This document shows, piece by piece, positions 1 to 64,000 of a DNA stretch of 64,000 nt. The first letter of the stretch is position 1. Each line of letters opens with the position of its first letter. The position numbers were made by a program, and so were the translations under genes. The notes under the pieces are model-generated. The model had not been told where the DNA came from. It saw only the letters and a list, made by a program, of their open reading frames with translations, and did no database searches. The stretch covers positions 186,001 to 250,000 of the forward strand of contig NZ_AP022853.1 in assembly GCF_011764585.1 (NCBI RefSeq), given 5' to 3'. The DNA comes from Sulfurimicrobium lacus (GTDB lineage: Bacteria; Pseudomonadota; Gammaproteobacteria; Burkholderiales; Sulfuricellaceae).

Positions 1-735
1 ACAACCTTCGAAGTCGGTTTCACAAGCGAGGGTACAAAGCTGCTTTCACAAATACTGTCCAACAAGGATTTCGCCTATCCAAAGCCCATGAGCCTGATCA
101 AGGCGCTGGTGGGTCAAGCCACCGACAGTGAGAGTGGGCACATCGTGATGGACTTCTTCGCCGGCTCTGGAACGACTGGGCATGCCGTGTTAGCCCTTAA
201 TGACGAGGACAACGGCAACCGATCCTTCGTCTTGGTATCGTCCACCGAGGCCAATAAGGATGAGCCAGCCAAGAACGTGTGTCGTGACATTACCGCTAAA
301 CGTTTGCGCGCTGCAGTTGAGGGTTATTCCTATCGGGCCAAAACAAAAACCAACAAAGTGGGTGGCCTGGGCGGCGAGTTCGCGTACATGCGAGCCAACC
401 GTATACCGCGCGAAACGCTGGCCATCGACATCCGACATGATCAAATCTGGTTCGTGTTGCAGCAGATGCATGCGAACTCAATTTCACCATTCAAGAACGA
501 AACGCCTATCCAGATATTGGAAGGCGATGAGATTGGCCACGACATCCTGTATGTGCCCCAGTTGAATCAAGAAGCCATTGATGCCTTACGCACCCGGTTC
601 GACACCACATTAAAGCCATGCATCGTATATTCCTGGCAACCGGGCGTGGTGCGCCAGCGTTTCAACGAAAGCCAAATGAAGGTGGAGAAAATCCCTGATT
701 ACCTGATCGAACGTTTTGGGAGGGTCGATCTGTGA
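1..735 (+). CDS. mod: Type III restriction-modification DNA methyltransferase (Mod), 3' part
   Basis: The reading frame is open from base 1, so the N-terminus lies outside the window and about 244 codons are visible. The segment carries the S-adenosylmethionine-binding motif DFFAGSGTTGHA. In beta-class adenine methyltransferases this motif sits C-terminal to the DPPY catalytic motif, which must lie upstream of base 1. The stop codon overlaps the GTG start of the next gene by 4 bases (GTGA), which implies translational coupling. The downstream partner is a DEAH helicase with a PD-ExK nuclease, so the pair is a type III restriction-modification system in which Mod both methylates and provides sequence recognition. 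The rest of the C-terminus gives no further motif that I recognise. Confidence 0.88.
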   Translation, partial: TTFEVGFTSEGTKLLSQILSNKDFAYPKPMSLIKALVGQATDSESGHIVMDFFAGSGTTGHAVLALNDEDNGNRSFVLVSSTEANKDEPAKNVCRDITAKRLRAAVEGYSYRAKTKTNKVGGLGGEFAYMRANRIPRETLAIDIRHDQIWFVLQQMHANSISPFKNETPIQILEGDEIGHDILYVPQLNQEAIDALRTRFDTTLKPCIVYSWQPGVVRQRFNESQMKVEKIPDYLIERFGRVDL

Positions 736-3278
736 GCACACAAACCGTCCTGAAACGCTTTCAGCAAGAAGCGGCGGACAACGGCACCGCTATTCTTCGA
801 ACTTGCCTGACGGAACTCGCCAAGGTGCGCGGCACCGCTAACTACGCGGCCAACAAAAAACTTATTGTGGCCGATGTGGGCGCCTTACTTTTCGAGGCTC
901 CGACCGGCACGGGCAAGACACTGATGGCGGGCCATGTTGCGGAGAATATTTCCCAACTCCACAACATCGCGGGCTTGCCCAAGGTCGTCTGGTTCTGGAT
1001 CGCCCCGTTCTCCGGGTTAATCGACCAAGCCATCCGAACCATTCGCACTGAATTCGACACACTACGCCCCAAGAATCCAGCCACTGACCGCGAGCCCACC
1101 GACCTGAAATCGGGCGACGTGTTTGTCACCACATGGGCCAGCGTGGCCGTGGCCAACGAAGCCAGTCGCAAAGCTAGAACCAGCACGGAGGTCATGCCAT
1201 CAGTCGATGATTTGGTGGTCTACGCACGGGCACAAGGATTTGCCATCGGCGTGATTATTGATGAAGCGCACCACACTTTCCGTGGAGCCACGCAGGCGTT
1301 TGCGTTTTACAAGGAGGTGCTGTCACCCGAGTTGACCATCTTGGCCACTGCCACGCCGCGTGACAAAGATATTGAGACATTCACAAAAGCTACCGGTATC
1401 ACCAACCTCCGCCGAATCACCGTATCCCGTCAACAGGCAATTGATGACCGCCTGATCAAGGAAGGGGTGAAGGTTGCGGTGTTCAAAGCTCCCAATGATG
1501 TGCAGAGCCTGATTGACTTCAAGCGTACCGCCTTGAAGCAAGGCGTAGCAACACACAAGAAGTTGAAGCAAATCATCGCCGAGGCTGGACTCACCGTGAC
1601 CCCCTTGTTACTGGTTCAGGTAGATAGTGAGACAGGTTCGGTCGAACAAGCCACACAATGGCTGAAAGAGCTTGGCTTTCGAACTGATGGCGACAACAGC
1701 TTGATCCGCTCACACACCGCCGACGAACCAGACCCATATTTGTCCACAATAGCTGCTGACGAATCTGTTGAGGTACTCATCTTTAAGTTGGCCGTAGCCA
1801 TCGGCTTTGATGCGCCACGAGCATTTACCTTGGTGTCTTTCCGTCCCAGCCGTGACGAAGATTTTGGCGTGCAGATTGTGGGCCGTATCCTGCGGGTTGA
1901 TCGGCGACTGCAGATCGTAAAGAATCTACCTAACCAGCTAAATAACGGCTATGTATTCTTGTCTGACAACACCGGGCAAACGGGCCTGACTAGTGCCGCC
2001 CAGCGCATCAACGCCGTAAAAACCGAGCTGGCATCAGTTACGACCAACGTGGCCATTGTTTCAATCGGCGGCGATGAGCCTGCGGCACAATTAACCCAGC
2101 ATGGTCAAACCACGTTTCTAACCAGTAGCGGCCATGTGGGCGCTGCTGATTTGGGTGCAGATTCATTTACCTTGGGTGAAGAGATTTCCGGGGGGCGAGC
2201 AAGCTCAGCCATCGGTGGTCTTTGCGGCAGCCCGAGCCTTCAGGATGCTTTATTCGGCGAGTGGGGTTTGACCGTTACGGCGGGTTCCAATTCAACACCG
2301 ACCTCCAAGCCAGGGCCTGCGACGGGAAATTTCTCTTACCCACTGCGTTCCGATTTGGGGGCACCAAGGTCATTTCATCGAGCCATGTTGTCGCTGGAAA
2401 GCACCGATATTGTGAAGGAGATCGTGGGGCGCTTTCGCTTCGACGACGATGCGTTGCTCGTTGCCCAGCAAAACGCAGCCAAGATCATCATGGAAGAGGT
2501 TGAGATTTTCGGAAACCGCAAAGATCGTCCGGAAGAGATTCGAGCGGAATTGGCGCAAAGGGAAATTGATGCCCGAGCCCAACAGGCCCTGTTCAAAGCG
2601 GACGATTACGACGTTATCGATGTGCGCGTGTTGCACCAAGCGTTAATGGCTCAACTAACGAAAGAGATCGAGCACCGGGGAATCGACCACCTCTTCGACA
2701 CTGACGCAAAGGTCCGTTCCGGCCTGCACAAAATTTTGGCTCTGCGCCCCTTGCAGTTGAAGCGGGCCATTTCCGAGGCCGTTGCCAATCACACCGTCAG
2801 CGAAGAAGCCGATCCCATCCCGTCGGAAATGCGGTCTTTTATTGCGCTTGATCCGGCACGCCTCAACCTCTATGGCGTATTCCCGGATGACCTGAATACA
2901 TGGGAGCGCCCATTTGCAGAACATTTAGACGACGACCTTACTGGCACGGTGTTGTGGTGGCATAGAAATCCGCCACGCAAGCGCTTCTCTGTAGGCATGC
3001 CATTGCCAGGCCAACCCGATTTTTATCCAGATTTCATCGTCGGCGTGAAAGACAGAACACGTGGAAACGGTATTCTACTAATGGAAACCAAGCGAGTAAT
3101 CAACGACCAAGAACGCAACGCATTAGTGAAGGCTCAGGCCGAGCATCCCGACTATGCCAAGGTTATGATGATTTACTGGGAAGAAAAGCGGGACTGGCAA
3201 ATTGTGGAATACGACCCAAGAAACGACAAAAATTATTTAGATCGTGTCCTGCGCCCAGAGTTAATGGTGACATATTGA
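732..3278 (+). CDS. res: Type III restriction endonuclease subunit (Res), helicase-nuclease
   Basis: 848 residues, GTG start overlapping the stop of mod. Superfamily 2 helicase motifs appear in order: Walker A EAPTGTGKT near residue 55, IIDEAHH (DEAH) near 175, TATP near 205, and a motif VI-like stretch with VGRILRVDRR near 385. Near the C-terminus, FYPDF (about 765) and LLMETKR (about 785) fit a PD-ExK nuclease core. In type III systems Res uses ATP to communicate between two head-to-head unmethylated sites and then cuts. It is somewhat shorter than the roughly 900-1000 residues I expect for classical Res subunits, but all core motifs are present, so it is probably functional. The endonuclease spacing is less typical than the helicase part. 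Confidence 0.88.
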   Translation: MSTQTVLKRFQQEAADNGTAILRTCLTELAKVRGTANYAANKKLIVADVGALLFEAPTGTGKTLMAGHVAENISQLHNIAGLPKVVWFWIAPFSGLIDQAIRTIRTEFDTLRPKNPATDREPTDLKSGDVFVTTWASVAVANEASRKARTSTEVMPSVDDLVVYARAQGFAIGVIIDEAHHTFRGATQAFAFYKEVLSPELTILATATPRDKDIETFTKATGITNLRRITVSRQQAIDDRLIKEGVKVAVFKAPNDVQSLIDFKRTALKQGVATHKKLKQIIAEAGLTVTPLLLVQVDSETGSVEQATQWLKELGFRTDGDNSLIRSHTADEPDPYLSTIAADESVEVLIFKLAVAIGFDAPRAFTLVSFRPSRDEDFGVQIVGRILRVDRRLQIVKNLPNQLNNGYVFLSDNTGQTGLTSAAQRINAVKTELASVTTNVAIVSIGGDEPAAQLTQHGQTTFLTSSGHVGAADLGADSFTLGEEISGGRASSAIGGLCGSPSLQDALFGEWGLTVTAGSNSTPTSKPGPATGNFSYPLRSDLGAPRSFHRAMLSLESTDIVKEIVGRFRFDDDALLVAQQNAAKIIMEEVEIFGNRKDRPEEIRAELAQREIDARAQQALFKADDYDVIDVRVLHQALMAQLTKEIEHRGIDHLFDTDAKVRSGLHKILALRPLQLKRAISEAVANHTVSEEADPIPSEMRSFIALDPARLNLYGVFPDDLNTWERPFAEHLDDDLTGTVLWWHRNPPRKRFSVGMPLPGQPDFYPDFIVGVKDRTRGNGILLMETKRVINDQERNALVKAQAEHPDYAKVMMIYWEEKRDWQIVEYDPRNDKNYLDRVLRPELMVTY

Positions 3279-3535
3279 TTCAATGATAAGCAAATAACCA
3301 CAGGCGATTCCAAAACTTATCACTAGAGCCAATGCAAGTTCCCCGTGTCATGTGCGTCGCTTTGGCGACGCACATTTCCTCCGCACTGCCGCCATCGAAC
3401 TCAACAACATATATGCGAAAGCAATTCGCCATATGCTCCTCCCCTAATCTCCGCTTCCTGCAATCAGCATAAATAATTTATTGGCCTTCTCATCCTGGCT
3501 CATTCAGTGAGCCAGTTGGGCTTAATAATAAGCTC
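3279..3535. other. Intergenic stretch with two hairpins between res and the AAA+ operon
   Basis: No convincing gene is seen. Two perfect inverted repeats are present: 3350-3375 (11-bp stem, TTTG loop) and 3495-3515 (8-bp stem CTGGCTCA, 5-base loop). Neither is followed by a clear T-run. Base composition is AT-richer than in the neighbouring genes. The stretch probably holds the end of the res transcript and the promoter of the following operon. Confidence 0.5.
3350..3375. terminator. Perfect 11-bp stem hairpin downstream of res
   Basis: ATGTGCGTCGC, loop TTTG, GCGACGCACAT, starting about 70 bases after the res stop. The stem is strong, but the tract after it (TTCC) is not a good T-run, so it could be a factor-independent terminator of low efficiency, an RNA-stabilising structure or a protein site. 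Confidence 0.4.
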
Positions 3536-3706
3536 ATGGTGGACGAAACAGAGCGCCTATTTTTTGTTGGCCTGCCGACAGAAAATATTTGTGCCGCGTT
3601 CATCAATACGCTTGGTGAGATGACCACATTAAATAATGTGCATGCACGTGAACTGTACGCGCGGGCAAGTAAACAGGTTTGCAGCCCTTCACCGGCCTTA
3701 ACCTAA
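3536..3706 (+). CDS. Possible small protein, 56 residues, unknown
   Basis: An ATG-initiated frame of 56 codons (MVDETERLFFVGL...) ends 23 bases before the start of the AAA+ ATPase gene. No convincing Shine-Dalgarno sequence precedes it and no family is recognised. It could be a leader peptide or a small antitoxin-like gene, or a chance open frame. It is listed because the interval has no other gene and the frame is colinear with the operon downstream. Confidence 0.2.
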   Translation: MVDETERLFFVGLPTENICAAFINTLGEMTTLNNVHARELYARASKQVCSPSPALT

Positions 3707-3729
3707 ACAAATCCGAAAGGAGATTCGTT

Positions 3730-5319
3730 ATGGCTAAAAGTTATTCCAGCACCGGCTCGCCGCCCAGGCCAAAACCCTCGTTTGTTGATGGTTTTGAGCT
3801 TGCTGTTTTTGATCACTCGCGCTTGCTTCTCCCTTGTGCCCTTGTCACTGAAATCGCGGACGCACAGGGCCGGGAGCGGGAAGAGATCGCGGAAAAGGCG
3901 AAAGCCAAAAAAGCATCCCAAAAACCGCAGCCCTTTGACTACCGCGACCGCGCAAGTGGCGGCGATCTGGCCTGTATCCGCGCCGGCACCGAGCACGACC
4001 TGGAAGACGCTCAAGCGCTGGCCGTCAAAATGTTCAAGCGCACGAAATCCACATTCGACAGCGTTACCCTCGATTTCTCGCGTGACCTGTTTGTTGCCGT
4101 CGCCCTTTATTTTGTGTATCAGGAAAAGCATTGCACCTTTCCGCTCATGCTCGATTTTCTCACTGACAAGGCATGGGAGTCGGGACTGCAAATGCTTTGT
4201 GCGCTCGTAAATGGCAGTGGTGAATCGCCCGCAGCCACCAAATTCCTCTCGGATTTCCATTCCGGCACCCGAAAACTCGGTGAAAACACGGAAAGCATGA
4301 TCCAGCGCTGTGCAATACACTGGCGCGTCGCCTTTTCGCCGGTTGGCAAGCTCCCGAAGCTCAAGAAAACTGTGCGCGCAGTCCCGATCTTCCACCCGGA
4401 GGCTGTTGCCAAAGCACTTACTATGGTTGGCAATTTGCGTGAAGAACGCCGCGCCGGAGGCGAGCGCGTGTTAATGAACGCTCAGTACAATGACGGCCTG
4501 CGTACAGTACCGGACGCAAGGCAGGCAGGGGCAAAGTTGGAAGACGCCAAGAGCCAATTTGAGAATCTGGTGGAGCCCATCGCCAGGTTGCAGACCGATC
4601 TTGTCCTGGCCAGCGCCATGCGCCCGGAAGATTTCCGCATCACGCCGATTCTTCTTCTCGGAGATCCCGGCATCGGCAAAACCTTTCTGGCCATGCAACT
4701 GGCGGACGCCCTGGGTGTCAGTACCGACAAGATCAGCGCAGGCGGCGCGCAAGGCGGCTTCCAGATAACGGGATCACATACAAGCTGGCACACCGCCCGC
4801 CCCGGCTCATTGTTTTCCCTGCTGGCCGAAGGCAAGTCTGCTGCGCCGGTATTGGTGGTTGACGAAGTGGACAAAATCGCCAATTCGCAATATCCGGTTT
4901 TGCCGGTACTGCTAGACCTCTTTGAGCCGGATACCGCCGCCAACTTCAAGGATGAGTTTTTCGAAATGCAGTTCGACGCCAGCCGGGTAATTTTCATACT
5001 CACAGCCAATAGCCTGGAAGGCGTACCCGCACCTCTGTTGTCTCGGCTGGAGGTGTTCGACGTGCCGCGCCCGGAGCCTGAGCAGCGCTTGCGCATCATC
5101 GAGGATGCGGCTCGGCATTTGCGCCGGAAAACCAAAAAGCCGATTGAACTCGACAGGGACGTTTGCGAGCACTTGGCCGACCGCGTAGACCTCGACTTGC
5201 GCAAAACCACGCGCCTGATCAAAGAGGCTTTTTCCAAAGCGCTGGCAGCCGGCAAAAAAACCGCTCGCTTCGAAATGCCTAAAAAAGAAGGACGCCGCGC
5301 AATCGGGTTCGGGTGCTGA
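3730..5319 (+). CDS. AAA+ ATPase with Lon-like ATPase core, accessory operon
   Basis: 529 residues from ATG 3730, chosen because AAAGGAG at 3716-3722 sits 7 bases upstream; an upstream in-frame TTG has no such site. The C-terminal half is an AAA+ module: Walker A GDPGIGKT near residue 310, Walker B VLVVDEVDKI near 375, sensor 1 TANS near 424 and an arginine-finger-type LLSRLE near 437, in the arrangement of Lon-family ATPase domains. No Lon protease domain follows. The N-terminal half (about residues 60-150) has an IRAGTEHDLEDAQ stretch that reminds me of the segment after Walker A in TraG/VirD4 coupling proteins, but it has no P-loop of its own. An exonuclease gene follows after 3 bases, so the two are probably co-translated. 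Function is unknown; a role in defence or in a mobile element is inferred from context. Confidence 0.8.
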   Translation: MAKSYSSTGSPPRPKPSFVDGFELAVFDHSRLLLPCALVTEIADAQGREREEIAEKAKAKKASQKPQPFDYRDRASGGDLACIRAGTEHDLEDAQALAVKMFKRTKSTFDSVTLDFSRDLFVAVALYFVYQEKHCTFPLMLDFLTDKAWESGLQMLCALVNGSGESPAATKFLSDFHSGTRKLGENTESMIQRCAIHWRVAFSPVGKLPKLKKTVRAVPIFHPEAVAKALTMVGNLREERRAGGERVLMNAQYNDGLRTVPDARQAGAKLEDAKSQFENLVEPIARLQTDLVLASAMRPEDFRITPILLLGDPGIGKTFLAMQLADALGVSTDKISAGGAQGGFQITGSHTSWHTARPGSLFSLLAEGKSAAPVLVVDEVDKIANSQYPVLPVLLDLFEPDTAANFKDEFFEMQFDASRVIFILTANSLEGVPAPLLSRLEVFDVPRPEPEQRLRIIEDAARHLRRKTKKPIELDRDVCEHLADRVDLDLRKTTRLIKEAFSKALAAGKKTARFEMPKKEGRRAIGFGC

Positions 5320-5322
5320 CAC

Positions 5323-5829
5323 ATGCTGATTTTCTTCGACACCGAATTCACCGAGTTAGGCATTGACCCACGCCTTATCAGCATCGGTCTGGTGAGCGAG
5401 GACGGGCGGGAATTCTATGCGGAAATGTCCGACACCTACCGGGCCGCTGATTGCTGCGCCTTCGTCCACGAAGCCGTCTTGCCGCATCTGGAAGGCAGCG
5501 AGGCGCTCATGACCATGTACGAACTGACCCTGCGCCTTGGTGCTTGGCTCGAAGACTTCGAACAGCCGGTAAAGCTTGCGACCGACTCGATTTCATGGGA
5601 CTGGCCGTGGATACAGAAGATTTTTTATGTCACAGGCACATGGCCGGCCAATCTCGACGGCAAGCCGGAGGTGCTGTCCTTCAGCGCGGTCTTTGACGAT
5701 GCCATGGAAAAAGCTTTTGCGGACGGACTGCGCCGGCACCATGCGCTCGATGATGCGAAGGCCAACCGGCTGGGCTGGCTGGCCTGGATGGACGCAACCA
5801 AGGATACCGGGAGTGGACAAAATGAGTGA
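5323..5829 (+). CDS. DEDDh-type 3'-5' exonuclease / exoribonuclease
   Basis: 168 residues starting 3 bases after the AAA+ gene. The acidic motifs of the DnaQ/RNase T fold are visible: FFDTEFTE at the N-terminus (DxE), an Asp in DSISWDW near residue 87, and HHALDDAKAN near 140 (H-x4-D). The shortness and sequence style match the Rv2179c-like 3'-5' exoribonuclease family rather than the DNA polymerase III proofreading subunit. The gene overlaps the next one by 8 bases. Pairing an AAA+ motor with a small nuclease in an island next to a restriction system suggests nucleic-acid processing in defence, but RNA repair or turnover is equally possible. Confidence 0.8.
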   Translation: MLIFFDTEFTELGIDPRLISIGLVSEDGREFYAEMSDTYRAADCCAFVHEAVLPHLEGSEALMTMYELTLRLGAWLEDFEQPVKLATDSISWDWPWIQKIFYVTGTWPANLDGKPEVLSFSAVFDDAMEKAFADGLRRHHALDDAKANRLGWLAWMDATKDTGSGQNE

Positions 5830-6259
5830 CGATGAGATTAGACACATATCTGAGATATTCCCCACCTCGCTGGATAGCATTATCACAAAAAGGCGTGATG
5901 AAATCGAACTGCACCTGACGACTGCTGCCGAAATTGAGGAACTGCAGACCGATATTTTTACCGATCACGAGAAAGACACGATTGACGACTGGCGGTTAAT
6001 CACCATGGAGGGCCTACTTATTAACCAAAGGAGAATCATGCTGCTGGGTGACAGCAGAATCCTTGGGCACGCTTGGATTACCAGCCGGGTGCGACAAATC
6101 GACTTGCAACGCAACGTACTGGTCACAAGCAATTCCATTTACAAATTGGGCCTTAAAGGCGAAGGCGAGCCGAACATCCATCACCTCATAGCGGTGTGCG
6201 CAGCGCTGACACGCTGGGGTTCGGGCGAAGCCTTGGGCGTCACGCCTTTTTTCTATTGA
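5822..6259 (+). CDS. Conserved-looking hypothetical protein, 145 residues
   Basis: Start assigned at ATG 5822 (MSDDEIRH), which overlaps the end of the exonuclease gene by 8 bases; the frame continues open upstream but lies inside the exonuclease. The protein is mixed alpha/beta in character, acidic at the N-terminus, with no signal peptide or membrane segment. The stretch RQIDLQRNVLVTSNS and the C-terminal TPFFY carry no motif that I recognise. Operon position suggests it works with the AAA+ ATPase and the exonuclease. Function unknown. Confidence 0.65.
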   Translation: MSDDEIRHISEIFPTSLDSIITKRRDEIELHLTTAAEIEELQTDIFTDHEKDTIDDWRLITMEGLLINQRRIMLLGDSRILGHAWITSRVRQIDLQRNVLVTSNSIYKLGLKGEGEPNIHHLIAVCAALTRWGSGEALGVTPFFY

Positions 6260-6280
6260 AGTGAGCGGGGGAGAGGAAAG

Positions 6281-6439
6281 ATGAGTAGTGAAAACAAAAA
6301 GACCATTGAAGACGCCCTTGAGTTCGCGGACAAACTGACGGAAGGCGCAACCTTCTATGCCGGCAAGTGGGATCTGGAAGTTGTGCTTGCCATGCTGGCA
6401 GCCGAAGTGCGGCGTCTGAGAAGAGAAAACAAGTCATGA
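6281..6439 (+). CDS. Small hypothetical protein, 52 residues
   Basis: ATG 6281 follows GAGAGGAAAG, a good ribosome-binding site, and its TGA overlaps the ATG of the HAD gene (ATGA, 6436-6439). The product is probably one or two helices (ALEFADKLTEG, then AMLAAEVRRLRRE) with a basic C-terminus. The ribosome-binding site and the 4-base overlap argue that it is a real gene. No family recognised; it might be a small partner or adaptor of the neighbouring proteins. Confidence 0.6.
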   Translation: MSSENKKTIEDALEFADKLTEGATFYAGKWDLEVVLAMLAAEVRRLRRENKS

Positions 6440-6903
6440 TTCTCTTCCTTGATTTCGATGGCGTATTGCACCCTATCCGGTGCGTGGGCGGTATTGACGA
6501 GCCGCTGTTTTCCCGCGCCTCGGCGTTATGGGAAATATTGCGTACCTGCCCCGATGTTGAAGTCGTTTTCTCTACCTCTTGGCGCGACCTCTACAAGTTG
6601 GATGAAATGGTAACGCTCGTGACTCAGGGCGGCGGCGAGGACTTGGCGCACCGATTTGTCGGCGCTACGCCAAACCTTGAAGCCGAAGGCTTCTATGGTC
6701 GGCGGGATGTGGAAATACAAAGGTGGCTAGACGCCCATAACCATACCGGGCCGTGGCTGGCTCTAGACGACATTTCTGAACTGTTCGCAGGTAGGGAAGG
6801 CGAAGCTGGTAATTATGCCAATCTGCATTTGGTCGACCACCACACAGGGCTGACCGACGCGGACGTGGTTGCGATCATCGCGAGAATGGAGAGGCTGTCG
6901 TAG
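6436..6903 (+). CDS. HAD-fold hydrolase-like protein
   Basis: 155 residues from ATG 6436. The N-terminal LFLDFDGVLHP is a HAD motif I (DxD), STSW near residue 50 fits motif II, and LALDD near residue 113 fits the acidic motif IV. There is no room for a large cap domain. This architecture resembles the small HAD proteins found with RNA-repair ('Swiss Army knife') and defence modules, which would be phosphatases acting on nucleic-acid ends or nucleotides. It is the last gene of the tight operon that starts with the AAA+ ATPase. The specific substrate cannot be read from the sequence. Confidence 0.72.
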   Translation: MILFLDFDGVLHPIRCVGGIDEPLFSRASALWEILRTCPDVEVVFSTSWRDLYKLDEMVTLVTQGGGEDLAHRFVGATPNLEAEGFYGRRDVEIQRWLDAHNHTGPWLALDDISELFAGREGEAGNYANLHLVDHHTGLTDADVVAIIARMERLS

Positions 6904-7050
6904 TGGCGCACCACCAGGAACAAGATCGCCGGAGCCGTTTTGCGGTGACTCACGCCTAATCAGTATTTGAAGAACAGCGTCAAAAATACCAAAAGTACAA
7001 TCTATCTCTCATGTCATAATTCTGCTTTTTTCAAGGGATTCCAACAAAAA

Positions 7051-8076
7051 ATGAGCATTGAAAAAGCGCATGTTAGTTTCTACAAAATAACTCAATGTGC
7101 TTACTTCGCACGTGGTGATGAAACCTCATTATTTGGATCTGTTCAGGAAGTTCTTGAAGATTTGCAGGCATGGAGTGCCGGAAAAAAACTGATCGAGACC
7201 AAAGTCAGTGAGGTCATTGAATCCGACTCCAGCGGTAACACTTTTCTGCTGGATATTGAGACAAAGCAAGGAACTTGGCTAATCACTACGTGGAACGAAA
7301 CGGCATCCACTGACGGGCAAGTGGCTTCAGTTCAGGGCGAGTCGAATGTTGGTGAAGCGGAAATTCACATGAACGGCATCGCTGAAGGAAGCATTCCTGG
7401 CTACGCCACATATTTTTGGGTCATTCCTACAAGAAATATTTTTGCGAGTATCCGTTTCCAACATCCCTACACAGCGCAAAAACCCTTTCGTGCTTACGTC
7501 AACAAATTCATGGAATGTCATGGAAGACATGTTGTTGTAGGCGACCCTGAGCCAGAATCCGATTACCCAATCCTTGGTTATATCAATGCGACAGGAGACG
7601 ACCCTCGGCATGCATACGCACGATTCAGAACTGAGTTGTTACGTAACCCCGGTCAGAAGCAATTTATGCTCGACAATCTCCACAGAATTACGAAAATTGT
7701 TCGGAAGGAAACCCTGAATTTATCAGAGAGCGAGCACCTCTCACTCTGGCAAAAACTCTTACGACAGGCCAATCTATCTGCACCTCAAGCACTTCCGATT
7801 GAACCGCATATTAGTTATGACATTCCATTTCATCCAACAGTAGAAGATATCAACAATCTTTTTTTATCATGGGAAGAAAACACAGAGAGCGCATGGGATG
7901 ACTTTGGAGTAAGGATTTCAGGCGATCAAAATATACACTGGGTTAGCCATACATTTGCCAGGAAAGAGTTCGAATTAAACATTGAGCGCGACAATCCTGA
8001 GGTCGTGAATTCAGAGTCATTGATCGATGCCGTGTTGAACAACAAAAATCATATTTTGGCCGTAGTTCCATCGTGA
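7051..8076 (+). CDS. Unknown soluble protein, first gene of a two-gene cassette
   Basis: 341 residues from ATG 7051 (MSIEKAHVSFYKI), preceded by AAGGGA at about 12 bases; an in-frame TTG at 6967 is possible but has a weak context. There is no signal peptide or transmembrane segment. The N-terminal half appears beta-rich (ITTWNETA, ATYFWVIPTRNIFASI) and the C-terminal half alpha-helical. Codon use and base composition are AT-richer than those of almost all other genes in the window, a sign of horizontal transfer. The stop overlaps the start of a four-helix membrane protein by 4 bases (GTGA). No family is recognised. A sensor-plus-membrane-effector arrangement, as in Kiwa-type two-gene defence systems, is one hypothesis; homology to them is not claimed. 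Confidence 0.7.
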   Translation: MSIEKAHVSFYKITQCAYFARGDETSLFGSVQEVLEDLQAWSAGKKLIETKVSEVIESDSSGNTFLLDIETKQGTWLITTWNETASTDGQVASVQGESNVGEAEIHMNGIAEGSIPGYATYFWVIPTRNIFASIRFQHPYTAQKPFRAYVNKFMECHGRHVVVGDPEPESDYPILGYINATGDDPRHAYARFRTELLRNPGQKQFMLDNLHRITKIVRKETLNLSESEHLSLWQKLLRQANLSAPQALPIEPHISYDIPFHPTVEDINNLFLSWEENTESAWDDFGVRISGDQNIHWVSHTFARKEFELNIERDNPEVVNSESLIDAVLNNKNHILAVVPS

Positions 8077-8600
8077 GAACTGTTACTGTCGTTTTGTTGT
8101 TTATTCTTTGGGCATCGGCAGTTGCTGGCGGCTACCTTTACGGGCAGAACGTTCCATTTTCAGAACAATGGCCCTTGTTTGAAGCTTTGCGGACAACGTC
8201 GGCAATCATCTTTGCCGTTGTCGGCGCTTGGCTCGCCATTGTTTATCCAGAGCGACTCCGTCTCAGCCTAAGCCCGCCGAACGGAGGCGGGCAAGCAAAG
8301 TCACAAAACAATATCGGCATACTCCTTTCCCCTGCGGTTAATTCGACGGCTGTACTTTGTATTGTTTTACTGGTCGGCGTTTCTGCACCACTCTTAAAGA
8401 GGGCAGACTTTGCCCATGCTTATATTTCAGAGTGGAGGGGATTGAGTTATGCACTACTTGTTGCACTCACGCTTTGGCAAGCATGGACAGTTATTCTTAC
8501 TTTGGTTCCTGCTGATCTTATTTTGTCACGAGCCAATCAAGAAAATAGACGCCGTGAAGTCCTGGATGGGTTGGGCAAAACAAGCGTCAAAGCAAAGTAA
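8073..8600 (+). CDS. Four-helix inner-membrane protein, second gene of the cassette
   Basis: 175 residues from GTG 8073, overlapping the stop of the previous gene. Hydrophobic segments lie at about residues 5-24, 43-62, 86-107 and 125-148, with a positively charged C-terminal tail (RANQENRRREV...KTSVKAK), so a cytoplasmic C-terminus is likely. There is no enzyme motif. The gene is AT-rich like its partner. Small multi-helix proteins coupled to a soluble sensor are a common effector type in anti-phage systems, where they permeabilise the membrane, but an ion channel, transporter subunit or membrane anchor would look the same at this level. Confidence 0.68.
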   Translation: MRTVTVVLLFILWASAVAGGYLYGQNVPFSEQWPLFEALRTTSAIIFAVVGAWLAIVYPERLRLSLSPPNGGGQAKSQNNIGILLSPAVNSTAVLCIVLLVGVSAPLLKRADFAHAYISEWRGLSYALLVALTLWQAWTVILTLVPADLILSRANQENRRREVLDGLGKTSVKAK

Positions 8601-8946
8601 TGGGGTACTCTAACTTCCCTAGCCGGTTGCCACCCAGAGGCCCCGTGGAAATACGCATCCACTCTATATTTTTCTCATAAGAAAACAGAAGCAATTAAGA
8701 ACCGAGAGCCTTAGGCGTGAACATCGCTACGCACCCATGCGTCCAGCACCCTAGCAAGCAAACTCGTAACATGCTGATACATAATGTTTTGTGCGGTTGC
8801 TACATAATTCCGCTTCTTTTGGCGAAGCAAAAGAAGTGACCCGCTCGCCGGGCGGCCCCGGCACCCAATCAACCATGCGCGAAGCGCATTCCCAATCATC
8901 TGGCTCGCTCAGACGCTTTCCAACGAGCGCAGGGTCAGCTGAATGC
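8601..8946. other. Gene-poor boundary stretch with degraded or repeat-like sequence
   Basis: No supported gene. A minus-strand frame at 8711-8899 encodes 62 residues, but it looks like the spurious translation of a dispersed intergenic sequence that I associate with other beta- and gammaproteobacteria (the part around CGAAGCAAAAGAAGTGACCC). Composition switches here from the AT-rich cassette to the GC-rich chromosome, so this is a candidate right boundary of the island. Confidence 0.45.
8813..8836. repeat. 8-bp stem hairpin in the island boundary
   Basis: CTTCTTTT, an 8-base spacer, then AAAAGAAG. With a stem of A/T-rich arms it could act as a bidirectional terminator between the plus-strand cassette and the minus-strand hemerythrin gene. 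It also belongs to a sequence block that looks like a dispersed intergenic repeat. Confidence 0.4.
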
Positions 8947-9348
8947 CTACATCACTTCAGAAAGAAAAGAACCCAATCGCCCATCGGTGGTGAGGATATG
9001 CTCGGTTAGCCAGTGTTCCAAAAATTCGATATGTTTATCGGCCACGGTCTTGTCCGACTGAAGGACCTTCTGCTGCAGTTCCTTGGCGCTCTGGATTAAT
9101 TCCTGGTGCTCCGTTTTGTGTTCCGCAATTTCCGGATACTGATACTTCAGCATCAGCCGCTCCTCGTGGCTGAAATGCCAGACCGTGCAATTGATCAACT
9201 CTTCCAGTGTCGCCACAAGATATTCCGGGGATTCCCCTTCTTTTACGGAATGATTGAGAATATTGAAAATATCTAACAGCTTACGGTGATCTTCATCGAT
9301 TTCGTCGACCCCGACACTTAGTATCTTGCCCCAAACTAGATCTTTCAT
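8947..9348 (-). CDS. Bacteriohemerythrin (single-domain O2-binding protein)
   Basis: 133 residues with the full set of di-iron ligands at hemerythrin spacing: His21 (in DEDHRKL), His58 and Glu62 (HFSHEE), His77 and His81 (EHKTEH), His117 and Asp122 (TEHILTTD). Length is that of a stand-alone bacteriohemerythrin, which binds oxygen reversibly for delivery, storage or sensing. A GGGAGAAGG ribosome-binding site precedes the ATG. The gene stands alone on the minus strand. Its presence fits a microaerophilic lifestyle. Confidence 0.93.
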   Translation of the reverse strand: MKDLVWGKILSVGVDEIDEDHRKLLDIFNILNHSVKEGESPEYLVATLEELINCTVWHFSHEERLMLKYQYPEIAEHKTEHQELIQSAKELQQKVLQSDKTVADKHIEFLEHWLTEHILTTDGRLGSFLSEVM

Positions 9349-9585
9349 GATCCTTCTCCCTTCATTAAGACGGCTTCAGAGCCGATGTAATGCTGCTGTT
9401 TGAACTGTACCGGAAAAAAGTTATCGGCATAACCCACCGATGGCCAAATCGCTCACGAAGGAGCCTACGGCAATGCTCGGTTTGATCGAACAGCGGATAT
9501 GCAGGACAGATATACGACGCCTGCCCAGGGTCGAAAGGGAAGGTCGAGAGGGGGGGGCGGCTTGAGTGACCGGGCTGGTCGCTCC

Positions 9586-10581
9586 TCAATACCGGTGGCT
9601 GATTCCTATGGCGAGCGACCATGGGGCAGTCAGTTGTCCCGACAGGGGGTCGGCGGGATCCGTGTTCGCGTATTGTTTCAGGGCCACCTGAACGAGGCCG
9701 TAGAGTTGCGTTTGCCGGGTTAGCGCATAGCTGGCGCCGGGGCTCAAATTGATCGAATACCCGCCCGAGGCCGGATTTGCATTGGTCCCGCTGTCCCGCT
9801 CGCGGTGCTGTACGTTCAGTTGCAGCAGGGCGTTGAGGCCGGGCGCTATCGCGTAGTGTGTTCCGAGGTCGAAGCTCAGTTCGTTTCCCGGTCGGTAATT
9901 GTCTCGGGTGTCGATTGCGGATTGTATCTGCCCGCTGACGAACCAGCCCCAGTCGGCGCCCGGCAGATTGTGGAAATAATAGGCGCCCAGAATGGCGTCG
10001 GTACTGCCGCTCCCCGGCTGGGCAGAACGCTCCAGCGCGTAAGGGGTTGCGGGATCGGCCGGATCGGGCGGCGTCATGGTTTTGTTGATGGCCCCGGTCG
10101 GCAACTTGAGCCCGAAGCGAATGCCGCTGCCGGAATGCATGCCGCCGAGGTCGAACTTGTATTTTCCGACCACCCGGATGTCACCCACTTGGCTGAATGT
10201 TGCTTGCTGCGTGAATGGGCCGCTGATCGACGAATCGAAAGTGTGCGTATGGTCGCGTATCACCAGCGGCACACTAAGCGCGATGTTCCAGCGCGGGTTG
10301 ATCGTGTACTCGGCATTGAGATTGAGCACCTGGTTGATCGTGCGCTGGTCCTCTATCTCCGCGTCGCTGCCGCTCGGCGCCTCCGGGGTGATTTTGGATG
10401 AGCCCGCGCGAAGGGTGTCCGCCCTGGCGTAGGAATAGCGCAAGTCGACCAACAGTCCCCCTTCATTGGAAAGCCCCTGCGTATCCCAGCTGGTATTGAC
10501 GGAGCAGAAGGCCGAGCCGCAGGAGGCGTAGGCGTTCGTGGCGAGCATGGTGATCGCCAGGGGCAACAGGTGTTTTCTCAA
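9586..10581 (-). CDS. Outer-membrane beta-barrel protein, MetA-pathway/transporter-like
   Basis: 331 residues with an N-terminal signal peptide (MRKHLLPLAITMLATNAYA) and alternating amphipathic strands throughout (VDLRYSYARAD, WNIALSVPLVIRD, IRFGLKLPTG, YALTRQTQLYGLVQVALKQ). The last residue is aromatic (SHRY), as expected for BAM-dependent outer-membrane proteins. The pattern resembles the 'putative MetA-pathway of phenol degradation' family. Two cysteines follow the signal cleavage site (CGSAFC). There is no operon partner. The substrate is unknown, and transport or a structural role is inferred. Confidence 0.72.
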   Translation of the reverse strand: MRKHLLPLAITMLATNAYASCGSAFCSVNTSWDTQGLSNEGGLLVDLRYSYARADTLRAGSSKITPEAPSGSDAEIEDQRTINQVLNLNAEYTINPRWNIALSVPLVIRDHTHTFDSSISGPFTQQATFSQVGDIRVVGKYKFDLGGMHSGSGIRFGLKLPTGAINKTMTPPDPADPATPYALERSAQPGSGSTDAILGAYYFHNLPGADWGWFVSGQIQSAIDTRDNYRPGNELSFDLGTHYAIAPGLNALLQLNVQHRERDSGTNANPASGGYSINLSPGASYALTRQTQLYGLVQVALKQYANTDPADPLSGQLTAPWSLAIGISHRY

Positions 10582-10748
10582 TTTTGTTTTCCTTGAAGGG
10601 GGGCGACCAGTACCTTTTTATAAAGTCTACCAGCGACAGGATGAGGATAGGAAACGATCTCAGGGAAAACCCTCACCTAATAGCCTAGGTAATCTTTCTT
10701 AGTGGTGTTTTGTCGATCAATGGGTTTGATCTCGATGTTCGGTGACTT

Positions 10749-11936
10749 TCAGTCGTGTGGGAATTGAGGAATAGCGCGAACCATGAATTCATCAAATAGC
10801 GGTACGGTAAAGGCCATGTCGCCATGCGCCGGGCTGTAAATCATTCCCTTTTTTATGAGCTTTGAACGTACCGGGCCGATGCCTTTCACGGACATCCCCA
10901 GTGCAGCGGCGATATCGCCTGTACGGTGACTGCCGGCGCCGAGGTGTGCCATCGCACGAAGGAAATTTTTTTCTCCAGGGGGCAGCCGGTCAAAGCGTAC
11001 ACGGAAGAAATTCTTGTCCAGCCGACGAATTACCTCCGGCGTTGCATCCTTCACGGTCTGCAAGGTAATGGGGCTCGCTGCCGCCATATTCCATGCCTGA
11101 TATCCCCATTCCTGAAGAAAGTAGGGATAGCCATGCGTCAGGCGAAACACTTCCTTTAACGCATCATCGTGAAACTCGACGTCCACGTCGCGGGCGGGGT
11201 CGCGCAATGCCTTTGCAGCATCCGTTTCCGACAAGGCTCCGATGTCCGGAAAATTGAACAGCCGCTCGGCATACGACTTCGACTCTCCGGCCATACCAGG
11301 GAGAATCGGCAAACCGGCGGCGAGCAACACCAAGGGCAATTGTTTTTGCTGCATCTTGTGCATTGCCATGATGAGGGCGCCCAGCTCCTTTTGGTTCAGG
11401 TACTGGATTTCGTCCACCAAAATGGCAACGGCAGTCTGACGCTCTTCCGCCGCTTCGGCGATTGCTACGAAGAGGTTTGGCAGGTCGATTTCTAGGTCAC
11501 CGCTGTCGGCTGTGCCTTTGGCAGGCTCAATGTCCAGCCCTACCGCCACATCACCCATTGTTAACTTGATGCTGCCAATAAAGCTGCGTAGAACTGCCAG
11601 CCCGCGTTTCACCTTGTTGCCCGCCCCTGCTACCCGGTCAAGTTCGTAAAGCAGGCTGCGTAGCGCCGGATAGATGAGTTCGCCCAGCGGCTTATCCTCG
11701 TGCGCTTCCAGCAGGATCGTTTGATAGCCGGCGCCCTTAGCCATCCGCTCGATTTCGTTTAGCAGCACGGTTTTGCCCACCCCGCGCAACCCTGTAAGCA
11801 GGAGGCTCTTTTCAGGGCGTTTTTGCTTCACGCGACCGAGAAGGATGCGCGCCTGTTCGAGTAGCGGGTCGCGCCCGACCATATCGGGAGGCGGAGCACC
11901 CGCACCGGGAGAAAAGGGATTGTTGATCGGGTCCAT
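10749..11936 (-). CDS. Orphan AAA+ ATPase of the ORC/archaeal-ATPase type
   Basis: 395 residues. After VGRDPLLEQA comes Walker A GLRGVGKTVL (about residues 48-57) and Walker B AVAILVDEIQYL near 170, the arrangement of STAND/ORC1-like AAA_16 proteins. The C-terminal 90 residues look like a winged-helix domain (HRTGDIAAALGMSVKGIGPVRSKLIKK, split helices), probably DNA-binding. The gene stands alone, 64 bases after an unrelated operon, and is preceded by a palindrome and three iterons that may be its own operator. Function unknown; DNA-associated switch, plasmid- or element-maintenance protein and toxin-like NTPase are all possible. Confidence 0.8.
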   Translation of the reverse strand: MDPINNPFSPGAGAPPPDMVGRDPLLEQARILLGRVKQKRPEKSLLLTGLRGVGKTVLLNEIERMAKGAGYQTILLEAHEDKPLGELIYPALRSLLYELDRVAGAGNKVKRGLAVLRSFIGSIKLTMGDVAVGLDIEPAKGTADSGDLEIDLPNLFVAIAEAAEERQTAVAILVDEIQYLNQKELGALIMAMHKMQQKQLPLVLLAAGLPILPGMAGESKSYAERLFNFPDIGALSETDAAKALRDPARDVDVEFHDDALKEVFRLTHGYPYFLQEWGYQAWNMAAASPITLQTVKDATPEVIRRLDKNFFRVRFDRLPPGEKNFLRAMAHLGAGSHRTGDIAAALGMSVKGIGPVRSKLIKKGMIYSPAHGDMAFTVPLFDEFMVRAIPQFPHD

Positions 11937-11965
11937 TAGGTTGTCTCCAGCAAGTTCTACACGAT

Positions 11966-12011
11966 TCTATCTAAAAACAGATAGACATGCATAGACATTG
12001 TTAGACATGCA
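11966..12011 (-). promoter_or_regulatory. Palindrome plus three 10-bp iterons upstream of the AAA+ gene
   Basis: A perfect inverted repeat TCTATCT-6-AGATAGA (11966-11985) runs straight into three head-to-tail TAGACAT units at 11982, 11992 and 12002, spaced exactly 10 bases, one helical turn apart. It lies 29-75 bases upstream of the AAA+ start codon and overlaps the stop codon of the preceding gene. Such helically phased repeats are typical of operators or replication-initiator sites. Autoregulation by the winged-helix domain of the AAA+ protein is a plausible inference. Confidence 0.55.
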
Positions 12012-12774
12012 CAGAACTCTCATCCAGAACCCGCCAGCGGCGACCCGCCTCCGTCTCGAACAGGGTCCGGCTGTCCAGTCTTTGCAGGCCGTCGGGCTGC
12101 ACGATGCGCTTGCCTTCGCGGAAAGGCAGGGTGGAGCGTTCGATGCGCCAGGGGGTTGTTCCGCTGCGGCGGCCGAAGCTGATTTCGAAATCCAGCCAGT
12201 CCAGCAACTGGCTGCGCGAGGGCTGCGACTTGGCGATCAGCTGACTGAAGTGGTCCGCTGCGGGCAGTGGCTGCGGGCGGGCGCGGACGTAGACGAAATA
12301 GGCGCCGGCCCACAGCAGCCAGGTCGGGCGCTGGGCTGTGGTGCCGTATTCGCTTTCGAGTTGCAGCGCGACGCATTCGCCGCGGCTCTCGGGCAGGTGT
12401 TGCCAGATTTCCAGGTAGTCTGCTTCGGCGCCGGTTTCGATCACCCGGTCGCCGGTGAAGGTCATGAGGCCGATGTCGCGGCAGCCGTTGTCGGGCTGGT
12501 AGTCGGCGTGGCGCTGCCAAGTGCAGCGCGTATCCAGGACCTGGGTGATGCCGGCGAAGCTCTGCTGGCTGGCGAGCCAGGCCAGTTGTCCGTCGCTGCA
12601 CTGGTCGAGCCGGGTGATGCGGCCGAAGTCGGGGCGTTTGGCGGGGATGCGCAGATCGGCGTGCCACAGCGAGGTCTGCAGCCAGTAGACCTGGCTGGTC
12701 GTGTCCCGTGCGGCCGGGGTTTCCAGCAGGCGGCGTTGCCAGACGCCGAGGTATTGCGCGGGTACCGGGGTCAT
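12001..12774 (-). CDS. Uncharacterised protein, possibly lipocalin-like (HRI1-like)
   Basis: 257 residues from ATG 12774 (MTPVPAQYLGVWQR), overlapping the previous gene's stop by 4 bases (ATGA). Features are an N-terminal LGVWQRRLLET, then VYWLQTSLWHADLRIP and a later WLDFEISFGRR. Alternating beta strands and the repeated WxR/DLR patterns suggest a beta-barrel/lipocalin fold; I see some likeness to HRI1-type proteins but cannot confirm it. No signal peptide. It is the last gene of the desaturase-EamA-hydrolase run, so it may share their role. Function unknown. Confidence 0.6.
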   Translation of the reverse strand: MTPVPAQYLGVWQRRLLETPAARDTTSQVYWLQTSLWHADLRIPAKRPDFGRITRLDQCSDGQLAWLASQQSFAGITQVLDTRCTWQRHADYQPDNGCRDIGLMTFTGDRVIETGAEADYLEIWQHLPESRGECVALQLESEYGTTAQRPTWLLWAGAYFVYVRARPQPLPAADHFSQLIAKSQPSRSQLLDWLDFEISFGRRSGTTPWRIERSTLPFREGKRIVQPDGLQRLDSRTLFETEAGRRWRVLDESSVHV

Positions 12775-13553
12775 TCGTGGAACTCGGGGAACTGCCGCAG
12801 GGTGCGGAAGAACTGGATGTCGTGGTTGGGCCAGAGCTGCGCCTGTTCCTCCCGCGCCAGCTTTTTCAGCTTGCGGATGCTGGCCAGCGCCAGGTCGTCG
12901 CGCTCCTGCCAGCACAGGCCGGGGGCGATTTCCTGCTCGATGTTTTCGCTCAGGTCGGCGGCGTCGCCGCACAGGATCACCGGCGGCCCCTTGGGCAGCT
13001 CGATCCACAGCGACATGTGGCCGGCGGTATGGCCCGGCGAGGCGACGGCGCGCACGCCGGGCAGCAGGTCGTATTCGCCGTGCTGGATCTTCCACGGGTA
13101 GGCGCCGCTGAAATCGTCGGCGAAATAGGCCGCATCGGCACCGGTTTTCGCGGCTTCCATTTCGTCGTGCTGCACGTGCACTTCCGTGCCGCACACGTCG
13201 CACAGGCCGCCGGCGTGGTCGAAATGGAGGTGGCCGACGAACACCACGTCCACGTCGGCCGGCACCAAGCCGAGACGCGCCAGGTGGTGCGGCAGGCGTT
13301 GTTCCTCCTGCATCTCTGGCGGGCCGAAGGCGAAGCTTTGCGGGTCGTAGTGGCGTGCGCGGGCGAGCGGGTCCGCAATCTTGGCGTAGTCGCAGCCCAC
13401 GTCGTAAAGGATGCGGCCGTTGGTCGTCTCGATCAGGTAGGCGAGGATGGGCGCCTCGATGATCTGCCCCTGGCCGCGGCCGCGCGTGGACAGGGACTTG
13501 TCGTAACGGTGGGTGGCGGTCAGCAGCGGCCGCAGGCGCAGTACCTGGCTCAT
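12771..13553 (-). CDS. Metallo-beta-lactamase-fold hydrolase, AHL-lactonase-like
   Basis: 260 residues from ATG 13553. The zinc-binding motif HLHFDHAGG (HxHxDH) is at about residues 115-123; the distal ligands are a His in SPGHTAGH and an Asp in LCGDAAD, with PNHD at the end. Overall length and motif layout match the N-acyl-homoserine-lactone lactonase/quorum-quenching group, but many MBL hydrolases of other specificity share it. The start overlaps the EamA transporter stop (ATGA) and the stop overlaps the next start, so this is one translationally coupled set. Confidence 0.8.
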   Translation of the reverse strand: MSQVLRLRPLLTATHRYDKSLSTRGRGQGQIIEAPILAYLIETTNGRILYDVGCDYAKIADPLARARHYDPQSFAFGPPEMQEEQRLPHHLARLGLVPADVDVVFVGHLHFDHAGGLCDVCGTEVHVQHDEMEAAKTGADAAYFADDFSGAYPWKIQHGEYDLLPGVRAVASPGHTAGHMSLWIELPKGPPVILCGDAADLSENIEQEIAPGLCWQERDDLALASIRKLKKLAREEQAQLWPNHDIQFFRTLRQFPEFHE

Positions 13554-14458
13554 GCGGTTTCCTCTCCGCCCGGTGATTCGGTGCGCGCCTCGATGACCGC
13601 CGCGGCGAGAATCAGGCTGCCGCCGAGGGCTTCCTGCAAGGACAGGATTTCGCCGCCGATCAGCATGGCGGAAAACACCCCCACCACCAGTTCGGCCAGC
13701 AGCAGGATGGCTGCCTTGCCGGCTTGGAGGCGGGCCACGCCGTAAAACGTGGCGAGCGTGCCGGGCAGCACCCACAGCAAGGCCAGGGCGGCCAGCGCCG
13801 CCGCCTGGGCGCCGCTCAGCTCGGGCAGGGGCGCGCTCTGCCAGGCCATGAACCCGGCGGCAAACAGCGCGCAGCCGGCGAACACCGCCGTCGAGCGGAC
13901 GGCTTCGGGCAGGCCGTGACCCGCGCGGACCACCACGTTGTTGAGGGCGAAGGCGAGGCCCGAGGACAGGGCCAGCAGGTCGGTGCCGGACAGTGCCGCG
14001 GTGAATATCTCCGGCCCGCCCAGCGTGGCGAACAGTCCGCTCATGGCCAGGCCCAGCGCGGCCAGGCGCAGCCGGGTGATCGGTTCGCCGAGAAACAGTC
14101 GCGCGGCCAGAACGGTCCACACCGGGGCGAGATAGAACAGCAACATGACCCGCACCACGCTGCCGTAGGTCAGCGCCGTGGCGAAGGAGGCGTTGGCCCA
14201 GCCGCCCAGCAGGGCGATGCCGGCCAGCAGGCCGAGGCGTCCCTGCCACTCGTCCCGGTTGCGCCAGGCCAGCGGGGCGAGGACCAGCGCCGGCAGGCCA
14301 AAGGCAATGACCTGGATGAAACTGCCCTGGATGCCTGCCGCAGCAAGCGTCTTGAGCGGCCACCAGAACAGCCCCCACACCACCGCGCCGCCCAGCAGCG
14401 TGGTGACGGCGAGGCTGTGGCGGAGCGGGGGCCGGGCTGCAGCGGTATACGTATTCAT
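13550..14458 (-). CDS. EamA/DMT-superfamily transporter
   Basis: 302 residues, ten predicted membrane helices in two five-helix EamA repeats; conserved features include GGAVVWGLFWWPLK near the N-terminus, VRVMLLFYLAPVW in repeat 1 and AILLLAELVVGVFSA in repeat 2. Drug/metabolite transporters of this type usually export small metabolites. It starts 3 bases after the desaturase stop and is coupled to the hydrolase gene. The run is downstream of a guanidine-I riboswitch; small multidrug-resistance guanidinium exporters belong to the same superfamily, but this protein is the larger ten-helix type and its substrate is unknown. Confidence 0.85.
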   Translation of the reverse strand: MNTYTAAARPPLRHSLAVTTLLGGAVVWGLFWWPLKTLAAAGIQGSFIQVIAFGLPALVLAPLAWRNRDEWQGRLGLLAGIALLGGWANASFATALTYGSVVRVMLLFYLAPVWTVLAARLFLGEPITRLRLAALGLAMSGLFATLGGPEIFTAALSGTDLLALSSGLAFALNNVVVRAGHGLPEAVRSTAVFAGCALFAAGFMAWQSAPLPELSGAQAAALAALALLWVLPGTLATFYGVARLQAGKAAILLLAELVVGVFSAMLIGGEILSLQEALGGSLILAAAVIEARTESPGGEETA

Positions 14459-14461
14459 CGC

Positions 14462-15481
14462 TTAAACCGCCGTCAGGAAGGAAACGCCGACTGCGCCATA
14501 GAATCCGCTGGCGTCGAGCCGTCCGAAGGGCGTCTCTGGAACTTCGCCATAATCGTCCGAAAGTATGCGTCTGACGCGATAGCGGTGGTAGGCGGCCAGC
14601 AGTTTGCGCATCGGCAGCACCTGCACAAAGGCGGCGGGAAACAGTTCCCGGTGCAGGCGCGGCAGGCGATACCAGGGTTCGATCGGGCGCTCGTGATGGG
14701 CGTTGTGATAGGAAAAATTGAGCAGCAGCAGATTCAGCAGCGGATGCCCCTCCGACACCAGATTGGAGTAGGTGTTGCGCTGCTCGTAGGCGTGGTCGCG
14801 CACTTTGTCGGCAGGGATGTCGCCGCCCTCAAGCAGGGCAAAGGCGTCATAGGTGTGCTGGTAAGCGTCGGCGAAACGCAGCACCTGCAGCATGATCATG
14901 TAGGCAAGCGCATAGCCGAGCAGGCCGATTGGCGAAGCCCAGCCGAGCAGGGCGAAGCCCGTTACACGCAGCGCGATGACGGCCGAGACGCGCGCCCGCT
15001 GCGGGCGTTTTTCGCTGGCGATGAAGGGCAGCGCCATCACATAGGCGTGCATGATCAGTTCCACCGCCGGTATGTAGGCCCATTCCAGCGCCAGCACCAG
15101 ATTGCGGAACCAGACCGGCGAGCGCCATAGAAAATGTTTGAAATCGAAGCTGATGACATCGGCACGGTCGACGTGGTGGCGCACGTGCTTGCGCCGCAGA
15201 TCGGCGAAGCGGGCATAGCACGAGCCGTTGATCCAGGTCATCAGCGTGCCCCAGCGGGTGTTTGCGGCGGCGGACTGGAAAATGGCGTGGTGCGCGAATT
15301 CGTGGAACAGGTAGCCAGCCAGAATCAGGGCGTGGGCCAGCAACAGCGTTCCGACGATCTTGCCCGGAAGCGCGGCAAACCCCAGCAGCGCGATGCCGCC
15401 AAGATAGCCCGCAAGCGTGTAGGCAATGGCGGCGCTATTCGGCAACACGCCGTCGGCATGGCGGAAAAGTCTAACCAGCAT
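14462..15481 (-). CDS. Membrane fatty-acid desaturase family protein
   Basis: 339 residues. Start set at ATG 15481 because GAGGAG lies 7 bases upstream; the frame extends to 15499 without a good site. The three histidine boxes of membrane di-iron desaturases are present: HEFAHH near residue 62, RRKHVRHH near 95 and YHNAHH near 255, with hydrophobic segments between them. Substrate (acyl lipid, sterol-like or carotenoid) cannot be fixed. It is followed after 3 bases by the EamA gene and preceded, across a strong hairpin, by a riboswitch-controlled binding-protein gene. Confidence 0.85.
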   Translation of the reverse strand: MLVRLFRHADGVLPNSAAIAYTLAGYLGGIALLGFAALPGKIVGTLLLAHALILAGYLFHEFAHHAIFQSAAANTRWGTLMTWINGSCYARFADLRRKHVRHHVDRADVISFDFKHFLWRSPVWFRNLVLALEWAYIPAVELIMHAYVMALPFIASEKRPQRARVSAVIALRVTGFALLGWASPIGLLGYALAYMIMLQVLRFADAYQHTYDAFALLEGGDIPADKVRDHAYEQRNTYSNLVSEGHPLLNLLLLNFSYHNAHHERPIEPWYRLPRLHRELFPAAFVQVLPMRKLLAAYHRYRVRRILSDDYGEVPETPFGRLDASGFYGAVGVSFLTAV

Positions 15482-15497
15482 GAGCGTCTCCTCAAGC

Positions 15498-15530
15498 ATG
15501 CGCCGCGCCCGTTATCCGGGCGTGGCGCAT
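15498..15530. terminator. Strong intercistronic hairpin between binding-protein and desaturase genes
   Basis: Two 14-base arms (15498-15511 and 15517-15530) pair with a single mismatch around a 5-base loop. No T-run follows in either direction. It may attenuate or process the transcript so that the binding protein, the first gene, is made in excess over the downstream genes, as often seen with binding-protein-dependent transport operons. Confidence 0.45.
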
Positions 15531-15535
15531 GGTGG

Positions 15536-16540
15536 TTACTTGGCCAGCGCCTTGACGAACTGGTCGTCGATGGTGGCTTCGGTTGCCGGGATGGCCTTGA
15601 TCTGGCCCTTGCTCTTGAGCAGCTTGCCGATCACGTCGCCGCTGGTGAAGTAGGAGGTGGTTTCAGGGGATTTCACGAAAGCCTTGGGCATTTCCTTGAG
15701 GGGGATGTTGTAGACCCCGGTCAGTTGCGCTTTGGCTTCCTTGGCCGACACGCCCATGGTCTTGCCGATGATGGCGGCGGACTCGTCGGCGTGGCTCTTC
15801 ATGTACGCCAGGGCTTCCACGTAGGCCTCGATGATGCCTTTGATCTCCTTGGGATGCGCCTTGATGTATTTCTGGTCGAACACCAGCACGTCGGCGATCA
15901 GGCCGGGCGCGTCCTTGGACGAGAACACCACGTGGAATTTCTTGCCGCCGCCCTGGCTCAGCACCTGCGACAGGCTCGGCTCGTAGGTCACGCCGATTTT
16001 GATGCCGCCCGAGGCCATGGCGGCGGGCACGTCTTCCGGCGTCATCGGCACGACCTGGATGTCTTTCTCCGCCAGGCCGTTTTTCTGCAGCGCGTAGGAC
16101 AGCAGGAAATCGGAGGGAGAAAGCGGATTGAAGCCGATTTTCTTGCCCTTGAAGTCGCTGACTTTGGTCACGTCGCTGGTGGCGGCAATGGCGTCGCCGC
16201 CGGCGGAGTAGTCCACCGGCATCACCACCCTGTGCGCCATGCCCTTGGCCACCGTGCCGATCACCTGGTCGTAGGTCAGCAGGGCGCCGTCGACCGATCC
16301 GCCGGCCATCGCCGTCGGGATCAGCGCCGGGTCGGTGAACACCTGCAGCGAAACCTTGAGGTCGTGTTTCTTGTAGAAATCCTTGGCTTCGGCCACGAAG
16401 AACGGCCCGTAGCCCACCCACATGGTGGTGCCGATCTTGACGGACGTGGCTGCCTGGGCGGCGAGCGGCGTCAAGCTGGCGGCAAGCAGCAGGGAACCTG
16501 TTGCGATGAAGGTATTCAGGGATTTGAGGGTGAAGTGCAT
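15536..16540 (-). CDS. ABC-transporter substrate-binding protein (NMT1/SsuA-like), riboswitch-controlled
   Basis: 334 residues from ATG 16540, preceded by AAAAGGAG. A signal peptide ends at about residue 31 (PLAAQAA). The mature protein begins SVKIGTTMWVGYGPFFVAE, typical of the nitrate/sulfonate/taurine/NMT1 type 2 periplasmic binding family. No permease or ATPase gene is adjacent, so it either serves a transporter encoded elsewhere or works with the downstream genes. The leader contains a guanidine-I riboswitch, and in other bacteria that class often precedes binding proteins of this family, so guanidine or a guanidyl compound is the best guess for the ligand. Confidence 0.88.
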   Translation of the reverse strand: MHFTLKSLNTFIATGSLLLAASLTPLAAQAATSVKIGTTMWVGYGPFFVAEAKDFYKKHDLKVSLQVFTDPALIPTAMAGGSVDGALLTYDQVIGTVAKGMAHRVVMPVDYSAGGDAIAATSDVTKVSDFKGKKIGFNPLSPSDFLLSYALQKNGLAEKDIQVVPMTPEDVPAAMASGGIKIGVTYEPSLSQVLSQGGGKKFHVVFSSKDAPGLIADVLVFDQKYIKAHPKEIKGIIEAYVEALAYMKSHADESAAIIGKTMGVSAKEAKAQLTGVYNIPLKEMPKAFVKSPETTSYFTSGDVIGKLLKSKGQIKAIPATEATIDDQFVKALAK

Positions 16541-16579
16541 GGTCGGCTCCTTTTGGGTAAATGTCAGCGGGAAAGCAGT

Positions 16580-16680
16580 TACGCTCTCTCCCGGGCTTTT
16601 ATCCCTCCGTGTAACCTCCAGCGAGGCCGGCGCGCTCTCGGACCAGCGCCCTGTTTCACAGGACCGGAACCCTAGCGTGC
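16580..16680 (-). promoter_or_regulatory. Guanidine-I (ykkC) riboswitch
   Basis: Reading the minus strand, the hallmark blocks of the ykkC/guanidine-I aptamer occur in order: CTAGGGTTCCG (16675-16665), CTGGTCCGAGAG (16646-16635), then ACGGAGGGATAAAAGCCC and GGGAGA (16610-16587). The binding-protein ATG is about 45 bases further on. There is no obvious terminator T-run between the aptamer and the gene, so control may act on translation or through another fold. ykkC subtypes binding ppGpp, PRPP or ADP also exist, but the blocks seen and the binding-protein gene fit the guanidine subtype best. A covariance-model score was not computed. Confidence 0.85.
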
Positions 16681-16940
16681 CTAAAGTGTACAGTGCGCTA
16701 TAGACGCAACTGCTTGCCACATTTCAGTGAACAACCGGGCGCGGCCTGAAAGGGTGCGCCCCTGCCACGCCCGGTGTCTGAAGAGACATGAGCACATTGC
16801 GTGCCAGTCGGATAAATTGATTGATATCAACCGGATATGGATTATTCCGCGCGGGCTGGTCCGGCCCGCCATGCACCGGGCTGGTGCGGCTGCACCATCG
16901 GGCGCCATGTTTGCCCCGACCGGAAAGCACATCGGAGCGA
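16681..16940. other. Intergenic stretch upstream of the riboswitch
   Basis: No gene is supported. The minus-strand promoter of the riboswitch transcript must lie here, but I see no box pair convincing enough to name. Confidence 0.4.
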
Positions 16941-18554
16941 TCAGGGAGCGGCCTGGCCGACCATGCTCAGGGCCACGGCCTCGGCCACCTTGATGCCGTC
17001 CACCGCGGCGGAAAGGATGCCGCCCGCGTAGCCCGCGCCCTCGCCGGCCGGGTAGAGCCCGCGCGTGTTCAGGCTCTGGAAGTCGTCGTTGTTGCGCTTG
17101 ATGCGGATGGGCGAGGAGGTGCGCGTTTCGACTCCGGTCAGCACCGCGTCGTGCATGGCGAAGCCCCTGATCTGCTTGTCGAAGGCGGGGATGGCCTCGC
17201 GCATCGCCGCGATGACGTAATCCGGCAGGGCGCTGCTCAGGTCGCACAAATGCACGCCGGGGGTGTACGACGGCTGCACCGCGCCGAAGGCGGTGGAGGG
17301 ACGCCCGGCGAGGAAATCGCCCACCAGCTGTCCCGGGGCGCAATAATCCCGGCCGCCCAGTTCGAAGGCGCGCGCTTCCCACTGGCGCTGGAATTCCATC
17401 CCGGCCAGCGGGTTGCCGGGGTAGTCCTCGGGCGTGATGCCGACCACAATCCCGCTGTTGGCGTTGCGCTCGCTGCGCGAGTACTGGCTCATGCCGTTGG
17501 TGACCACGCCGCCCTCCTCCGACGCCGCCGCCACCACTTGGCCGCCGGGGCACATGCAGAAGCTGTAGACCGAGCGGCCGTTCTTGCAGTGGTGCACCAG
17601 CTTGTAATCGGCTGCGCCCAGCACCGGGTTGCCGGCGTCGCTGCCGAAACGGCAACTGTCGATGAGCGCCTGCGGGTGTTCGATGCGGAAGCCGATGGAG
17701 AATGGTTTGGCTTCGATGTAGACGCCGCGCCGGTAGAGCATGCGGAAGGTGTCGCGCGCGCTGTGGCCCACGGCCAGCACCACGTGGTCGCTGGCGATGC
17801 GTTCGCCGTCGGCCAGCACCACGCCGCGCACCTGCCCATCCTCGATCTCGATATCCTCCACCCGGCTCTGGAAGCGGATTTCGCCGCCCAGTTCCTGGAT
17901 GGTGGCGCGCATTTTTTCCACCATGCTCACCAGCCGGAACGTGCCGATGTGCGGCTTGCTGACGTAAAGGATTTCGGGCGGCGCGCCGGCCTTGACGAAT
18001 TCGGTGAGCACTTTCCTGCCGTGGTGCAGCGGGTCCTTGATCTGGCTATGCAGCTTGCCGTCGGAAAAAGTGCCGGCGCCGCCTTCGCCGAACTGCACGT
18101 TGGACTCCGGGTCGAGCTTGCCCTGGCGCCACAGGCCGAAGGTGTCCTTGGTGCGCTCGCGCACCGCCTTGCCGCGCTCCAGCACGATCGGGCGGAAGCC
18201 CGACTGCGCCAGGATCAGGGCGGCGAACAGCCCGGCCGGCCCCATGCCGATCACCACCGGGCGCGAATTCAGTTCGGCGGGCGCCTGGGCCACGAAACGG
18301 TAGCTGGTGTCCGGGGTAGGCGCGAGATGCTTGTCGCCCTTGAGGCGCTTGAGGATCGCTTTTTCGTTCCTGGCTTCCACGTCGAGCGAATACACCAGCG
18401 CGATCGCCCCGCGCTTGCGGGCGTCGAAGCCGCGCCGCGCGACGGTCCAGGCGACCAGGTCGTCCTCGGCGATGGCCAGGCGTTCGAGAATGGCGGCCTT
18501 GAGGGCGCTTTCCGAATGGTCGAGGGGGAGCTTGATTTCAGTCAGTCGCAACAT
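16941..18554 (-). CDS. FAD-dependent oxidoreductase (NAD(P)/FAD dehydrogenase, COG2509-like)
   Basis: 537 residues from ATG 18554 (MLRLTEIKLPLDH). After an N-terminal domain of about 95 residues comes a dinucleotide-binding motif PVVIGMGPAGLFAA, then a characteristic VQFGEGGAGTFSDGKL, a second nucleotide-binding region (VVLAVGHSARDTFRML) and a C-terminal LYPAGEGAGYAGG that closes the FAD site. Layout matches the widespread uncharacterised family of FAD-dependent dehydrogenases. The biological substrate is unknown. The gene is monocistronic, tail-to-head with the riboswitch locus. Confidence 0.85.
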   Translation of the reverse strand: MLRLTEIKLPLDHSESALKAAILERLAIAEDDLVAWTVARRGFDARKRGAIALVYSLDVEARNEKAILKRLKGDKHLAPTPDTSYRFVAQAPAELNSRPVVIGMGPAGLFAALILAQSGFRPIVLERGKAVRERTKDTFGLWRQGKLDPESNVQFGEGGAGTFSDGKLHSQIKDPLHHGRKVLTEFVKAGAPPEILYVSKPHIGTFRLVSMVEKMRATIQELGGEIRFQSRVEDIEIEDGQVRGVVLADGERIASDHVVLAVGHSARDTFRMLYRRGVYIEAKPFSIGFRIEHPQALIDSCRFGSDAGNPVLGAADYKLVHHCKNGRSVYSFCMCPGGQVVAAASEEGGVVTNGMSQYSRSERNANSGIVVGITPEDYPGNPLAGMEFQRQWEARAFELGGRDYCAPGQLVGDFLAGRPSTAFGAVQPSYTPGVHLCDLSSALPDYVIAAMREAIPAFDKQIRGFAMHDAVLTGVETRTSSPIRIKRNNDDFQSLNTRGLYPAGEGAGYAGGILSAAVDGIKVAEAVALSMVGQAAP

Positions 18555-18639
18555 GCGCAGTATTCCGTGTTGGCCCGCGGCATCAGGCCGTCGGGGCGAC
18601 GGCAAGGGGTTGCGGGTGGCGCTATTTTACCGCACCCGA

Positions 18640-18915
18640 TCAATACACCGCATCGTGGTCGCCCACATTCACCGGGATAATCTGCTCATCCTGAATCAGC
18701 AGTTCCAGCGTAATGCGGTAGGAAAGATTGATGGAGACGGAATGGAGGGCCTGCAGCTTGCCGCTCAAGGGATGCAGGCGCAATGAAGGGTGGTGGGGAT
18801 TCAGTTCGAGCAGTTGCAGGGTCTTGAGATACTGCTTTTCCAGCTCGGGATGCCGCTTGAGAAAACGCGCGGCGCGTTTTACGTATTGCGCGGTAAAAAT
18901 CAACCGATAGCTCAT
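18640..18915 (-). CDS. RelE/ParE-superfamily toxin (probable mRNA interferase)
   Basis: 91 residues: an N-terminal YRLIFTAQYVKRAARFLKRHPEL helix-strand arrangement split over the domain, a central LRLHPLSGKL that matches the beta strand with conserved Arg/Leu in RelE/YafQ proteins, and a C-terminal RITLEL...NVGDHDAVY ending in the typical aromatic. The start codon overlaps the stop of the antitoxin gene by 4 bases (ATGA). RelE-type toxins cleave mRNA on the ribosome and are neutralised by the upstream antitoxin. Confidence 0.85.
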   Translation of the reverse strand: MSYRLIFTAQYVKRAARFLKRHPELEKQYLKTLQLLELNPHHPSLRLHPLSGKLQALHSVSINLSYRITLELLIQDEQIIPVNVGDHDAVY

Positions 18916-19169
18916 GCGCCGGATTTCACCCGCGCCACATGTTCCTCCGGCGACTCCTGTACAAACCGCCCTGCCGCCAGATCGGCGCGCGTTTCAGCCA
19001 GCGCGGCATCCAGTTCGCACTCGCGCAAATAGTGATATTGCGCGATATCCATCACCACGAAGCGATCCTTGCCTCTTACCGAAACAATCGCCTCGGTATG
19101 CTCGGCCAGCATGGCCTCGATGGCGGCCACCCCTTTGGTTTTAAGATCATTGGCCGTCAAATGCGACAT
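18912..19169 (-). CDS. Phd/YefM-type antitoxin
   Basis: 85 residues from ATG 19169 (MSHLTANDLKTKG), chosen because GGAG lies 7 bases upstream; the frame also opens at 19184. An N-terminal DNA-binding segment has AIVSVRGKDRFVVMDIAQY, as in Phd/YefM proteins, and the acidic C-terminal tail (ESPEEHVARVKSGA) would cover the toxin. It is the first gene of the pair, as usual, and should autoregulate the operon. Confidence 0.83.
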   Translation of the reverse strand: MSHLTANDLKTKGVAAIEAMLAEHTEAIVSVRGKDRFVVMDIAQYHYLRECELDAALAETRADLAAGRFVQESPEEHVARVKSGA

Positions 19170-19247
19170 GGCTGGTCTCCGCATGGTTTGTCTTGGAAGC
19201 GCTTAATGGTGCTACAGATAGTGCGATTAATCAAGTGGAGCGGGGGG

Positions 19248-20417
19248 CTATAACGTGTGGCTGCGGTCGCCGCGCCGGAAGCCGAGCGGGATTTCCTGCA
19301 TGCCCTTGCTCAGGGCGATGGCCTTGAAAAATTCGCCCATTTCCGCCGGGCTCATCAGCTTCTGCACTTGCGCGACCAGCGGCAGGTAGGCGGCGGGGTC
19401 TTCCGGCGAAGTGCGGGCGAGCAGTTCGGTCAGGCCGCAGTTGATGAGGAAATTGGCCTGACTGGCATAGCCCGAGAGCGTCAGGCCGGACTCGGTCGCG
19501 GCCTGCGCCATGGCGCTGAAGTCGACGTGGGCGGTGAGGTCCTGCAGGCCGGGGAGGAAGAACGGGTCGTCGTGGGTCTGGTGGCGGTAGTGGCACATCA
19601 GCGTTCCGCCGCCGCGTTGCGGGTGGTAGTACTCACTTGCGCCGAAACCGTAATCCAGCATCAGAATCATTCCCTGTTCCAGCATCTGGCCGAGGCTGCG
19701 CACAAAGCCCTGGGCGGCGAGGTTGATTTCGCTGGTGTAGGCGGACTCTCCGCTGACGAAGCCGGCGGGCGGCAGCGCTTGTGCCTGGCGCAGCAGTTCG
19801 CCTTCGGTGAGCGGGCGCTCGCTCCAGGCGAATCGCCCGTCCGCTATGGACACGCCGCGTTCGAACACCTGACCGGCGCGCCACGTCACGAGGTGCGCGG
19901 GCATGGCGTCGAGCACTTCGTTGCCCAGCACCAGGCCGCTGAAGCGCTGCGGCATGGTGTCGAGCCAGGCGAAGCGCGGCAGGAGGTGAGGCGCGTTGCG
20001 CTCGATGCGTGCCTGCTGGCGCTGGCGCAGGTCGGCGGAAAGTTCGAGTATGCGGTAATGCTGCGGCAAGGCATCCAGACGCTCCAGTTCCAGCATCAGG
20101 TCGAGCGCCAGTTTGCCGGAACCGGCGCCGATTTCGAGCACATCGCCGCCGGTCAGGCGCAGCACCTGCGCCGCCTGGGCTGCGACAGCCTGGCCGAACA
20201 ATGCGGACATTTCCGGCGCGGTGACGAAATCGCCGCCCGCGCCGAACTTGTCCAGGCCGGCGCTGTAATAGCCGAGGCCGGGCGCATAGAGGGCGATTTC
20301 CATGAAGCGCGCGAAGGAAATCCAGCCGTCGCTCGCAGTGACTTCCTGCGCGATCGCCGCGCTCACGGCGCGGCTGTGTGCGAGGGCCGAGCTGTCTGGT
20401 TGGGGTAGTGCGGACAT
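19248..20417 (-). CDS. MidA/NDUFAF7-family SAM-dependent methyltransferase
   Basis: 389 residues. The N-terminus contains WISFARFMEIALYAPGLGYY (split motif) and GDFVTAPEMSALFGQAVA; VLEIGAGSGKLALDL is the SAM motif I. These are diagnostic of the COG1565 family, whose eukaryotic member NDUFAF7 methylates an arginine of complex I during assembly. The bacterial substrate is not established. It is the gene after the HD-GYP operon and has its own start. Confidence 0.88.
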   Translation of the reverse strand: MSALPQPDSSALAHSRAVSAAIAQEVTASDGWISFARFMEIALYAPGLGYYSAGLDKFGAGGDFVTAPEMSALFGQAVAAQAAQVLRLTGGDVLEIGAGSGKLALDLMLELERLDALPQHYRILELSADLRQRQQARIERNAPHLLPRFAWLDTMPQRFSGLVLGNEVLDAMPAHLVTWRAGQVFERGVSIADGRFAWSERPLTEGELLRQAQALPPAGFVSGESAYTSEINLAAQGFVRSLGQMLEQGMILMLDYGFGASEYYHPQRGGGTLMCHYRHQTHDDPFFLPGLQDLTAHVDFSAMAQAATESGLTLSGYASQANFLINCGLTELLARTSPEDPAAYLPLVAQVQKLMSPAEMGEFFKAIALSKGMQEIPLGFRRGDRSHTL

Positions 20418-20439
20418 GATCAGAACACGGTCAGCGGGG

Positions 20440-21477
20440 CTAACCGTGGTATTCCTCCAGTATGCGGGTGATGGTTCCGGCTTCGTTCAAGCGCATGAAT
20501 GCCGCCACGATGGCCGGGTCGAACTGTTTGCCCGACTGCTCGCGCAAGGCGTCAAGCGCGGCTTCCACTGTCCACGGCTCCTTGTAGGGACGGCGGCTGG
20601 TCAGTGCATCAAACACGTCCGCAACCTTTACCAGGCGGGCGGACAGGGGGGTCGCCTCGCCTTCCAGGCGTTGCGGATAACCGCTGCCGTCCCAGTTTTC
20701 ATGGTGGCCGCCGGCAATTTCGCGCGCTATGTCGTAAAAGGGGTTGCTGCCAAGTATCCGTACCCCGTGTTCGGTGTGTTTCCGAATAATGGCCCATTCG
20801 TCCGGGTCCAGCTTGGCCGGCTTCTTCAGGATGGAGTCGGGAATATTGAGCTTGCCGATGTCGTGCAGAATGCTCATCACCCCCATGTGCACGGATTCCT
20901 CTTCGCCCAGGCCCAATTCGCGCGCCAGCGCCTCGGTAAAGTGCTGCACGCGCTGGACGTGGAAGCCGGTGTCCTCGTCCTTGCCTTCGCAGGCAAAGGA
21001 CAGCATGGTAACGGCATCCATATAAGCGTCTTTCAGATGTTCGGAAGCCAGTTTGAGCCTGCGATCGAGGTCGAGGTGCTCGAGCGCGCGGATTACCGTC
21101 AGCTTGAGGTCTTCCGGCTCCCAGGGCTTGCTCAGATACTTATAGATGCCTGCCTCATTGACGCACTTCACCAGCGATTCGAGATCGGAATAGCCGGTCA
21201 GAAGAATGCGGATGGCGTTTGGCTGGAGTTCTTTTGCGGCCTTGAGTACCTCGTCGCCGGTCAGGCCGGGCATGCGCTGGTCGGAGATGATGAGATCCAC
21301 CGGCTGAGTTTTGATGTATTCGACCGCTTCCTGGCCCGAGGTCGCAGTCAGCACCTTGTACCCTTTGCGAAAGCTTCGGTGCAGGCTGTCGACGATATCC
21401 GGTTCGTCGTCGACGAAGAGCAGCGTGAATGTGCTCGCGGTGGCGCTCGGATTATTCAAACGGGAAACGGCTTCCAT
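20440..21477 (-). CDS. Response regulator with HD-GYP output (c-di-GMP phosphodiesterase-like)
   Basis: 345 residues. Receiver domain at about 17-135 with VDDEPD, phospho-acceptor Asp66 (ISDQRMPG) and the Lys of KPW. The HD-GYP domain follows, with HDIGK near 206 and a second signature HHENWDGSGYP near 255 that contains the GYP triad. Such proteins hydrolyse cyclic di-GMP when activated. The gene lies 11 bases after the sensor-kinase stop in the same operon, which makes the kinase its likely partner. Expected effect: lower c-di-GMP and greater motility or less biofilm upon signal. Confidence 0.93.
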   Translation of the reverse strand: MEAVSRLNNPSATASTFTLLFVDDEPDIVDSLHRSFRKGYKVLTATSGQEAVEYIKTQPVDLIISDQRMPGLTGDEVLKAAKELQPNAIRILLTGYSDLESLVKCVNEAGIYKYLSKPWEPEDLKLTVIRALEHLDLDRRLKLASEHLKDAYMDAVTMLSFACEGKDEDTGFHVQRVQHFTEALARELGLGEEESVHMGVMSILHDIGKLNIPDSILKKPAKLDPDEWAIIRKHTEHGVRILGSNPFYDIAREIAGGHHENWDGSGYPQRLEGEATPLSARLVKVADVFDALTSRRPYKEPWTVEAALDALREQSGKQFDPAIVAAFMRLNEAGTITRILEEYHG

Positions 21478-21488
21478 TGCTTGCGTCC

Positions 21489-23489
21489 TTATGCGGCGGT
21501 GTCCGGCATGTCCTGGTTCAGCGGCAGATAGATCGTGAACGTAGTGCCGCGGCCCGGTTCGCTCTCGACTTCGATGTGTCCTCCGTGCTTCTCGACGATG
21601 CCGTAGGAGATGGACAAGCCCAGGCCGGTGCCTTCGCCCACTTTCTTGGTGGTGAAGAAGGGATCGAATATGCGGGTCAGAGCCTCAGGCGCGATCCCTT
21701 TGCCGGTGTCGGAAATCGTCACCACCGCCCAGTCGTTTTTTCGATGGGTATTGACGCTGATGGTTCCGGCGTCCGGGGTGGCCTGGATGGCGTTATAGAT
21801 GATGTTCATGAAAACCTGGTTGAGCTGGCCGGGCCGGCACAGCACTGGAACATTCAGGTGGTAGTCCTTGACGATGGCGATGCGTTTCTTGTAGTGATGG
21901 TGCAGCAGGGCCAGGGTGTCGTCGAGCCCCTCTTCGAGCCTGGCGGTCTTCACCACCGCTTCGTCCAGGCGGGAAAAACTGCGCAGCGAGGAGATGATTT
22001 CCTTCACGCGCGTGGCGCCGGACTGACCGCTGCGGATGATTTTGAGCAAATCCTCGCGCAGGAACTCCAGGTCCGCTTCCGCCAGGCGCGCTTCCATGTG
22101 CTGCCGCGAGTCTTCCGGCATCGGCAGCTTGCGCAGCTCGTCGAGCAGCGTGAGCAGGATGTGCGCGTACTCCTCCAGGTGCGGGAAATTGGCGTAAATG
22201 AAGCCGATGGGGTTGTTGAGCTCGTGCGCGACGCCGGCCACCAACTGGCCCAGCGACGCCATCTTTTCCTGGTGGATCAGCTGGCTCTGGGCCGATTTGA
22301 GATTTTCCAGTGCCTGCGTCAGATCGGCATTGGATGCGGTCAGTTCCCGGGTGCGGTCGCGCACCTTGTCCTCCAGTTCTTCGGCGAACACCTCGAGTTC
22401 ATGCACGAAGCGCTCCCGCTCAGCCGACGCGCTTTCCAGCCGCACGGCCATGTGGTTGAAGGCGGAAGCCAGTGTGCCGATCTCGTCCTGGGAGCTCGGC
22501 GTCAGTCGCCGGGATAGATCGCCGGTCTTGGTGATGCCCGTGACGAATTGGGTCAGGTCGCGCAGCGGGGCAGTCAAACGCCTGGCCAGCCAGCGGATGG
22601 CCAGGGTCAAGGGGAATGCCAGGATCAGGCACAGCACCGCCAGCTGGAGTGCGACCGAATTCAGGGTATGGGACAGCGACTTGGGTTCGCGCAGCACCAC
22701 TACCTGCCAGCCCGGAATCAACCCGCCTTTCCCGTGCGCATAATTGGCAAGGTATTCCTGTCGGCCCAGTTGCACCCAGCCGGTTCGATCGGCGAGCGCG
22801 GTCAGCGCGTCTGCGGAGGCGGTGGTGTGCAGGTTCGATTCCAGCAGCACGGGTTCCGACCGGCGGCGCAGCAAGACGGAATCGTCAGCCAGCGTTTTCT
22901 TGACCTCGGACCAGGGATAAACCAGGACCAGGGTGCCGAGCTGAAAGCCGGATGAAAAGCTGGAGGTCACCGGCGTGGACAAAGCGACGATGGCCTCGCC
23001 GCCGAACGGGTTGGCATGCTTGTCGACAAAGCTCAGTTGGCCGCGGGGGTGCCATACCGGCGGAAGTGTGACGGCCCCCTGCTGCGGCCTGGTGCTGGCG
23101 AGCAGGCGTCCGGTCGCATCGAAAGCGTAAAGGTCGCCCTTGAGCGCGTAATCGCTTTTCATGCCCTGCAGCGCCCGTTCCACCCGTTTGTCGACGTCGC
23201 CGGAGGCGAGGTCGTTCATCACGTCCAGCTTGGACCAGGCGCGCAGATCGGTCGCCAGTTGTTCGAAGCGGATGTCCAGGTTGTTGAGCTTGAGGTGGGC
23301 AAATTGCGCCACGGTGTCCAGCTCGGCCTTGGTGACCGCCGTGCGCACGGCGCTCAGGACCACCAGCGCGGTTGCCAGGTAGGTGATCAGGAAAACGGAG
23401 AAAAACGCCAGCAGCAGCTTGCGCGCGATGGTGCGCCCGAACCAGCCGCGCAGCGCCGGCAACCTCAAGCCGCGGCCGTGCTCGTTCAT
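21489..23489 (-). CDS. Membrane sensor histidine kinase with periplasmic domain and HAMP
   Basis: 666 residues. Transmembrane helix 1 at about 20-47, a periplasmic region of about 220 residues resembling a Cache-type sensor, helix 2 at about 268-292, then HAMP and a coiled coil. The H-box GVAHELNNPIG has the phospho-acceptor His near 421; the ATPase part shows an N-box ending NAIQATPDAG, ISDTGKGI and GTGLGLSISYGI. The start overlaps the stop of the small binding-protein gene by 4 bases (ATGA), suggesting that this protein presents a ligand to the sensor domain. The downstream response regulator is the likely phosphorylation target. Confidence 0.92.
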   Translation of the reverse strand: MNEHGRGLRLPALRGWFGRTIARKLLLAFFSVFLITYLATALVVLSAVRTAVTKAELDTVAQFAHLKLNNLDIRFEQLATDLRAWSKLDVMNDLASGDVDKRVERALQGMKSDYALKGDLYAFDATGRLLASTRPQQGAVTLPPVWHPRGQLSFVDKHANPFGGEAIVALSTPVTSSFSSGFQLGTLVLVYPWSEVKKTLADDSVLLRRRSEPVLLESNLHTTASADALTALADRTGWVQLGRQEYLANYAHGKGGLIPGWQVVVLREPKSLSHTLNSVALQLAVLCLILAFPLTLAIRWLARRLTAPLRDLTQFVTGITKTGDLSRRLTPSSQDEIGTLASAFNHMAVRLESASAERERFVHELEVFAEELEDKVRDRTRELTASNADLTQALENLKSAQSQLIHQEKMASLGQLVAGVAHELNNPIGFIYANFPHLEEYAHILLTLLDELRKLPMPEDSRQHMEARLAEADLEFLREDLLKIIRSGQSGATRVKEIISSLRSFSRLDEAVVKTARLEEGLDDTLALLHHHYKKRIAIVKDYHLNVPVLCRPGQLNQVFMNIIYNAIQATPDAGTISVNTHRKNDWAVVTISDTGKGIAPEALTRIFDPFFTTKKVGEGTGLGLSISYGIVEKHGGHIEVESEPGRGTTFTIYLPLNQDMPDTAA

Positions 23490-23899
23490 GGCAGTTTTTT
23501 CAGGATCTTGACGCCCGTGGTGGCCTGGCCGGCTTCGACGTAGCCGACCGCGCCCGGCACGCTGCGCACGAAGCCCAGCATGGCCTGGTCGGAAGTTTGC
23601 ACGAGTGGGGGGAGTTTGCCCTGGAAGCGCAGGCGGTTCCAGTAATCCGCAAGCTCGCGCGGCGAACGCTCGAATACCACCTCGGAGAAGTGTTCGCGCA
23701 CCGGGCTTGCCGCTTCACGGTTAACCGGCACCACAGGGAGGCCGCCTGGCCATGCCATTTTCTGCGCCAGGTAAATGGCGGCCAGTTCCTCTCTTGATAT
23801 CGAGTCGACAGGTACATTGGGCGAGGCAATAACCAGCAAGCCTTCCGCACCTGCGGTTTGCGCGGTTAAAAGGCATAAAATAAGCAGCAGGATGCGCAT
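23486..23899 (-). CDS. Small periplasmic phosphate-binding-like protein
   Basis: 137 residues from ATG 23899 with a signal peptide (MRILLLILCLLTAQTAGA). The mature part has AIYLAQKMAWPGG, PVNREAASPVREHF and SVPGAVGYVEAG, which match the PstS-like 'phosphate ABC transporter substrate-binding' short family of about 140 residues, roughly half a full PstS. No transporter genes are adjacent. Its TGATG junction with the preceding outer-membrane gene and ATGA junction with the kinase gene tie all three together. Probable role: ligand-binding accessory for the sensor kinase. Confidence 0.78.
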   Translation of the reverse strand: MRILLLILCLLTAQTAGAEGLLVIASPNVPVDSISREELAAIYLAQKMAWPGGLPVVPVNREAASPVREHFSEVVFERSPRELADYWNRLRFQGKLPPLVQTSDQAMLGFVRSVPGAVGYVEAGQATTGVKILKKLP

Positions 23900-24921
23900 C
23901 AGAAGAGCGTCGAAAAGGAAGCGAACCAGCCGGAGGGAATGTCCGGCGACACCCCCATCTGGTGTACGTATTCCAGCTTCCACACCAAATTGGATTCGGG
24001 TTTATAAGCGATTCCCAGCAGCGTGTTGCGCGAGCTCCGTTCGACTTGGTGGTCCTGGAAATATTCTCCCTCGACGATGCCGTGCCAGCGCGGGGTGAAG
24101 GCATAATCGGCCAGCACGTACGCGCCCGATTCGCGGTCATGGGCGCGGGGGGCGGTGCCCGACCAGGTCGAGGTGGTCGCCTCGCTTTCGAGCAGCAGCT
24201 TGCCGAAGGTTTTGCGCAGGTTTACACCGAATACGCGATAGGTTTCGCCCGTTTCCACCAGCTCGCCGTGCTGAAAGGAAGCGCCGACCTTGTCGACGAA
24301 CCCCAGCGGCCAGTTAATATGTGCGCCCCACACATCGCGGAAATGGTGACGCGTGACGCTGGCCGGCCGCTCGTGCCATTCGCTGCTCGGCTGCCAGTAA
24401 AGTTGCCAGTCCGGGCCATCGCCCCGCGGATTTTCGTGCAGCCACGATAAGCCGTTGGTGTATTCGCTGAAGCCGTGGAAAGTGGTGAGCGGACGGGTGA
24501 CGGTCGGAACCAGCGGCGCGGCGTGCACCAGGTTCCAGTCGCCGACCGGCGCCAGCATTTTTCCGATGCGCAAGGAGTCGGATTCCGAAATGTGCGCATC
24601 GTTGTAGAAACGCTCTAAAATGACGTGCCCGTTGGAGCGCGGCCCGTCGCCCTGCTGAACCACGGTCAGGCTGGAGATTTCGCTTTCCAGGAAAGGATTG
24701 ATCCAGCGATTGACGCGGCCGCTGACGAACAGGCTAAAATCGTCGATCGAGCCCTTGGCGACGCCACCCCGGGGTGCCTCGGCCACGAGGTTGGCATAAC
24801 CGGACAGGAGGAAGTCGCCGATGACCAGTCCCTGGCCGAGATGGTATTCCTCGGCATGGCCCGCCGGGGATGCCGCCAGTCCGAGCTGGAATAGCAGTAA
24901 AGCAAGTAGTTTATGACGCAT
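23899..24921 (-). CDS. Outer-membrane porin-like beta-barrel protein
   Basis: 340 residues with a signal peptide ending near ASPAGHAEE and regular amphipathic strands to a C-terminal Phe (FASFSTLF). The sequence contains LLSGYANLVAE, FVSGRVNRWINPFLESEIS and SLRIGKMLAPVGDWN, in the style of short porins that I cannot name precisely. It is the first gene of a four-gene set with a periplasmic binding protein, a histidine kinase and an HD-GYP regulator; perhaps it admits the ligand that the system senses. Confidence 0.75.
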   Translation of the reverse strand: MRHKLLALLLFQLGLAASPAGHAEEYHLGQGLVIGDFLLSGYANLVAEAPRGGVAKGSIDDFSLFVSGRVNRWINPFLESEISSLTVVQQGDGPRSNGHVILERFYNDAHISESDSLRIGKMLAPVGDWNLVHAAPLVPTVTRPLTTFHGFSEYTNGLSWLHENPRGDGPDWQLYWQPSSEWHERPASVTRHHFRDVWGAHINWPLGFVDKVGASFQHGELVETGETYRVFGVNLRKTFGKLLLESEATTSTWSGTAPRAHDRESGAYVLADYAFTPRWHGIVEGEYFQDHQVERSSRNTLLGIAYKPESNLVWKLEYVHQMGVSPDIPSGWFASFSTLF

Positions 24922-25038
24922 CGTATTCGCAGCTTATGCAAAACAGGTTTTGTGGGCCAGGGCGCATTATCCATTTTATTGAGGTTCTTGGGAAACGGGG
25001 CAGCACGCCCCGGGGACCATATTTTTGAAAGTTAGCCA

Positions 25039-25791
25039 ATGACATCAGCTGTTCAGGACAAGGTGGTTTTGATCACCGGCGGCGCGGTCCGCGTCGGTGC
25101 TGCAACCGCCCGCAGCCTCCACGCTACCGGGGCGCGCATCATGATCCATTACCGTTCTTCCGCGGGCGATGCCGAAAAGTTGCGCGACGAGCTGAACAAG
25201 CTGCGTCCCGACTCGGCCGCAACGGTGCAGGGCGATCTGCTCGACCCGGACTGCTATCCCCGGCTGGTGGAAGCCGCAAAACAGCAGTTCGGCCGCCTCG
25301 ACGTGCTGATCAACAACGCTTCCAGCTTTTACCCTACGGCGGTGGGCGAAATCACCGAGCAGGACTGGTTCGACCTGGTGGGTACCAATCTCAAGGCGCC
25401 GCTGTTCCTTTCCCAGGCCGCCGCTTCGGCGCTGACGCACAGCCACGGCTGCATCGTCAACATTGCCGACATCCATGCCGAGCGGCCGATGAAAAGCTAC
25501 CTGGTGTACAGCATCGCCAAGGCAGGACTGGTGGCGCTGACCAAATCCCTGGCGCATGAACTCGGCCCCTGTGTGCGCGTCAACGCCGTAGCGCCTGGGC
25601 CGATCATGTGGCCGGAGGACGATCCCACCTTCGACGACCAGGAACGGCGCCGCATCATCGCTCATACCCTGCTCAAGCGCGAAGGCAGCCCGCAGGACAT
25701 CGCCAGGGCCGTGACTTTCCTGGTCAACGACGCGCCTTACATCACCGGCGTGATCCTGCCGGTGGACGGCGGACGGAGTGCCAGCCTGTGA
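25039..25791 (+). CDS. Pteridine reductase (short-chain dehydrogenase)
   Basis: 250 residues. The Rossmann motif TGGAVRVGAATA is at the N-terminus and NNASSF is the family NNAS element. The catalytic triad follows the pteridine-reductase pattern Asp-x12-Tyr-x3-Lys (IADIH ... YLVYSIAKAG) instead of the usual Ser-Tyr-Lys, which supports a dihydropteridine/dihydrofolate reductase activity rather than a generic SDR. The GTGA overlap with ttcA makes a two-gene operon. Divergent from the outer-membrane gene at 24921. Confidence 0.85.
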   Translation: MTSAVQDKVVLITGGAVRVGAATARSLHATGARIMIHYRSSAGDAEKLRDELNKLRPDSAATVQGDLLDPDCYPRLVEAAKQQFGRLDVLINNASSFYPTAVGEITEQDWFDLVGTNLKAPLFLSQAAASALTHSHGCIVNIADIHAERPMKSYLVYSIAKAGLVALTKSLAHELGPCVRVNAVAPGPIMWPEDDPTFDDQERRRIIAHTLLKREGSPQDIARAVTFLVNDAPYITGVILPVDGGRSASL

Positions 25792-26525
25792 GCGCAGAAC
25801 TTATCAAGCCGCCGCGCACCCTGCTTTCCTCCACTGGCCGCGCCATCGGTGATTTTTCCATGATTCGCGACGGCGACAAGGTGTTGCTGGGCCTGTCCGG
25901 CGGCAAGGATTCCCTTTCGCTGCTGCAGGTGCTGCTGCATCTGCAGAAGAAGGCGCCGATCCGCTTCGAGCTGGCCGCCTGTACCGTCGACCCGCAGTCG
26001 CCGGATTTCGATCCTTCGCCGCTCAAGGCGTACCTGGCGGAGCTGGGAGTGCCCTATTTCTATGAAAGCCAGCCCATTGTCGAGCAGGCCAAGACATCGA
26101 TGCAGGGCGATTCCTTCTGCGCCTTCTGCTCGCGCATGCGGCGCGGCATCCTCTATCGCACGGCGCGGGAAAACGGCTACAACGTGCTGGCGCTGGCGCA
26201 GCACCTGGACGACGCGGCGGAGACTTTCCTCATGTCGACCTTCTTCGGCGGCAAGCTGCGCACCATGAAGGCGCACTACCTCAACGACGCCGGCGACATC
26301 CGTATCGTCCGGCCGTTCATCTACGTGCGCGAGCGCCAGACCGCCGCTTTCGCCAAGAGCGCCAGCCTGCCGGTGATCCACGAAAATTGCCCGTCCTGCT
26401 TCGCGGTGCCGACCGAGCGCTGGCACATGAAACAGTTGCTGGCGGAGCAGGAAAAGAAGCACTCGAAAATGTTCGCCAGCCTGCTGACGGCGTTGAAACC
26501 CTTGCTCAGGGACGAGCGCTTGTAG
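25788..26525 (+). CDS. ttcA: tRNA 2-thiocytidine(32) synthetase TtcA-like
   Basis: 245 residues from GTG 25788, overlapping the pteridine reductase stop. PP-loop ATP pyrophosphatase motif SGGKDS at residues 37-42, the CxxC pair Cys111/Cys114 and a second pair Cys201/Cys204 that together would hold the iron-sulfur cluster. TtcA thiolates cytidine 32 of certain tRNAs. It is shorter than the E. coli protein of about 310 residues, with the tail after the second Cys pair trimmed, yet all key residues are present. The frame extends far upstream inside the previous gene, so the start is inferred from the overlap. Confidence 0.87.
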   Translation: MSAELIKPPRTLLSSTGRAIGDFSMIRDGDKVLLGLSGGKDSLSLLQVLLHLQKKAPIRFELAACTVDPQSPDFDPSPLKAYLAELGVPYFYESQPIVEQAKTSMQGDSFCAFCSRMRRGILYRTARENGYNVLALAQHLDDAAETFLMSTFFGGKLRTMKAHYLNDAGDIRIVRPFIYVRERQTAAFAKSASLPVIHENCPSCFAVPTERWHMKQLLAEQEKKHSKMFASLLTALKPLLRDERL

Positions 26526-26529
26526 GCGC

Positions 26530-27417
26530 CTACTCGCTGGCGAGCTGGTCGGCGCTGGTGAAAATCCAGGTGCGGGTGATGCTGAGGATGTCGGTGTCCT
26601 TGCGGATGTCTGCAGGGAGGGGCGCATACGGGGCGGCCAGTTCGACGATACGTCTGGCCGCGGCGTCCAGCACCTTGTGGCCGGACGAGCGGTTGATCTC
26701 GACGTTTTCGATGCTGCCGTCGGCGCGGATCGAGACAGTCAGCTGCAGCTGACCGTAGAGCTTCTGCTGGCGGGCGGCTTCGGGATAGTTCAGGTTGCCC
26801 ACCTTCTCGACTTTCATGCGCCAGTCTTCCACATAGCGGGCGAAGCGGTATTCCTGCGTGCGTGCGCCGATGTATTTGCGCCGCGGCAGTTTCTGGTAGT
26901 TATCCCAGTCGCGCGAGATCTGTGCCTCCAGTCGCGCGGCGTCGAGGCTTTTTTGTACCAGTTCGGTGGCGTTGGGGTTGACGGCCGCTTCGCTGTCGCG
27001 TTGCGGCCGCGAGGTGTCGGTCGACTGTTCCATGCGCTGCTTGGACTTGGCCTGGAGCAGGAGGCGGCGCGCCTGTTGCTCCAGTTCCACCACGCGCTGT
27101 TCCTGTTGCGCCACGGCGGGCGTGGCATCGGGGTTGTCGAGGTTGGGCAGCGGGCTCTTGGCGCGCCGGTCGGCCTCGGTGTTGCCGCCCAGGTCGAGGT
27201 TGGCCTGCGCCAGCGCGTCGGCCTTGTGCGGCTTGCTGGCGGATTTGCTGTTGACCAGCACCACTTCGAGATAGGCAGCACTGGAGGGTAGTTTGAAGGC
27301 CGGTACGGTAAAGTGCAGGGTAAGCACCACGGCGTGGGCCAGCGCCGAAAACAGCAGCATCATCCCCAGTCGCGAGGAGCCGCCGGGCGCAGGAAATAAG
27401 TCGAATGGAACTCTCAT
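26530..27417 (-). CDS. TonB-family energy-transducer-like protein
   Basis: 295 residues: one N-terminal transmembrane helix (about 17-36, LGMMLLFSALAHAVVLTLHF), a long Ala/Gln/Arg-rich periplasmic linker without the usual Pro-Lys repeats, and a C-terminal TonB-like domain (NYPEAARQQKLYGQLQLTVS...GSIENVEINRSSG). ExbB/ExbD genes are not adjacent. TonB proteins pass proton-motive energy to outer-membrane receptors, but the atypical linker means it may have another envelope role. It is convergent with ttcA with a 4-base gap. Confidence 0.8.
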   Translation of the reverse strand: MRVPFDLFPAPGGSSRLGMMLLFSALAHAVVLTLHFTVPAFKLPSSAAYLEVVLVNSKSASKPHKADALAQANLDLGGNTEADRRAKSPLPNLDNPDATPAVAQQEQRVVELEQQARRLLLQAKSKQRMEQSTDTSRPQRDSEAAVNPNATELVQKSLDAARLEAQISRDWDNYQKLPRRKYIGARTQEYRFARYVEDWRMKVEKVGNLNYPEAARQQKLYGQLQLTVSIRADGSIENVEINRSSGHKVLDAAARRIVELAAPYAPLPADIRKDTDILSITRTWIFTSADQLASE

Positions 27418-27452
27418 CTAGCGCCCGAAGTTAAAACGCTTGAGCACGCATG

Positions 27453-29309
27453 TCAAGCGGGTTCAGCCGGGCGCTCGGCGTGGAATTTGCACCGTACTTC
27501 CAGCTCGAGCAGGTCCACCGCGCTGACCTCGACCTCCAGCGCCGTTCCCGGTGGCAGTTCGGGCATGCCGAAGACGCGCGTCACCAGCGGCAGGCGCTCG
27601 AAGCGCACGAGGTTTTCCTTGATCAGGGTGGCGGGCGCCATGGTGACGCCTTCCTGTAGCAGGTAGCGCAGGCACCAGTAGCGCTCCATGCTGCGCTGCA
27701 CGTTGCTGTAGGCGTCGTAGGCGAACTCGAAGTCGCGGATGGCGGAGAACAGGGCTTCGCTGTTCGGCGCGTAGGGCGGCGTGTCACCCTGCAGCATGGC
27801 GATGATCTGGCGCTGGTTGAGCAGGTCGACGTAGCGCCGCAGCGGCGAGCTGGACCACGCATACTGCGCCACGCCCAGCCCCTGGTGCGGCCCCGGGCTG
27901 GTGCTCATGCGCACCTTGCCGTTGTTCTGGCTGCGGTAAATGGCGGCCACGCCGGCTTCGCTGAGCTGCTTGGCCCAATGCGAATTGACCTGAATCATCA
28001 GCTCCGACACCACCTTGTCGATGGGTGAGCCGCGCGGGCGCTCGGTCACCGTGACGTGCTCGCCGTCGATTTCGAAGTTGTAGTCCTTGAACTGGTTCTG
28101 GCTGCCGACCTTGCCGCGCAGTTCTTCGAGCCGGTTGGCGAACTGCCACAGCATTCCCAGTTCGGTCTTGAACGGGTAATCCGGCCCGTCGCCGCTGGCC
28201 AGGGTCTCCGCATTGAACACCGGCTCCAGCGTGTCGTGGCGCAAATTGGTGGCGATATGCACGTGTTCCAGGCGGCTTTCCACGGAGAGGATTTCGAAAT
28301 CCGGGGACACGTCGAGGTACATGGACAGCGCCGGGTTGGACGTGCCTTCGTTGAGGGTGAACTGTTCCACCACCTCGTCCGGCAGCATGGTGATCTTGTG
28401 TCCCGGCATGTACACCGTCGACATGCGCTGCAGAGCCACGTTGTCGAGCGGAGATCCGGCCTCGAAACCCAGCGCCGGCGCGGCGATGTGGATACCGACG
28501 CGCCAGTTGCCGTTGGGCTGTTTGACCACCGAGAAGGCATCGTCGATTTCCGTGGTGGCGGCGTCGTCGATGCTGAAGGCTTCGGCCTCGGCCAGCGGCA
28601 GTACGTGCTCGCGGGCAAATTCGCCCACCGGGTCGAAGCCGATGCCGCGCGGGAAATTCTCCAGCACGAAACGCCGGTAGTGGTAATCGTGGCTCGAGGG
28701 TATGGCGCCGCACAGCTCCAGCAGCTTGGCCGCGGTGGTGCCGGTGTCGGCGCAGGCTTTCTCCAGCGCCTTGTATTCGAGGCAGTTCTTGTCCGCTCGG
28801 TAGAGCAGCATTTCCACGATCTGGGGGGTGAACGCCTCGGGCAGGGTGGAAGCGCTGAGCTGGCTGACGTAGCTGGCTACGGTGGCGGCCTGCTGGCGCT
28901 TCTTTTCCTCGGACGCCAAGGCGGCCTTGAGGTTTTCCTCGGGAGCAGCCTTGTAGCGGCCCTTGCCCTTCTTGTAGAAATACATCGGTGCTGCATGCAG
29001 CCGCAGCGCGACCGCCGCCGCCTCGACCGGGCTGGGGGTGTGGCCGTAGTAATCCTGTGCCAGTTCGTTGAACATGAATTCGTCGGCACCGCAGCATTCC
29101 CACAGGAAGCTGGTGTCGAGCTCTGCCGCAACGGCGTCGGCGGCATCCATGAAGCCGGCCAAGGGCGGGGTCTCGAAACGCAGCAGCACGTTGCTGGCCT
29201 TGATCTTGGCGCGCTTGCCGTGGGGCGTTTCCACCTGCAGGGAGGAGCCGGCGTCGGACATGACGTTCGCCACCTTGATGGCGCCGTCCTCTTCATACAA
29301 AACGTTCAT
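27453..29309 (-). CDS. RNB-domain 3'-5' exoribonuclease (RNase II/R family)
   Basis: 618 residues. The catalytic RNB core is recognisable from SIDDAATTEIDDAF near residue 250 (acidic Mg-binding residues), VGIHIAAP and a later GLGVAQYAWSSSPLRRYVDL near 480. The N-terminal region of about 200 residues replaces the cold-shock domains, and the short C-terminus has only a weak S1-like part. It degrades single-stranded RNA processively, but whether it is RNase II-like or a specialised variant is open. It stands alone, 70 bases downstream of mpl. Confidence 0.88.
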   Translation of the reverse strand: MNVLYEEDGAIKVANVMSDAGSSLQVETPHGKRAKIKASNVLLRFETPPLAGFMDAADAVAAELDTSFLWECCGADEFMFNELAQDYYGHTPSPVEAAAVALRLHAAPMYFYKKGKGRYKAAPEENLKAALASEEKKRQQAATVASYVSQLSASTLPEAFTPQIVEMLLYRADKNCLEYKALEKACADTGTTAAKLLELCGAIPSSHDYHYRRFVLENFPRGIGFDPVGEFAREHVLPLAEAEAFSIDDAATTEIDDAFSVVKQPNGNWRVGIHIAAPALGFEAGSPLDNVALQRMSTVYMPGHKITMLPDEVVEQFTLNEGTSNPALSMYLDVSPDFEILSVESRLEHVHIATNLRHDTLEPVFNAETLASGDGPDYPFKTELGMLWQFANRLEELRGKVGSQNQFKDYNFEIDGEHVTVTERPRGSPIDKVVSELMIQVNSHWAKQLSEAGVAAIYRSQNNGKVRMSTSPGPHQGLGVAQYAWSSSPLRRYVDLLNQRQIIAMLQGDTPPYAPNSEALFSAIRDFEFAYDAYSNVQRSMERYWCLRYLLQEGVTMAPATLIKENLVRFERLPLVTRVFGMPELPPGTALEVEVSAVDLLELEVRCKFHAERPAEPA

Positions 29310-29333
29310 GCAAAAATCCGTGAGGAGTTAGGG

Positions 29334-29397
29334 GTGAGGAGTGAGGAGTGGGTCGGAGAGGGTTTTTCCCCCTCTCTCTTCACTCCTCACTCCTCAC
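29334..29397. repeat. Long inverted repeat at the mpl 3' end
   Basis: A 17-base arm (29334-29350, GTGAGGAGTGAGGAGTG) pairs perfectly with 29381-29397; inside it GAGAGGG and CCCTCTC pair around TTTTTCC. The right arm lies in the mpl coding end (SEE-stop), so the last codons of Mpl derive from the repeat. The hairpin could terminate or stabilise the mpl transcript. The simple GTGAGGA units are low-complexity in style. Confidence 0.6.
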
Positions 29398-30729
29398 TTG
29401 ATCTGTCAGCGCTGCCAGCAGCTTGCCGTGCACGCCGCCGAAGCCGCCGTTGCTCATGACCAGCACCTGGTCGCCGGGGCGGGCGGCACGGGCAACGGCC
29501 GCCACCAGTGCTTCCAGATCGTCGAATGCGGCGCCCTTGTCGCCCAGCGGGGTCAGCGCCGCGGCCGCGTCCCAGCCCAGGTTCGCGCCGTAGCAGAACA
29601 CCAGGTCTGCGTCCGCCAGGCTGGCGGGCAGGGCGTCTTTCATCACGCCCAGCTTCATGGTGTTGGAGCGCGGTTCGAGCACCGCGAGGATGCGTGCGCC
29701 GCCCGTTTTTTGCCGCAAGCCTGCCAGGGTGGTGGCGATGGCGGTGGGATGATGGGCGAAATCGTCGTACACCGTGATGCCGTTCACCACGCCGCGCACT
29801 TCCATGCGCCGTTTGACGTTCTGGAACAGGCCTAGCGCCTCGATGCCTATGTCGGACGGCACGCCGGCGTGGCGCGCTGCGGCGATCGCCGCCAGGGCGT
29901 TCATGCGGTTGTGCTCGCCCATCAGGTTCCAGTGCAGCGTGCCCTGGAAGGCTTCCTTGAACGCGATGGTCTCCGCGCCGCCGATCATCCAGCCGTCGGC
30001 CACGCCGAATTTTTCCACCGGTGTCCAGCAGCCGCGCTGCAGCACCCGTTCCAGGCTGGCTTCACGGCCGTTGGCGACGATCAGGCCGTTGCCCGGCACG
30101 CTGCGCACCAGGTGGTGGAACTGGGTTTCGATGGCGGCGAGGTCGGGAAAAATGTCCGCGTGGTCGAACTCCAGATTGTTCAGCACCGCCGTGCGCGGGC
30201 GGTAATGGACGAACTTGGAGCGCTTGTCGAAGAAGGCGGTGTCGTATTCGTCCGCCTCGATGACGAAAAACGGCGAGTCGGTCAGGCGCGCCGAAATGCC
30301 GAAATTCTGCGGTACGCCGCCGATCAGGAAGCCCGGCGCGAGATTGCCGTATTCCAGAATCCACGCCAGCATGGACGAGGTCGTGGTCTTGCCGTGAGTG
30401 CCCGCCACCGCCAGCACCCATTTGTCGCGCAAGACGTTTTCCGCCAGCCATTGCGGGCCGGAAATGTAAGGCAGGCCGCGGTTGAGAATTTCTTCCATGA
30501 GCGGGTTGCCGCGGCTGACCACGTTGCCGATGACGAACATGTCGGGCTCCAGCCCGATCTGTTCCGCGTCGAAGCCCTGGATCAGTTCGATGCCCTGGGC
30601 CTCGAGCTGGGTGCTCATGGGAGGATAGACGTTGGCGTCGCAGCCGGTAACCTTGTGGCCAGCCTGCTGGGCGATGGCGGCGATGCCGCCCATGAAAGTA
30701 CCGCAGATGCCGAGTATGTGGATATGCAT
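29380..30729 (-). CDS. mpl: Mpl, UDP-N-acetylmuramate:L-alanyl-gamma-D-glutamyl-meso-diaminopimelate ligase
   Basis: 449 residues from ATG 30729 (MHIHILGICGTFMGG). A Mur-ligase ATP motif GTHGKTTTSSML sits near residue 105, ADEYDTAFFDKRSKF near 170 and a later YDDFAHHPTA near 325, which is typical for Mpl/MurC-type ligases. The N-terminal signature GICGTFMGG is characteristic of Mpl rather than MurC. It re-attaches recycled tripeptide to UDP-MurNAc in peptidoglycan recycling. The length is normal; the very last residues lie in the inverted repeat. Confidence 0.93.
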   Translation of the reverse strand: MHIHILGICGTFMGGIAAIAQQAGHKVTGCDANVYPPMSTQLEAQGIELIQGFDAEQIGLEPDMFVIGNVVSRGNPLMEEILNRGLPYISGPQWLAENVLRDKWVLAVAGTHGKTTTSSMLAWILEYGNLAPGFLIGGVPQNFGISARLTDSPFFVIEADEYDTAFFDKRSKFVHYRPRTAVLNNLEFDHADIFPDLAAIETQFHHLVRSVPGNGLIVANGREASLERVLQRGCWTPVEKFGVADGWMIGGAETIAFKEAFQGTLHWNLMGEHNRMNALAAIAAARHAGVPSDIGIEALGLFQNVKRRMEVRGVVNGITVYDDFAHHPTAIATTLAGLRQKTGGARILAVLEPRSNTMKLGVMKDALPASLADADLVFCYGANLGWDAAAALTPLGDKGAAFDDLEALVAAVARAARPGDQVLVMSNGGFGGVHGKLLAALTDQVRSEE

Positions 30730-30816
30730 AGGGGGCGAATTATAGCCTGAACAAGGGCTTAACACGAAACGCGTGCAGCGAAACAGGGACGAGGATCCCC
30801 GTTTTTCACGGCGCGG

Positions 30817-31758
30817 CTAGAGGCGGTGATCGGCCAAGGCGGCGGTTCCCGGTATCTGGAATACTTCGAGAACGCCGTCGCTGATTCTCTGCGCGCGACT
30901 GCCCTTGCTGTCGCCGAACACCGTCGCGCCGAGAATCTCCGCGACGTTGAGCGAGATGCCGTAATAAACGTGGCGGCTGCGTTCCCCGCCGGCGTTCGGT
31001 TCGTAGCCGCGCGTGCCATAGCCCAGCGCCAGTTCGAAGTAGCGCAGCGGCTCGATCCGGCGCAGGGCGGGTACGCCGCTGGCCTTGAGCGCCAGCAGGT
31101 AGGTCTGGCCGCTGTGGTCGTCGACGATGTCGACCTGGTTGAGGCGCCGCGCGTCGCTGGACGGCCAGTACATGAGGCGGAAATCGACCAGCTTGTCGAG
31201 GTCCGGCTGCTTTTCCATCAACAGGCCGAGGCCGGTGCCCAGCGTGTTCATGATCAGGTCTTCCTTGCTGAAGCGGAAGCGCTGCGAATAGCCGTCGCCG
31301 ACTTCCACTGCCAGCATGGCTCCCCAGGCGGTGGCCGCGGCCAGCCACGAGGCGGTTTCGCGGTCGTTGCCGGCCCATTCGAAGGCGTCGGTCAGCAGGC
31401 GCGTGCCGACATAAGTCGAGTACATGTGGCCCAGCTTGTCGGCGCCGCCGGTGTAGGTGTTTTGTCCGAACCAGCCTTCGTTGACCGTTCTGAAGCTGGA
31501 GCTCATGCTGTCCTGCCACCAGTGCGACGCGCCGTAGGCCAGTACGCCTCCCACCGCGCCGCCGATCAACAGGCGCGTGCGAAACTGCTTTTGCGCTGCC
31601 GTCAGCGTGGGATCGCCGCCCAGATCTGGCAAAGCGGAAGATTGAAAAACGATGCGCTGCTCTTGCGTGGGCGCCGGATCGGCATGAGCCGCGGGCAAGC
31701 AGCAGAGGGCCGCTACTACGACTGCTAGAAACCGAAGCCTAGTACGATTCCTTTGCAT
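30817..31758 (-). CDS. DUF2279 family protein
   Basis: 313 residues with a signal peptide ([16 protein letters not shown]). After a short linker a hydrophobic glycine-rich segment ([19 protein letters not shown]) is followed by the family core [19 protein letters not shown] and [16 protein letters not shown]. This is a periplasmic/outer-membrane-associated family of unknown role, distantly like lipoprotein YfiM. Its first 20 bases overlap the end of the exonuclease III gene, so the two are probably one transcript. Confidence 0.8.
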
Positions 31759-32521
31759 GGCTGATCTCCGCAGTCACCGGCGCATGGTCGGACGGGCGCT
31801 CCAGTTTGCGCGGCTCGATGTCGACCGAGCACGAGGTGCAGTCCGGCGCGAGCGCATCGCTCAACAGGATGTGATCGATACGCAAACCCAGCTTACGCCG
31901 GAAAGCGTTCATCCGGTAGTCCCACCAAGTGAACGCCCCATCGGCCTGCGGGAACAGGCGGAAACTGTCGTGCAGCCCGATTTGCAGCAGTTTGCGGAAG
32001 GCTTCGCGTTCCGGCGCGCTGCACAGCACCTGGCCTTCCCATGTCTTGGGGTCGTGCACGTCGCGGTCTTCCGGCGCGATGTTGTAATCCCCCAGCAGGG
32101 CCAGCTTCGGGTGGCGCGTCAACTCGTCCTTGAGCCAGGCGGTAAGCGCCTCCAGCCACTGCAGCTTGTACTGGTATTTGTCGGAATCCACGCTCTGGCC
32201 GTTGGGCACGTAGACGCACACGATGCGCACGCCGTCGAGCGTCGCCGCCAGCACCCGCTTTTGCTCATCCGCATAGCCCGGGATGCCCATGCTCACATCC
32301 TGAGCAGGTTCCCTGCTCAGGATGGCCACGCCGTTATAGGTTTTCTGGCCGGAAAAAACCGCCCGGTATCCCGCCGCCTCGATTTCCGCGCGGGGGAAAT
32401 TCTGGTCTTCGAGCTTGAGTTCCTGCAGGCACAGCGCATCGGGCTGGTGGATATTGAGCCAGTCCAGCACATGGGGCAGGCGCACCTTGAGGGAGTTGAC
32501 GTTCCATGTGACTATTTTCAT
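31739..32521 (-). CDS. xthA: Exodeoxyribonuclease III
   Basis: 260 residues with all signatures of the AP-endonuclease/ExoIII fold: [12 protein letters not shown] at the N-terminus, LQELKLED near 33, GDYNIAPED near 150, LRIDHILLS near 218 and SDHAPV at the end (catalytic His). It cleaves DNA at abasic sites and removes nucleotides from 3' ends in base-excision repair. Monodomain and full length. Confidence 0.95.
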
Positions 32522-32538
32522 ATTCTTGAAGCGGCGCG

Positions 32539-33090
32539 CTACTTGTCGGTCCAGGGATGGGCGGGTGCCGGCTTTTCACCCGTGGCTGGCTTGTCTTTTG
32601 AGCCGGCAGCAGGCGCTGATTTCTTGGGTGCTGTGCTTTTCGGATAACCGGCCGCATCCAGTGCTGCATCCCAGGCGCCTTTTTCGTAGCCCTTGCTCAC
32701 CGCGCTACCGACCACCAGCACCGGGACATTAAGTTCGCCGGTCAATTTTTTCAGCGCCTGGGCATCGTCGGGCGAGGTTTGCGGATTTTTGGTGGTATAG
32801 GGGATGCCGCGCTGGCTAAGGAGTTCGCGGGCCAGGTCGCAGCCCATGCCGCAATCGCTGGCGAAAAGCGTGACGGGGGATTTCATGACGGCCTGGCGGG
32901 TCGCGTAGGGCAGCCCGGAAGTGTCGATCGAGTTGCCGCCCAAATGCTTTTCTTCGACCTTCTTGGCGCTGGCCGGGGGCGGCTGATCGGTATAGTGGAC
33001 TTTCCCCTCGGCATCGACCCAGCGGTAAAGTTCCGCAGCCTGCACCATGCTGGTGACGATGCAGCAACATAAAAACAGTACGAATCTCAT
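32539..33090 (-). CDS. Periplasmic glutaredoxin-like protein with DUF4124 domain
   Basis: 183 residues from ATG 33090 with a signal peptide ([18 protein letters not shown]). A DUF4124 module follows ([19 protein letters not shown]), then a thioredoxin-fold region [19 protein letters not shown] with a Cys-x3-Cys redox pair, and a Lys/Pro/Ala-rich tail. Likely an exported disulfide protein in envelope quality control; the CGMGC spacing is unusual for glutaredoxins (CxxC). It sits 17 bases upstream of xthA, in the same direction. Confidence 0.75.
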
Positions 33091-33128
33091 GGCAACTCCT
33101 TTCGAAAGATAATAAATATTAACGAGTT

Positions 33129-33383
33129 CTAAGTCCGGCACTCCAGCCAGTCCACCAGGTAATACAGGTTGAAGCCCTCAGACGAGCGCGAAGGGCCGAG
33201 CACGCGGCCGGGAAAAAGGTTTTTGGCTGCGTCCGCGCCACCGCACGCCGCCTCCTCGCTGGCCATTACCTGCACGCAATTTTCCGGAAAACGCTTGCGC
33301 TTGCGCTGCGGGGCGTAAATCAGGGCGAAATGCTCGCCCACAAGCTGTGAGGCCGGATCGTAAAAAATGTTCCTGACCGGCAT
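33129..33383 (-). CDS. Small hypothetical protein, 84 residues
   Basis: 84 residues, ATG 33383 sharing one base with the stop of the polyphosphate:AMP phosphotransferase gene (TAATG), so it is translationally coupled to it. It has two basic tracts (PQRKRKRFPEN) and Cys residues in EAACGGADA and LECRT, but no membrane segment. Family unknown. It may be a regulator or accessory of the upstream enzyme. Confidence 0.6.
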   Translation of the reverse strand: MPVRNIFYDPASQLVGEHFALIYAPQRKRKRFPENCVQVMASEEAACGGADAAKNLFPGRVLGPSRSSEGFNLYYLVDWLECRT

Positions 33384-34888
33384 TACGTGGCCTTGTTCTT
33401 GGGCAGGTTTTTCAGCCGGGCTTCAATCTGGCTGCACAAGGTTTTCAAAATCTTGATGCGGGCGAAATACTTGTCGTTGGCCTCCACCAGCGTCCACGGC
33501 GAGGCCTCGGTGCTGGTGCGGTCCACCATGTCGCAGATCGCCTGCTCGTAGGCATCCCATTTCTCGCGGTTGCGCCAGTCTTCGTCGGTGATCTTGTAGC
33601 GTTTGAAGCCGGTCTTTTCGCGTTCCTTGAAGCGCCTGAGTTGCTCGTCCTTGCTGATGGTCAGCCAGAATTTGCTCACCACGATGTTGTGGCGCGTCAA
33701 CTGTGCCTCGAAGTCGTTGATTTCCGTGTAGGCGCGCATCCAGTCGGCTTCCGAGCAATAGCCTTCGACGCGCTCCACCAGTACCCGGCCATACCAGGAG
33801 CGGTCGAAAATCGTCACTCTTCCGCGCCGCGGAATATGGCGCCAGAAGCGCCACTGGTAGGGTTGGGCGCGCTCTTCCTCGGTGGGCGCCGCGATCGGCA
33901 CGACCTGGTAAATCCGTGCGTCCAGTGCGCTGGTGATGCGCCGGATGCTGCCTCCCTTGCCTGCCGCGTCGTTGCCTTCGAACACCAGGACTACGGTGAT
34001 TTCCCTGAAGCGCGGGTCGCGCGTCAGCAGGGCGAGCTTGCCCTGGTATTTCTCCAGTTCTTCCTCGAATTTCTTCTTTTCGATTTTCTGCGTGAGATCC
34101 AGCGTTTTAAGGATATGCAGATGGTCGATCGATGGCAGCAAGGGTGGCGCATTGATGCCGGTCGGCTGCTTCTCGGGTGTGTCGAGACGCTTGCGGATCG
34201 CTTCCTGGATCATTTTGCCGATGGTCAGGCTGCGGTAGCGCGGGTCTTCCCCTTCGACAATGAACCATGGCGCCTCGGCGGTGCTGGTGTGACGGATCAC
34301 GCTCTCGTGCACGGTGCGGAATTTGTCGTAAAGCTTGAAATGCTCCCAGTCGCGCTCGGTGACGCGCCAGCGCGTCTTGGGATCTTTTTCCAGCACCTTG
34401 AGACGCTTTTCCTGCTTGTCCTTGGACAAGTGCAGCCAGAACTTGATGATCAGCGCGCCTTCGTCGGTGAGCATTTTCTCCAGGCGCTTGGCGCGCTCCA
34501 GGCTCTGGTCGAGATCGGCGGTCTTGGTGACGCCGTTGACGCGGTTGAGGATCGGCCAGGTGTACCAGGAACCGAGAAACACGCCGATTTTGCCCTTGGG
34601 CGGCAGCGCGCGCCAGAAGCGCCACATCATCGGCCGGTCGAGTTCTTCATCGGACGGTTCGCCCATGCCATGGGACTGCACGTGGCGCGGATCCATCCAC
34701 TCGTTGAGCAGGTTGACGGTTTCGCCGCGCCCCGCGCCGTCCACGCCGCCGAGCAGGACAATGACCGGGAACATTCCGCTCTGCGCCAGGTCGAGCTGTG
34801 CATCCAGCAGCGCCTCGCGCAGCAGCGGCACTTCCTTGTCATATGTCGCCTTGTCGATCTTGTGACCCAGTTCTGCCGATTCGAACAT
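33383..34888 (-). CDS. pap: Polyphosphate:AMP phosphotransferase (two-domain PPK2)
   Basis: 501 residues consisting of two tandem PPK2 domains, each with a Walker A-like loop: GGVDGAGRGETV near residue 47 and EGNDAAGKGGSI near 306, with lid-type RFWRALP and RFWRHIP elements and Walker B-like segments. Two-domain class II PPK2 enzymes use polyphosphate to convert AMP to ADP. The ppk1 gene that builds polyphosphate lies about 6 kb away on the same strand. Start at ATG 34888. Confidence 0.93.
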   Translation of the reverse strand: MFESAELGHKIDKATYDKEVPLLREALLDAQLDLAQSGMFPVIVLLGGVDGAGRGETVNLLNEWMDPRHVQSHGMGEPSDEELDRPMMWRFWRALPPKGKIGVFLGSWYTWPILNRVNGVTKTADLDQSLERAKRLEKMLTDEGALIIKFWLHLSKDKQEKRLKVLEKDPKTRWRVTERDWEHFKLYDKFRTVHESVIRHTSTAEAPWFIVEGEDPRYRSLTIGKMIQEAIRKRLDTPEKQPTGINAPPLLPSIDHLHILKTLDLTQKIEKKKFEEELEKYQGKLALLTRDPRFREITVVLVFEGNDAAGKGGSIRRITSALDARIYQVVPIAAPTEEERAQPYQWRFWRHIPRRGRVTIFDRSWYGRVLVERVEGYCSEADWMRAYTEINDFEAQLTRHNIVVSKFWLTISKDEQLRRFKEREKTGFKRYKITDEDWRNREKWDAYEQAICDMVDRTSTEASPWTLVEANDKYFARIKILKTLCSQIEARLKNLPKNKAT

Positions 34889-35014
34889 GCCTATCCTCCC
34901 AGATAAAGCGCTATCTCATACTCCTTTGCGGCAAAGATCAAGCGTAAAGCGTCACGCTTTTGTCATCTCGACTAATTAGCATGATACGTCTCTCACATCC
35001 GGCCAGAATTCCCC

Positions 35015-36235
35015 ATGAAAATCCTGATGGTTTCCGACGTCTATTTTCCGCGCGTCAACGGCGTGTCCACCTCCATCGCCACTTATCGCAGCGAGCTTGC
35101 GGCGCGCGGCCATGAAGTGCACCTGATCGCGCCGGATTACGACGGTCTCGTCACCGACGACGAATCGCACATTCAGCGCGTGCCCGCACGGCATCTGCCG
35201 TTCGATCCAGAGGACCGCCTGCTCAAGGCCGGCCACGTGCTGGCGCAACGCAGCGCCTTGAAACGCGCCGAATTCGACCTGCTGCACATCCAGACCCCGT
35301 TCGCGGCGCATTACCTGGGTGTGAAGCTGGCAAAGGAACTGGGCATTCCGCGCGTGGAAACCTACCACACCTATTTCGAGGAATATCTTTACCATTACCT
35401 GCCCTTTCTGCCCAAAGCCGGTACGCGTTACCTGGCGCGCAGCCTGTCGCGTCGCCAGTGCGACGATCTCGACGCGCTGGTGGTGCCCTCCCGCGGCATG
35501 CTGGAAGTGTTGCGCGGCTATGGCATCCGGACGCACGCGGAAATCATTCCCACCGGCCTGCCGGCAGAAAATTTCATTCACGGCGACGGGGCGGCGTTCC
35601 GCGCCAGATACGGAATTGCGCCAACGCGCCCGGTGATGCTTTACGTGGGGCGCGTGGCGTTCGAGAAGAACATCGGCTTCCTGCTGAAAATGACTGCGCG
35701 CCTCAAGCAGCAGCTGCCGGATGTGCTGCTGCTGGTGGCGGGCGAGGGACCGGCGCTCAACCCGCTCAAGCGCGAGGCGGAACAGCTCGGCCTGTCCGAC
35801 AACGTGCTGTTCGTCGGCTATCTGGACCGCAAGCGGGAGCTGCCCGACTGCTACCGCGCCGCAAACCTGTTCGTGTTCTCTTCCTGCACCGAAACACAAG
35901 GTCTGGTGCTGTTGGAAGCCATGGCGCAAGGCGTGCCGGTGTTGGCCCTGGCGGAAATGGGCACGTGCGACGTGTTGTGCGAAGGACGCGGCGCCATGAT
36001 CGCCGCCCACGAACTGGAGGATTTCGCCGCCAAGGCGCTATTGCTGTTGCGCCGACCCGAGGAGGCCATGCACCTGGGCAAACTGGGCAAGGAATATGCA
36101 GCGGAATGGTCGGCCGGTGCCCTGGCGGAAAAGATGCTGGACTTCTACCAGCGCACCATCGAACGCCACCAGGAAGTCCCGACGCGCGCGCAAATCTGCA
36201 CGCCCAGCACCTGCCTGAGCACCGGCGAAGATTGA
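35015..36235 (+). CDS. Glycosyltransferase, GT4 family
   Basis: 406 residues starting KILMVSDVYFPRVNGVSTSI, the nucleotide-sugar glycosyltransferase opening. A second Rossmann half holds VMLYVGRVAFEKN near 210 and the EX7E-type motif in TQGLVLLEAMAQGVPVLA near 295. It resembles glycolipid-forming GT4 enzymes acting on diacylglycerol or alpha-mannosyl/glucosyl lipids. A second, similar GT4 gene lies 0.5 kb away on the other strand. The acceptor is unknown. Confidence 0.88.
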   Translation: MKILMVSDVYFPRVNGVSTSIATYRSELAARGHEVHLIAPDYDGLVTDDESHIQRVPARHLPFDPEDRLLKAGHVLAQRSALKRAEFDLLHIQTPFAAHYLGVKLAKELGIPRVETYHTYFEEYLYHYLPFLPKAGTRYLARSLSRRQCDDLDALVVPSRGMLEVLRGYGIRTHAEIIPTGLPAENFIHGDGAAFRARYGIAPTRPVMLYVGRVAFEKNIGFLLKMTARLKQQLPDVLLLVAGEGPALNPLKREAEQLGLSDNVLFVGYLDRKRELPDCYRAANLFVFSSCTETQGLVLLEAMAQGVPVLALAEMGTCDVLCEGRGAMIAAHELEDFAAKALLLLRRPEEAMHLGKLGKEYAAEWSAGALAEKMLDFYQRTIERHQEVPTRAQICTPSTCLSTGED

Positions 36236-36272
36236 TCCCGCAATAGCCCGCGGCATTGCCGCGTGGCTGGTT

Positions 36273-36812
36273 TCACAGGGGAATGGCGAAGGAAAGGGAG
36301 GCCACCGCCGCGCCGATCAGCGTGCCGGCCATCACGTCGGTGGGGTAATGCAGCCCCAGTACCAGGCGCGACAACGCCACCAGCAGGGTGAAGGGCACCA
36401 CCAGCCAGGCCATGAGCGGGTAGTAGGCCAGCAGCACGATGGTAAACGACACGGCGTGCAGCGTGTGGCCGGAGGGGAAGCTGAACTGGTCGAGCGGCGC
36501 TACTGTGACGCGGATTTCGTCGTTGAAAGCATAAGGCCGCTGGCGCTGGGTTTTGCCCTTGAGCCATTTGTATAGCAGCAGGCTGATCAGCCCGACCAGC
36601 ACCATGTGCAACACCGCCGGCAGCGCATCCATCTGATAGCGCAGCAACAGCAGGCCCATCAGGACATACCAGAACACGCCGTTGCCGAGACGGCTGGCGA
36701 GGCTGAACAGCCCATGCACCAGGCGCCCGTGGCTGGCGCGATTGAAGCGCAGGGTCAGAACATGTTCGTTTTCACAAATCCGGGACAAACGACAGCTGAG
36801 CTTTTCCATCAT
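36273..36812 (-). CDS. PAP2-family membrane phosphatase
   Basis: 179 residues with about four to five hydrophobic helices. The three conserved phosphatase motifs occur in order: KGKTQRQRPY (Kx6RP), PSGH and SRLVLGLHYPTD (SRx5Hx3D). Family members dephosphorylate phosphatidate, undecaprenyl diphosphate or lipid A. The start overlaps the end of the preceding glycosyltransferase gene by 41 bases, so they form one unit and probably act in lipid-linked envelope synthesis. Confidence 0.9.
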   Translation of the reverse strand: MMEKLSCRLSRICENEHVLTLRFNRASHGRLVHGLFSLASRLGNGVFWYVLMGLLLLRYQMDALPAVLHMVLVGLISLLLYKWLKGKTQRQRPYAFNDEIRVTVAPLDQFSFPSGHTLHAVSFTIVLLAYYPLMAWLVVPFTLLVALSRLVLGLHYPTDVMAGTLIGAAVASLSFAIPL

Positions 36813-38004
36813 GGTTGCGCTCCCATTGCTTCACGGTTGTTACCACGAGCCGTTCGAAACGGTCATGGACATGATCCCAGTCGATACCTTCCGCGCTAGT
36901 CCTGGCGTTGCGTCCCAGACGTCGGGCATTTTCGGTGTCCGAAACCAGGCTCTGGGCCTGGCCGATGAAGGCCTGCGGGTCGGAAAATGCGGCACGCAAG
37001 CCATTTTCGCCGTGGCGGATATGCTCGCGCGCGGCCGCATAGTCGTAAGCCACAACCGGCAAGCCGCTGGCCATGGCTTCCAGCACCACGTTGCCGAAGG
37101 TTTCGGTGGTGCTGGGGAAAAGGAGCAGATCGGCGGAGGCGTAATGTTCCGCCAGGTCTTCGCCCTGACGCATGCCGGAAAAAATCACGTCCGGGTTCCT
37201 GGCCTGCAATGCCGCGCGTTCCGGGCCGTCGCCCACCATCACCAGTTTCATGCCGGGCCGGGAGGACTGCAGGTGACGGAAAGTGTCGATGACCAGCGGC
37301 AGGTTCTTTTCCGCCGCGAGCCGCCCGACGTGGAGCGCCACCAGACAGTGGTCGGCAACGCCCCAGGACAGGCGCAGCAACTTGTTCCAGCGCGCGGGAT
37401 TGAAGAGTTTCGTGTCCACCCCGCGCGCCACGACCTGCAGGCGGCGAAAGCCCGTGCTGGCGAGTTCGTGGCGCAAGGCTTCAGTCGGCACCAGCGTGGT
37501 CAAGGTCTGGTTATGAAACCAGCGCAGGTAAGCGCGGATCGGTCCGCCCAGCATCGCCATACCGTAATGCCGGGTGTAGGCGTGGAAGTTGGTGTGGAAT
37601 TCGGAAATAACCGGCAGGCGCAGTTTTCTTGCAGCCACGATGGCCGACCAGCCAAGCGGACCCTCGGTCACGACCTGCACCAGGTGCGGGCGTCTGGCCC
37701 GCCACAGGCGCACCAGTTCGTCCGTGGCCGGCAGGCCGATCTTGAGGCCTGCGTAACGCGGCATGGCAACCCCGCGCACCAGGACCTCCTCGAACGCCGC
37801 CGAACTGACGCCCTGATCCTGCGCGTGCTGGCGCGGCCGGACCAACTGCACCTGGTGATAACGGCTGATCAGCCCCTGCACCATGCGCTGCGCCGTATGC
37901 GCCACACCGTTGACCTCGGGCGGATAGGTTTCGCTGACCATCGCGACACGCAGCGGACGATATGGCTTGGGCGGGTTGAACTGGGGATGTGGGATGTCTT
38001 TCAT
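36772..38004 (-). CDS. Glycosyltransferase, GT4 family
   Basis: 410 residues from ATG 38004 (MKDIPHPQFNPPKPY). Motifs: VSETYPPEVNGVAHT near residue 22, VALHVGRLAAEKNLPL near 215 and an EX7E site in TETFGNVVLEAMASGLP near 300. It is similar in layout to the GT4 gene on the other strand, which points to a pair of sequential sugar transfers to a lipid. Overlaps the PAP2 gene by 41 bases. Confidence 0.88.
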   Translation of the reverse strand: MKDIPHPQFNPPKPYRPLRVAMVSETYPPEVNGVAHTAQRMVQGLISRYHQVQLVRPRQHAQDQGVSSAAFEEVLVRGVAMPRYAGLKIGLPATDELVRLWRARRPHLVQVVTEGPLGWSAIVAARKLRLPVISEFHTNFHAYTRHYGMAMLGGPIRAYLRWFHNQTLTTLVPTEALRHELASTGFRRLQVVARGVDTKLFNPARWNKLLRLSWGVADHCLVALHVGRLAAEKNLPLVIDTFRHLQSSRPGMKLVMVGDGPERAALQARNPDVIFSGMRQGEDLAEHYASADLLLFPSTTETFGNVVLEAMASGLPVVAYDYAAAREHIRHGENGLRAAFSDPQAFIGQAQSLVSDTENARRLGRNARTSAEGIDWDHVHDRFERLVVTTVKQWERNHDGKAQLSFVPDL

Positions 38005-38114
38005 GCCGGAGTCTCGTGCCGTATGTCTGGCACTTTGCTCCGGCAAGAAGAAAATTTGATGACCGAAACGTGACGTTTCGGTGACGGCGAGGGGCAGGTA
38101 AGAGGCGCCGGGGA

Positions 38115-38489
38115 TTAACCCAGCAGCACCAGGCTCCACACGATCACCACGTTGAGCAAGCCCAGCATCACCGCGGCGCTGCCGATGTCCTTGGCGCGTT
38201 TGGCGAGGTTGTGGTTTTCCAGCGAGATGCGGTCCACCGTGGCTTCGATGGCAGAGTTAACCAGCTCGACGATGAGCACCAGCAACACGCTCGCCACCAT
38301 CAGCGCCTTGCCCGTGCCGGCGACCGGCAGGAACAGGGCCACGGGGATGAGCAGGAGGGACAGGGCCACTTCCTGGCGGAAGGCGTCCTCGTGGCGGTAG
38401 GCGGCGCTCAGGCCGGCGAGGGAGTAGTGCATGGCGTTCCACACGCGACGCAGGCCGGTTTTTCCCTTGTGGGGGCTTTCTAGGGTCAT
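38115..38489 (-). CDS. dgkA: Diacylglycerol kinase DgkA
   Basis: 124 residues from ATG 38489, three membrane helices. The family signature ELVNSAIEATVDRIS with catalytic Glu is present, followed by HNLAKRAKDIGSAAVML. It phosphorylates diacylglycerol released by envelope-glucan or lipid synthesis, in keeping with the neighbouring PAP2 phosphatase and glycolipid glycosyltransferases. It follows the CYTH/CHAD gene by one base. Confidence 0.93.
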   Translation of the reverse strand: MTLESPHKGKTGLRRVWNAMHYSLAGLSAAYRHEDAFRQEVALSLLLIPVALFLPVAGTGKALMVASVLLVLIVELVNSAIEATVDRISLENHNLAKRAKDIGSAAVMLGLLNVVIVWSLVLLG

Positions 38490-38490
38490 G

Positions 38491-40014
38491 TCATTTCCAG
38501 TATGGGCTGCTGCGGTAAAATTTTTTCCAGGCCGCATCCATGCTTGTCAGGTGCACCGTCACGCCGTGGGCGCTCCACCCCGAAACGGCACCGATGGCCG
38601 CGTTGTCCTGCAGCTTGAGCTGCTGCAGCAGGATGTCGGTTGTCGCCGCGTCGTTCAGCACCCCCAGTTCCTCCTGCAGCGCGGCCAGCGCCTCGGTATA
38701 GGCCAGCGCCGCCTTGCGCGGGAACAGTGCGGCAAAAAATTCGGTAGCGTAGCGGAGTTTCTTTACAGCAATGCGAACCTCGTGACGTTCTTCGGTCGGC
38801 ATGGCCAGCAGCGACTTGCCGTGCCGATGCAGCGTTTTATGGCAGGCGTTCAGCACGCGCTTCGCCAGCTCCGCGACCGGCGCGTCGAGGCGGATTTTCT
38901 GTTCCGCGCTGGTATGGGCGTGCCAGCCATCCGCCATCAGCCAAGTGCCGAGCGTGAGCAGCATGCGGTCGTAGCGGTGCGAACGCAGCGCCAGGTGCGC
39001 CTCGTTCCGGGCGGACGCCTGGGCCCGCCTGGCGGCTTGGAACAACTGCTGCAAGGCTTTGTCGGCGGGAAACTGCTTGAGTATGGGCGGCATGGTCTGG
39101 GTGACGAACACGTCCCAGTTGCGTGCCGGACCCAGGGCATTGGCCAGCCATTTCAGTTCCTCGCCAATGGCGCGGTAGCTTTCCCTGGGAATGGCCGACC
39201 TGAAGAGCGGCAGGGCCGAGCGCAGGCGGCGCAGCGCGACGCGGATTTGGTGGATGTTTTCCGGGTTGTCACTGAGCAGTGCCCCTTCCTGGTTGGCGGT
39301 CCAGTGGCTGATGCAGTTCCAGGCGATCGCCTGAAAAGCCTGGGTGACGCTCATGTCTTGCGTCATTTCGAGCGTTTCGGCCTTGGTCACCAGGGACGGC
39401 GCCGCCTGACTGAGGCGGTAACCGCGGTCGGCCTTGCTCACGTTTTCCAGGCGCAGCGGGATCGTCTGCTGCAGTTCCAGGGCCGCCAGGAACAGACGCG
39501 CCGGGTTCCCATGCTTCAGTTCGAGTTCGATTTCGCATACCGGCGAGGTCTTGTTGCCGCTTTTGACTTCACCCTGGTCGAGCGCCAGTTCCACCTCGTC
39601 GCCGTCGTCCCAGTGCAGCAGCCAGGTGGTGCGCTTGAATTCGGTGGTGAATATTGGTCGCAGCCGATCACGTACCGCGGCGGAAGAAAACAGCTTGAGC
39701 AAGGATGGCGAGTCGATCTTGGTGAGATCGGGGCGCTCGTGTGCCACTTCGTCTTCCCATTCGCCGCGCTGGTGCAAACCCGCCCGCACCTCGCCGCCCC
39801 CCTTCACCGTCTGCACCCAGCGCGCGCCCACGCGGCGGACGCGCAGTGCGACGCGCTGCTGGCGCAGGGTCAGGTCGGGGGTGTCGAAGTAAATGCTGAG
39901 TAAGTTCCGGGTGCGTGCCCGGCCTGCGGCCTGGGCCTTGAGCAGCGGGTGACGGCGCAGCCTGGCGATGTCCGCCGGGTTGATGAGAAGCTTGAGCTCG
40001 ATTTCGGTTGCCAT
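38491..40014 (-). CDS. CYTH and CHAD domain protein (triphosphatase / polyphosphate-binding)
   Basis: 507 residues from ATG 40014. The N-terminal CYTH tunnel fold starts with the diagnostic EIELKL (ExExK) and contains further charged pairs (RVRRVGARWVQTVKG, CEIELELK). The C-terminal CHAD domain has histidine/arginine-rich helices IHQIRVALRRLRS near 258 and HEVRIAVKKLRY near 415. CYTH domains hydrolyse triphosphate, and CHAD domains bind polyphosphate granules. Position beside ppk1 fits this well. Confidence 0.92.
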   Translation of the reverse strand: MATEIELKLLINPADIARLRRHPLLKAQAAGRARTRNLLSIYFDTPDLTLRQQRVALRVRRVGARWVQTVKGGGEVRAGLHQRGEWEDEVAHERPDLTKIDSPSLLKLFSSAAVRDRLRPIFTTEFKRTTWLLHWDDGDEVELALDQGEVKSGNKTSPVCEIELELKHGNPARLFLAALELQQTIPLRLENVSKADRGYRLSQAAPSLVTKAETLEMTQDMSVTQAFQAIAWNCISHWTANQEGALLSDNPENIHQIRVALRRLRSALPLFRSAIPRESYRAIGEELKWLANALGPARNWDVFVTQTMPPILKQFPADKALQQLFQAARRAQASARNEAHLALRSHRYDRMLLTLGTWLMADGWHAHTSAEQKIRLDAPVAELAKRVLNACHKTLHRHGKSLLAMPTEERHEVRIAVKKLRYATEFFAALFPRKAALAYTEALAALQEELGVLNDAATTDILLQQLKLQDNAAIGAVSGWSAHGVTVHLTSMDAAWKKFYRSSPYWK

Positions 40015-40189
40015 GTTTAACGTGAACTCGCGTAGCGAGCCTTCGTCCCCCTCTCCCGGTACCCGCAAGGGGCATCCCCGCCGAGAGCGGCAGCAAAGCT
40101 GCTCGCACAGGCGAGACGGGGGAGGGCCGGGGCGGGGGAAATGGGCATGGCGGCGTTCATGATCGGGTATCGCACCTTTGCCATGACCA

Positions 40190-40795
40190 TTAAACCGAAA
40201 TCCATTCCAGTATGGGTTGCCATTGTTCCGCGTCACGCGCGGCGCGGGAGGGCGGCAGGTCGAACAGGCTCACGCCTTCGTGAGCGCACTGCACGTACAA
40301 CTGGGCGTCGCGCAGATAGGTCAGCACCGGAAATTCCACAGCCAGCAGGAATTCCGCCAGTTCCGCAGCCGATTTGGTACGCGGGTCCACCCGCATGCCC
40401 ACCATCGCCACCTGGCTTCTTTCCTTGCGCACCGCCTTTTCCTCGCGCAGCACGCGGAGAAAATCGCTCGTCGCCATCATGTCGAAGGCCGATGGCTGCA
40501 CCGGGACGATCACCAGCTCAGCCAGCTTGACCGCGGCGGACAGTTTGTCGCCGTGCAGGCCGGCGGGGGAGTCGATCACCATCCAGTCCGGTTTCGAAGC
40601 CTGCTTGTGCTGGTGGCTGTGTATGGTGGGCAATTGCGCCGGGCGACGTTTGAGCCAGCCGGCGGCGGATTGCTGCCGGTCCAGGTCGGCCAGCACCACT
40701 TGCCGGCCCAGGCTGGCGAGGTAGCCGGCCAGATGCGTGGCCAACGTGGTTTTGCCGCTGCCGCCCTTGGGATTTGCGACCAGGATGGATCTCAT
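40190..40795 (-). CDS. Orphan ParA/MinD-like ATPase
   Basis: 201 residues from ATG 40795, overlapping the ppk1 stop by 4 bases (ATGA). Deviant Walker A NPKGGSGKTTLATHLA, then LADLDRQQSA and a Walker B-like WMVIDSPAG. No parB or centromere repeats are nearby. It is the compact ParA type used for positioning cargo (plasmids, granules, chemosensory arrays). Coupling to ppk1 raises the idea of polyphosphate-granule positioning. Confidence 0.85.
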   Translation of the reverse strand: MRSILVANPKGGSGKTTLATHLAGYLASLGRQVVLADLDRQQSAAGWLKRRPAQLPTIHSHQHKQASKPDWMVIDSPAGLHGDKLSAAVKLAELVIVPVQPSAFDMMATSDFLRVLREEKAVRKERSQVAMVGMRVDPRTKSAAELAEFLLAVEFPVLTYLRDAQLYVQCAHEGVSLFDLPPSRAARDAEQWQPILEWISV

Positions 40796-42870
40796 GACAG
40801 CCGGGTGGCCATCAGGTTCAGCAGTTCGAATTGCGCCGATACCGGCTTGGCGCGGCGCGATATCTTGCGGTGGTAAGTGCCGTCCGCGTCCATCTCCCAG
40901 GTCTGCACATTGTCCTTGCGGTAGGGCTCGAGACCTTCCCGGATCACGCGTTTCTTGAGGCGCGGGTCGAGGACCGGGAAGGCCACCTCGATGCGGCGGA
41001 ACAGGTTGCGGTGCATCCAGTCCGCGCTGGCGAGATAGACATCCTGGGCGCCGTTGTTGCGGAAATAGAAAATCCGGCTGTGTTCCAGGAAGCGCCCGAT
41101 GACCGAGCGCACGCGGATGTTTTCGGACACGCCCGGAACCCTTGGCCGCAGCGCGCAGACGCCGCGCACGATGAGGTCGATCTTCACGCCGGCGCAGGAG
41201 GCTTCGTAGAGCGCCTGGATGACTTCCGGCTCGAGCAGCGAGTTCATCTTGGCGATGATTGCTGCCGGCTGGCCGGCCTTGGCATGCGCGATTTCCTGGC
41301 GGATCGCCTTGATGATCTGGTTGTGCATGGTGAACGGCGATTGCCACAGATGCGTATGCTTTGCCGCCTTGCCCAGCCCGGTGAGCTGGGCGAAGACGTC
41401 GGAAACATCGCTGCAGATGTCGTCGTTGCAGGTAAACAGGCCGAAATCGGTATATAGCTTGGCGGTGCGCGGATGGTAGTTGCCGGTCCCGAGATGCACG
41501 TAGCGGCGCAGGCCGCCTTCTTCGCGCCGCACCACCAGCAGCATCTTGGCGTGGGTCTTGTAGCCCACCACGCCGTACACCACATGGGCGCCGGCGTCTT
41601 CCAGTTGTGCCGCCCAGTTGATGTTGGCTTCCTCGTCGAAGCGCGCCAGCAGTTCCACGACGACGGTCACTTCCTTGCCGTTTTTCGCCGCGTTGATCAA
41701 CGCGTCCATCAGCACCGATTCCGAGCCGGTGCGGTACACCGTCTGCTTGATGGCCAGCACGTCTGGGTCGTCGGCCGCCTGCTGGAGAAAATCGACCACC
41801 GGGTTGAAGGACTGGAACGGCTGGTGCAGCAGCACGTCGCCGCTGCGGATGCTCTGGAACATGTCGGGCTGCTTTTCGTCCAGGCATTGCGGGATGCCTG
41901 GGATGAAAGGCTGATATTTGAGATCGGGGCGCTCCACCCGGTCCGGGATGTGGAACAGGCGCACCAGGTTCACCAGCCCGTTGACCTGGTACAGGTCGTC
42001 CGGCGCCAGATCGAACTGCTTGAGCAGGAATTCGGTCATTTCCGGCGAGCAGTTGTCCGCCACCTCGAGCCGCACCGCGTTGCCGTAATGGCGGTGCGAA
42101 AGCTCGCCCTGCAGGGCCTGGCGCAGGTTGGTGACCTCTTCCTCGTCGACGAACAGGTTGGAGTTGCGCGTGACGCGAAACTGGTAACAGCCTTTCACGT
42201 GCATGCCGGAGAAAAGCTCGCCGACATGGGCATGCAGGATCGAGGAGAGGAAGACGAAGCCGTACTCGTGGCCGGCGATTTCCTTGGGCAGCTGGATGAC
42301 GCGCGGCAGTACCCGCGGCGCCTGCACGATGGCGGCATCGGAACTGCGCCCGAAGGCGTCCTTGCCTTCCAGTTCCACCGCGAAATTGAGGCTCTTGTTC
42401 ACTACGCGCGGGAAGGGATGGGCCGGATCGAGGCCGATCGGCGTCAGTACCGGCATCACTTCGCGGAAAAAATACGCCTTGATCCATTCGCTTTGTTCCG
42501 GGTTCCAGTGGGTGCGGCGCAGGAAGCGGATGTCCTGGCGCGCCATGGCGGGCAGGATCACCTCGTTGAGCAGCTTGTATTGCTGTTCGACCAGGATGTG
42601 CGCTTCGTGGCTGACCTGGTCGAACACCTGGCGCGGCGACATTTTTTCCGGCCCGGTGACGACGCTCTTGAACTTGATCTGCTCCTTCAGCCCGGCGACG
42701 CGGATTTCGAAAAACTCATCCATGTTGCTGCTGACGATGCACAGGAACTTCAGCCGCTCCAGCAGCGGGTTGGAGTCGTCCGCCGCCTGTTCCAGCACGC
42801 GCCGGTTGAATGCGAGCTGGGACAGTTCGCGGTTGATGAAGTATTCCGGTGCACTGAACTTGGATGTCAT
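40792..42870 (-). CDS. ppk: Polyphosphate kinase 1
   Basis: 692 residues with the four-domain PPK1 layout: N-terminal YFINRELSQLAFNRRVLEQA (interrupted for space: FINRELSQLAFN is diagnostic), CIVSSNMDEFFEIRVAG near 45, then a phospholipase-D-like HLGTGNYHPRTAKLYTDFG region near 465 that carries the phosphorylated His, and a second such domain near 570 with LYEASCAGVKIDLIVRG. It reversibly makes polyphosphate from ATP. It is the upstream partner of the ParA-like gene. Confidence 0.96.
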   Translation of the reverse strand: MTSKFSAPEYFINRELSQLAFNRRVLEQAADDSNPLLERLKFLCIVSSNMDEFFEIRVAGLKEQIKFKSVVTGPEKMSPRQVFDQVSHEAHILVEQQYKLLNEVILPAMARQDIRFLRRTHWNPEQSEWIKAYFFREVMPVLTPIGLDPAHPFPRVVNKSLNFAVELEGKDAFGRSSDAAIVQAPRVLPRVIQLPKEIAGHEYGFVFLSSILHAHVGELFSGMHVKGCYQFRVTRNSNLFVDEEEVTNLRQALQGELSHRHYGNAVRLEVADNCSPEMTEFLLKQFDLAPDDLYQVNGLVNLVRLFHIPDRVERPDLKYQPFIPGIPQCLDEKQPDMFQSIRSGDVLLHQPFQSFNPVVDFLQQAADDPDVLAIKQTVYRTGSESVLMDALINAAKNGKEVTVVVELLARFDEEANINWAAQLEDAGAHVVYGVVGYKTHAKMLLVVRREEGGLRRYVHLGTGNYHPRTAKLYTDFGLFTCNDDICSDVSDVFAQLTGLGKAAKHTHLWQSPFTMHNQIIKAIRQEIAHAKAGQPAAIIAKMNSLLEPEVIQALYEASCAGVKIDLIVRGVCALRPRVPGVSENIRVRSVIGRFLEHSRIFYFRNNGAQDVYLASADWMHRNLFRRIEVAFPVLDPRLKKRVIREGLEPYRKDNVQTWEMDADGTYHRKISRRAKPVSAQFELLNLMATRLS

Positions 42871-42904
42871 GTCTTATCGCTGAGGGTGTTGTGCGAGGGG
42901 TGAA

Positions 42905-43177
42905 TCAGTGTTTCGGCGGCACGTATCCCTGGGCTTTGTCGGCGCCGGCGCCGAAGAAGTGGCTCTCGGTCTGTTCGGCCAGGTATTTGCGCGCCTTGGG
43001 GTCGGCGAGGTTGAGACGGTTCTCGTTCACCAGCATGGTCTGCTGTTTGACCCACGCCGCCCAGGCTTCCTTGGAAACGTTTTCGTACAGACGCTTGCCC
43101 AGATCGCCGGGGTAAGGGGGGAAGTCCAGCCCTTCGGCTTCGCGACCGAGCTTGATGCATTTAACCATTCTAGCCAT
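42905..43177 (-). CDS. yggX: Fe(2+)-trafficking protein YggX
   Basis: 90 residues, full length. The conserved N-terminal [20 protein letters not shown] with a single Cys and the middle [20 protein letters not shown] (split) match YggX, which protects Fe-S clusters and handles iron under oxidative stress. It lies between ppk1 and the divergent acyltransferase genes. Confidence 0.95.
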
Positions 43178-43280
43178 GTGAATTACTCCTTTTTCTTTTC
43201 AACTCTTGATGATAACCAAAAAACACCACGCAAACTACCGTATGCCTTAACTTCTGGCCGGATATGCGATAATTCAACCC

Positions 43281-44129
43281 ATGCAATGGTTCTTCCGACA
43301 CTTCGCGCGCTTGCCGCTGGCATGGCTGCATGCACTTGGCATCGCAATCGGCTGGCTGGTCTACTGGTCATCCGGCAGCTACGCCGCCCGCATGCGCGAA
43401 AATATCACCCGCAGCGGCCTGTGCGCATCGCCAGAGGCGTACCGCCGCCTGCTGCGCGCGGCGATCGGCGAGGCGGGCAAAAGCGTGCTGGAGCTGCCCG
43501 CCGTCTGGTTGCGCCCCTACGAACAAGTGCTGCAACTGGTGTGCAAGGTAGAGGGCTGGAGCCAGGTGGAAGAACTGGCGCGCGATGGACGCGGCATCCT
43601 TTTCCTCACGCCCCATCTGGGCTGCTTCGAGATTTCCAGTCTGTTCATCGCCAGCCATATGCCCATTACTATCCTCTATCGTCCGCCCAAGCTGCGCTGG
43701 ACCGAACCGCCCATGCTGGCGGGGCGCGGGCGCGGCCAGGTCAGCATGGCGCCGACCGACCTCAAGGGCGTCAAGGCGCTGCTCAAGGCGCTGAAGCACG
43801 GCCAGTCCGCCGGCATCCTGCCCGATCAGGTGCCCGGCAAGGGGGAAGGCGTATGGGCGGATTTCTTTGGCCGCTCAGCCTATACCATGACCTTGGTGCA
43901 GCGCCTGCAGCATTCCACCGGCGCGGCCATCGTGCTGGTGTTCGCGGAACGCCTGCCCGGCGGGCGGGGCTACGACCTGTGGTTCGAACCGCTGGCGGAA
44001 GCCTTGCCACAGGATGCGGCGCAGGCCGCGCGTGCCCTCAATGCGGCGGTCGAGGAGTTGGCGCGGCGCAACCCGGCGCAATACCTGTGGAGCTATAACC
44101 GCTACAAATCGCCGAAAGGGGCGCAGTGA
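43281..44129 (+). CDS. LpxL/HtrB-family lysophospholipid acyltransferase (1)
   Basis: 282 residues, one N-terminal membrane helix (LAWLHALGIAIGWLVYW). The acyltransferase motif HLGCFE (Hx4E) is near residue 112, with later YRPPK and a DQVPG lipid-binding motif. LpxL-type enzymes add secondary acyl chains to lipid A. Its stop overlaps the start of a paralogue by 4 bases, so the two are made together and may add the two secondary chains. Confidence 0.9.
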   Translation: MQWFFRHFARLPLAWLHALGIAIGWLVYWSSGSYAARMRENITRSGLCASPEAYRRLLRAAIGEAGKSVLELPAVWLRPYEQVLQLVCKVEGWSQVEELARDGRGILFLTPHLGCFEISSLFIASHMPITILYRPPKLRWTEPPMLAGRGRGQVSMAPTDLKGVKALLKALKHGQSAGILPDQVPGKGEGVWADFFGRSAYTMTLVQRLQHSTGAAIVLVFAERLPGGRGYDLWFEPLAEALPQDAAQAARALNAAVEELARRNPAQYLWSYNRYKSPKGAQ

Positions 44130-44998
44130 TCCGCTTCGGCATTTTCGTTTTCTGGCTGCTGCATTTTTTACCACTCCCCGTGCTGGCGCCGATCGGCAAG
44201 GGCATGGGCATGCTGCTTTACGCGCTGGGGCGCGAGCGGCGGCGGGTGGCGCGCATTAATTTGCGCCTGTGCTTTTCTGAATTGAGCGATCAACAACGCG
44301 AAAAGCTGGTGCGTGCACACTTCCGCGCCTTCGGCCAGAGTCTGCTCGATCGCGGCATCCTGTGGTGGTCGTCGGAGCGCCGCCTGCGTCGCCTGGTTCA
44401 GGTGGAGGGGCTGGAACACTGGCAGGGCGTGCAGGGCAAACCGGTGATCTGGCTCGCCCCCCATTTCGTCGGCCTGGATATGGGCGGCGTGCGCCTGACC
44501 GCTGATCATCCCCTGGTTTCCATGTACAGCCGGCAAAAGAGCCAGGCCATCGATGAATTGCTGCTGCACGCCAGAACGCGCTTCAACCCCTGCATCATGG
44601 TGTCGCGCCAGGAAGGGCTGAAGCCGGTCATCAAGGCGGTGAAACAGGGCCTGCCGTTCTACTACCTGCCGGACATGGATTTCGGCGCGCGCGATGCTGA
44701 ATTTGTGCCATTTTTCGGCGTCCCTGCCGCCACCGTCACTGCCCTGCCGCGCCTCGCCAAGCTCACCGGGGCAGTAGTGCTGCCGGTGGTGACGCGCCAG
44801 CTGCCCGGCGGCAGAGGCTACGTCGTGCGTTTCTATCCCGCCTGGGAAAACTTCCCCGGCGGCGACAGCTACGCCGACACCCTGCGCATGAACCAGTTCA
44901 TCGAGGAGCGGGTAAAGGAGATGCCGGAACAGTACTTCTGGCTGCACAAACGCTTCAAAACCCGGCCGCCCGGCGAGGCGAGGATCTACACGCATTGA
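44126..44998 (+). CDS. LpxL/HtrB-family lysophospholipid acyltransferase (2)
   Basis: 290 residues from GTG 44126. N-terminal hydrophobic anchor (FGIFVFWLLHFLPLPVLAPIG), acyltransferase motif HFVGLD (Hx4D) near 113 and DMDFG near 191. It is similar in plan to the preceding enzyme and presumably adds the second secondary acyl chain to Kdo2-lipid A or a related precursor. Which is the lauroyl and which the myristoyl-type enzyme is not readable. Confidence 0.9.
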   Translation: MIRFGIFVFWLLHFLPLPVLAPIGKGMGMLLYALGRERRRVARINLRLCFSELSDQQREKLVRAHFRAFGQSLLDRGILWWSSERRLRRLVQVEGLEHWQGVQGKPVIWLAPHFVGLDMGGVRLTADHPLVSMYSRQKSQAIDELLLHARTRFNPCIMVSRQEGLKPVIKAVKQGLPFYYLPDMDFGARDAEFVPFFGVPAATVTALPRLAKLTGAVVLPVVTRQLPGGRGYVVRFYPAWENFPGGDSYADTLRMNQFIEERVKEMPEQYFWLHKRFKTRPPGEARIYTH

Positions 44999-45047
44999 GC
45001 GAATTGATGGCGGCGCTTCTTCACATTCGATGTCGGATGCTCAAAAA

Positions 45048-45076
45048 TTAGGCGCCAACCCCGCACTCTGTTAAGA
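45048..45076 (+). promoter_or_regulatory. Possible sigma70-type promoter of rhlE
   Basis: TTAGGC (45048-45053), 17-base spacer, TTAAGA (45071-45076), about 120 bases upstream of the rhlE ATG. Both boxes are imperfect, so this is a candidate only. Confidence 0.3.
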
Positions 45077-45199
45077 TGCCGGCCTGCGGCATTTGTCTCC
45101 AGTCCTCGCGCCGCTGCCCTTCTGGCTTCATCAAAACCCAATTCGTCCTAAGACTGGCGCCCAACGAGGCGACAGGTCGATATCATTTTCAGGAATTCC

Positions 45200-46528
45200 A
45201 TGTCTTTTTCTTCTCTCGGCTTGTCCGATGAAATCGTCCGTGCCGTTACCGAGCACGGTTACACCGTTCCCACCCCGATCCAGGCGCAGGCTATCCCCAC
45301 CGTGCTGATGGGCGGCGACCTGATGGGCGGCGCGCAGACCGGTACCGGCAAGACCGCCGGCTTTACCTTGCCGATCCTGCACCGTCTTTCTGCCGGCGGC
45401 GACAAGACGCCGCCTGGCGGCCATGCCCCGATCCGCGCGCTGATGCTCACGCCGACGCGCGAACTTGCCGCACAGGTGGAGGAGAGCGTGCGCACCTATG
45501 GCAAATATGTGAAGCTCAAGTCCATGGTGATGTTCGGCGGCGTCAACATCAACCCGCAGATCCAGCGCCTGCGCAGCCGCGTCGACATCCTGGTGGCCAC
45601 GCCGGGCCGCCTGCTCGACCACCTGCAGCAGAGAACGGTCGATCTTTCGCACGTCGAAATCCTGGTGCTGGACGAAGCCGACCGCATGCTGGACATGGGC
45701 TTTATCCGCGACATCAAGCGCGTGCTCGCTGTGTTGCCCAAGCATCGCCAGAATCTGCTGTTCTCCGCCACCTTCTCCGACGAGATCAAAGCGCTGGCAG
45801 ATGGCCTGCTCAACAAGCCGGTGCTGATCGAAGTGGCGCGCCGCAACGTTACCGCCGACACGGTGGCGCAGAAGGTTTACAAGGTCGACCGCGAACGCAA
45901 GCGCGAGCTGCTCACCCACCTGATCAAGGAACACAACTGGCATCAGGTGCTGGTGTTCACTCGCACCAAGCATGGCGCCAATAAGCTGTCCGAGCAATTG
46001 ACCAAGGAAGGCATTCCAGCGCTCGCCATTCACGGTAACAAGAGCCAGGCGGCGCGCACCCGCGCCCTCAGCGAATTCAAGGGCGGCAGCTTGCAGGTGC
46101 TGGTGGCGACCGACATCGCCGCGCGCGGCATCGACATCAGCGAATTGCCCCACGTGGTCAACTTCGAACTGCCCAACGTGCCGGAAGACTACGTCCACCG
46201 CATCGGCCGCACCGGCCGCGCGGGTTCGGAAGGCGAAGCCGTTTCGCTGGTGTGCATCGACGAAAAGAAGCTGCTGTCGGACATCGAGCGGCTGATCAAG
46301 CGCGAGATACCAGAAGTCGTGGTGCCTGGCTTCGAGCCCGACCCGTCGATCAAGGCGGAGCCGATCCTGAATGGCCAAAATCGGGGCGGGGGAGGACAGC
46401 GTTCCGGCCAGGGCCGTGCGCAACCGGGCGGCAACCGTTCCGGCAACAGCGCTGCGCCAAGGCCCAGAGGCCCGGCGGGAACAGGCGGCAAGCCGCCGCT
46501 GCATCGTTCCGGCGGACGCGGGCGCTAG
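45200..46528 (+). CDS. rhlE: DEAD-box ATP-dependent RNA helicase RhlE
   Basis: 442 residues. The N-terminal Q-motif region [14 protein letters not shown] and [10 protein letters not shown] are followed by [55 protein letters not shown] and [10 protein letters not shown]. The C-terminal 70 residues are Gly/Arg/Asn/Pro-rich, as in RhlE, and probably bind RNA. Its role is in ribosome maturation and mRNA decay. The stop codon (TAG) is at the very first base of a palindromic element. Confidence 0.95.
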
Positions 46529-46689
46529 CAGCCTGTCGGACTTAAAGGAAATCGGCTGCAAATTCGCCTGGACGGTCCATATTTCGCCGCTTTTTTGGGC
46601 AATAGAATGACTATTGCCCTGCAAAATCGACAAAATCTGTCCTCGCCCAGCCAAATTTTCGCTTCGATTCTTCAAGTCTGACAGGCTGC
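46528..46689. mobile_element. 162-bp palindromic element (MITE/REP-like) after rhlE
   Basis: Terminal 16-base arms GCAGCCTGTCGGACTT (46528-46543) and its near-complement (46674-46689) differ by one base, and the whole 162 bases fold back imperfectly onto a central hairpin GGGCAATAG-5-CTATTGCCC. There is no open frame inside. The arms carry GGCGC on both outer sides (46521-46525 and 46690-46694), but the left copy is separated by two bases, so a target duplication is uncertain. Likely a non-autonomous transposon remnant that also acts as bidirectional terminator between convergent genes. Confidence 0.65.
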
Positions 46690-46712
46690 GGCGCGTCAGA
46701 TAAGCGAGGGGG

Positions 46713-47093
46713 CTATGTGCCCCCTCTTTTTTTGCGTTGCACAAACCACAGCGCATAGACGGCCGCATTCAGAATCACCACGCCAAGCCCGAGCACAAGC
46801 TGGATCTCGCGCGTCAAATCGACCGGGTAGATCAGGGGAAGGATGTAGTGTTCGGTGAAGTCGCCGGGGTAGCCCGGCTTGCCGCTCGCCTGCCGCAGCA
46901 GGTTTTCCAGCGGCGTGAGCGGGCAGACCAACCCGGTGAATTCGATCAGCGCTCCCCAGATGGCCGCCGGCACGTGCAGCCAGGCCAGCCGGCGCCATTT
47001 CAGGGCGAGAAATCCGCCCGCGACCACGAACAGGATGAATGCGAAGTGGAGCAGGACGACCAGATCGGCAGCGATTTCCTTCAAGCCCGCCAA
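46713..47093 (-). CDS. DUF2784 family membrane protein
   Basis: 126 residues with three to four hydrophobic helices. The family pattern is seen in ADLVVLLHFAFILFVVAGGFLAL and in LIEFTGLVCPLTPLENLLRQ, with GYPGDFTEHYILPLIYP near the middle (motifs cut to short stretches). Function unknown. It starts 4 bases after the yceH stop, so it is the last gene of the pcm-tolC-yceH run. Confidence 0.88.
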   Translation of the reverse strand: MAGLKEIAADLVVLLHFAFILFVVAGGFLALKWRRLAWLHVPAAIWGALIEFTGLVCPLTPLENLLRQASGKPGYPGDFTEHYILPLIYPVDLTREIQLVLGLGVVILNAAVYALWFVQRKKRGGT

Positions 47094-47097
47094 CTTT

Positions 47098-47766
47098 CTA
47101 GGCTGATATGCCCAGTTCCGCGCACAGCTTGGCTACCAGCGCCCTGAGATCGCCGACCTCGGCTTCCAGTCTTGCGACGTTGGCTTTAAGCGCGGCGATT
47201 TCACCCAACGAGATATCGCCCGCGCCGGATGTTGCCGCAGCATGGCTTTCAGCGATGGCTGGCTCACCGCACAGCAGATGTGCCCAGCGGTTTTCGCGGG
47301 CGCCGGGCTGGCGCGGCAGTTCTACCGCCAGCGCGCCGGTCGGGCGCTCCGCCAGTTCGTGCAGGAATGCCTCGACCGCCGAGATGTCGGCAAACTTGTG
47401 CAAGCGCTCGCTGCAGATGCGCAGTTCTCCGGCGGTCAGCGGGCCGCGCAGCATCAAGGTGGCGAGCAGTGCGACCGATTGCGACGGCACCTGCAGCACC
47501 CGTTCGATGTTGTGGGCGTAGCGCTGCACCCGCCCGCCGCTCGTTTCGACGATCAGCGTCAACGCCTTGAGGCGATCGATCGCCGCTTGCACTTCGCTTT
47601 CGCTCGCATTGATGATCGGGTCGCGGCTGGTCTTCTGGTTGCAACCTGCAGCCAGGGCATTCAGCGTCAACGGGTAGGTGTCGGGAACGGTGTGCTGCTT
47701 CTCGACCAGAACGCCGAGCACGCGCGTTTCAAGCAGGGAGAAAACGGGCAGGCCGGGCGCTGTCAT
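47098..47766 (-). CDS. yceH: YceH (DUF480) family protein
   Basis: 222 residues from ATG 47766, whose ATGA overlaps the tolC stop; an upstream in-frame ATG at 47775 is less likely. Motifs are LLETRVLGVLVEKQHTVPDTYP, YPLTLNALAAGCNQKTSRDP and a central EVQAAIDRLKALTLI (overlapping two winged-helix domains); the family is conserved in proteobacteria with unknown function, and a DNA- or ligand-binding role is inferred from the fold. The C-terminal part ends in a coiled coil (LKANVARLEAEVGDLRALVAK). Confidence 0.9.
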   Translation of the reverse strand: MTAPGLPVFSLLETRVLGVLVEKQHTVPDTYPLTLNALAAGCNQKTSRDPIINASESEVQAAIDRLKALTLIVETSGGRVQRYAHNIERVLQVPSQSVALLATLMLRGPLTAGELRICSERLHKFADISAVEAFLHELAERPTGALAVELPRQPGARENRWAHLLCGEPAIAESHAAATSGAGDISLGEIAALKANVARLEAEVGDLRALVAKLCAELGISA

Positions 47767-49085
47767 TTTAGCCACCGATTGACCTGTTGCAGGTCGTCCT
47801 CGGCCAGCGTGCCGGCGGCCGATTTCAGTCTCAGGCGGCTCAGCAGGTAGTTGTAGCGTGCCTTGTAGAGCTCGCTCTTGGTGGAATAGAGCTGCTGCTG
47901 GGCATTCAGCACGTCGACGTTGGTTCTTACCCCGACTTCCAGCCCCAGCTTGGTGGAATCCAGCGAACTTTGGCTCGATACCAGGGCCTGCTCCAGCGCC
48001 TTGACCTGGGAGATGCCGCTGGTGACGCCGAAATAGGCTTCGCGCGTCGTCAGGGCAGTCTGTCGCACCGTCTGCTCGAGGTCCTGGCGGGCTTTTTCCT
48101 GATTGGCCACGGCCTCCCGTACGCGCGAGCTGATAGCGCCGCCCTGATACAGCGGTAAGTTGAGCTGCAGGCCGATCGCCGAGGCCTTGGTGTCGTTGCC
48201 GACGCCGAAGCTGCTGCCTGTGGCACCGGTATCGCTGTAACTCGCTACCAGGTCAAGCGTGGGGTGATGTCCGCCGCGGTTGCGCGCCACTTCCTGGTTG
48301 GCGATTTCGACAGCTGCCCGCTGAATTTGCACCTGCAAGTTGTTTTGCTCAGCCGCCTCGACCCACTTGGTCATATCGGCGGGTTCCGGTCCTTGCAGCG
48401 GCATGCTGGTTGCCAGGACGGCAAGAGATTGCGGCAGTTTTCCGATGATTCTTTCCAGCGCGCGCTGTTTTAATTCCAGCGAGTTGAGAGCGGCAATCTC
48501 GCTGGCGGTGCCCAGGTCGTAACGTGCCTGCGCTTCATGGGTGTCGGTGATGGTGGCGGTGCCGACCTCGAAGTTCATCTTCGCTTGCGCCAATTGTTCC
48601 GAGATTGACTGTAATTGCGCTTTCGCCAGCGCGACGGCGTCTTGTGCCAACAGGGCGTCGAAATAAGCCTGTGCCACACGCAATATCAGATCTTGCTGCG
48701 CAGTGGTGTATTGGATTTCGGCTTGAGCACTTTGCAACTTGCCCTCTTGGTACAGCGCCCAATTCTGGGGGCGGTAGATGGGCTGGCTCAGGGACAGGGT
48801 AGCGCCGTTGGAATTGTAATCGCGCTGCCCGCCGGCAAAGGAACTGGGGCCGCGGTACTGGATGTCCGTCTTGTTCCACGTGCTGTTTGCGCTCAGGTTA
48901 ACGCTTGGCAGCAATAGCGCCCGGCCCTGCGGCAGTTTTTCCTGCCCGGCCTGGTAGGCGGCTTTCGCTGATGCCAGTGCGGAGTCGCTGGTCAGCGCCT
49001 GGCTGTAAATATCCATCAGGTCGCTAGCTTCGGCGAAGGACGCGAAAGCTGCGCTGAGCAATAAGGCTGAGGCGAGTCGTTTCAT
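47763..49085 (-). CDS. tolC: TolC-family outer-membrane channel protein
   Basis: 440 residues from ATG 49085, with a TAAGGG ribosome-binding site 7 bases upstream. The signal peptide ends near AFASFAEA; the mature protein has the two structural repeats of TolC (LALSQPIYRPQNWALYQEGK and VASYSDTGAT...LQLNLPLYQGGAI) and coiled-coil helices with AYFDALLAQDAVALAKAQL. It is the exit duct for type I secretion or efflux. The ribosome-binding site directly abuts the end of a MITE-like element, so its natural upstream junction has been altered. Confidence 0.93.
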   Translation of the reverse strand: MKRLASALLLSAAFASFAEASDLMDIYSQALTSDSALASAKAAYQAGQEKLPQGRALLLPSVNLSANSTWNKTDIQYRGPSSFAGGQRDYNSNGATLSLSQPIYRPQNWALYQEGKLQSAQAEIQYTTAQQDLILRVAQAYFDALLAQDAVALAKAQLQSISEQLAQAKMNFEVGTATITDTHEAQARYDLGTASEIAALNSLELKQRALERIIGKLPQSLAVLATSMPLQGPEPADMTKWVEAAEQNNLQVQIQRAAVEIANQEVARNRGGHHPTLDLVASYSDTGATGSSFGVGNDTKASAIGLQLNLPLYQGGAISSRVREAVANQEKARQDLEQTVRQTALTTREAYFGVTSGISQVKALEQALVSSQSSLDSTKLGLEVGVRTNVDVLNAQQQLYSTKSELYKARYNYLLSRLRLKSAAGTLAEDDLQQVNRWLK

Positions 49086-49099
49086 TTGCAAGCCCTTAG

Positions 49100-49368
49100 G
49101 GAACCTCTGATTAAGTCAAACGCGGTCGCGACGTTGTTTTGCGGGTGCCATGCAAGAAGTGAGGCGCACCGTGCAGTCATTCTGCACAAGCGCCTCGCGC
49201 CGCCGCATGGCGCCCGCAAAACAACGTCCCTCCGGGTTACATCGAAAACGGGCTTGCGCCGCGTTGCGCTCCTCGGTGTCGTAGGCTCGGCTACGACCTT
49301 CGTCGCGCGCCTTGCTCAAGCCCGTTTTCGATGTAACGCGATCCGCGTTTGACTTAATCAGAGGTTCC
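49100..49368. mobile_element. 269-bp MITE-like element between rhodanese gene and tolC
   Basis: Perfect 26-base terminal inverted repeats (49100-49125 and 49343-49368, outer bases GGAACCTCTGATTAAGTCAA) enclose several nested inverted repeats: about 20 bases of GTTGTTTTGCGGG-type sequence and its complement, 20 bases of TTACATCGAAAACGGG-type sequence and its complement, and GAGGCGC-GTGCAG paired with CTGCAC-GCGCCTC. No open frame. TTA occurs at both flanks (49096-49098 and 49369-49371), a possible 3-base target duplication with one extra base on the left. Probably a non-autonomous transposon. Confidence 0.75.
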
Positions 49369-49692
49369 TTAATATTTGCGCATGTTAGGGTCGGCATCCC
49401 GTGCCCAGGCCTCCACCCCGCCCTGCAGATTGTACACGTTGGCGAATCCCGCTTGCACGAGGAACAGGCCGGCACGGTAGCTGCGCACGCCATGGTGGCA
49501 GATCAGCACGATTTCCGCTTCCGGGTCCAGTTCGGCGATGCGCTCCGGTATCTTGCCCAGCGGTATCAGCAGCGAGCCCTCGATGTGACAGTACTGGAAT
49601 TCCCAGGTTTCCCGCACATCCACGAGAATGGGCTGCTTGCGTGCGGGGTGTTCCAGCCATGCCTTGAGTTCGAGGGGGTGAAGCTGGATCAC
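49369..49692 (-). CDS. Single-domain rhodanese (sulfurtransferase-like)
   Basis: 107 residues. Rhodanese landmarks: PILVDVRETWEFQYCHIEGS near 22-41 (quoted stretch is the CH2A-like motif) and the active-site loop LICHHGVRS with catalytic Cys near 76, ending GGVEAWARDAD. Single-domain rhodaneses carry persulfide sulfur. It starts 6 bases after pcm, and its stop codon lies immediately against the transposon-like element. Confidence 0.9.
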   Translation of the reverse strand: MIQLHPLELKAWLEHPARKQPILVDVRETWEFQYCHIEGSLLIPLGKIPERIAELDPEAEIVLICHHGVRSYRAGLFLVQAGFANVYNLQGGVEAWARDADPNMRKY

Positions 49693-49698
49693 CGCTGC

Positions 49699-52419
<2,721 letters not shown>

Positions 52420-52428
52420 GGAAACCGC

Positions 52429-53250
52429 GTGGATCTCATTTTACTGGGCAAGGCCCTCATCCTCGGTTTGGTCGAGGGCTTCACCGAGTTTCTGCCGGTG
52501 TCCAGCACCGGACATCTGATCATCGTCGGCGACCTGCTGAGCTTCAACGATGAAGTGGGCAAGGTATTCGAGATCGTCATTCAGCTGGGCGCCATCCTGG
52601 CCGTGTGCTGGGAGTACCGCGCCAGGCTGGCTCACGTGGTGCGCGGTTTGCCCAGCGACGGAGCGGCGCGCCGTTTCGTTCTCAATCTTTTTATCGCGTT
52701 TCTGCCAGCCGCCTTTCTGGGGCTGATGTTCATCAAGTCGATCAAGGCGCACCTGTTCAATCCTTTTGCCGTGGCAATCGCCTTCATCGTCGGCGCGCTG
52801 GTGATTTTCTGGGTGGAGAAGAAGGCATTTCACCCGCGCATCGACAGCGTGGATGAAATGACCTGGAAAGACGCGCTGAAAGTCGGCTTGGCACAGTGCT
52901 TCTCGTTGATCCCTGGCACCTCGCGTTCCGGGGCGACGATCATGGGAGGCATGATTTTCGGTCTGTCGCGCAAGACAGCCACCGAATTTTCCTTCTTTCT
53001 CGCCATCCCCGTCATGTTTGCCGCGACGTTCTACGACGTCTACAAGCACTGGCACCTGTTGCACGCTCATGACCTGAGCACCTTCGCGGTAGGCTTTGTC
53101 ACGGCCTTTGCAAGCGCTTTCGTCGCTATCCGCGCCTTGCTGCGCTACGTTTCGCAACACAGCTTCACCGTGTTTGCCTGGTACCGCATCGTGTTCGGGG
53201 TGCTGTTGCTGATTTATTACCGCACGGAGCTGTTTCAGGCCATGTCGTAA
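52429..53250 (+). CDS. uppP: Undecaprenyl-diphosphatase UppP (BacA)
   Basis: 273 residues starting GTG 52429, nine bases after the thiC stop. Diagnostic motifs [14 protein letters not shown] near residue 17 and PGTSRSG near 160, in a set of about eight membrane helices. It recycles the lipid carrier for peptidoglycan and confers bacitracin tolerance. Being downstream of thiC in the same direction, it may be read through from the riboswitch transcript. Confidence 0.95.
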
Positions 53251-53259
53251 GCCAACAGG

Positions 53260-53290
53260 CCGGGTTGGCCCGCCATCGGGCGCAACCCGG
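53260..53290. terminator. Hairpin between convergent uppP and pilL genes
   Basis: CCGGGTTGGCCCG pairs with CGGGCGCAACCCGG with a single bulge around a 4-base loop. Placed in the 51 bases between two convergent genes, it is well situated as a bidirectional terminator, although T-runs are lacking on both sides. Confidence 0.5.
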
Positions 53291-53301
53291 GTTTGCGGGA
53301 T

Positions 53302-56300
53302 TTAGTGCAGGTTGCCCTTGACGAAGCCCGCGATGTATCCGAGCAGTTCCTCTTCCTGGTAAGGCTTGCCCAGGTATACGTTGACCCCAAGTTCCTGCGC
53401 GTAATTGCGGTGTTTCTCGGCGGTGCGCGAGGTGATCATGATGATCGGGATGCTCGCGGTCTTGGCGTTGCCGCGCACGTTCTTGGTCAGTTCGAAGCCG
53501 TCCATGCGCGGCATTTCGATATCCACCAGCATCACCTGCGGGGTGACGTCTTCCAGCGCCTGCAATGCATCCACGCCATCCTTGGCCGTCACCACCTGGT
53601 AGCCTTCGCGCGTGAGGAGCTTGCTGGTGATCTTGCGCACCGTGAGCGAGTCGTCCACGATCATGATGACCGGCAGTGCCGCTGGCAGTTGTTGCACGGC
53701 GCTCTGGAGCTGTGTGGTCGGGGACGGGGCAGCCTGACGCTGTGCGAGATGGACGGGATTCAAAATCAGCACGATCTTGCCGTTACCCAGCACGGTCGCC
53801 CCGGCCACACCCGGTACGCGGGCAAGCTGCGGGCCGATATTCTTGACCACGATTTCGCGGTTGCCGATCAGCTCGTCCACATGCACCGCCACGTGCTGCG
53901 CGCCGCTATGCAGCAGCATGATGGTGGTATAGCGTTGCACCACCGGGGTGGATTCATGGTCACCCAACAGGCGCGGGAAGTAGTGCAGGGGGTAGATATT
54001 GCCTTGCCACGTCACCTGCTGTTTCTGGTAAATCTCCGCCAGGGTGTCCGCTTTGAGTTCCTGGACCTGGTCCACCATGGTCGAGGGCAGTGCGTAAACC
54101 TGGGTGCCGGCGCGCACCAGCACCGCTTGGGTCACTGCCAGAGTGAGCGGCAGGTAGATGCTGAAGGTCGTTCCCTTGGCCGGTTCGGACGCAACCTCGA
54201 TGCGGCCGCCGAGACTGGCAATTTCGTTGCGCACCACGTCCATGCCGATGCCGCGGCCGGAGACCTGGGTCACTTCGGCGGCGGTGGAAAAACCGGAGGA
54301 AAAAATCATTTCCATCAGCTGTACCGGCTCGACCTCGCTGTCCGGCGCCAGCATGCCCAGTTCGATGGCTTTATGGCGAATGCTGTCGAGATCGAGCCCG
54401 CGCCCGTCGTCGCGCAGGGTGAGCAGGATTTCGTTACCTTCCTGGCGTGCCTGCAGCTCGATAGTGCCTATTTCCTCCTTGCCGCCAGCGAGTCTGACAT
54501 CCCTGCGTTCCAGGCCGTGGTCGATCGCGTTGCGCAACAGATGCTCGAACGGCGCGGTCATTTTTTCCAGCACGCTGCGGTCGAGTTCGACCTGCTCGCC
54601 GATGATTTCCAGCGTAGCGCGCTTTTCCAGCTCCTTCGAAGTCTGGCGCACGATACGGAAAAGCCGTTCGGAAATACTGGCCAGCGGCACCATGCGGGCG
54701 CGCAGCAGTTCCTGTTGCAGTTCCTTGGTCATGCGCGACTGGGCCAGCAGCGCGGCTTCGGTTTCGTCCAGGTTCTTGAGCAGGTTGTGCTGCACGCTGG
54801 CGACGTCGTTGACGCTCTCGGCCATCATGCGGGTCACTTCCTGCAGGCGCGTGAAGCGGTCGAATTCCAGCGGGTCGAATTCTTCGTGGGATTCGCGGGC
54901 GAGCGACTGGCGCGACTGCACCTGGCTTTCCGCCTGAATCTCGATTTCGCGCAGCTGGTTGCGCAGACGGTTGATGCTTTCGGTCAGATCGAGCAGCGAG
55001 CGCTTGAAGTTCTGCATTTCCCCTTCGATGCGGGAACGCGCGATACTCACCTCGCCGGCTTCGTTCACCAGTCGGTCCACCACGTCGGCGCGCACACGCA
55101 GCATGGCCTTGGTTGTCGCTTCGGGCTCTGCGGCGAGCACCGCAGCCACGACGGCGGGTTTGGCCAGGGCGGTGATTTCGGCTGGCGCTGCAACGGCTTC
55201 CACCTCGGGTTGCGGACCGTTGCGCAGTTGCTCCAGCACGTCACCCATGCGGTCGAATTCACTCTCCAGCGTGTCGAAAAGCTGCGGCGGGAGATGGCCA
55301 GACTCGATCGCGGCGAGGACCTGCGCTTCCATGTTGTGGGTCAGTTCACCCAGGCGCATGGCGCCGGCCATGCGGGCGCTGCCCTTGATGGTGTGCAGCG
55401 CACGCTGCAGGCCGTCGGAGGCATGGGTGTCGGCCGCATTGGCCCGCCAGGCGCGCAGTTGGCCGCCAACCAGCGGGAACAGGTCATGCGCTTCTTCGAG
55501 GAAAATCGGCAGCAGGTCCGTGTCAATGTCATCGCGGATGGCGCGGCGTTCACGAGATGGTTCGCTTGGAGCAGTCGCTAACTGCGGTGCCTGTTCCTGT
55601 GCTGCTTGCGGCGCGACTGCAACGACTTCTGCCGCGCTAGCGGCTTCTTCTGTGGGGGCAACGTATTCCGCGACAGCGACTTGTTCGGGTACAGACGGCA
55701 GCGGTTCGCGTTCCGCCTTGGCCTTGGCCAGCATTGCCTCCAGGGAGCGTATCAGTTGGCGGGCCGGTTTCGGCGCCTTCCTGGAGCGGATGGTATCGAC
55801 CATCTTGCCCAGGGCGACGATTACATCACCCATGATCTTGAGCTGTTTGGCTGCGAGCGGTACCGGGTGCTGCAACAATTCCTGCAGCCACATTTCGAGC
55901 GGGAAGCCCAGGTCGGCAATGACCGGAAAACCTACGGTGCGGGAGATGCCGCACAGGGTGTGTGCCGCGCGCATGAAGTCATGCTGAACGGCCATTTCCG
56001 GGTACTGGATGAGATCGCCCAGATGCTGGTGCAGCGTGGCCAGATGCTGCCCGGCTTCATTGATGAATATGTTGTAGAGGGCATAGGGCAGTGTGACCGA
56101 GCCAACCGAGATTTCAAGCTCATCTTCCATGAGCGGAGCCGCCTCGGCTTCAGGCTGCGGCGGAATTTCCTCGCCCGCAACTTCTGCGACAGCCTCTTCT
56201 TCCATGAGTGTCGGCAGAATTTCGACAACGGCAACTCGTTCCGCATCGGCTGCTATTTCCTCCACCGGCTGCTCAACGCTTATTTCGGGAAGAAGTCCTG

Positions 56301-59028
56301 CGGCAACGATCTCTTCGCGCGCAGCCTCGGCCACGGACTCCTGGATCTCAGGCGGCGTCTCATCTTCGGCTGGCAGTTCCTGCTCGGAAGGGAGTTCGAC
56401 TAGATTAATGGTTTCTTCAGCAGGATATTCCTCGGGAAGCGCACTGATTTCCATGACGGGTTCCGCCACGATTTCAGCTTCTTCCGGCTCAGGCGCTGCG
56501 GCGGCAAGAATTTCTTCTGCTGCGGGGACTTCTTCCGCGACTGCGGCGTGTTCTTCAGGGGGCGTTGCAGCGCTTGGCGCGCTGATCCCGGTTCTCAGGC
56601 GCTCGGCTTCAGCCACCAGGTCATCGGCCACGATCTTGACCGCGCCGCTGGCTTTCAGTGCCGCTACCCAGCCGAGGAAGTGCTGGTGCGCCTGACCAAG
56701 CAGGGCAAGAAGTTCAGGCGTGGCGTTTTTTTCGTCCTGTAGCCACTTGTTCATCACCTGCTCGATCGCCCAGGCAACTTCGCCCAGGTCCCACAGGCCC
56801 ACCATGCGGCCGCTGCCCTTCAGCGTGTGGAAACTGCGGCGCAGCGTGGTGAGCGCTTCCCTGTCGTTGGGCTGGGCGTGGCAGAGGTCGAGATTCTCGG
56901 TCACCGTGGCGAGCACCTCATCGGCCTCTTCCAGAAAGATTTCGAGCATTTCGGCGTCGATGGTTTCGTCGGCTTCTTCGGCGAGGCGCGCCGTTTCCGC
57001 GGACGGGGCGCTGACCGCCATTTTCGGCGCGCTCAGGGCTGCGGTTGCGGCGGCCAGTTCGGTCGTCGGCGTTTCCGCCTCACCCAACAGCCGCATCGCT
57101 TCGGTGGCCTGGGATTTGAGCGTGCTGTCCGCTATCAGTTCGGCATCCTGCTGCAGGACGGAAAGCTGATTTTTCAGTTCAGCCTTGGCCTGGGCGTCGG
57201 CCGGGTTTTCCTGCCACTGCTCCAGCAGGGTTTGTGCGCGTTGCTTCTGGTCTTCCAGGCCGGCTTCGACGCTGACGGCGGCTTGTTCTTCTGGGATTTC
57301 CGCTTGCGGCGCCATGAGCGGTTCTTGAGCGGCGGGATTGATGCGGGCGAGGGCGCTGTCGACGATTTGCACCGCATCCGTGCGACCGCGCTGGATGGCC
57401 TCGACATAGAAACCGAGGCTGCTCAGTCCCTCCGCTACCTGTTCCAGTTGCTCGTGCTGAGGTTCATAGCCGGGCTGCGAAAAGCCGGTGATGAGGCGCT
57501 CGCACTCATCCAGCAGCTTGACGGCCGGTTCCAGTTCGAGAATTTTCAGCGCGCCATAGATTTGCTTGAGGAACGGCTGCAGTCCGGGCAGTTCGTCGCG
57601 TTTGGCCGTATCGCGGAAGAAAGCGTCGAGTACCTGCTCGATATATTGCAAGTTGGACTGGATTTCCTGGCCGACCTGAGCCAGCAGGAGTTTTTCCTGC
57701 GCCTTGCGCGACATTTCGTCCAGCAGCGGAATGTCGGAAACTTCGATTTCGTCCAGCCTGCCCTGCAGCGTCGCCTGCAGCCTTTTGGATTGCACTTCGG
57801 CCTGACGGGAAAACTCGTCCGTTGCACCCAAGTAGTGCTCCAGCGTGTTTTCGGCTAGCAGCAATGCGGTGGCCATTTCCATCGCCACCATTTCGTTCAT
57901 GTCGGCGGGATTGGCGGAGAGGGCGGCTGCGCCATATCCGATCTGTTGCAATAGCTGGTTCAGCGGAGCATTTTCCAGAGCAGCAGCTCGGTCCACCAGG
58001 CGCTTGAGTTGAGCATGGAAACTCGCCAGGCTGTCATTGCTGCCAGAAGTGAATTTGAGCCAGGAATCCTTGGCGGGCGCGAGCAGGTCGCGCAACTCGC
58101 GTAGCAGAGGTTGCACCCGTTCCTGCTCGGTTTCTGCCGCTAGCTGTGCCGCGCTGCGGGGTACATACGCACCCAGTTCGAACATGTCCTGAATCTGTTC
58201 CACCCTGGTGTTTACCGGCGTGCTGCTGGCTACAAAATACAGTACGTCGCGCAGCAGGCGCTCCGCGACCTTGGGCGACCCTTCCGCTAGTCGGCGGATT
58301 TGCTGGTCTATGCGACCGCATAACTGTTTGAGATTGAGGCTGGTATCCAGGCCTTTGTGCAGCAGACTTTCGACCAGCCCTGTCGCGCTCCACCAGAAGG
58401 TGTGGAGTGCCGGGATGGTCTGGGTTTGTTCGATGGCGTCCAGTGCATTGCGCATGTTCTCCAGCGCTGCGCTGTCCTCGGCGTTGCGCAGGAAGCCTAG
58501 CAGGCCACGCTGGTAAAGCGCGCGTTCGACTTTGAGGAAGCCCGGCATCTCTGCGGTGGTAAGCGCTCGGGCATCTGGGTTTTTCGGTGCGCGAATAGAC
58601 AAATCCGGGAAAAACAGCTCGCTTTCGCTTACTTTTTCCACGCCTCGCGCTGCGAGCAAGGCGTGATAAACGGGAAACAGGCGCAGCGGCTGGTCCGGCT
58701 GACCACTAAGCAGGTCATCCAGATACTGCGATAGCGCGGCTATTCCCTGCTTGATCAGGTCAAGATTGGCCCCGGAAATGGCGACCTCGCGCTTTTCCAT
58801 CGCGCCGACCAGTTTTTCGATCGCTTCGCCGAGGCGTGCCACGCCTTCGAGTCCCACCATCTGGATGGCGCCGCTAACCTGGTGCAAGTGCGTCTGGCAC
58901 TGACGGAGCGGTGTGCTGTCTGAGGCGTCGGCGGCAAATTGGGCCAGCTTCTCGCCGGCCTGATGCAGGGCTTGGTCAATTTCGCCCTTGACCCAGGTGA
59001 GCGGGCCGGTATCGAATTCAATGCTCAT
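53302..59028 (-). CDS. pilL: PilL/ChpA-type hybrid chemosensory histidine kinase
   Basis: 1908 residues. Several Hpt-like domains: an N-terminal divergent one, then HTLKGSGRMVG with His near 734, HTLCGISRTVG near 1023 and HTIKGSARMAG near 1212. A CheA-type kinase core follows (HLLRNAIDHGLE, RDDGRGLDL, GRGIGMDVV), then a CheW-like segment and a C-terminal receiver with IVDDSLTVRK and DIEMPRMDG near 1834. It is the central kinase for type IV pilus twitching and surface sensing, fed by PilJ and PilI and phosphorylating PilG/PilH. Start at ATG 59028. Confidence 0.95.
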   Translation of the reverse strand: MSIEFDTGPLTWVKGEIDQALHQAGEKLAQFAADASDSTPLRQCQTHLHQVSGAIQMVGLEGVARLGEAIEKLVGAMEKREVAISGANLDLIKQGIAALSQYLDDLLSGQPDQPLRLFPVYHALLAARGVEKVSESELFFPDLSIRAPKNPDARALTTAEMPGFLKVERALYQRGLLGFLRNAEDSAALENMRNALDAIEQTQTIPALHTFWWSATGLVESLLHKGLDTSLNLKQLCGRIDQQIRRLAEGSPKVAERLLRDVLYFVASSTPVNTRVEQIQDMFELGAYVPRSAAQLAAETEQERVQPLLRELRDLLAPAKDSWLKFTSGSNDSLASFHAQLKRLVDRAAALENAPLNQLLQQIGYGAAALSANPADMNEMVAMEMATALLLAENTLEHYLGATDEFSRQAEVQSKRLQATLQGRLDEIEVSDIPLLDEMSRKAQEKLLLAQVGQEIQSNLQYIEQVLDAFFRDTAKRDELPGLQPFLKQIYGALKILELEPAVKLLDECERLITGFSQPGYEPQHEQLEQVAEGLSSLGFYVEAIQRGRTDAVQIVDSALARINPAAQEPLMAPQAEIPEEQAAVSVEAGLEDQKQRAQTLLEQWQENPADAQAKAELKNQLSVLQQDAELIADSTLKSQATEAMRLLGEAETPTTELAAATAALSAPKMAVSAPSAETARLAEEADETIDAEMLEIFLEEADEVLATVTENLDLCHAQPNDREALTTLRRSFHTLKGSGRMVGLWDLGEVAWAIEQVMNKWLQDEKNATPELLALLGQAHQHFLGWVAALKASGAVKIVADDLVAEAERLRTGISAPSAATPPEEHAAVAEEVPAAEEILAAAAPEPEEAEIVAEPVMEISALPEEYPAEETINLVELPSEQELPAEDETPPEIQESVAEAAREEIVAAGLLPEISVEQPVEEIAADAERVAVVEILPTLMEEEAVAEVAGEEIPPQPEAEAAPLMEDELEISVGSVTLPYALYNIFINEAGQHLATLHQHLGDLIQYPEMAVQHDFMRAAHTLCGISRTVGFPVIADLGFPLEMWLQELLQHPVPLAAKQLKIMGDVIVALGKMVDTIRSRKAPKPARQLIRSLEAMLAKAKAEREPLPSVPEQVAVAEYVAPTEEAASAAEVVAVAPQAAQEQAPQLATAPSEPSRERRAIRDDIDTDLLPIFLEEAHDLFPLVGGQLRAWRANAADTHASDGLQRALHTIKGSARMAGAMRLGELTHNMEAQVLAAIESGHLPPQLFDTLESEFDRMGDVLEQLRNGPQPEVEAVAAPAEITALAKPAVVAAVLAAEPEATTKAMLRVRADVVDRLVNEAGEVSIARSRIEGEMQNFKRSLLDLTESINRLRNQLREIEIQAESQVQSRQSLARESHEEFDPLEFDRFTRLQEVTRMMAESVNDVASVQHNLLKNLDETEAALLAQSRMTKELQQELLRARMVPLASISERLFRIVRQTSKELEKRATLEIIGEQVELDRSVLEKMTAPFEHLLRNAIDHGLERRDVRLAGGKEEIGTIELQARQEGNEILLTLRDDGRGLDLDSIRHKAIELGMLAPDSEVEPVQLMEMIFSSGFSTAAEVTQVSGRGIGMDVVRNEIASLGGRIEVASEPAKGTTFSIYLPLTLAVTQAVLVRAGTQVYALPSTMVDQVQELKADTLAEIYQKQQVTWQGNIYPLHYFPRLLGDHESTPVVQRYTTIMLLHSGAQHVAVHVDELIGNREIVVKNIGPQLARVPGVAGATVLGNGKIVLILNPVHLAQRQAAPSPTTQLQSAVQQLPAALPVIMIVDDSLTVRKITSKLLTREGYQVVTAKDGVDALQALEDVTPQVMLVDIEMPRMDGFELTKNVRGNAKTASIPIIMITSRTAEKHRNYAQELGVNVYLGKPYQEEELLGYIAGFVKGNLH

Positions 59029-59053
59029 GTATTAAAGCACCCTTATGGCTTGC

Positions 59054-61189
59054 TCAGGAAAGTTTGAAGCCAGCCACCGAACCGCGCAGGTCGGTAGCCA
59101 GGGTCGCCAGTTCTCCCACGGAAATGGCGGTTTTCTTGGTGCCTTCCGTGGTCTGGATGGTGATGTTCTGGATTTCCTGCATGTTTGTGGCCACCATGCC
59201 AGCTGCATGTGCCTGGTTCTGCGTGGCGCGCGAGATGGTTTCGATCAGTTCCGCTAGGTTGCGCGACACCTGGCCGATTTCGTTCAGCGCCTGGCCCGCG
59301 GCATCGGACAGCTTGGCACCCTCCACCACACCCTGGGTGCTCTTCTCCATGGCGGATACCGCGTCCTGGGTGTCGGTCTGAATGGTTTTCACAATCTCGG
59401 AAATCTGTTTCGTCGCCTCGCCGGAACGTTCCGCCAGTCGTTGCACTTCTTCCGCCACCACCGTGAAGCCGCGTCCCGCCTCGCCTGCCGATGCGGCTTG
59501 AATCGCAGCGTTCAGGGCGAGAATGTTGGTCTGTTCGGTAATGTCGGAAATCAGTTCCACGATTTCTGAAATTTCCTGGGAGCTTTCGCCCAGGCGTTTA
59601 ATACGCTTCGAGGTGTCCTGGATCTGCTCGCGAATTTCATTCATGCCGGTGATGGAATTGCGCACGGCGGTGGTGCCCTTCTCGGCGGCATCCAGGGATT
59701 GTTGCGCCACGCGGGCGGACTCCGCGGCGTTGGCGGACACCTCGTTAATCGATTGCGCCATTTGCAACACCTGGGCGGAGGTGTCTTCGATCTCCTGGGA
59801 CTGCTTCTGCGCGGCTTCCAGCAGTTCGTTGGAAATGTCCTGCGCCTGGCGTGATGCGTGCGTCACCTGCTCGCTGGTTTTGTTGATTTCCGTTACCAGG
59901 CCGCGCAGCTCGTCAATGGTGTAGTTGATGGAGTCCGCGATGGCGCCGGTGATGTCTTCCGTTACCTTGGCGCGCACCGTCAGGTCGCCTTCCGCCAGGT
60001 CGCCCATTTCGTTCAGCAGTCGCAAAATGGCTTCCTGGTTGGCCTTGTTTTCGCGCTCGCTCGCCAGCGCGCGTTTTTTGGCGTCGTTCACGTTGATCAT
60101 GCCGAGCATCACCAGGGCGCCGATGGCGAGGAGGCCATAAAGGAAGGAGAGCACCAGCAACCCCGCGCCGCCGGCCAGGTTTTCATAGCCGGCCACAAGC
60201 TTGCGGGCATCATCGAGCAGCACGTCCGAGTTCATGAAAATCGAACGTCCGGCCTGCTTGGAGTTCACCAGATCCTGCATGCTTTGCAGAATTTTGTCGG
60301 AGTCTCCGGAGAATTCCTTGAACGCCTCGTTAAGTTCGCTCAGTTTGTCGCGGGTATCGGGGTCCTTGACCGCGGAAAGACGGAGGTCCTCGCTGCCATT
60401 GAGGAGTCCATCCAGGATGTCGTGGAAAGTATTGGCATCCTTGCCCAGCAGGAAAGCGACTTCAGGATCGATGATGTCGGACGCGAGCAGGGTGTTGGCG
60501 TTTTTCGCCATACGCTGGGTCAGCATCACCAGTTGCGAGGCAATGGTCACTTCGCGCAGTTGCGCGCCGGATTGCGTCAGAAGACCGGCTACCTGCTCGG
60601 CCAGTTCCAGCAACTGGATATTGTTGGTGTTGATCGCGGCCACGCTGCGGTTCAGGTCCACCAGCTTCTTTTGCTGCTTGAGAATCAGGTCGATCGCGTT
60701 TTCCGAAGGCAGCCAGTTTTTATTCAATTCCTTCAGTATCGGCTGCACCGAGGAGGGCGAGGCCGGCAGGCCGTCGCCGCCGTTGATCAGTCTCTTGAGG
60801 CTCTTGTCGAAGCGCTTTTCGCTTTCGTCCAACTGCTGGAAAGACGCGGTGTTGCCCAGTGCCGCCTGCTGTGCGCTCTTGGCAATCCGCTGCGAGAGCA
60901 TCTGCATTTCCGTGGAGGTGGCCACGTATTCGGCGTTGCGGCCTACACGTACGGTGTTGTAGATCAGGGTGGCAACGGCCAGGATGAGGAATATCACGAG
61001 GGTGGAAACCGTAATCAGGTATTGCCTCTCGATCGGCAGATGACCGATGATGGGGACGGTTCCCGGCTCCTTGCCCGAAAGGTTGCGCAGACCCTGCAGA
61101 ATCATGGTGGTATGCAGTGGGGTTTCGGCACTGCTCCTGCCTTTGCCGGCACGTTTCCAGAACATCAGGTTTTCCACTTTGAACGCCAT
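59054..61189 (-). CDS. pilJ: PilJ, pilus-associated methyl-accepting chemoreceptor
   Basis: 711 residues from ATG 61189 ([11 protein letters not shown]), selected because GGAG lies 9 bases upstream; an ATG 15 bases earlier has its site too close. Membrane helix near 57-80, a long periplasmic segment with two PilJ repeats, second helix near 340-362, HAMP, and a cytoplasmic hairpin with the conserved tip [17 protein letters not shown]. It detects pilus-related signals, and possibly the pilin itself, and activates PilL. Confidence 0.95.
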
Positions 61190-61244
61190 TGCTTTTATCT
61201 CCATCCCTCGTGTTTTCAGGTGCTGCTTTTGAGCTTGAGTTGCT

Positions 61245-61769
61245 CTACCGTCCTGCCTGCAGGAATCCCTGGTCGTTGACCAATGCCTGCACGTTCAATT
61301 CCTGCCACTGATGCCCTTCGCTGTCGGTGTATGCTGCGCAAACCCATGGCGCTGCGCCGGCTGGGATGTCCCTCGGTTGCAACTGGTCGGCATGGCGCAG
61401 TCCGAGCAGGCGGCTGACCAGCAGGCCGGAGTTCACCATGAATTTTGGGTGTGCCAGGACCAGACGTTTTTCGGTGCCGACCGAGACCGGTTCGCCGCCG
61501 CAGAATGCGGAAAAATCCGCCACGCTGTAGAGGTTGCCGCGCACGTTGGCCACTCCGGCGAACCAGGGTTGCGAAAGCGGTACGTGAGTGAGTTCCGGCG
61601 GAGGGATCACTTCGCCGACATCGGCCAGTTCCACCAGCCAGTATTGATCGCCTACCTGCAGTCCCAGTTTCGACGAAGGCGGCGCTTCACCCCCCTGACT
61701 CAGGGCCTGCAGTTTTGCGACCACTTCCTGGTGGAATTCACGCAGACCGATTTTGGTGCGTCGTGCCAT
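61245..61769 (-). CDS. pilI: PilI, CheW-like adaptor
   Basis: 174 residues. CheW fold with [23 protein letters not shown] and [18 protein letters not shown], as in pilus chemosensory adaptors that dock PilL to PilJ. A 14-base gap to pilH and a 55-base gap to pilJ put it in the operon. Confidence 0.93.
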
Positions 61770-61783
61770 GGGGGAGAGAATCC

Positions 61784-62149
61784 TTAGCCGAGTGCCGCGA
61801 TTTTATTGAGCAGTTCAGCCTGGTCCACCGGTTTGGTGACGTAGTCCTTTGCGCCTTGTCGCATTGCCCATACCTTGTCGGTTTCCTGCCCCTTGGTGGT
61901 GCACATGATGACGGGAATGTGCTTGGTCTCTTCGTCCTTGGTGATGGCGCGGGTGGCCTGAAAGCCATTGAGGCCGGGCATCACCACGTCCATGATGATC
62001 AGGTCGGGTTTTTCCTGTTTGGCCTTGACCATGGCTTCTTCGCCATTTTCCGCTAGCACCACCTGATAGCCCTGCTTGCTGAGCAGGCTGTTGAGAAAGT
62101 GGCGTTCGGTGGGGGAGTCATCGACGAGCAGAATTTTATGGATTGCCAT
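61784..62149 (-). CDS. pilH: PilH, CheY-like response regulator
   Basis: 121-residue stand-alone receiver with VDDSPTERHFL, phospho-Asp in LIIMDVVMPGLNG, and Lys in KPVDQAELL. In the pilus chemosensory system PilH counterbalances PilG, mainly in retraction. It lies 20 bases after pilG. Confidence 0.93.
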   Translation of the reverse strand: MAIHKILLVDDSPTERHFLNSLLSKQGYQVVLAENGEEAMVKAKQEKPDLIIMDVVMPGLNGFQATRAITKDEETKHIPVIMCTTKGQETDKVWAMRQGAKDYVTKPVDQAELLNKIAALG

Positions 62150-62169
62150 GAGTAACCTCTGTGCGTGAT

Positions 62170-62571
62170 TTATGCGCCGCTTCGGGCGGTTGTGTGTTTG
62201 CGGACGGCTTCCAGCAGACTGTCCTTGGTGAAGGGCTTGGTGAGGTATTCGTCCGAGCCGACCATCCTGCCTCGTGCACGGTCGAACAGCCCGTCCTTGC
62301 TGGAGAGCATGATGACGGGCGTGTGCTTGAAGCGGGGGTTTTTCTTGATCAGCATTGTGGTTTGATAGCCGTCGAGACGTGGCATCATGATGTCGACGAA
62401 GATGATGTCGGGCTGGTAGTCGGTAATCTTGGCCATGGCGTCGAAGCCGTCTTCAGCCAGAATGACTTCGCAACCGGATTTCAACAGGAAGATTTCGGCG
62501 CTGCGGCGGATGGTATTGCTGTCGTCAATCACCATTACTTTGGTGCCGGTCAAATTATTTTCCTCGCTCAC
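62170..62571 (-). CDS. pilG: PilG, CheY-like response regulator
   Basis: 133-residue receiver: VIDDSNTIRRSAE, phospho-Asp in FVDIMMPRLDG, Thr/Ser VIMLSSKDG and Lys KPFTKD. First gene of the pilGHIJL operon. It regulates pilus extension in response to PilL phosphorylation. Confidence 0.93.
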   Translation of the reverse strand: MSEENNLTGTKVMVIDDSNTIRRSAEIFLLKSGCEVILAEDGFDAMAKITDYQPDIIFVDIMMPRLDGYQTTMLIKKNPRFKHTPVIMLSSKDGLFDRARGRMVGSDEYLTKPFTKDSLLEAVRKHTTARSGA

Positions 62572-62732
62572 TCATCCTCCCAAGTTCCGTGTTCGAAGCC
62601 TTCTCAGCCATAGCTGCATGCCATTGTATAGAAAAACCCCGGCAGGTAAAGCACTTCTGGTCTTAATTAAAGCTCTTCAGGTCCTAATATGAACATCATT
62701 AAAAGGACACGCGTGACGGTGATTTGAGCGAA

Positions 62733-62760
62733 TTGCCGCCTTCGGCAATTATGCTATGAT
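62733..62760 (+). promoter_or_regulatory. Probable promoter with overlapping palindrome, upstream of the PstS-like gene
   Basis: TTGCCG (62733-62738), 16-base spacer, TATGAT (62755-62760) makes a reasonable sigma70 promoter with a start about 30 bases before ATG 62797. A perfect palindrome AATTGCCG-CCTT-CGGCAATT (62731-62750) covers the -35 and spacer, a typical place for a repressor operator; it could also be only an RNA hairpin of the divergent side. Confidence 0.45.
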
Positions 62761-62796
62761 GCCGCGAAGAATTTATTGTTAATAAATAAGGGCGAT

Positions 62797-63687
62797 ATGG
62801 CTATGTTACGCAAGTTGCTGACCCTGATTTTCTTGCTGGTAGCCATCACCCCGGCGGCCATGGCGGGTGTTACCTCCGTTGGCTCCAGTGTGCTGGAACC
62901 TTTCCTGAAACAGTGGGCGGCCAAAATTGGCGGCGACATCAACATTTCGAGTCCCGGTACCAGCACTGCGCCCAAGGCTCTGATTTCCGGCAAGGCCGAC
63001 CTGGCGGCGATGAACCGTGAAATGACCAACGACGAAAGTGAAGCTTTCATCCGGGTACACGGCTATTACCCTACCGCCATCCCGGTGGCGATCGAGGCGG
63101 TAGCCGTGTATGCGCACCCCGGCAATCCGATCAAAGGCCTGGAATATAAGCAGCTCGACAGCCTTTTTTCCGCCAGCCACGGTTGCGGCTGGAGCGAAAG
63201 CATTGCCACCTGGGGGCAACTGGGGTTGCCGACGCCCTGGGACAAGCAATCCATCGTGTTGCTCGGACACAACAACAAATCTCCAGTGCGCGACTTCTTC
63301 AGCAAAGCGGTGCTGTGCCATGACGACTTCAAGCCCAATATCGAAGAATTGAGCCACGAACAGTTGCTGGCCAAGGTGGCGCAGAACAAGGACGCGCTCG
63401 GATATGGACGCTATCAGCCGAACAGCGGACTGAAAATGGTGCCGCTGAAAAAAGGCGCGGGCGACTTCGTTCCGCTGACGGTGGCGAACCTCTACAACAA
63501 GAGTTACCGCCTGCAGCACTTTCTCTTCCTTTATATCGACAAGCCACATGGCAAACCGGTTTCTCCCGCCGTGATGGATTTTCTCAAGACAGGCTTGTCA
63601 AAGGAAGGTCAGGCTGCGGTGGCTGAAGCAGGGTATGTGCCCCTCCCGGATGAATTGGTCCAGCGCCAGTTGAGCAAACTGAAATAA
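62797..63687 (+). CDS. PstS-like phosphate/oxyanion-binding protein
   Basis: 296 residues from ATG 62797 (the frame opens at an upstream TTG) with a signal peptide ending AITPAAMAG. The PstS-type opening VTSVGSSVLEPFLKQW and later SSPGTSTAPKALISGKADLA (ligand loop) are seen, and GYGRYQPNSGLKMVPL in the second lobe. No pstCAB follows. It is an orphan binding protein, divergent from the pilG operon, possibly a solute-sensing component instead of a transporter subunit. Confidence 0.82.
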   Translation: MAMLRKLLTLIFLLVAITPAAMAGVTSVGSSVLEPFLKQWAAKIGGDINISSPGTSTAPKALISGKADLAAMNREMTNDESEAFIRVHGYYPTAIPVAIEAVAVYAHPGNPIKGLEYKQLDSLFSASHGCGWSESIATWGQLGLPTPWDKQSIVLLGHNNKSPVRDFFSKAVLCHDDFKPNIEELSHEQLLAKVAQNKDALGYGRYQPNSGLKMVPLKKGAGDFVPLTVANLYNKSYRLQHFLFLYIDKPHGKPVSPAVMDFLKTGLSKEGQAAVAEAGYVPLPDELVQRQLSKLK

Positions 63688-63752
63688 AACCACGCAAACT
63701 GCCGTAGCGGCACCCCGCTCCGGCGGGAAGCTTTTACGGATGCCGCATCATC

Positions 63753-64000
63753 ATGTCTGATTCGCCCCCTATCGTTCTCACTTTTGCCGCTGCCGACCCC
63801 ACTGGTGGCGCCGGTTTGCAGGCCGACCTGCTGACTTTGTCGAGCATGGGCTGCCACGCCTTGACCGTTATAACTGCCGTCACGGTGCAGGACACCGTGG
63901 GGGTGGAAGACGTGCATGCACTCGATGCCGAACTGGTCGCGGCACAGGCCCGCGCCGTGCTGGAAGACATGCCGGTCGCGGCGTTCAAGATCGGCATGCT
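63753..64000 (+). CDS. thiD: Hydroxymethylpyrimidine/phosphomethylpyrimidine kinase ThiD, 5' part
   Basis: The frame begins at ATG 63753 and runs off the right edge (82 codons). FAAADPTGGAGLQADL is the ThiD variant of the usual (A/S)GSDPSGGAG motif, followed by VITAVTVQDTVGV. It phosphorylates HMP and HMP-phosphate, completing the pyrimidine branch begun by ThiC. The C-terminus is outside the window. Confidence 0.92.
   Translation, partial: MSDSPPIVLTFAAADPTGGAGLQADLLTLSSMGCHALTVITAVTVQDTVGVEDVHALDAELVAAQARAVLEDMPVAAFKIGM

Follow-up and report, generated by a model that had tools for sequence, protein, structure and literature searches.

Which function does a two-gene cassette serve that overlaps by four bases, differs in composition from its surroundings and lies near one end of an island with restriction genes in Sulfurimicrobium lacus? 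The window, meaning the whole stretch of 64,000 nucleotides that was analysed, had been read before from its letters, and the earlier note described a soluble sensor-like protein plus a four-helix membrane protein, without a recognised family, as the best candidate in the window for an undescribed two-gene system with the sensor/effector logic of anti-phage defence. We compared both proteins, called M18A and M18B here, with profile and structure libraries, collected their relatives and weighed the known systems with similar anatomy. The coordinates are given in Table 1.

Table 1. Features of the cassette and of the restriction genes in the window.
Feature	Position	Strand	Remark
M18A homologue (PDC-M18A), 341 aa, soluble	7051..8076	+	ATG start; proposed RexA/RdgC-fold DNA-clamp sensor
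M18B homologue (PDC-M18B), 175 aa, four-helix membrane protein	8073..8600	+	GTG start; proposed RexB-like effector
GTGA shared by the M18A stop and the M18B start	8073..8076	+	sequence
Type III methyltransferase, C-terminal part	88-735	+	Pfam, PADLOC
ResIII/DEAD-domain restriction subunit (type III)	732-3278	+	Pfam, PADLOC

The cassette, its island and its catalogued family

Searches of PADLOC-DB showed that six PDC-M18A models matched the first protein (best PDLC04494, E 3e-118, residues 1-337) and five PDC-M18B models matched the second (best PDLC04499, E 1.5e-70, residues 1-173). The pair agrees with PDC-M18 in both profiles, near their full length, and in gene order, and no difference was found. 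Judged by its sequence, the cassette is a member of this catalogued candidate family. PHROGs also holds families of both proteins, phrog_24371 for M18A and phrog_37654 for M18B (E 4.2e-7), with function unassigned there. The statement that the genes have no recognised family thus holds for Pfam and NCBIfam (June 2026), which contained no family for either protein and gave one sub-threshold Pfam match for M18B (E 0.11), and fails for PADLOC-DB and PHROGs. The system can no longer be called undescribed either, being already catalogued; neither a mechanism nor a defence assay for PDC-M18 was found in the literature searched. The PADLOC scan output for the matched models carried no description, and the name 'PDC-M18' was not found in the published (non-preprint) papers searched. 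According to two papers, PDC entries of PADLOC are unpublished or putative candidates, most of them awaiting experimental validation. Pfam matches of M18 family members were scattered and weak, and sequence searches of the PDB gave either no match or weak ones, none credible (centrin, calmodulin and CueR for M18A; SLC15A1 for M18B).

The deviant composition and the gene overlap described before were both confirmed. The GC content of the cassette is 45.4% as against 60.5% for the window, and when a frame of 1550 bases was slid along the whole stretch, only 4 of 1249 placements were equally or more AT-rich, the minimum starting near 6950. Translation of M18A and M18B is likely coupled via the GTGA overlap. 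An alternative TTG start of M18A at 6967 would give 369 aa; the aligned homologues start at the Met of 7051. Promoters and terminators were about as many as chance would give.

The island setting was also borne out. The cassette lies in a low-GC stretch of about 20 kb (44-58% GC), about 3 kb from its downstream end. The DNA on the upstream flank of this stretch has 65-71% GC, and the first 4 kb beyond its downstream end have 61-70%. Besides the type III restriction-modification genes, this island encodes a HAD-type protein, an AAA ATPase and an RNase-AS-like exonuclease whose match stays under the family cut-off. The ATPase, with a Lon-like core and a weak TRIP13 match, is followed by the exonuclease within 3679-5829, and the two are possibly another uncharacterised pair. 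Two neighbouring genes in the upstream part of this stretch, at L115 14354-16374 (G000 C1 182354-184374), which we take to resemble a DUF5131-type protein and a TcmP-type partner, perhaps form a further two-gene unit. A short-unit tandem repeat with several frames open (L115 16382-16813) lies directly before the type III methyltransferase gene.

Linkage of the two genes and their neighbourhoods

In a set of 2.9 million viral contigs, 97 of 101 pattern matches encode M18A, and the best 80 of these relatives were analysed further. Two of the 80 loci (L054 and L061) end inside M18A and were left out; the remaining 78, which include L049 and loci with M18A cut at its 5' end, keep the 3' end of the gene, and M18B follows in all of them, complete in 74 and with its start visible before the contig end in 4. 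A search made from M18B gave 73 loci, and all 73 have M18A just before M18B in the same orientation. The spacing check was passed by 72 of these, and L136 was flagged for a stop-to-stop frame of M18B that reaches back into M18A. This second search contained 17 contigs, counted by eye, that were absent from the 80. Co-occurrence of the pair had been proposed as a check, with a partnerless homologue or one with a housekeeping role as the contrary outcome; among the 78 and 73 loci no homologue stood alone, and no relative carried a housekeeping label.

Of the 74 viral loci whose M18B is complete, 73 have the two genes spaced by -17 to +25 bases, with start codons chosen by us; only L049, with its split M18A, departs from this. 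In this viral contig M18A occupies two overlapping frames within 5775-6799, and the M18B ORF is complete. After dropping near-duplicates and short pieces, the alignments comprised 52 of the 78 M18A relatives and 55 of the 74 M18B relatives. The results showed that pairwise identities of M18A and M18B go together (rho 0.91 for 52 non-redundant pairs; maximum of 500 shuffles, 0.24), and no partner swaps were seen at the thresholds used.

The pair was also present in six phage records (Pseudomonas, Halomonas, Vibrio, Bacillus) and five plasmid records. Nine of these 11 were examined, H3 repeating a phage and H10 a same-strain plasmid that were already included, and all nine regions encode both proteins. 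The gene order of phage Ps59 recurs in one of the five plasmid records. M18A and M18B of the 'Bacillus pumilus' phage vB_BpuM-ZY1 are near-identical to those of Halomonas phage vB_HboP_4908, with similar gene order (L008, L010), and the Bacillus host label seems doubtful.

Among genomes, M18 was found in 2 of 100 relatives, in 1 of the 369 from the class and in 2 of the 399 from the order, and is thus rare in these samples, which overlap and each include the window's own genome. A single-protein pattern scan of genome contigs yielded 22 pattern matches, with 0 confirmed as relatives. Since viral contigs and genomes were searched in different ways, these counts do not give the prophage share of copies; most of the relatives found come from phages and viral contigs, in part since the search was made there, and we therefore do not claim the chromosomal island as an unusual home. 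One same-order genome (G048, contig C34 16862-19522) has M18A in three pieces (L003-L005, L209, L210), the second and third separated by about 1.7 kb, with a 175-aa M18B ORF alongside.

In four of the five phage records examined, the gene of a repressor or repressor-like protein lies upstream on the same strand, its end no more than 1.2 kb from the pair. It is annotated as 'repressor' in L007, 'repressor LexA' in L008 and S24 peptidase in L010, and in L009 a protein with a CI C-terminal domain (by its note) is directly adjacent; no repressor is annotated in the fifth record (L006). In 65 viral loci the contig extends at least 3 kb upstream of the pair, and in at least 16 of these a same-strand repressor homologue was found within 4 kb upstream, a lower bound from a seed-limited search. 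Other copies occupy the gap between Q antiterminator and holin (L027), sites beside capsid genes (L033, L041) or the position before an endolysin-like gene (L070). The pair of the Vibrio phage adjoins Septu and a type IV restriction enzyme, and the window copy lies in its chromosomal island without an adjacent repressor.

We scanned 145 of 167 neighbour genes and found that integrase and repressor families were the commonest PHROG matches. Known defence genes were scarce, and no PADLOC family among those listed (25 of 63) matched more than 2 of the 145 proteins. The neighbourhoods of M18 show the pattern of a temperate-phage cargo gene pair. In one divergent locus, a RES-domain protein (PF08808) is encoded downstream of the pair (L088 8011-9177), and the sister loci L087-L092 carry a long ORF downstream.

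Predicted structures of M18A and M18B

The structure prediction that the earlier note recommended for the 341-residue protein gave a confident AF2 model (pLDDT 92.5, pTM 0.85) of mixed strands and helices without membrane helices, which agrees with its description as the soluble partner. W41, T50, I115, G117, Y121, W123 and G286 are invariant in M18A, and no conserved catalytic set was obvious in the alignment. Acidic residues (D or E) are found at position 266 in 89% of members and at position 284 in 83%, while K or R occupies positions 45, 135, 215, 218, 235, 304 and 332 in at least 75% of members. The window protein is acidic, with a net charge of -18; the family ranges from -20 to +18 and 19 RdgC proteins from -17 to +3.

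Foldseek was used to compare the M18A model with the PDB, and among the best 50 of 418 matches only three entries exceeded a probability of 0.2: 7qoo_N (0.82), 6c0w_K (0.33) and 6eqt_B (0.25). The latter two belong to CENP-N entries; 7qoo_N is chain N of a human CCAN complex and was taken as CENP-N from its chain letter. The best CENP-N match had a TM-score of 0.21, no M18A match to the PDB reached E 0.001, and the solved structures of RexA (8TWQ) and RdgC were absent among the best 50 of the 418.

Within the best 50 matches listed for BFVD, six phage proteins of 277-322 aa reached a probability of 1.00 with TM-scores of 0.28-0.50, and lambda RexA was not among the 50. Five of the six are uncharacterised, and the sixth is the 'Exonuclease' of phage PTXU04 (284 aa, E 1.1e-4, TM-score 0.34). 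In PTXU04, gp31 has 284 aa and matches Pfam RdgC ('Putative exonuclease, RdgC', 2.6e-7), and from length and name it appears to be the BFVD entry; gp24 is also 284 aa long and has no RdgC match. This match would fit an RdgC-family phage protein, and RdgC is acidic overall like the window M18A.

RexA, RdgC and the yeast kinetochore proteins IML3/CHL4 share structural homology according to PMC11077077, and PMC5777823 gives Iml3/Chl4 as the fungal orthologues of CENP-L/CENP-N. With CENP-N matched in the PDB and an apparent RdgC in BFVD, two separate libraries point to one published fold group. These results support indirectly, at low scores and short of proof, a RexA/RdgC/CENP-N-like fold for the M18A model.

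For M18B, the four-helix description was upheld by prediction. Four transmembrane helices were predicted in the window protein and in 53 of the 56 family members tested, and the AF2 model consists of long helices (pLDDT 89.8). By the positive-inside rule, N-in/C-in topology was assigned to all 51 members, of the 56, that had four helices at a second threshold. The motif F47-G51-W53-A55-Y58-P59 is strongly kept and lies within helix 2 or at its end; the polar residues S91 and Q136 lie inside helices 3 and 4.

A RexAB-type proposal and its alternatives

The structural matches of M18A, together with the published fold of RexA, RdgC and the CENP-L/N counterparts, led us to propose RexAB-type abortive infection, by a pair of the kind often carried by prophages, as the function of the cassette; to this reading we give a rough probability of 0.5. 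By prediction the layout is of the Rex type, a soluble A protein first and then a four-helix membrane B protein in one operon. M18A would be a dimeric DNA-clamping protein that is silent until infection and is triggered by a replication or recombination intermediate, or by a protein, of the incoming phage. Triggered M18A would activate M18B, which would oligomerise and breach the inner membrane, and growth would stop before the phage multiplies. We infer dimerisation, DNA binding, triggering, pore formation and defence by M18AB. Points that count against the proposal are the lack of sequence similarity to accepted pairs, the low scores of the PDB matches, the acidity of the window M18A, the minority of viral loci with a repressor found upstream, the scarcity of known defence genes nearby and the chromosomal site of the window copy. 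The sensor/effector logic suggested before remains the best reading and the pairing behind it holds, while the defence function itself is a deduction.

Lambda RexA and RexB resemble the pair in being a soluble and then a four-helix protein, downstream of the repressor as in several M18 phage relatives, and a fold shared with M18A is suggested indirectly. The lambda gene order is cI-rexA-rexB, and repressor-A-B order is also seen in CarolAnn (45-44-43). The differences are that no sequence similarity was found, that RexA has 279 aa as against 341 for M18A, and that the window copy is chromosomal. RexA homologues are described as dimers with non-specific DNA binding, and DNA binding of lambda RexA did not correlate with exclusion (both PMC11077077). 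Gordonia phage CarolAnn gp44/gp43 (370/178 aa, repressor-adjacent) and Mycobacterium phage Sbash gp30/gp31 (372/165 aa, near holin and tail genes) are close to M18 in size and have overlapping genes, but show no detectable sequence similarity to it; the Rex-like pair of Toast (337/200 aa) is also a size match. Repressor proximity varies among accepted Rex-like members too, as in Sbash and Butters. The CarolAnn and Sbash pairs are reported to defend against phages, and a Rex-like A-to-B logic has been proposed for them as well (PMC6426606, PMC6426596); PMC12894663 states that both proteins are needed.

The closest experimentally studied analogue of M18AB is RexABpp of P. putida (PP_5643/PP_5644), with the likeness lying in anatomy. 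As reported in PMC12894663, RexABpp is prophage-borne downstream of a CI-like repressor, A binds DNA non-specifically, B is a four-helix effector, defence depends on both genes, and overexpression of A causes B-dependent membrane damage and growth arrest; the same report gives no A-B contact in two-hybrid assays and no depolarisation. RexABpp was linked to RexA by HHpred in PMC12894663, whereas M18A has no such link by hhalign. The RexB of RexABpp is not one of the 74 M18B sequences, since its seven published residue positions match none of them (best 3 of 7). RexA has 0 occurrences in the main text of DefensePredictor.

Profile comparisons by hhalign gave probabilities of at most 0.3% for M18A against RexA, CarolAnn/Sbash, Butters/Toast and RdgC, and at most 0.7% for M18B against RexB and its analogues (0.2% and 0.3% against lambda RexA and RexB). 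In control comparisons, RexA scored 0.1% against CarolAnn/Sbash, 0.5% against Butters/Toast, 4.1% against Butters gp30 alone and 0.1% against RdgC, and CarolAnn/Sbash-B scored 16% against Butters/Toast-B; because accepted members fail the same test, it cannot decide Rex-like membership. The comparison of M18A with RdgC, a housekeeping recombination-associated DNA ring of which the window genome has its own copy elsewhere, gave 0.3% and is likewise uninformative, as the published RexA-RdgC relation leaves no signal either. An unfiltered hmmsearch gave RexB 6 bits, from membrane helices only, and was not counted as similarity. The Pfam families of RexA and RexB (PF15969, PF15968) did not match the window proteins and were absent among the families listed for 53 M18A members (15 of 15) and 56 M18B members (25 of 34); PF15969 had no match in the window's own genome. 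DUF4747, named in print for RexA-like proteins, matched nothing in 274 genomes or in the controls and is hence uninformative. A record named 'Campylobacter phage CJLB-4' (MW057783) encodes a RexA identical to that of lambda at lambda-like coordinates, and is probably lambda under a wrong name.

Kiwa combines a membrane sensor with a soluble DNA-binding effector, and on its model M18B would sense at the infection site while a DNA-binding M18A blocked phage DNA replication or transcription. The parts are alike, a membrane protein plus a soluble protein of about 300 aa, and in one genome of the class KwaB (PF16162) has 303 aa and the preceding gene, presumed KwaA, 193 aa. We consider this reading unlikely, and membership in Kiwa itself was rejected: the presumed KwaA comes first, so the order is reversed, M18A has no Pfam match to KwaB, and hhalign stayed below 1% for both proteins against single KwaA and KwaB sequences. 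No Kiwa-titled entry was among the best 50 PDB matches of either model, in a library that may hold no Kiwa structure. Small prophage membrane proteins often block entry of related phages, and the presence of the pair in temperate phages would suit superinfection exclusion, with M18B blocking DNA injection by related phages and M18A as a regulatory or assembly partner. A block at entry does not require that M18B be inherited strictly together with a soluble protein of 340 aa and DNA-clamp-like fold, which makes this quite improbable.

We hold it just as improbable that M18A is the toxic or antiviral protein and that M18B tethers and silences it until infection. Butters gp30/gp31 is reported to work by this logic (PMC12894663) and is similar in size (403/187 aa), and the intact M18B beside a broken M18A in the same-order genome is what one would expect if M18A were the costly part. 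That single broken copy is an anecdote, M18A is the trigger in the Rex model too, and M18A lacks an obvious conserved catalytic set. Very improbable, finally, is a role in lysogeny control, in which a RexA/RdgC-like binder would tune the lysis-lysogeny switch or protect prophage DNA while M18B anchored this binder to the membrane. RexA is reported to bias the lambda switch independently of RexB (PMC11077077), but immunity regions are not the only home of the M18 pair, which also lies on plasmids, in a chromosomal island, next to head genes and in the gap from Q antiterminator to holin.

We return to the RexAB-type proposal and extend it, tentatively, to the whole family: PDC-M18 is possibly a large, previously unrecognised branch of RexAB-type systems, in which M18B would act as the membrane effector and M18A, with the RexA/RdgC/CENP-L-N fold, as a dimer that encircles DNA. 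The new element is the mechanistic assignment of a catalogued pair, and it is moderately supported. According to PMC12894663, a 2026 paper, some 70 years have passed since RexAB was noticed, its activation is still unexplained, and only five RexAB-like systems had been described. If the assignment is true, Rex-type defence would be a single strategy that recurs among prophages and has diverged past sequence recognition, not five isolated cases, and a listed defence candidate would gain a testable mechanism. Dozens of natural, diverse pairs would then be at hand for asking what A senses and how B opens, and the presence of one fold in a defence sensor, in a recombination protein and in a kinetochore subunit would tie sensing to DNA geometry.
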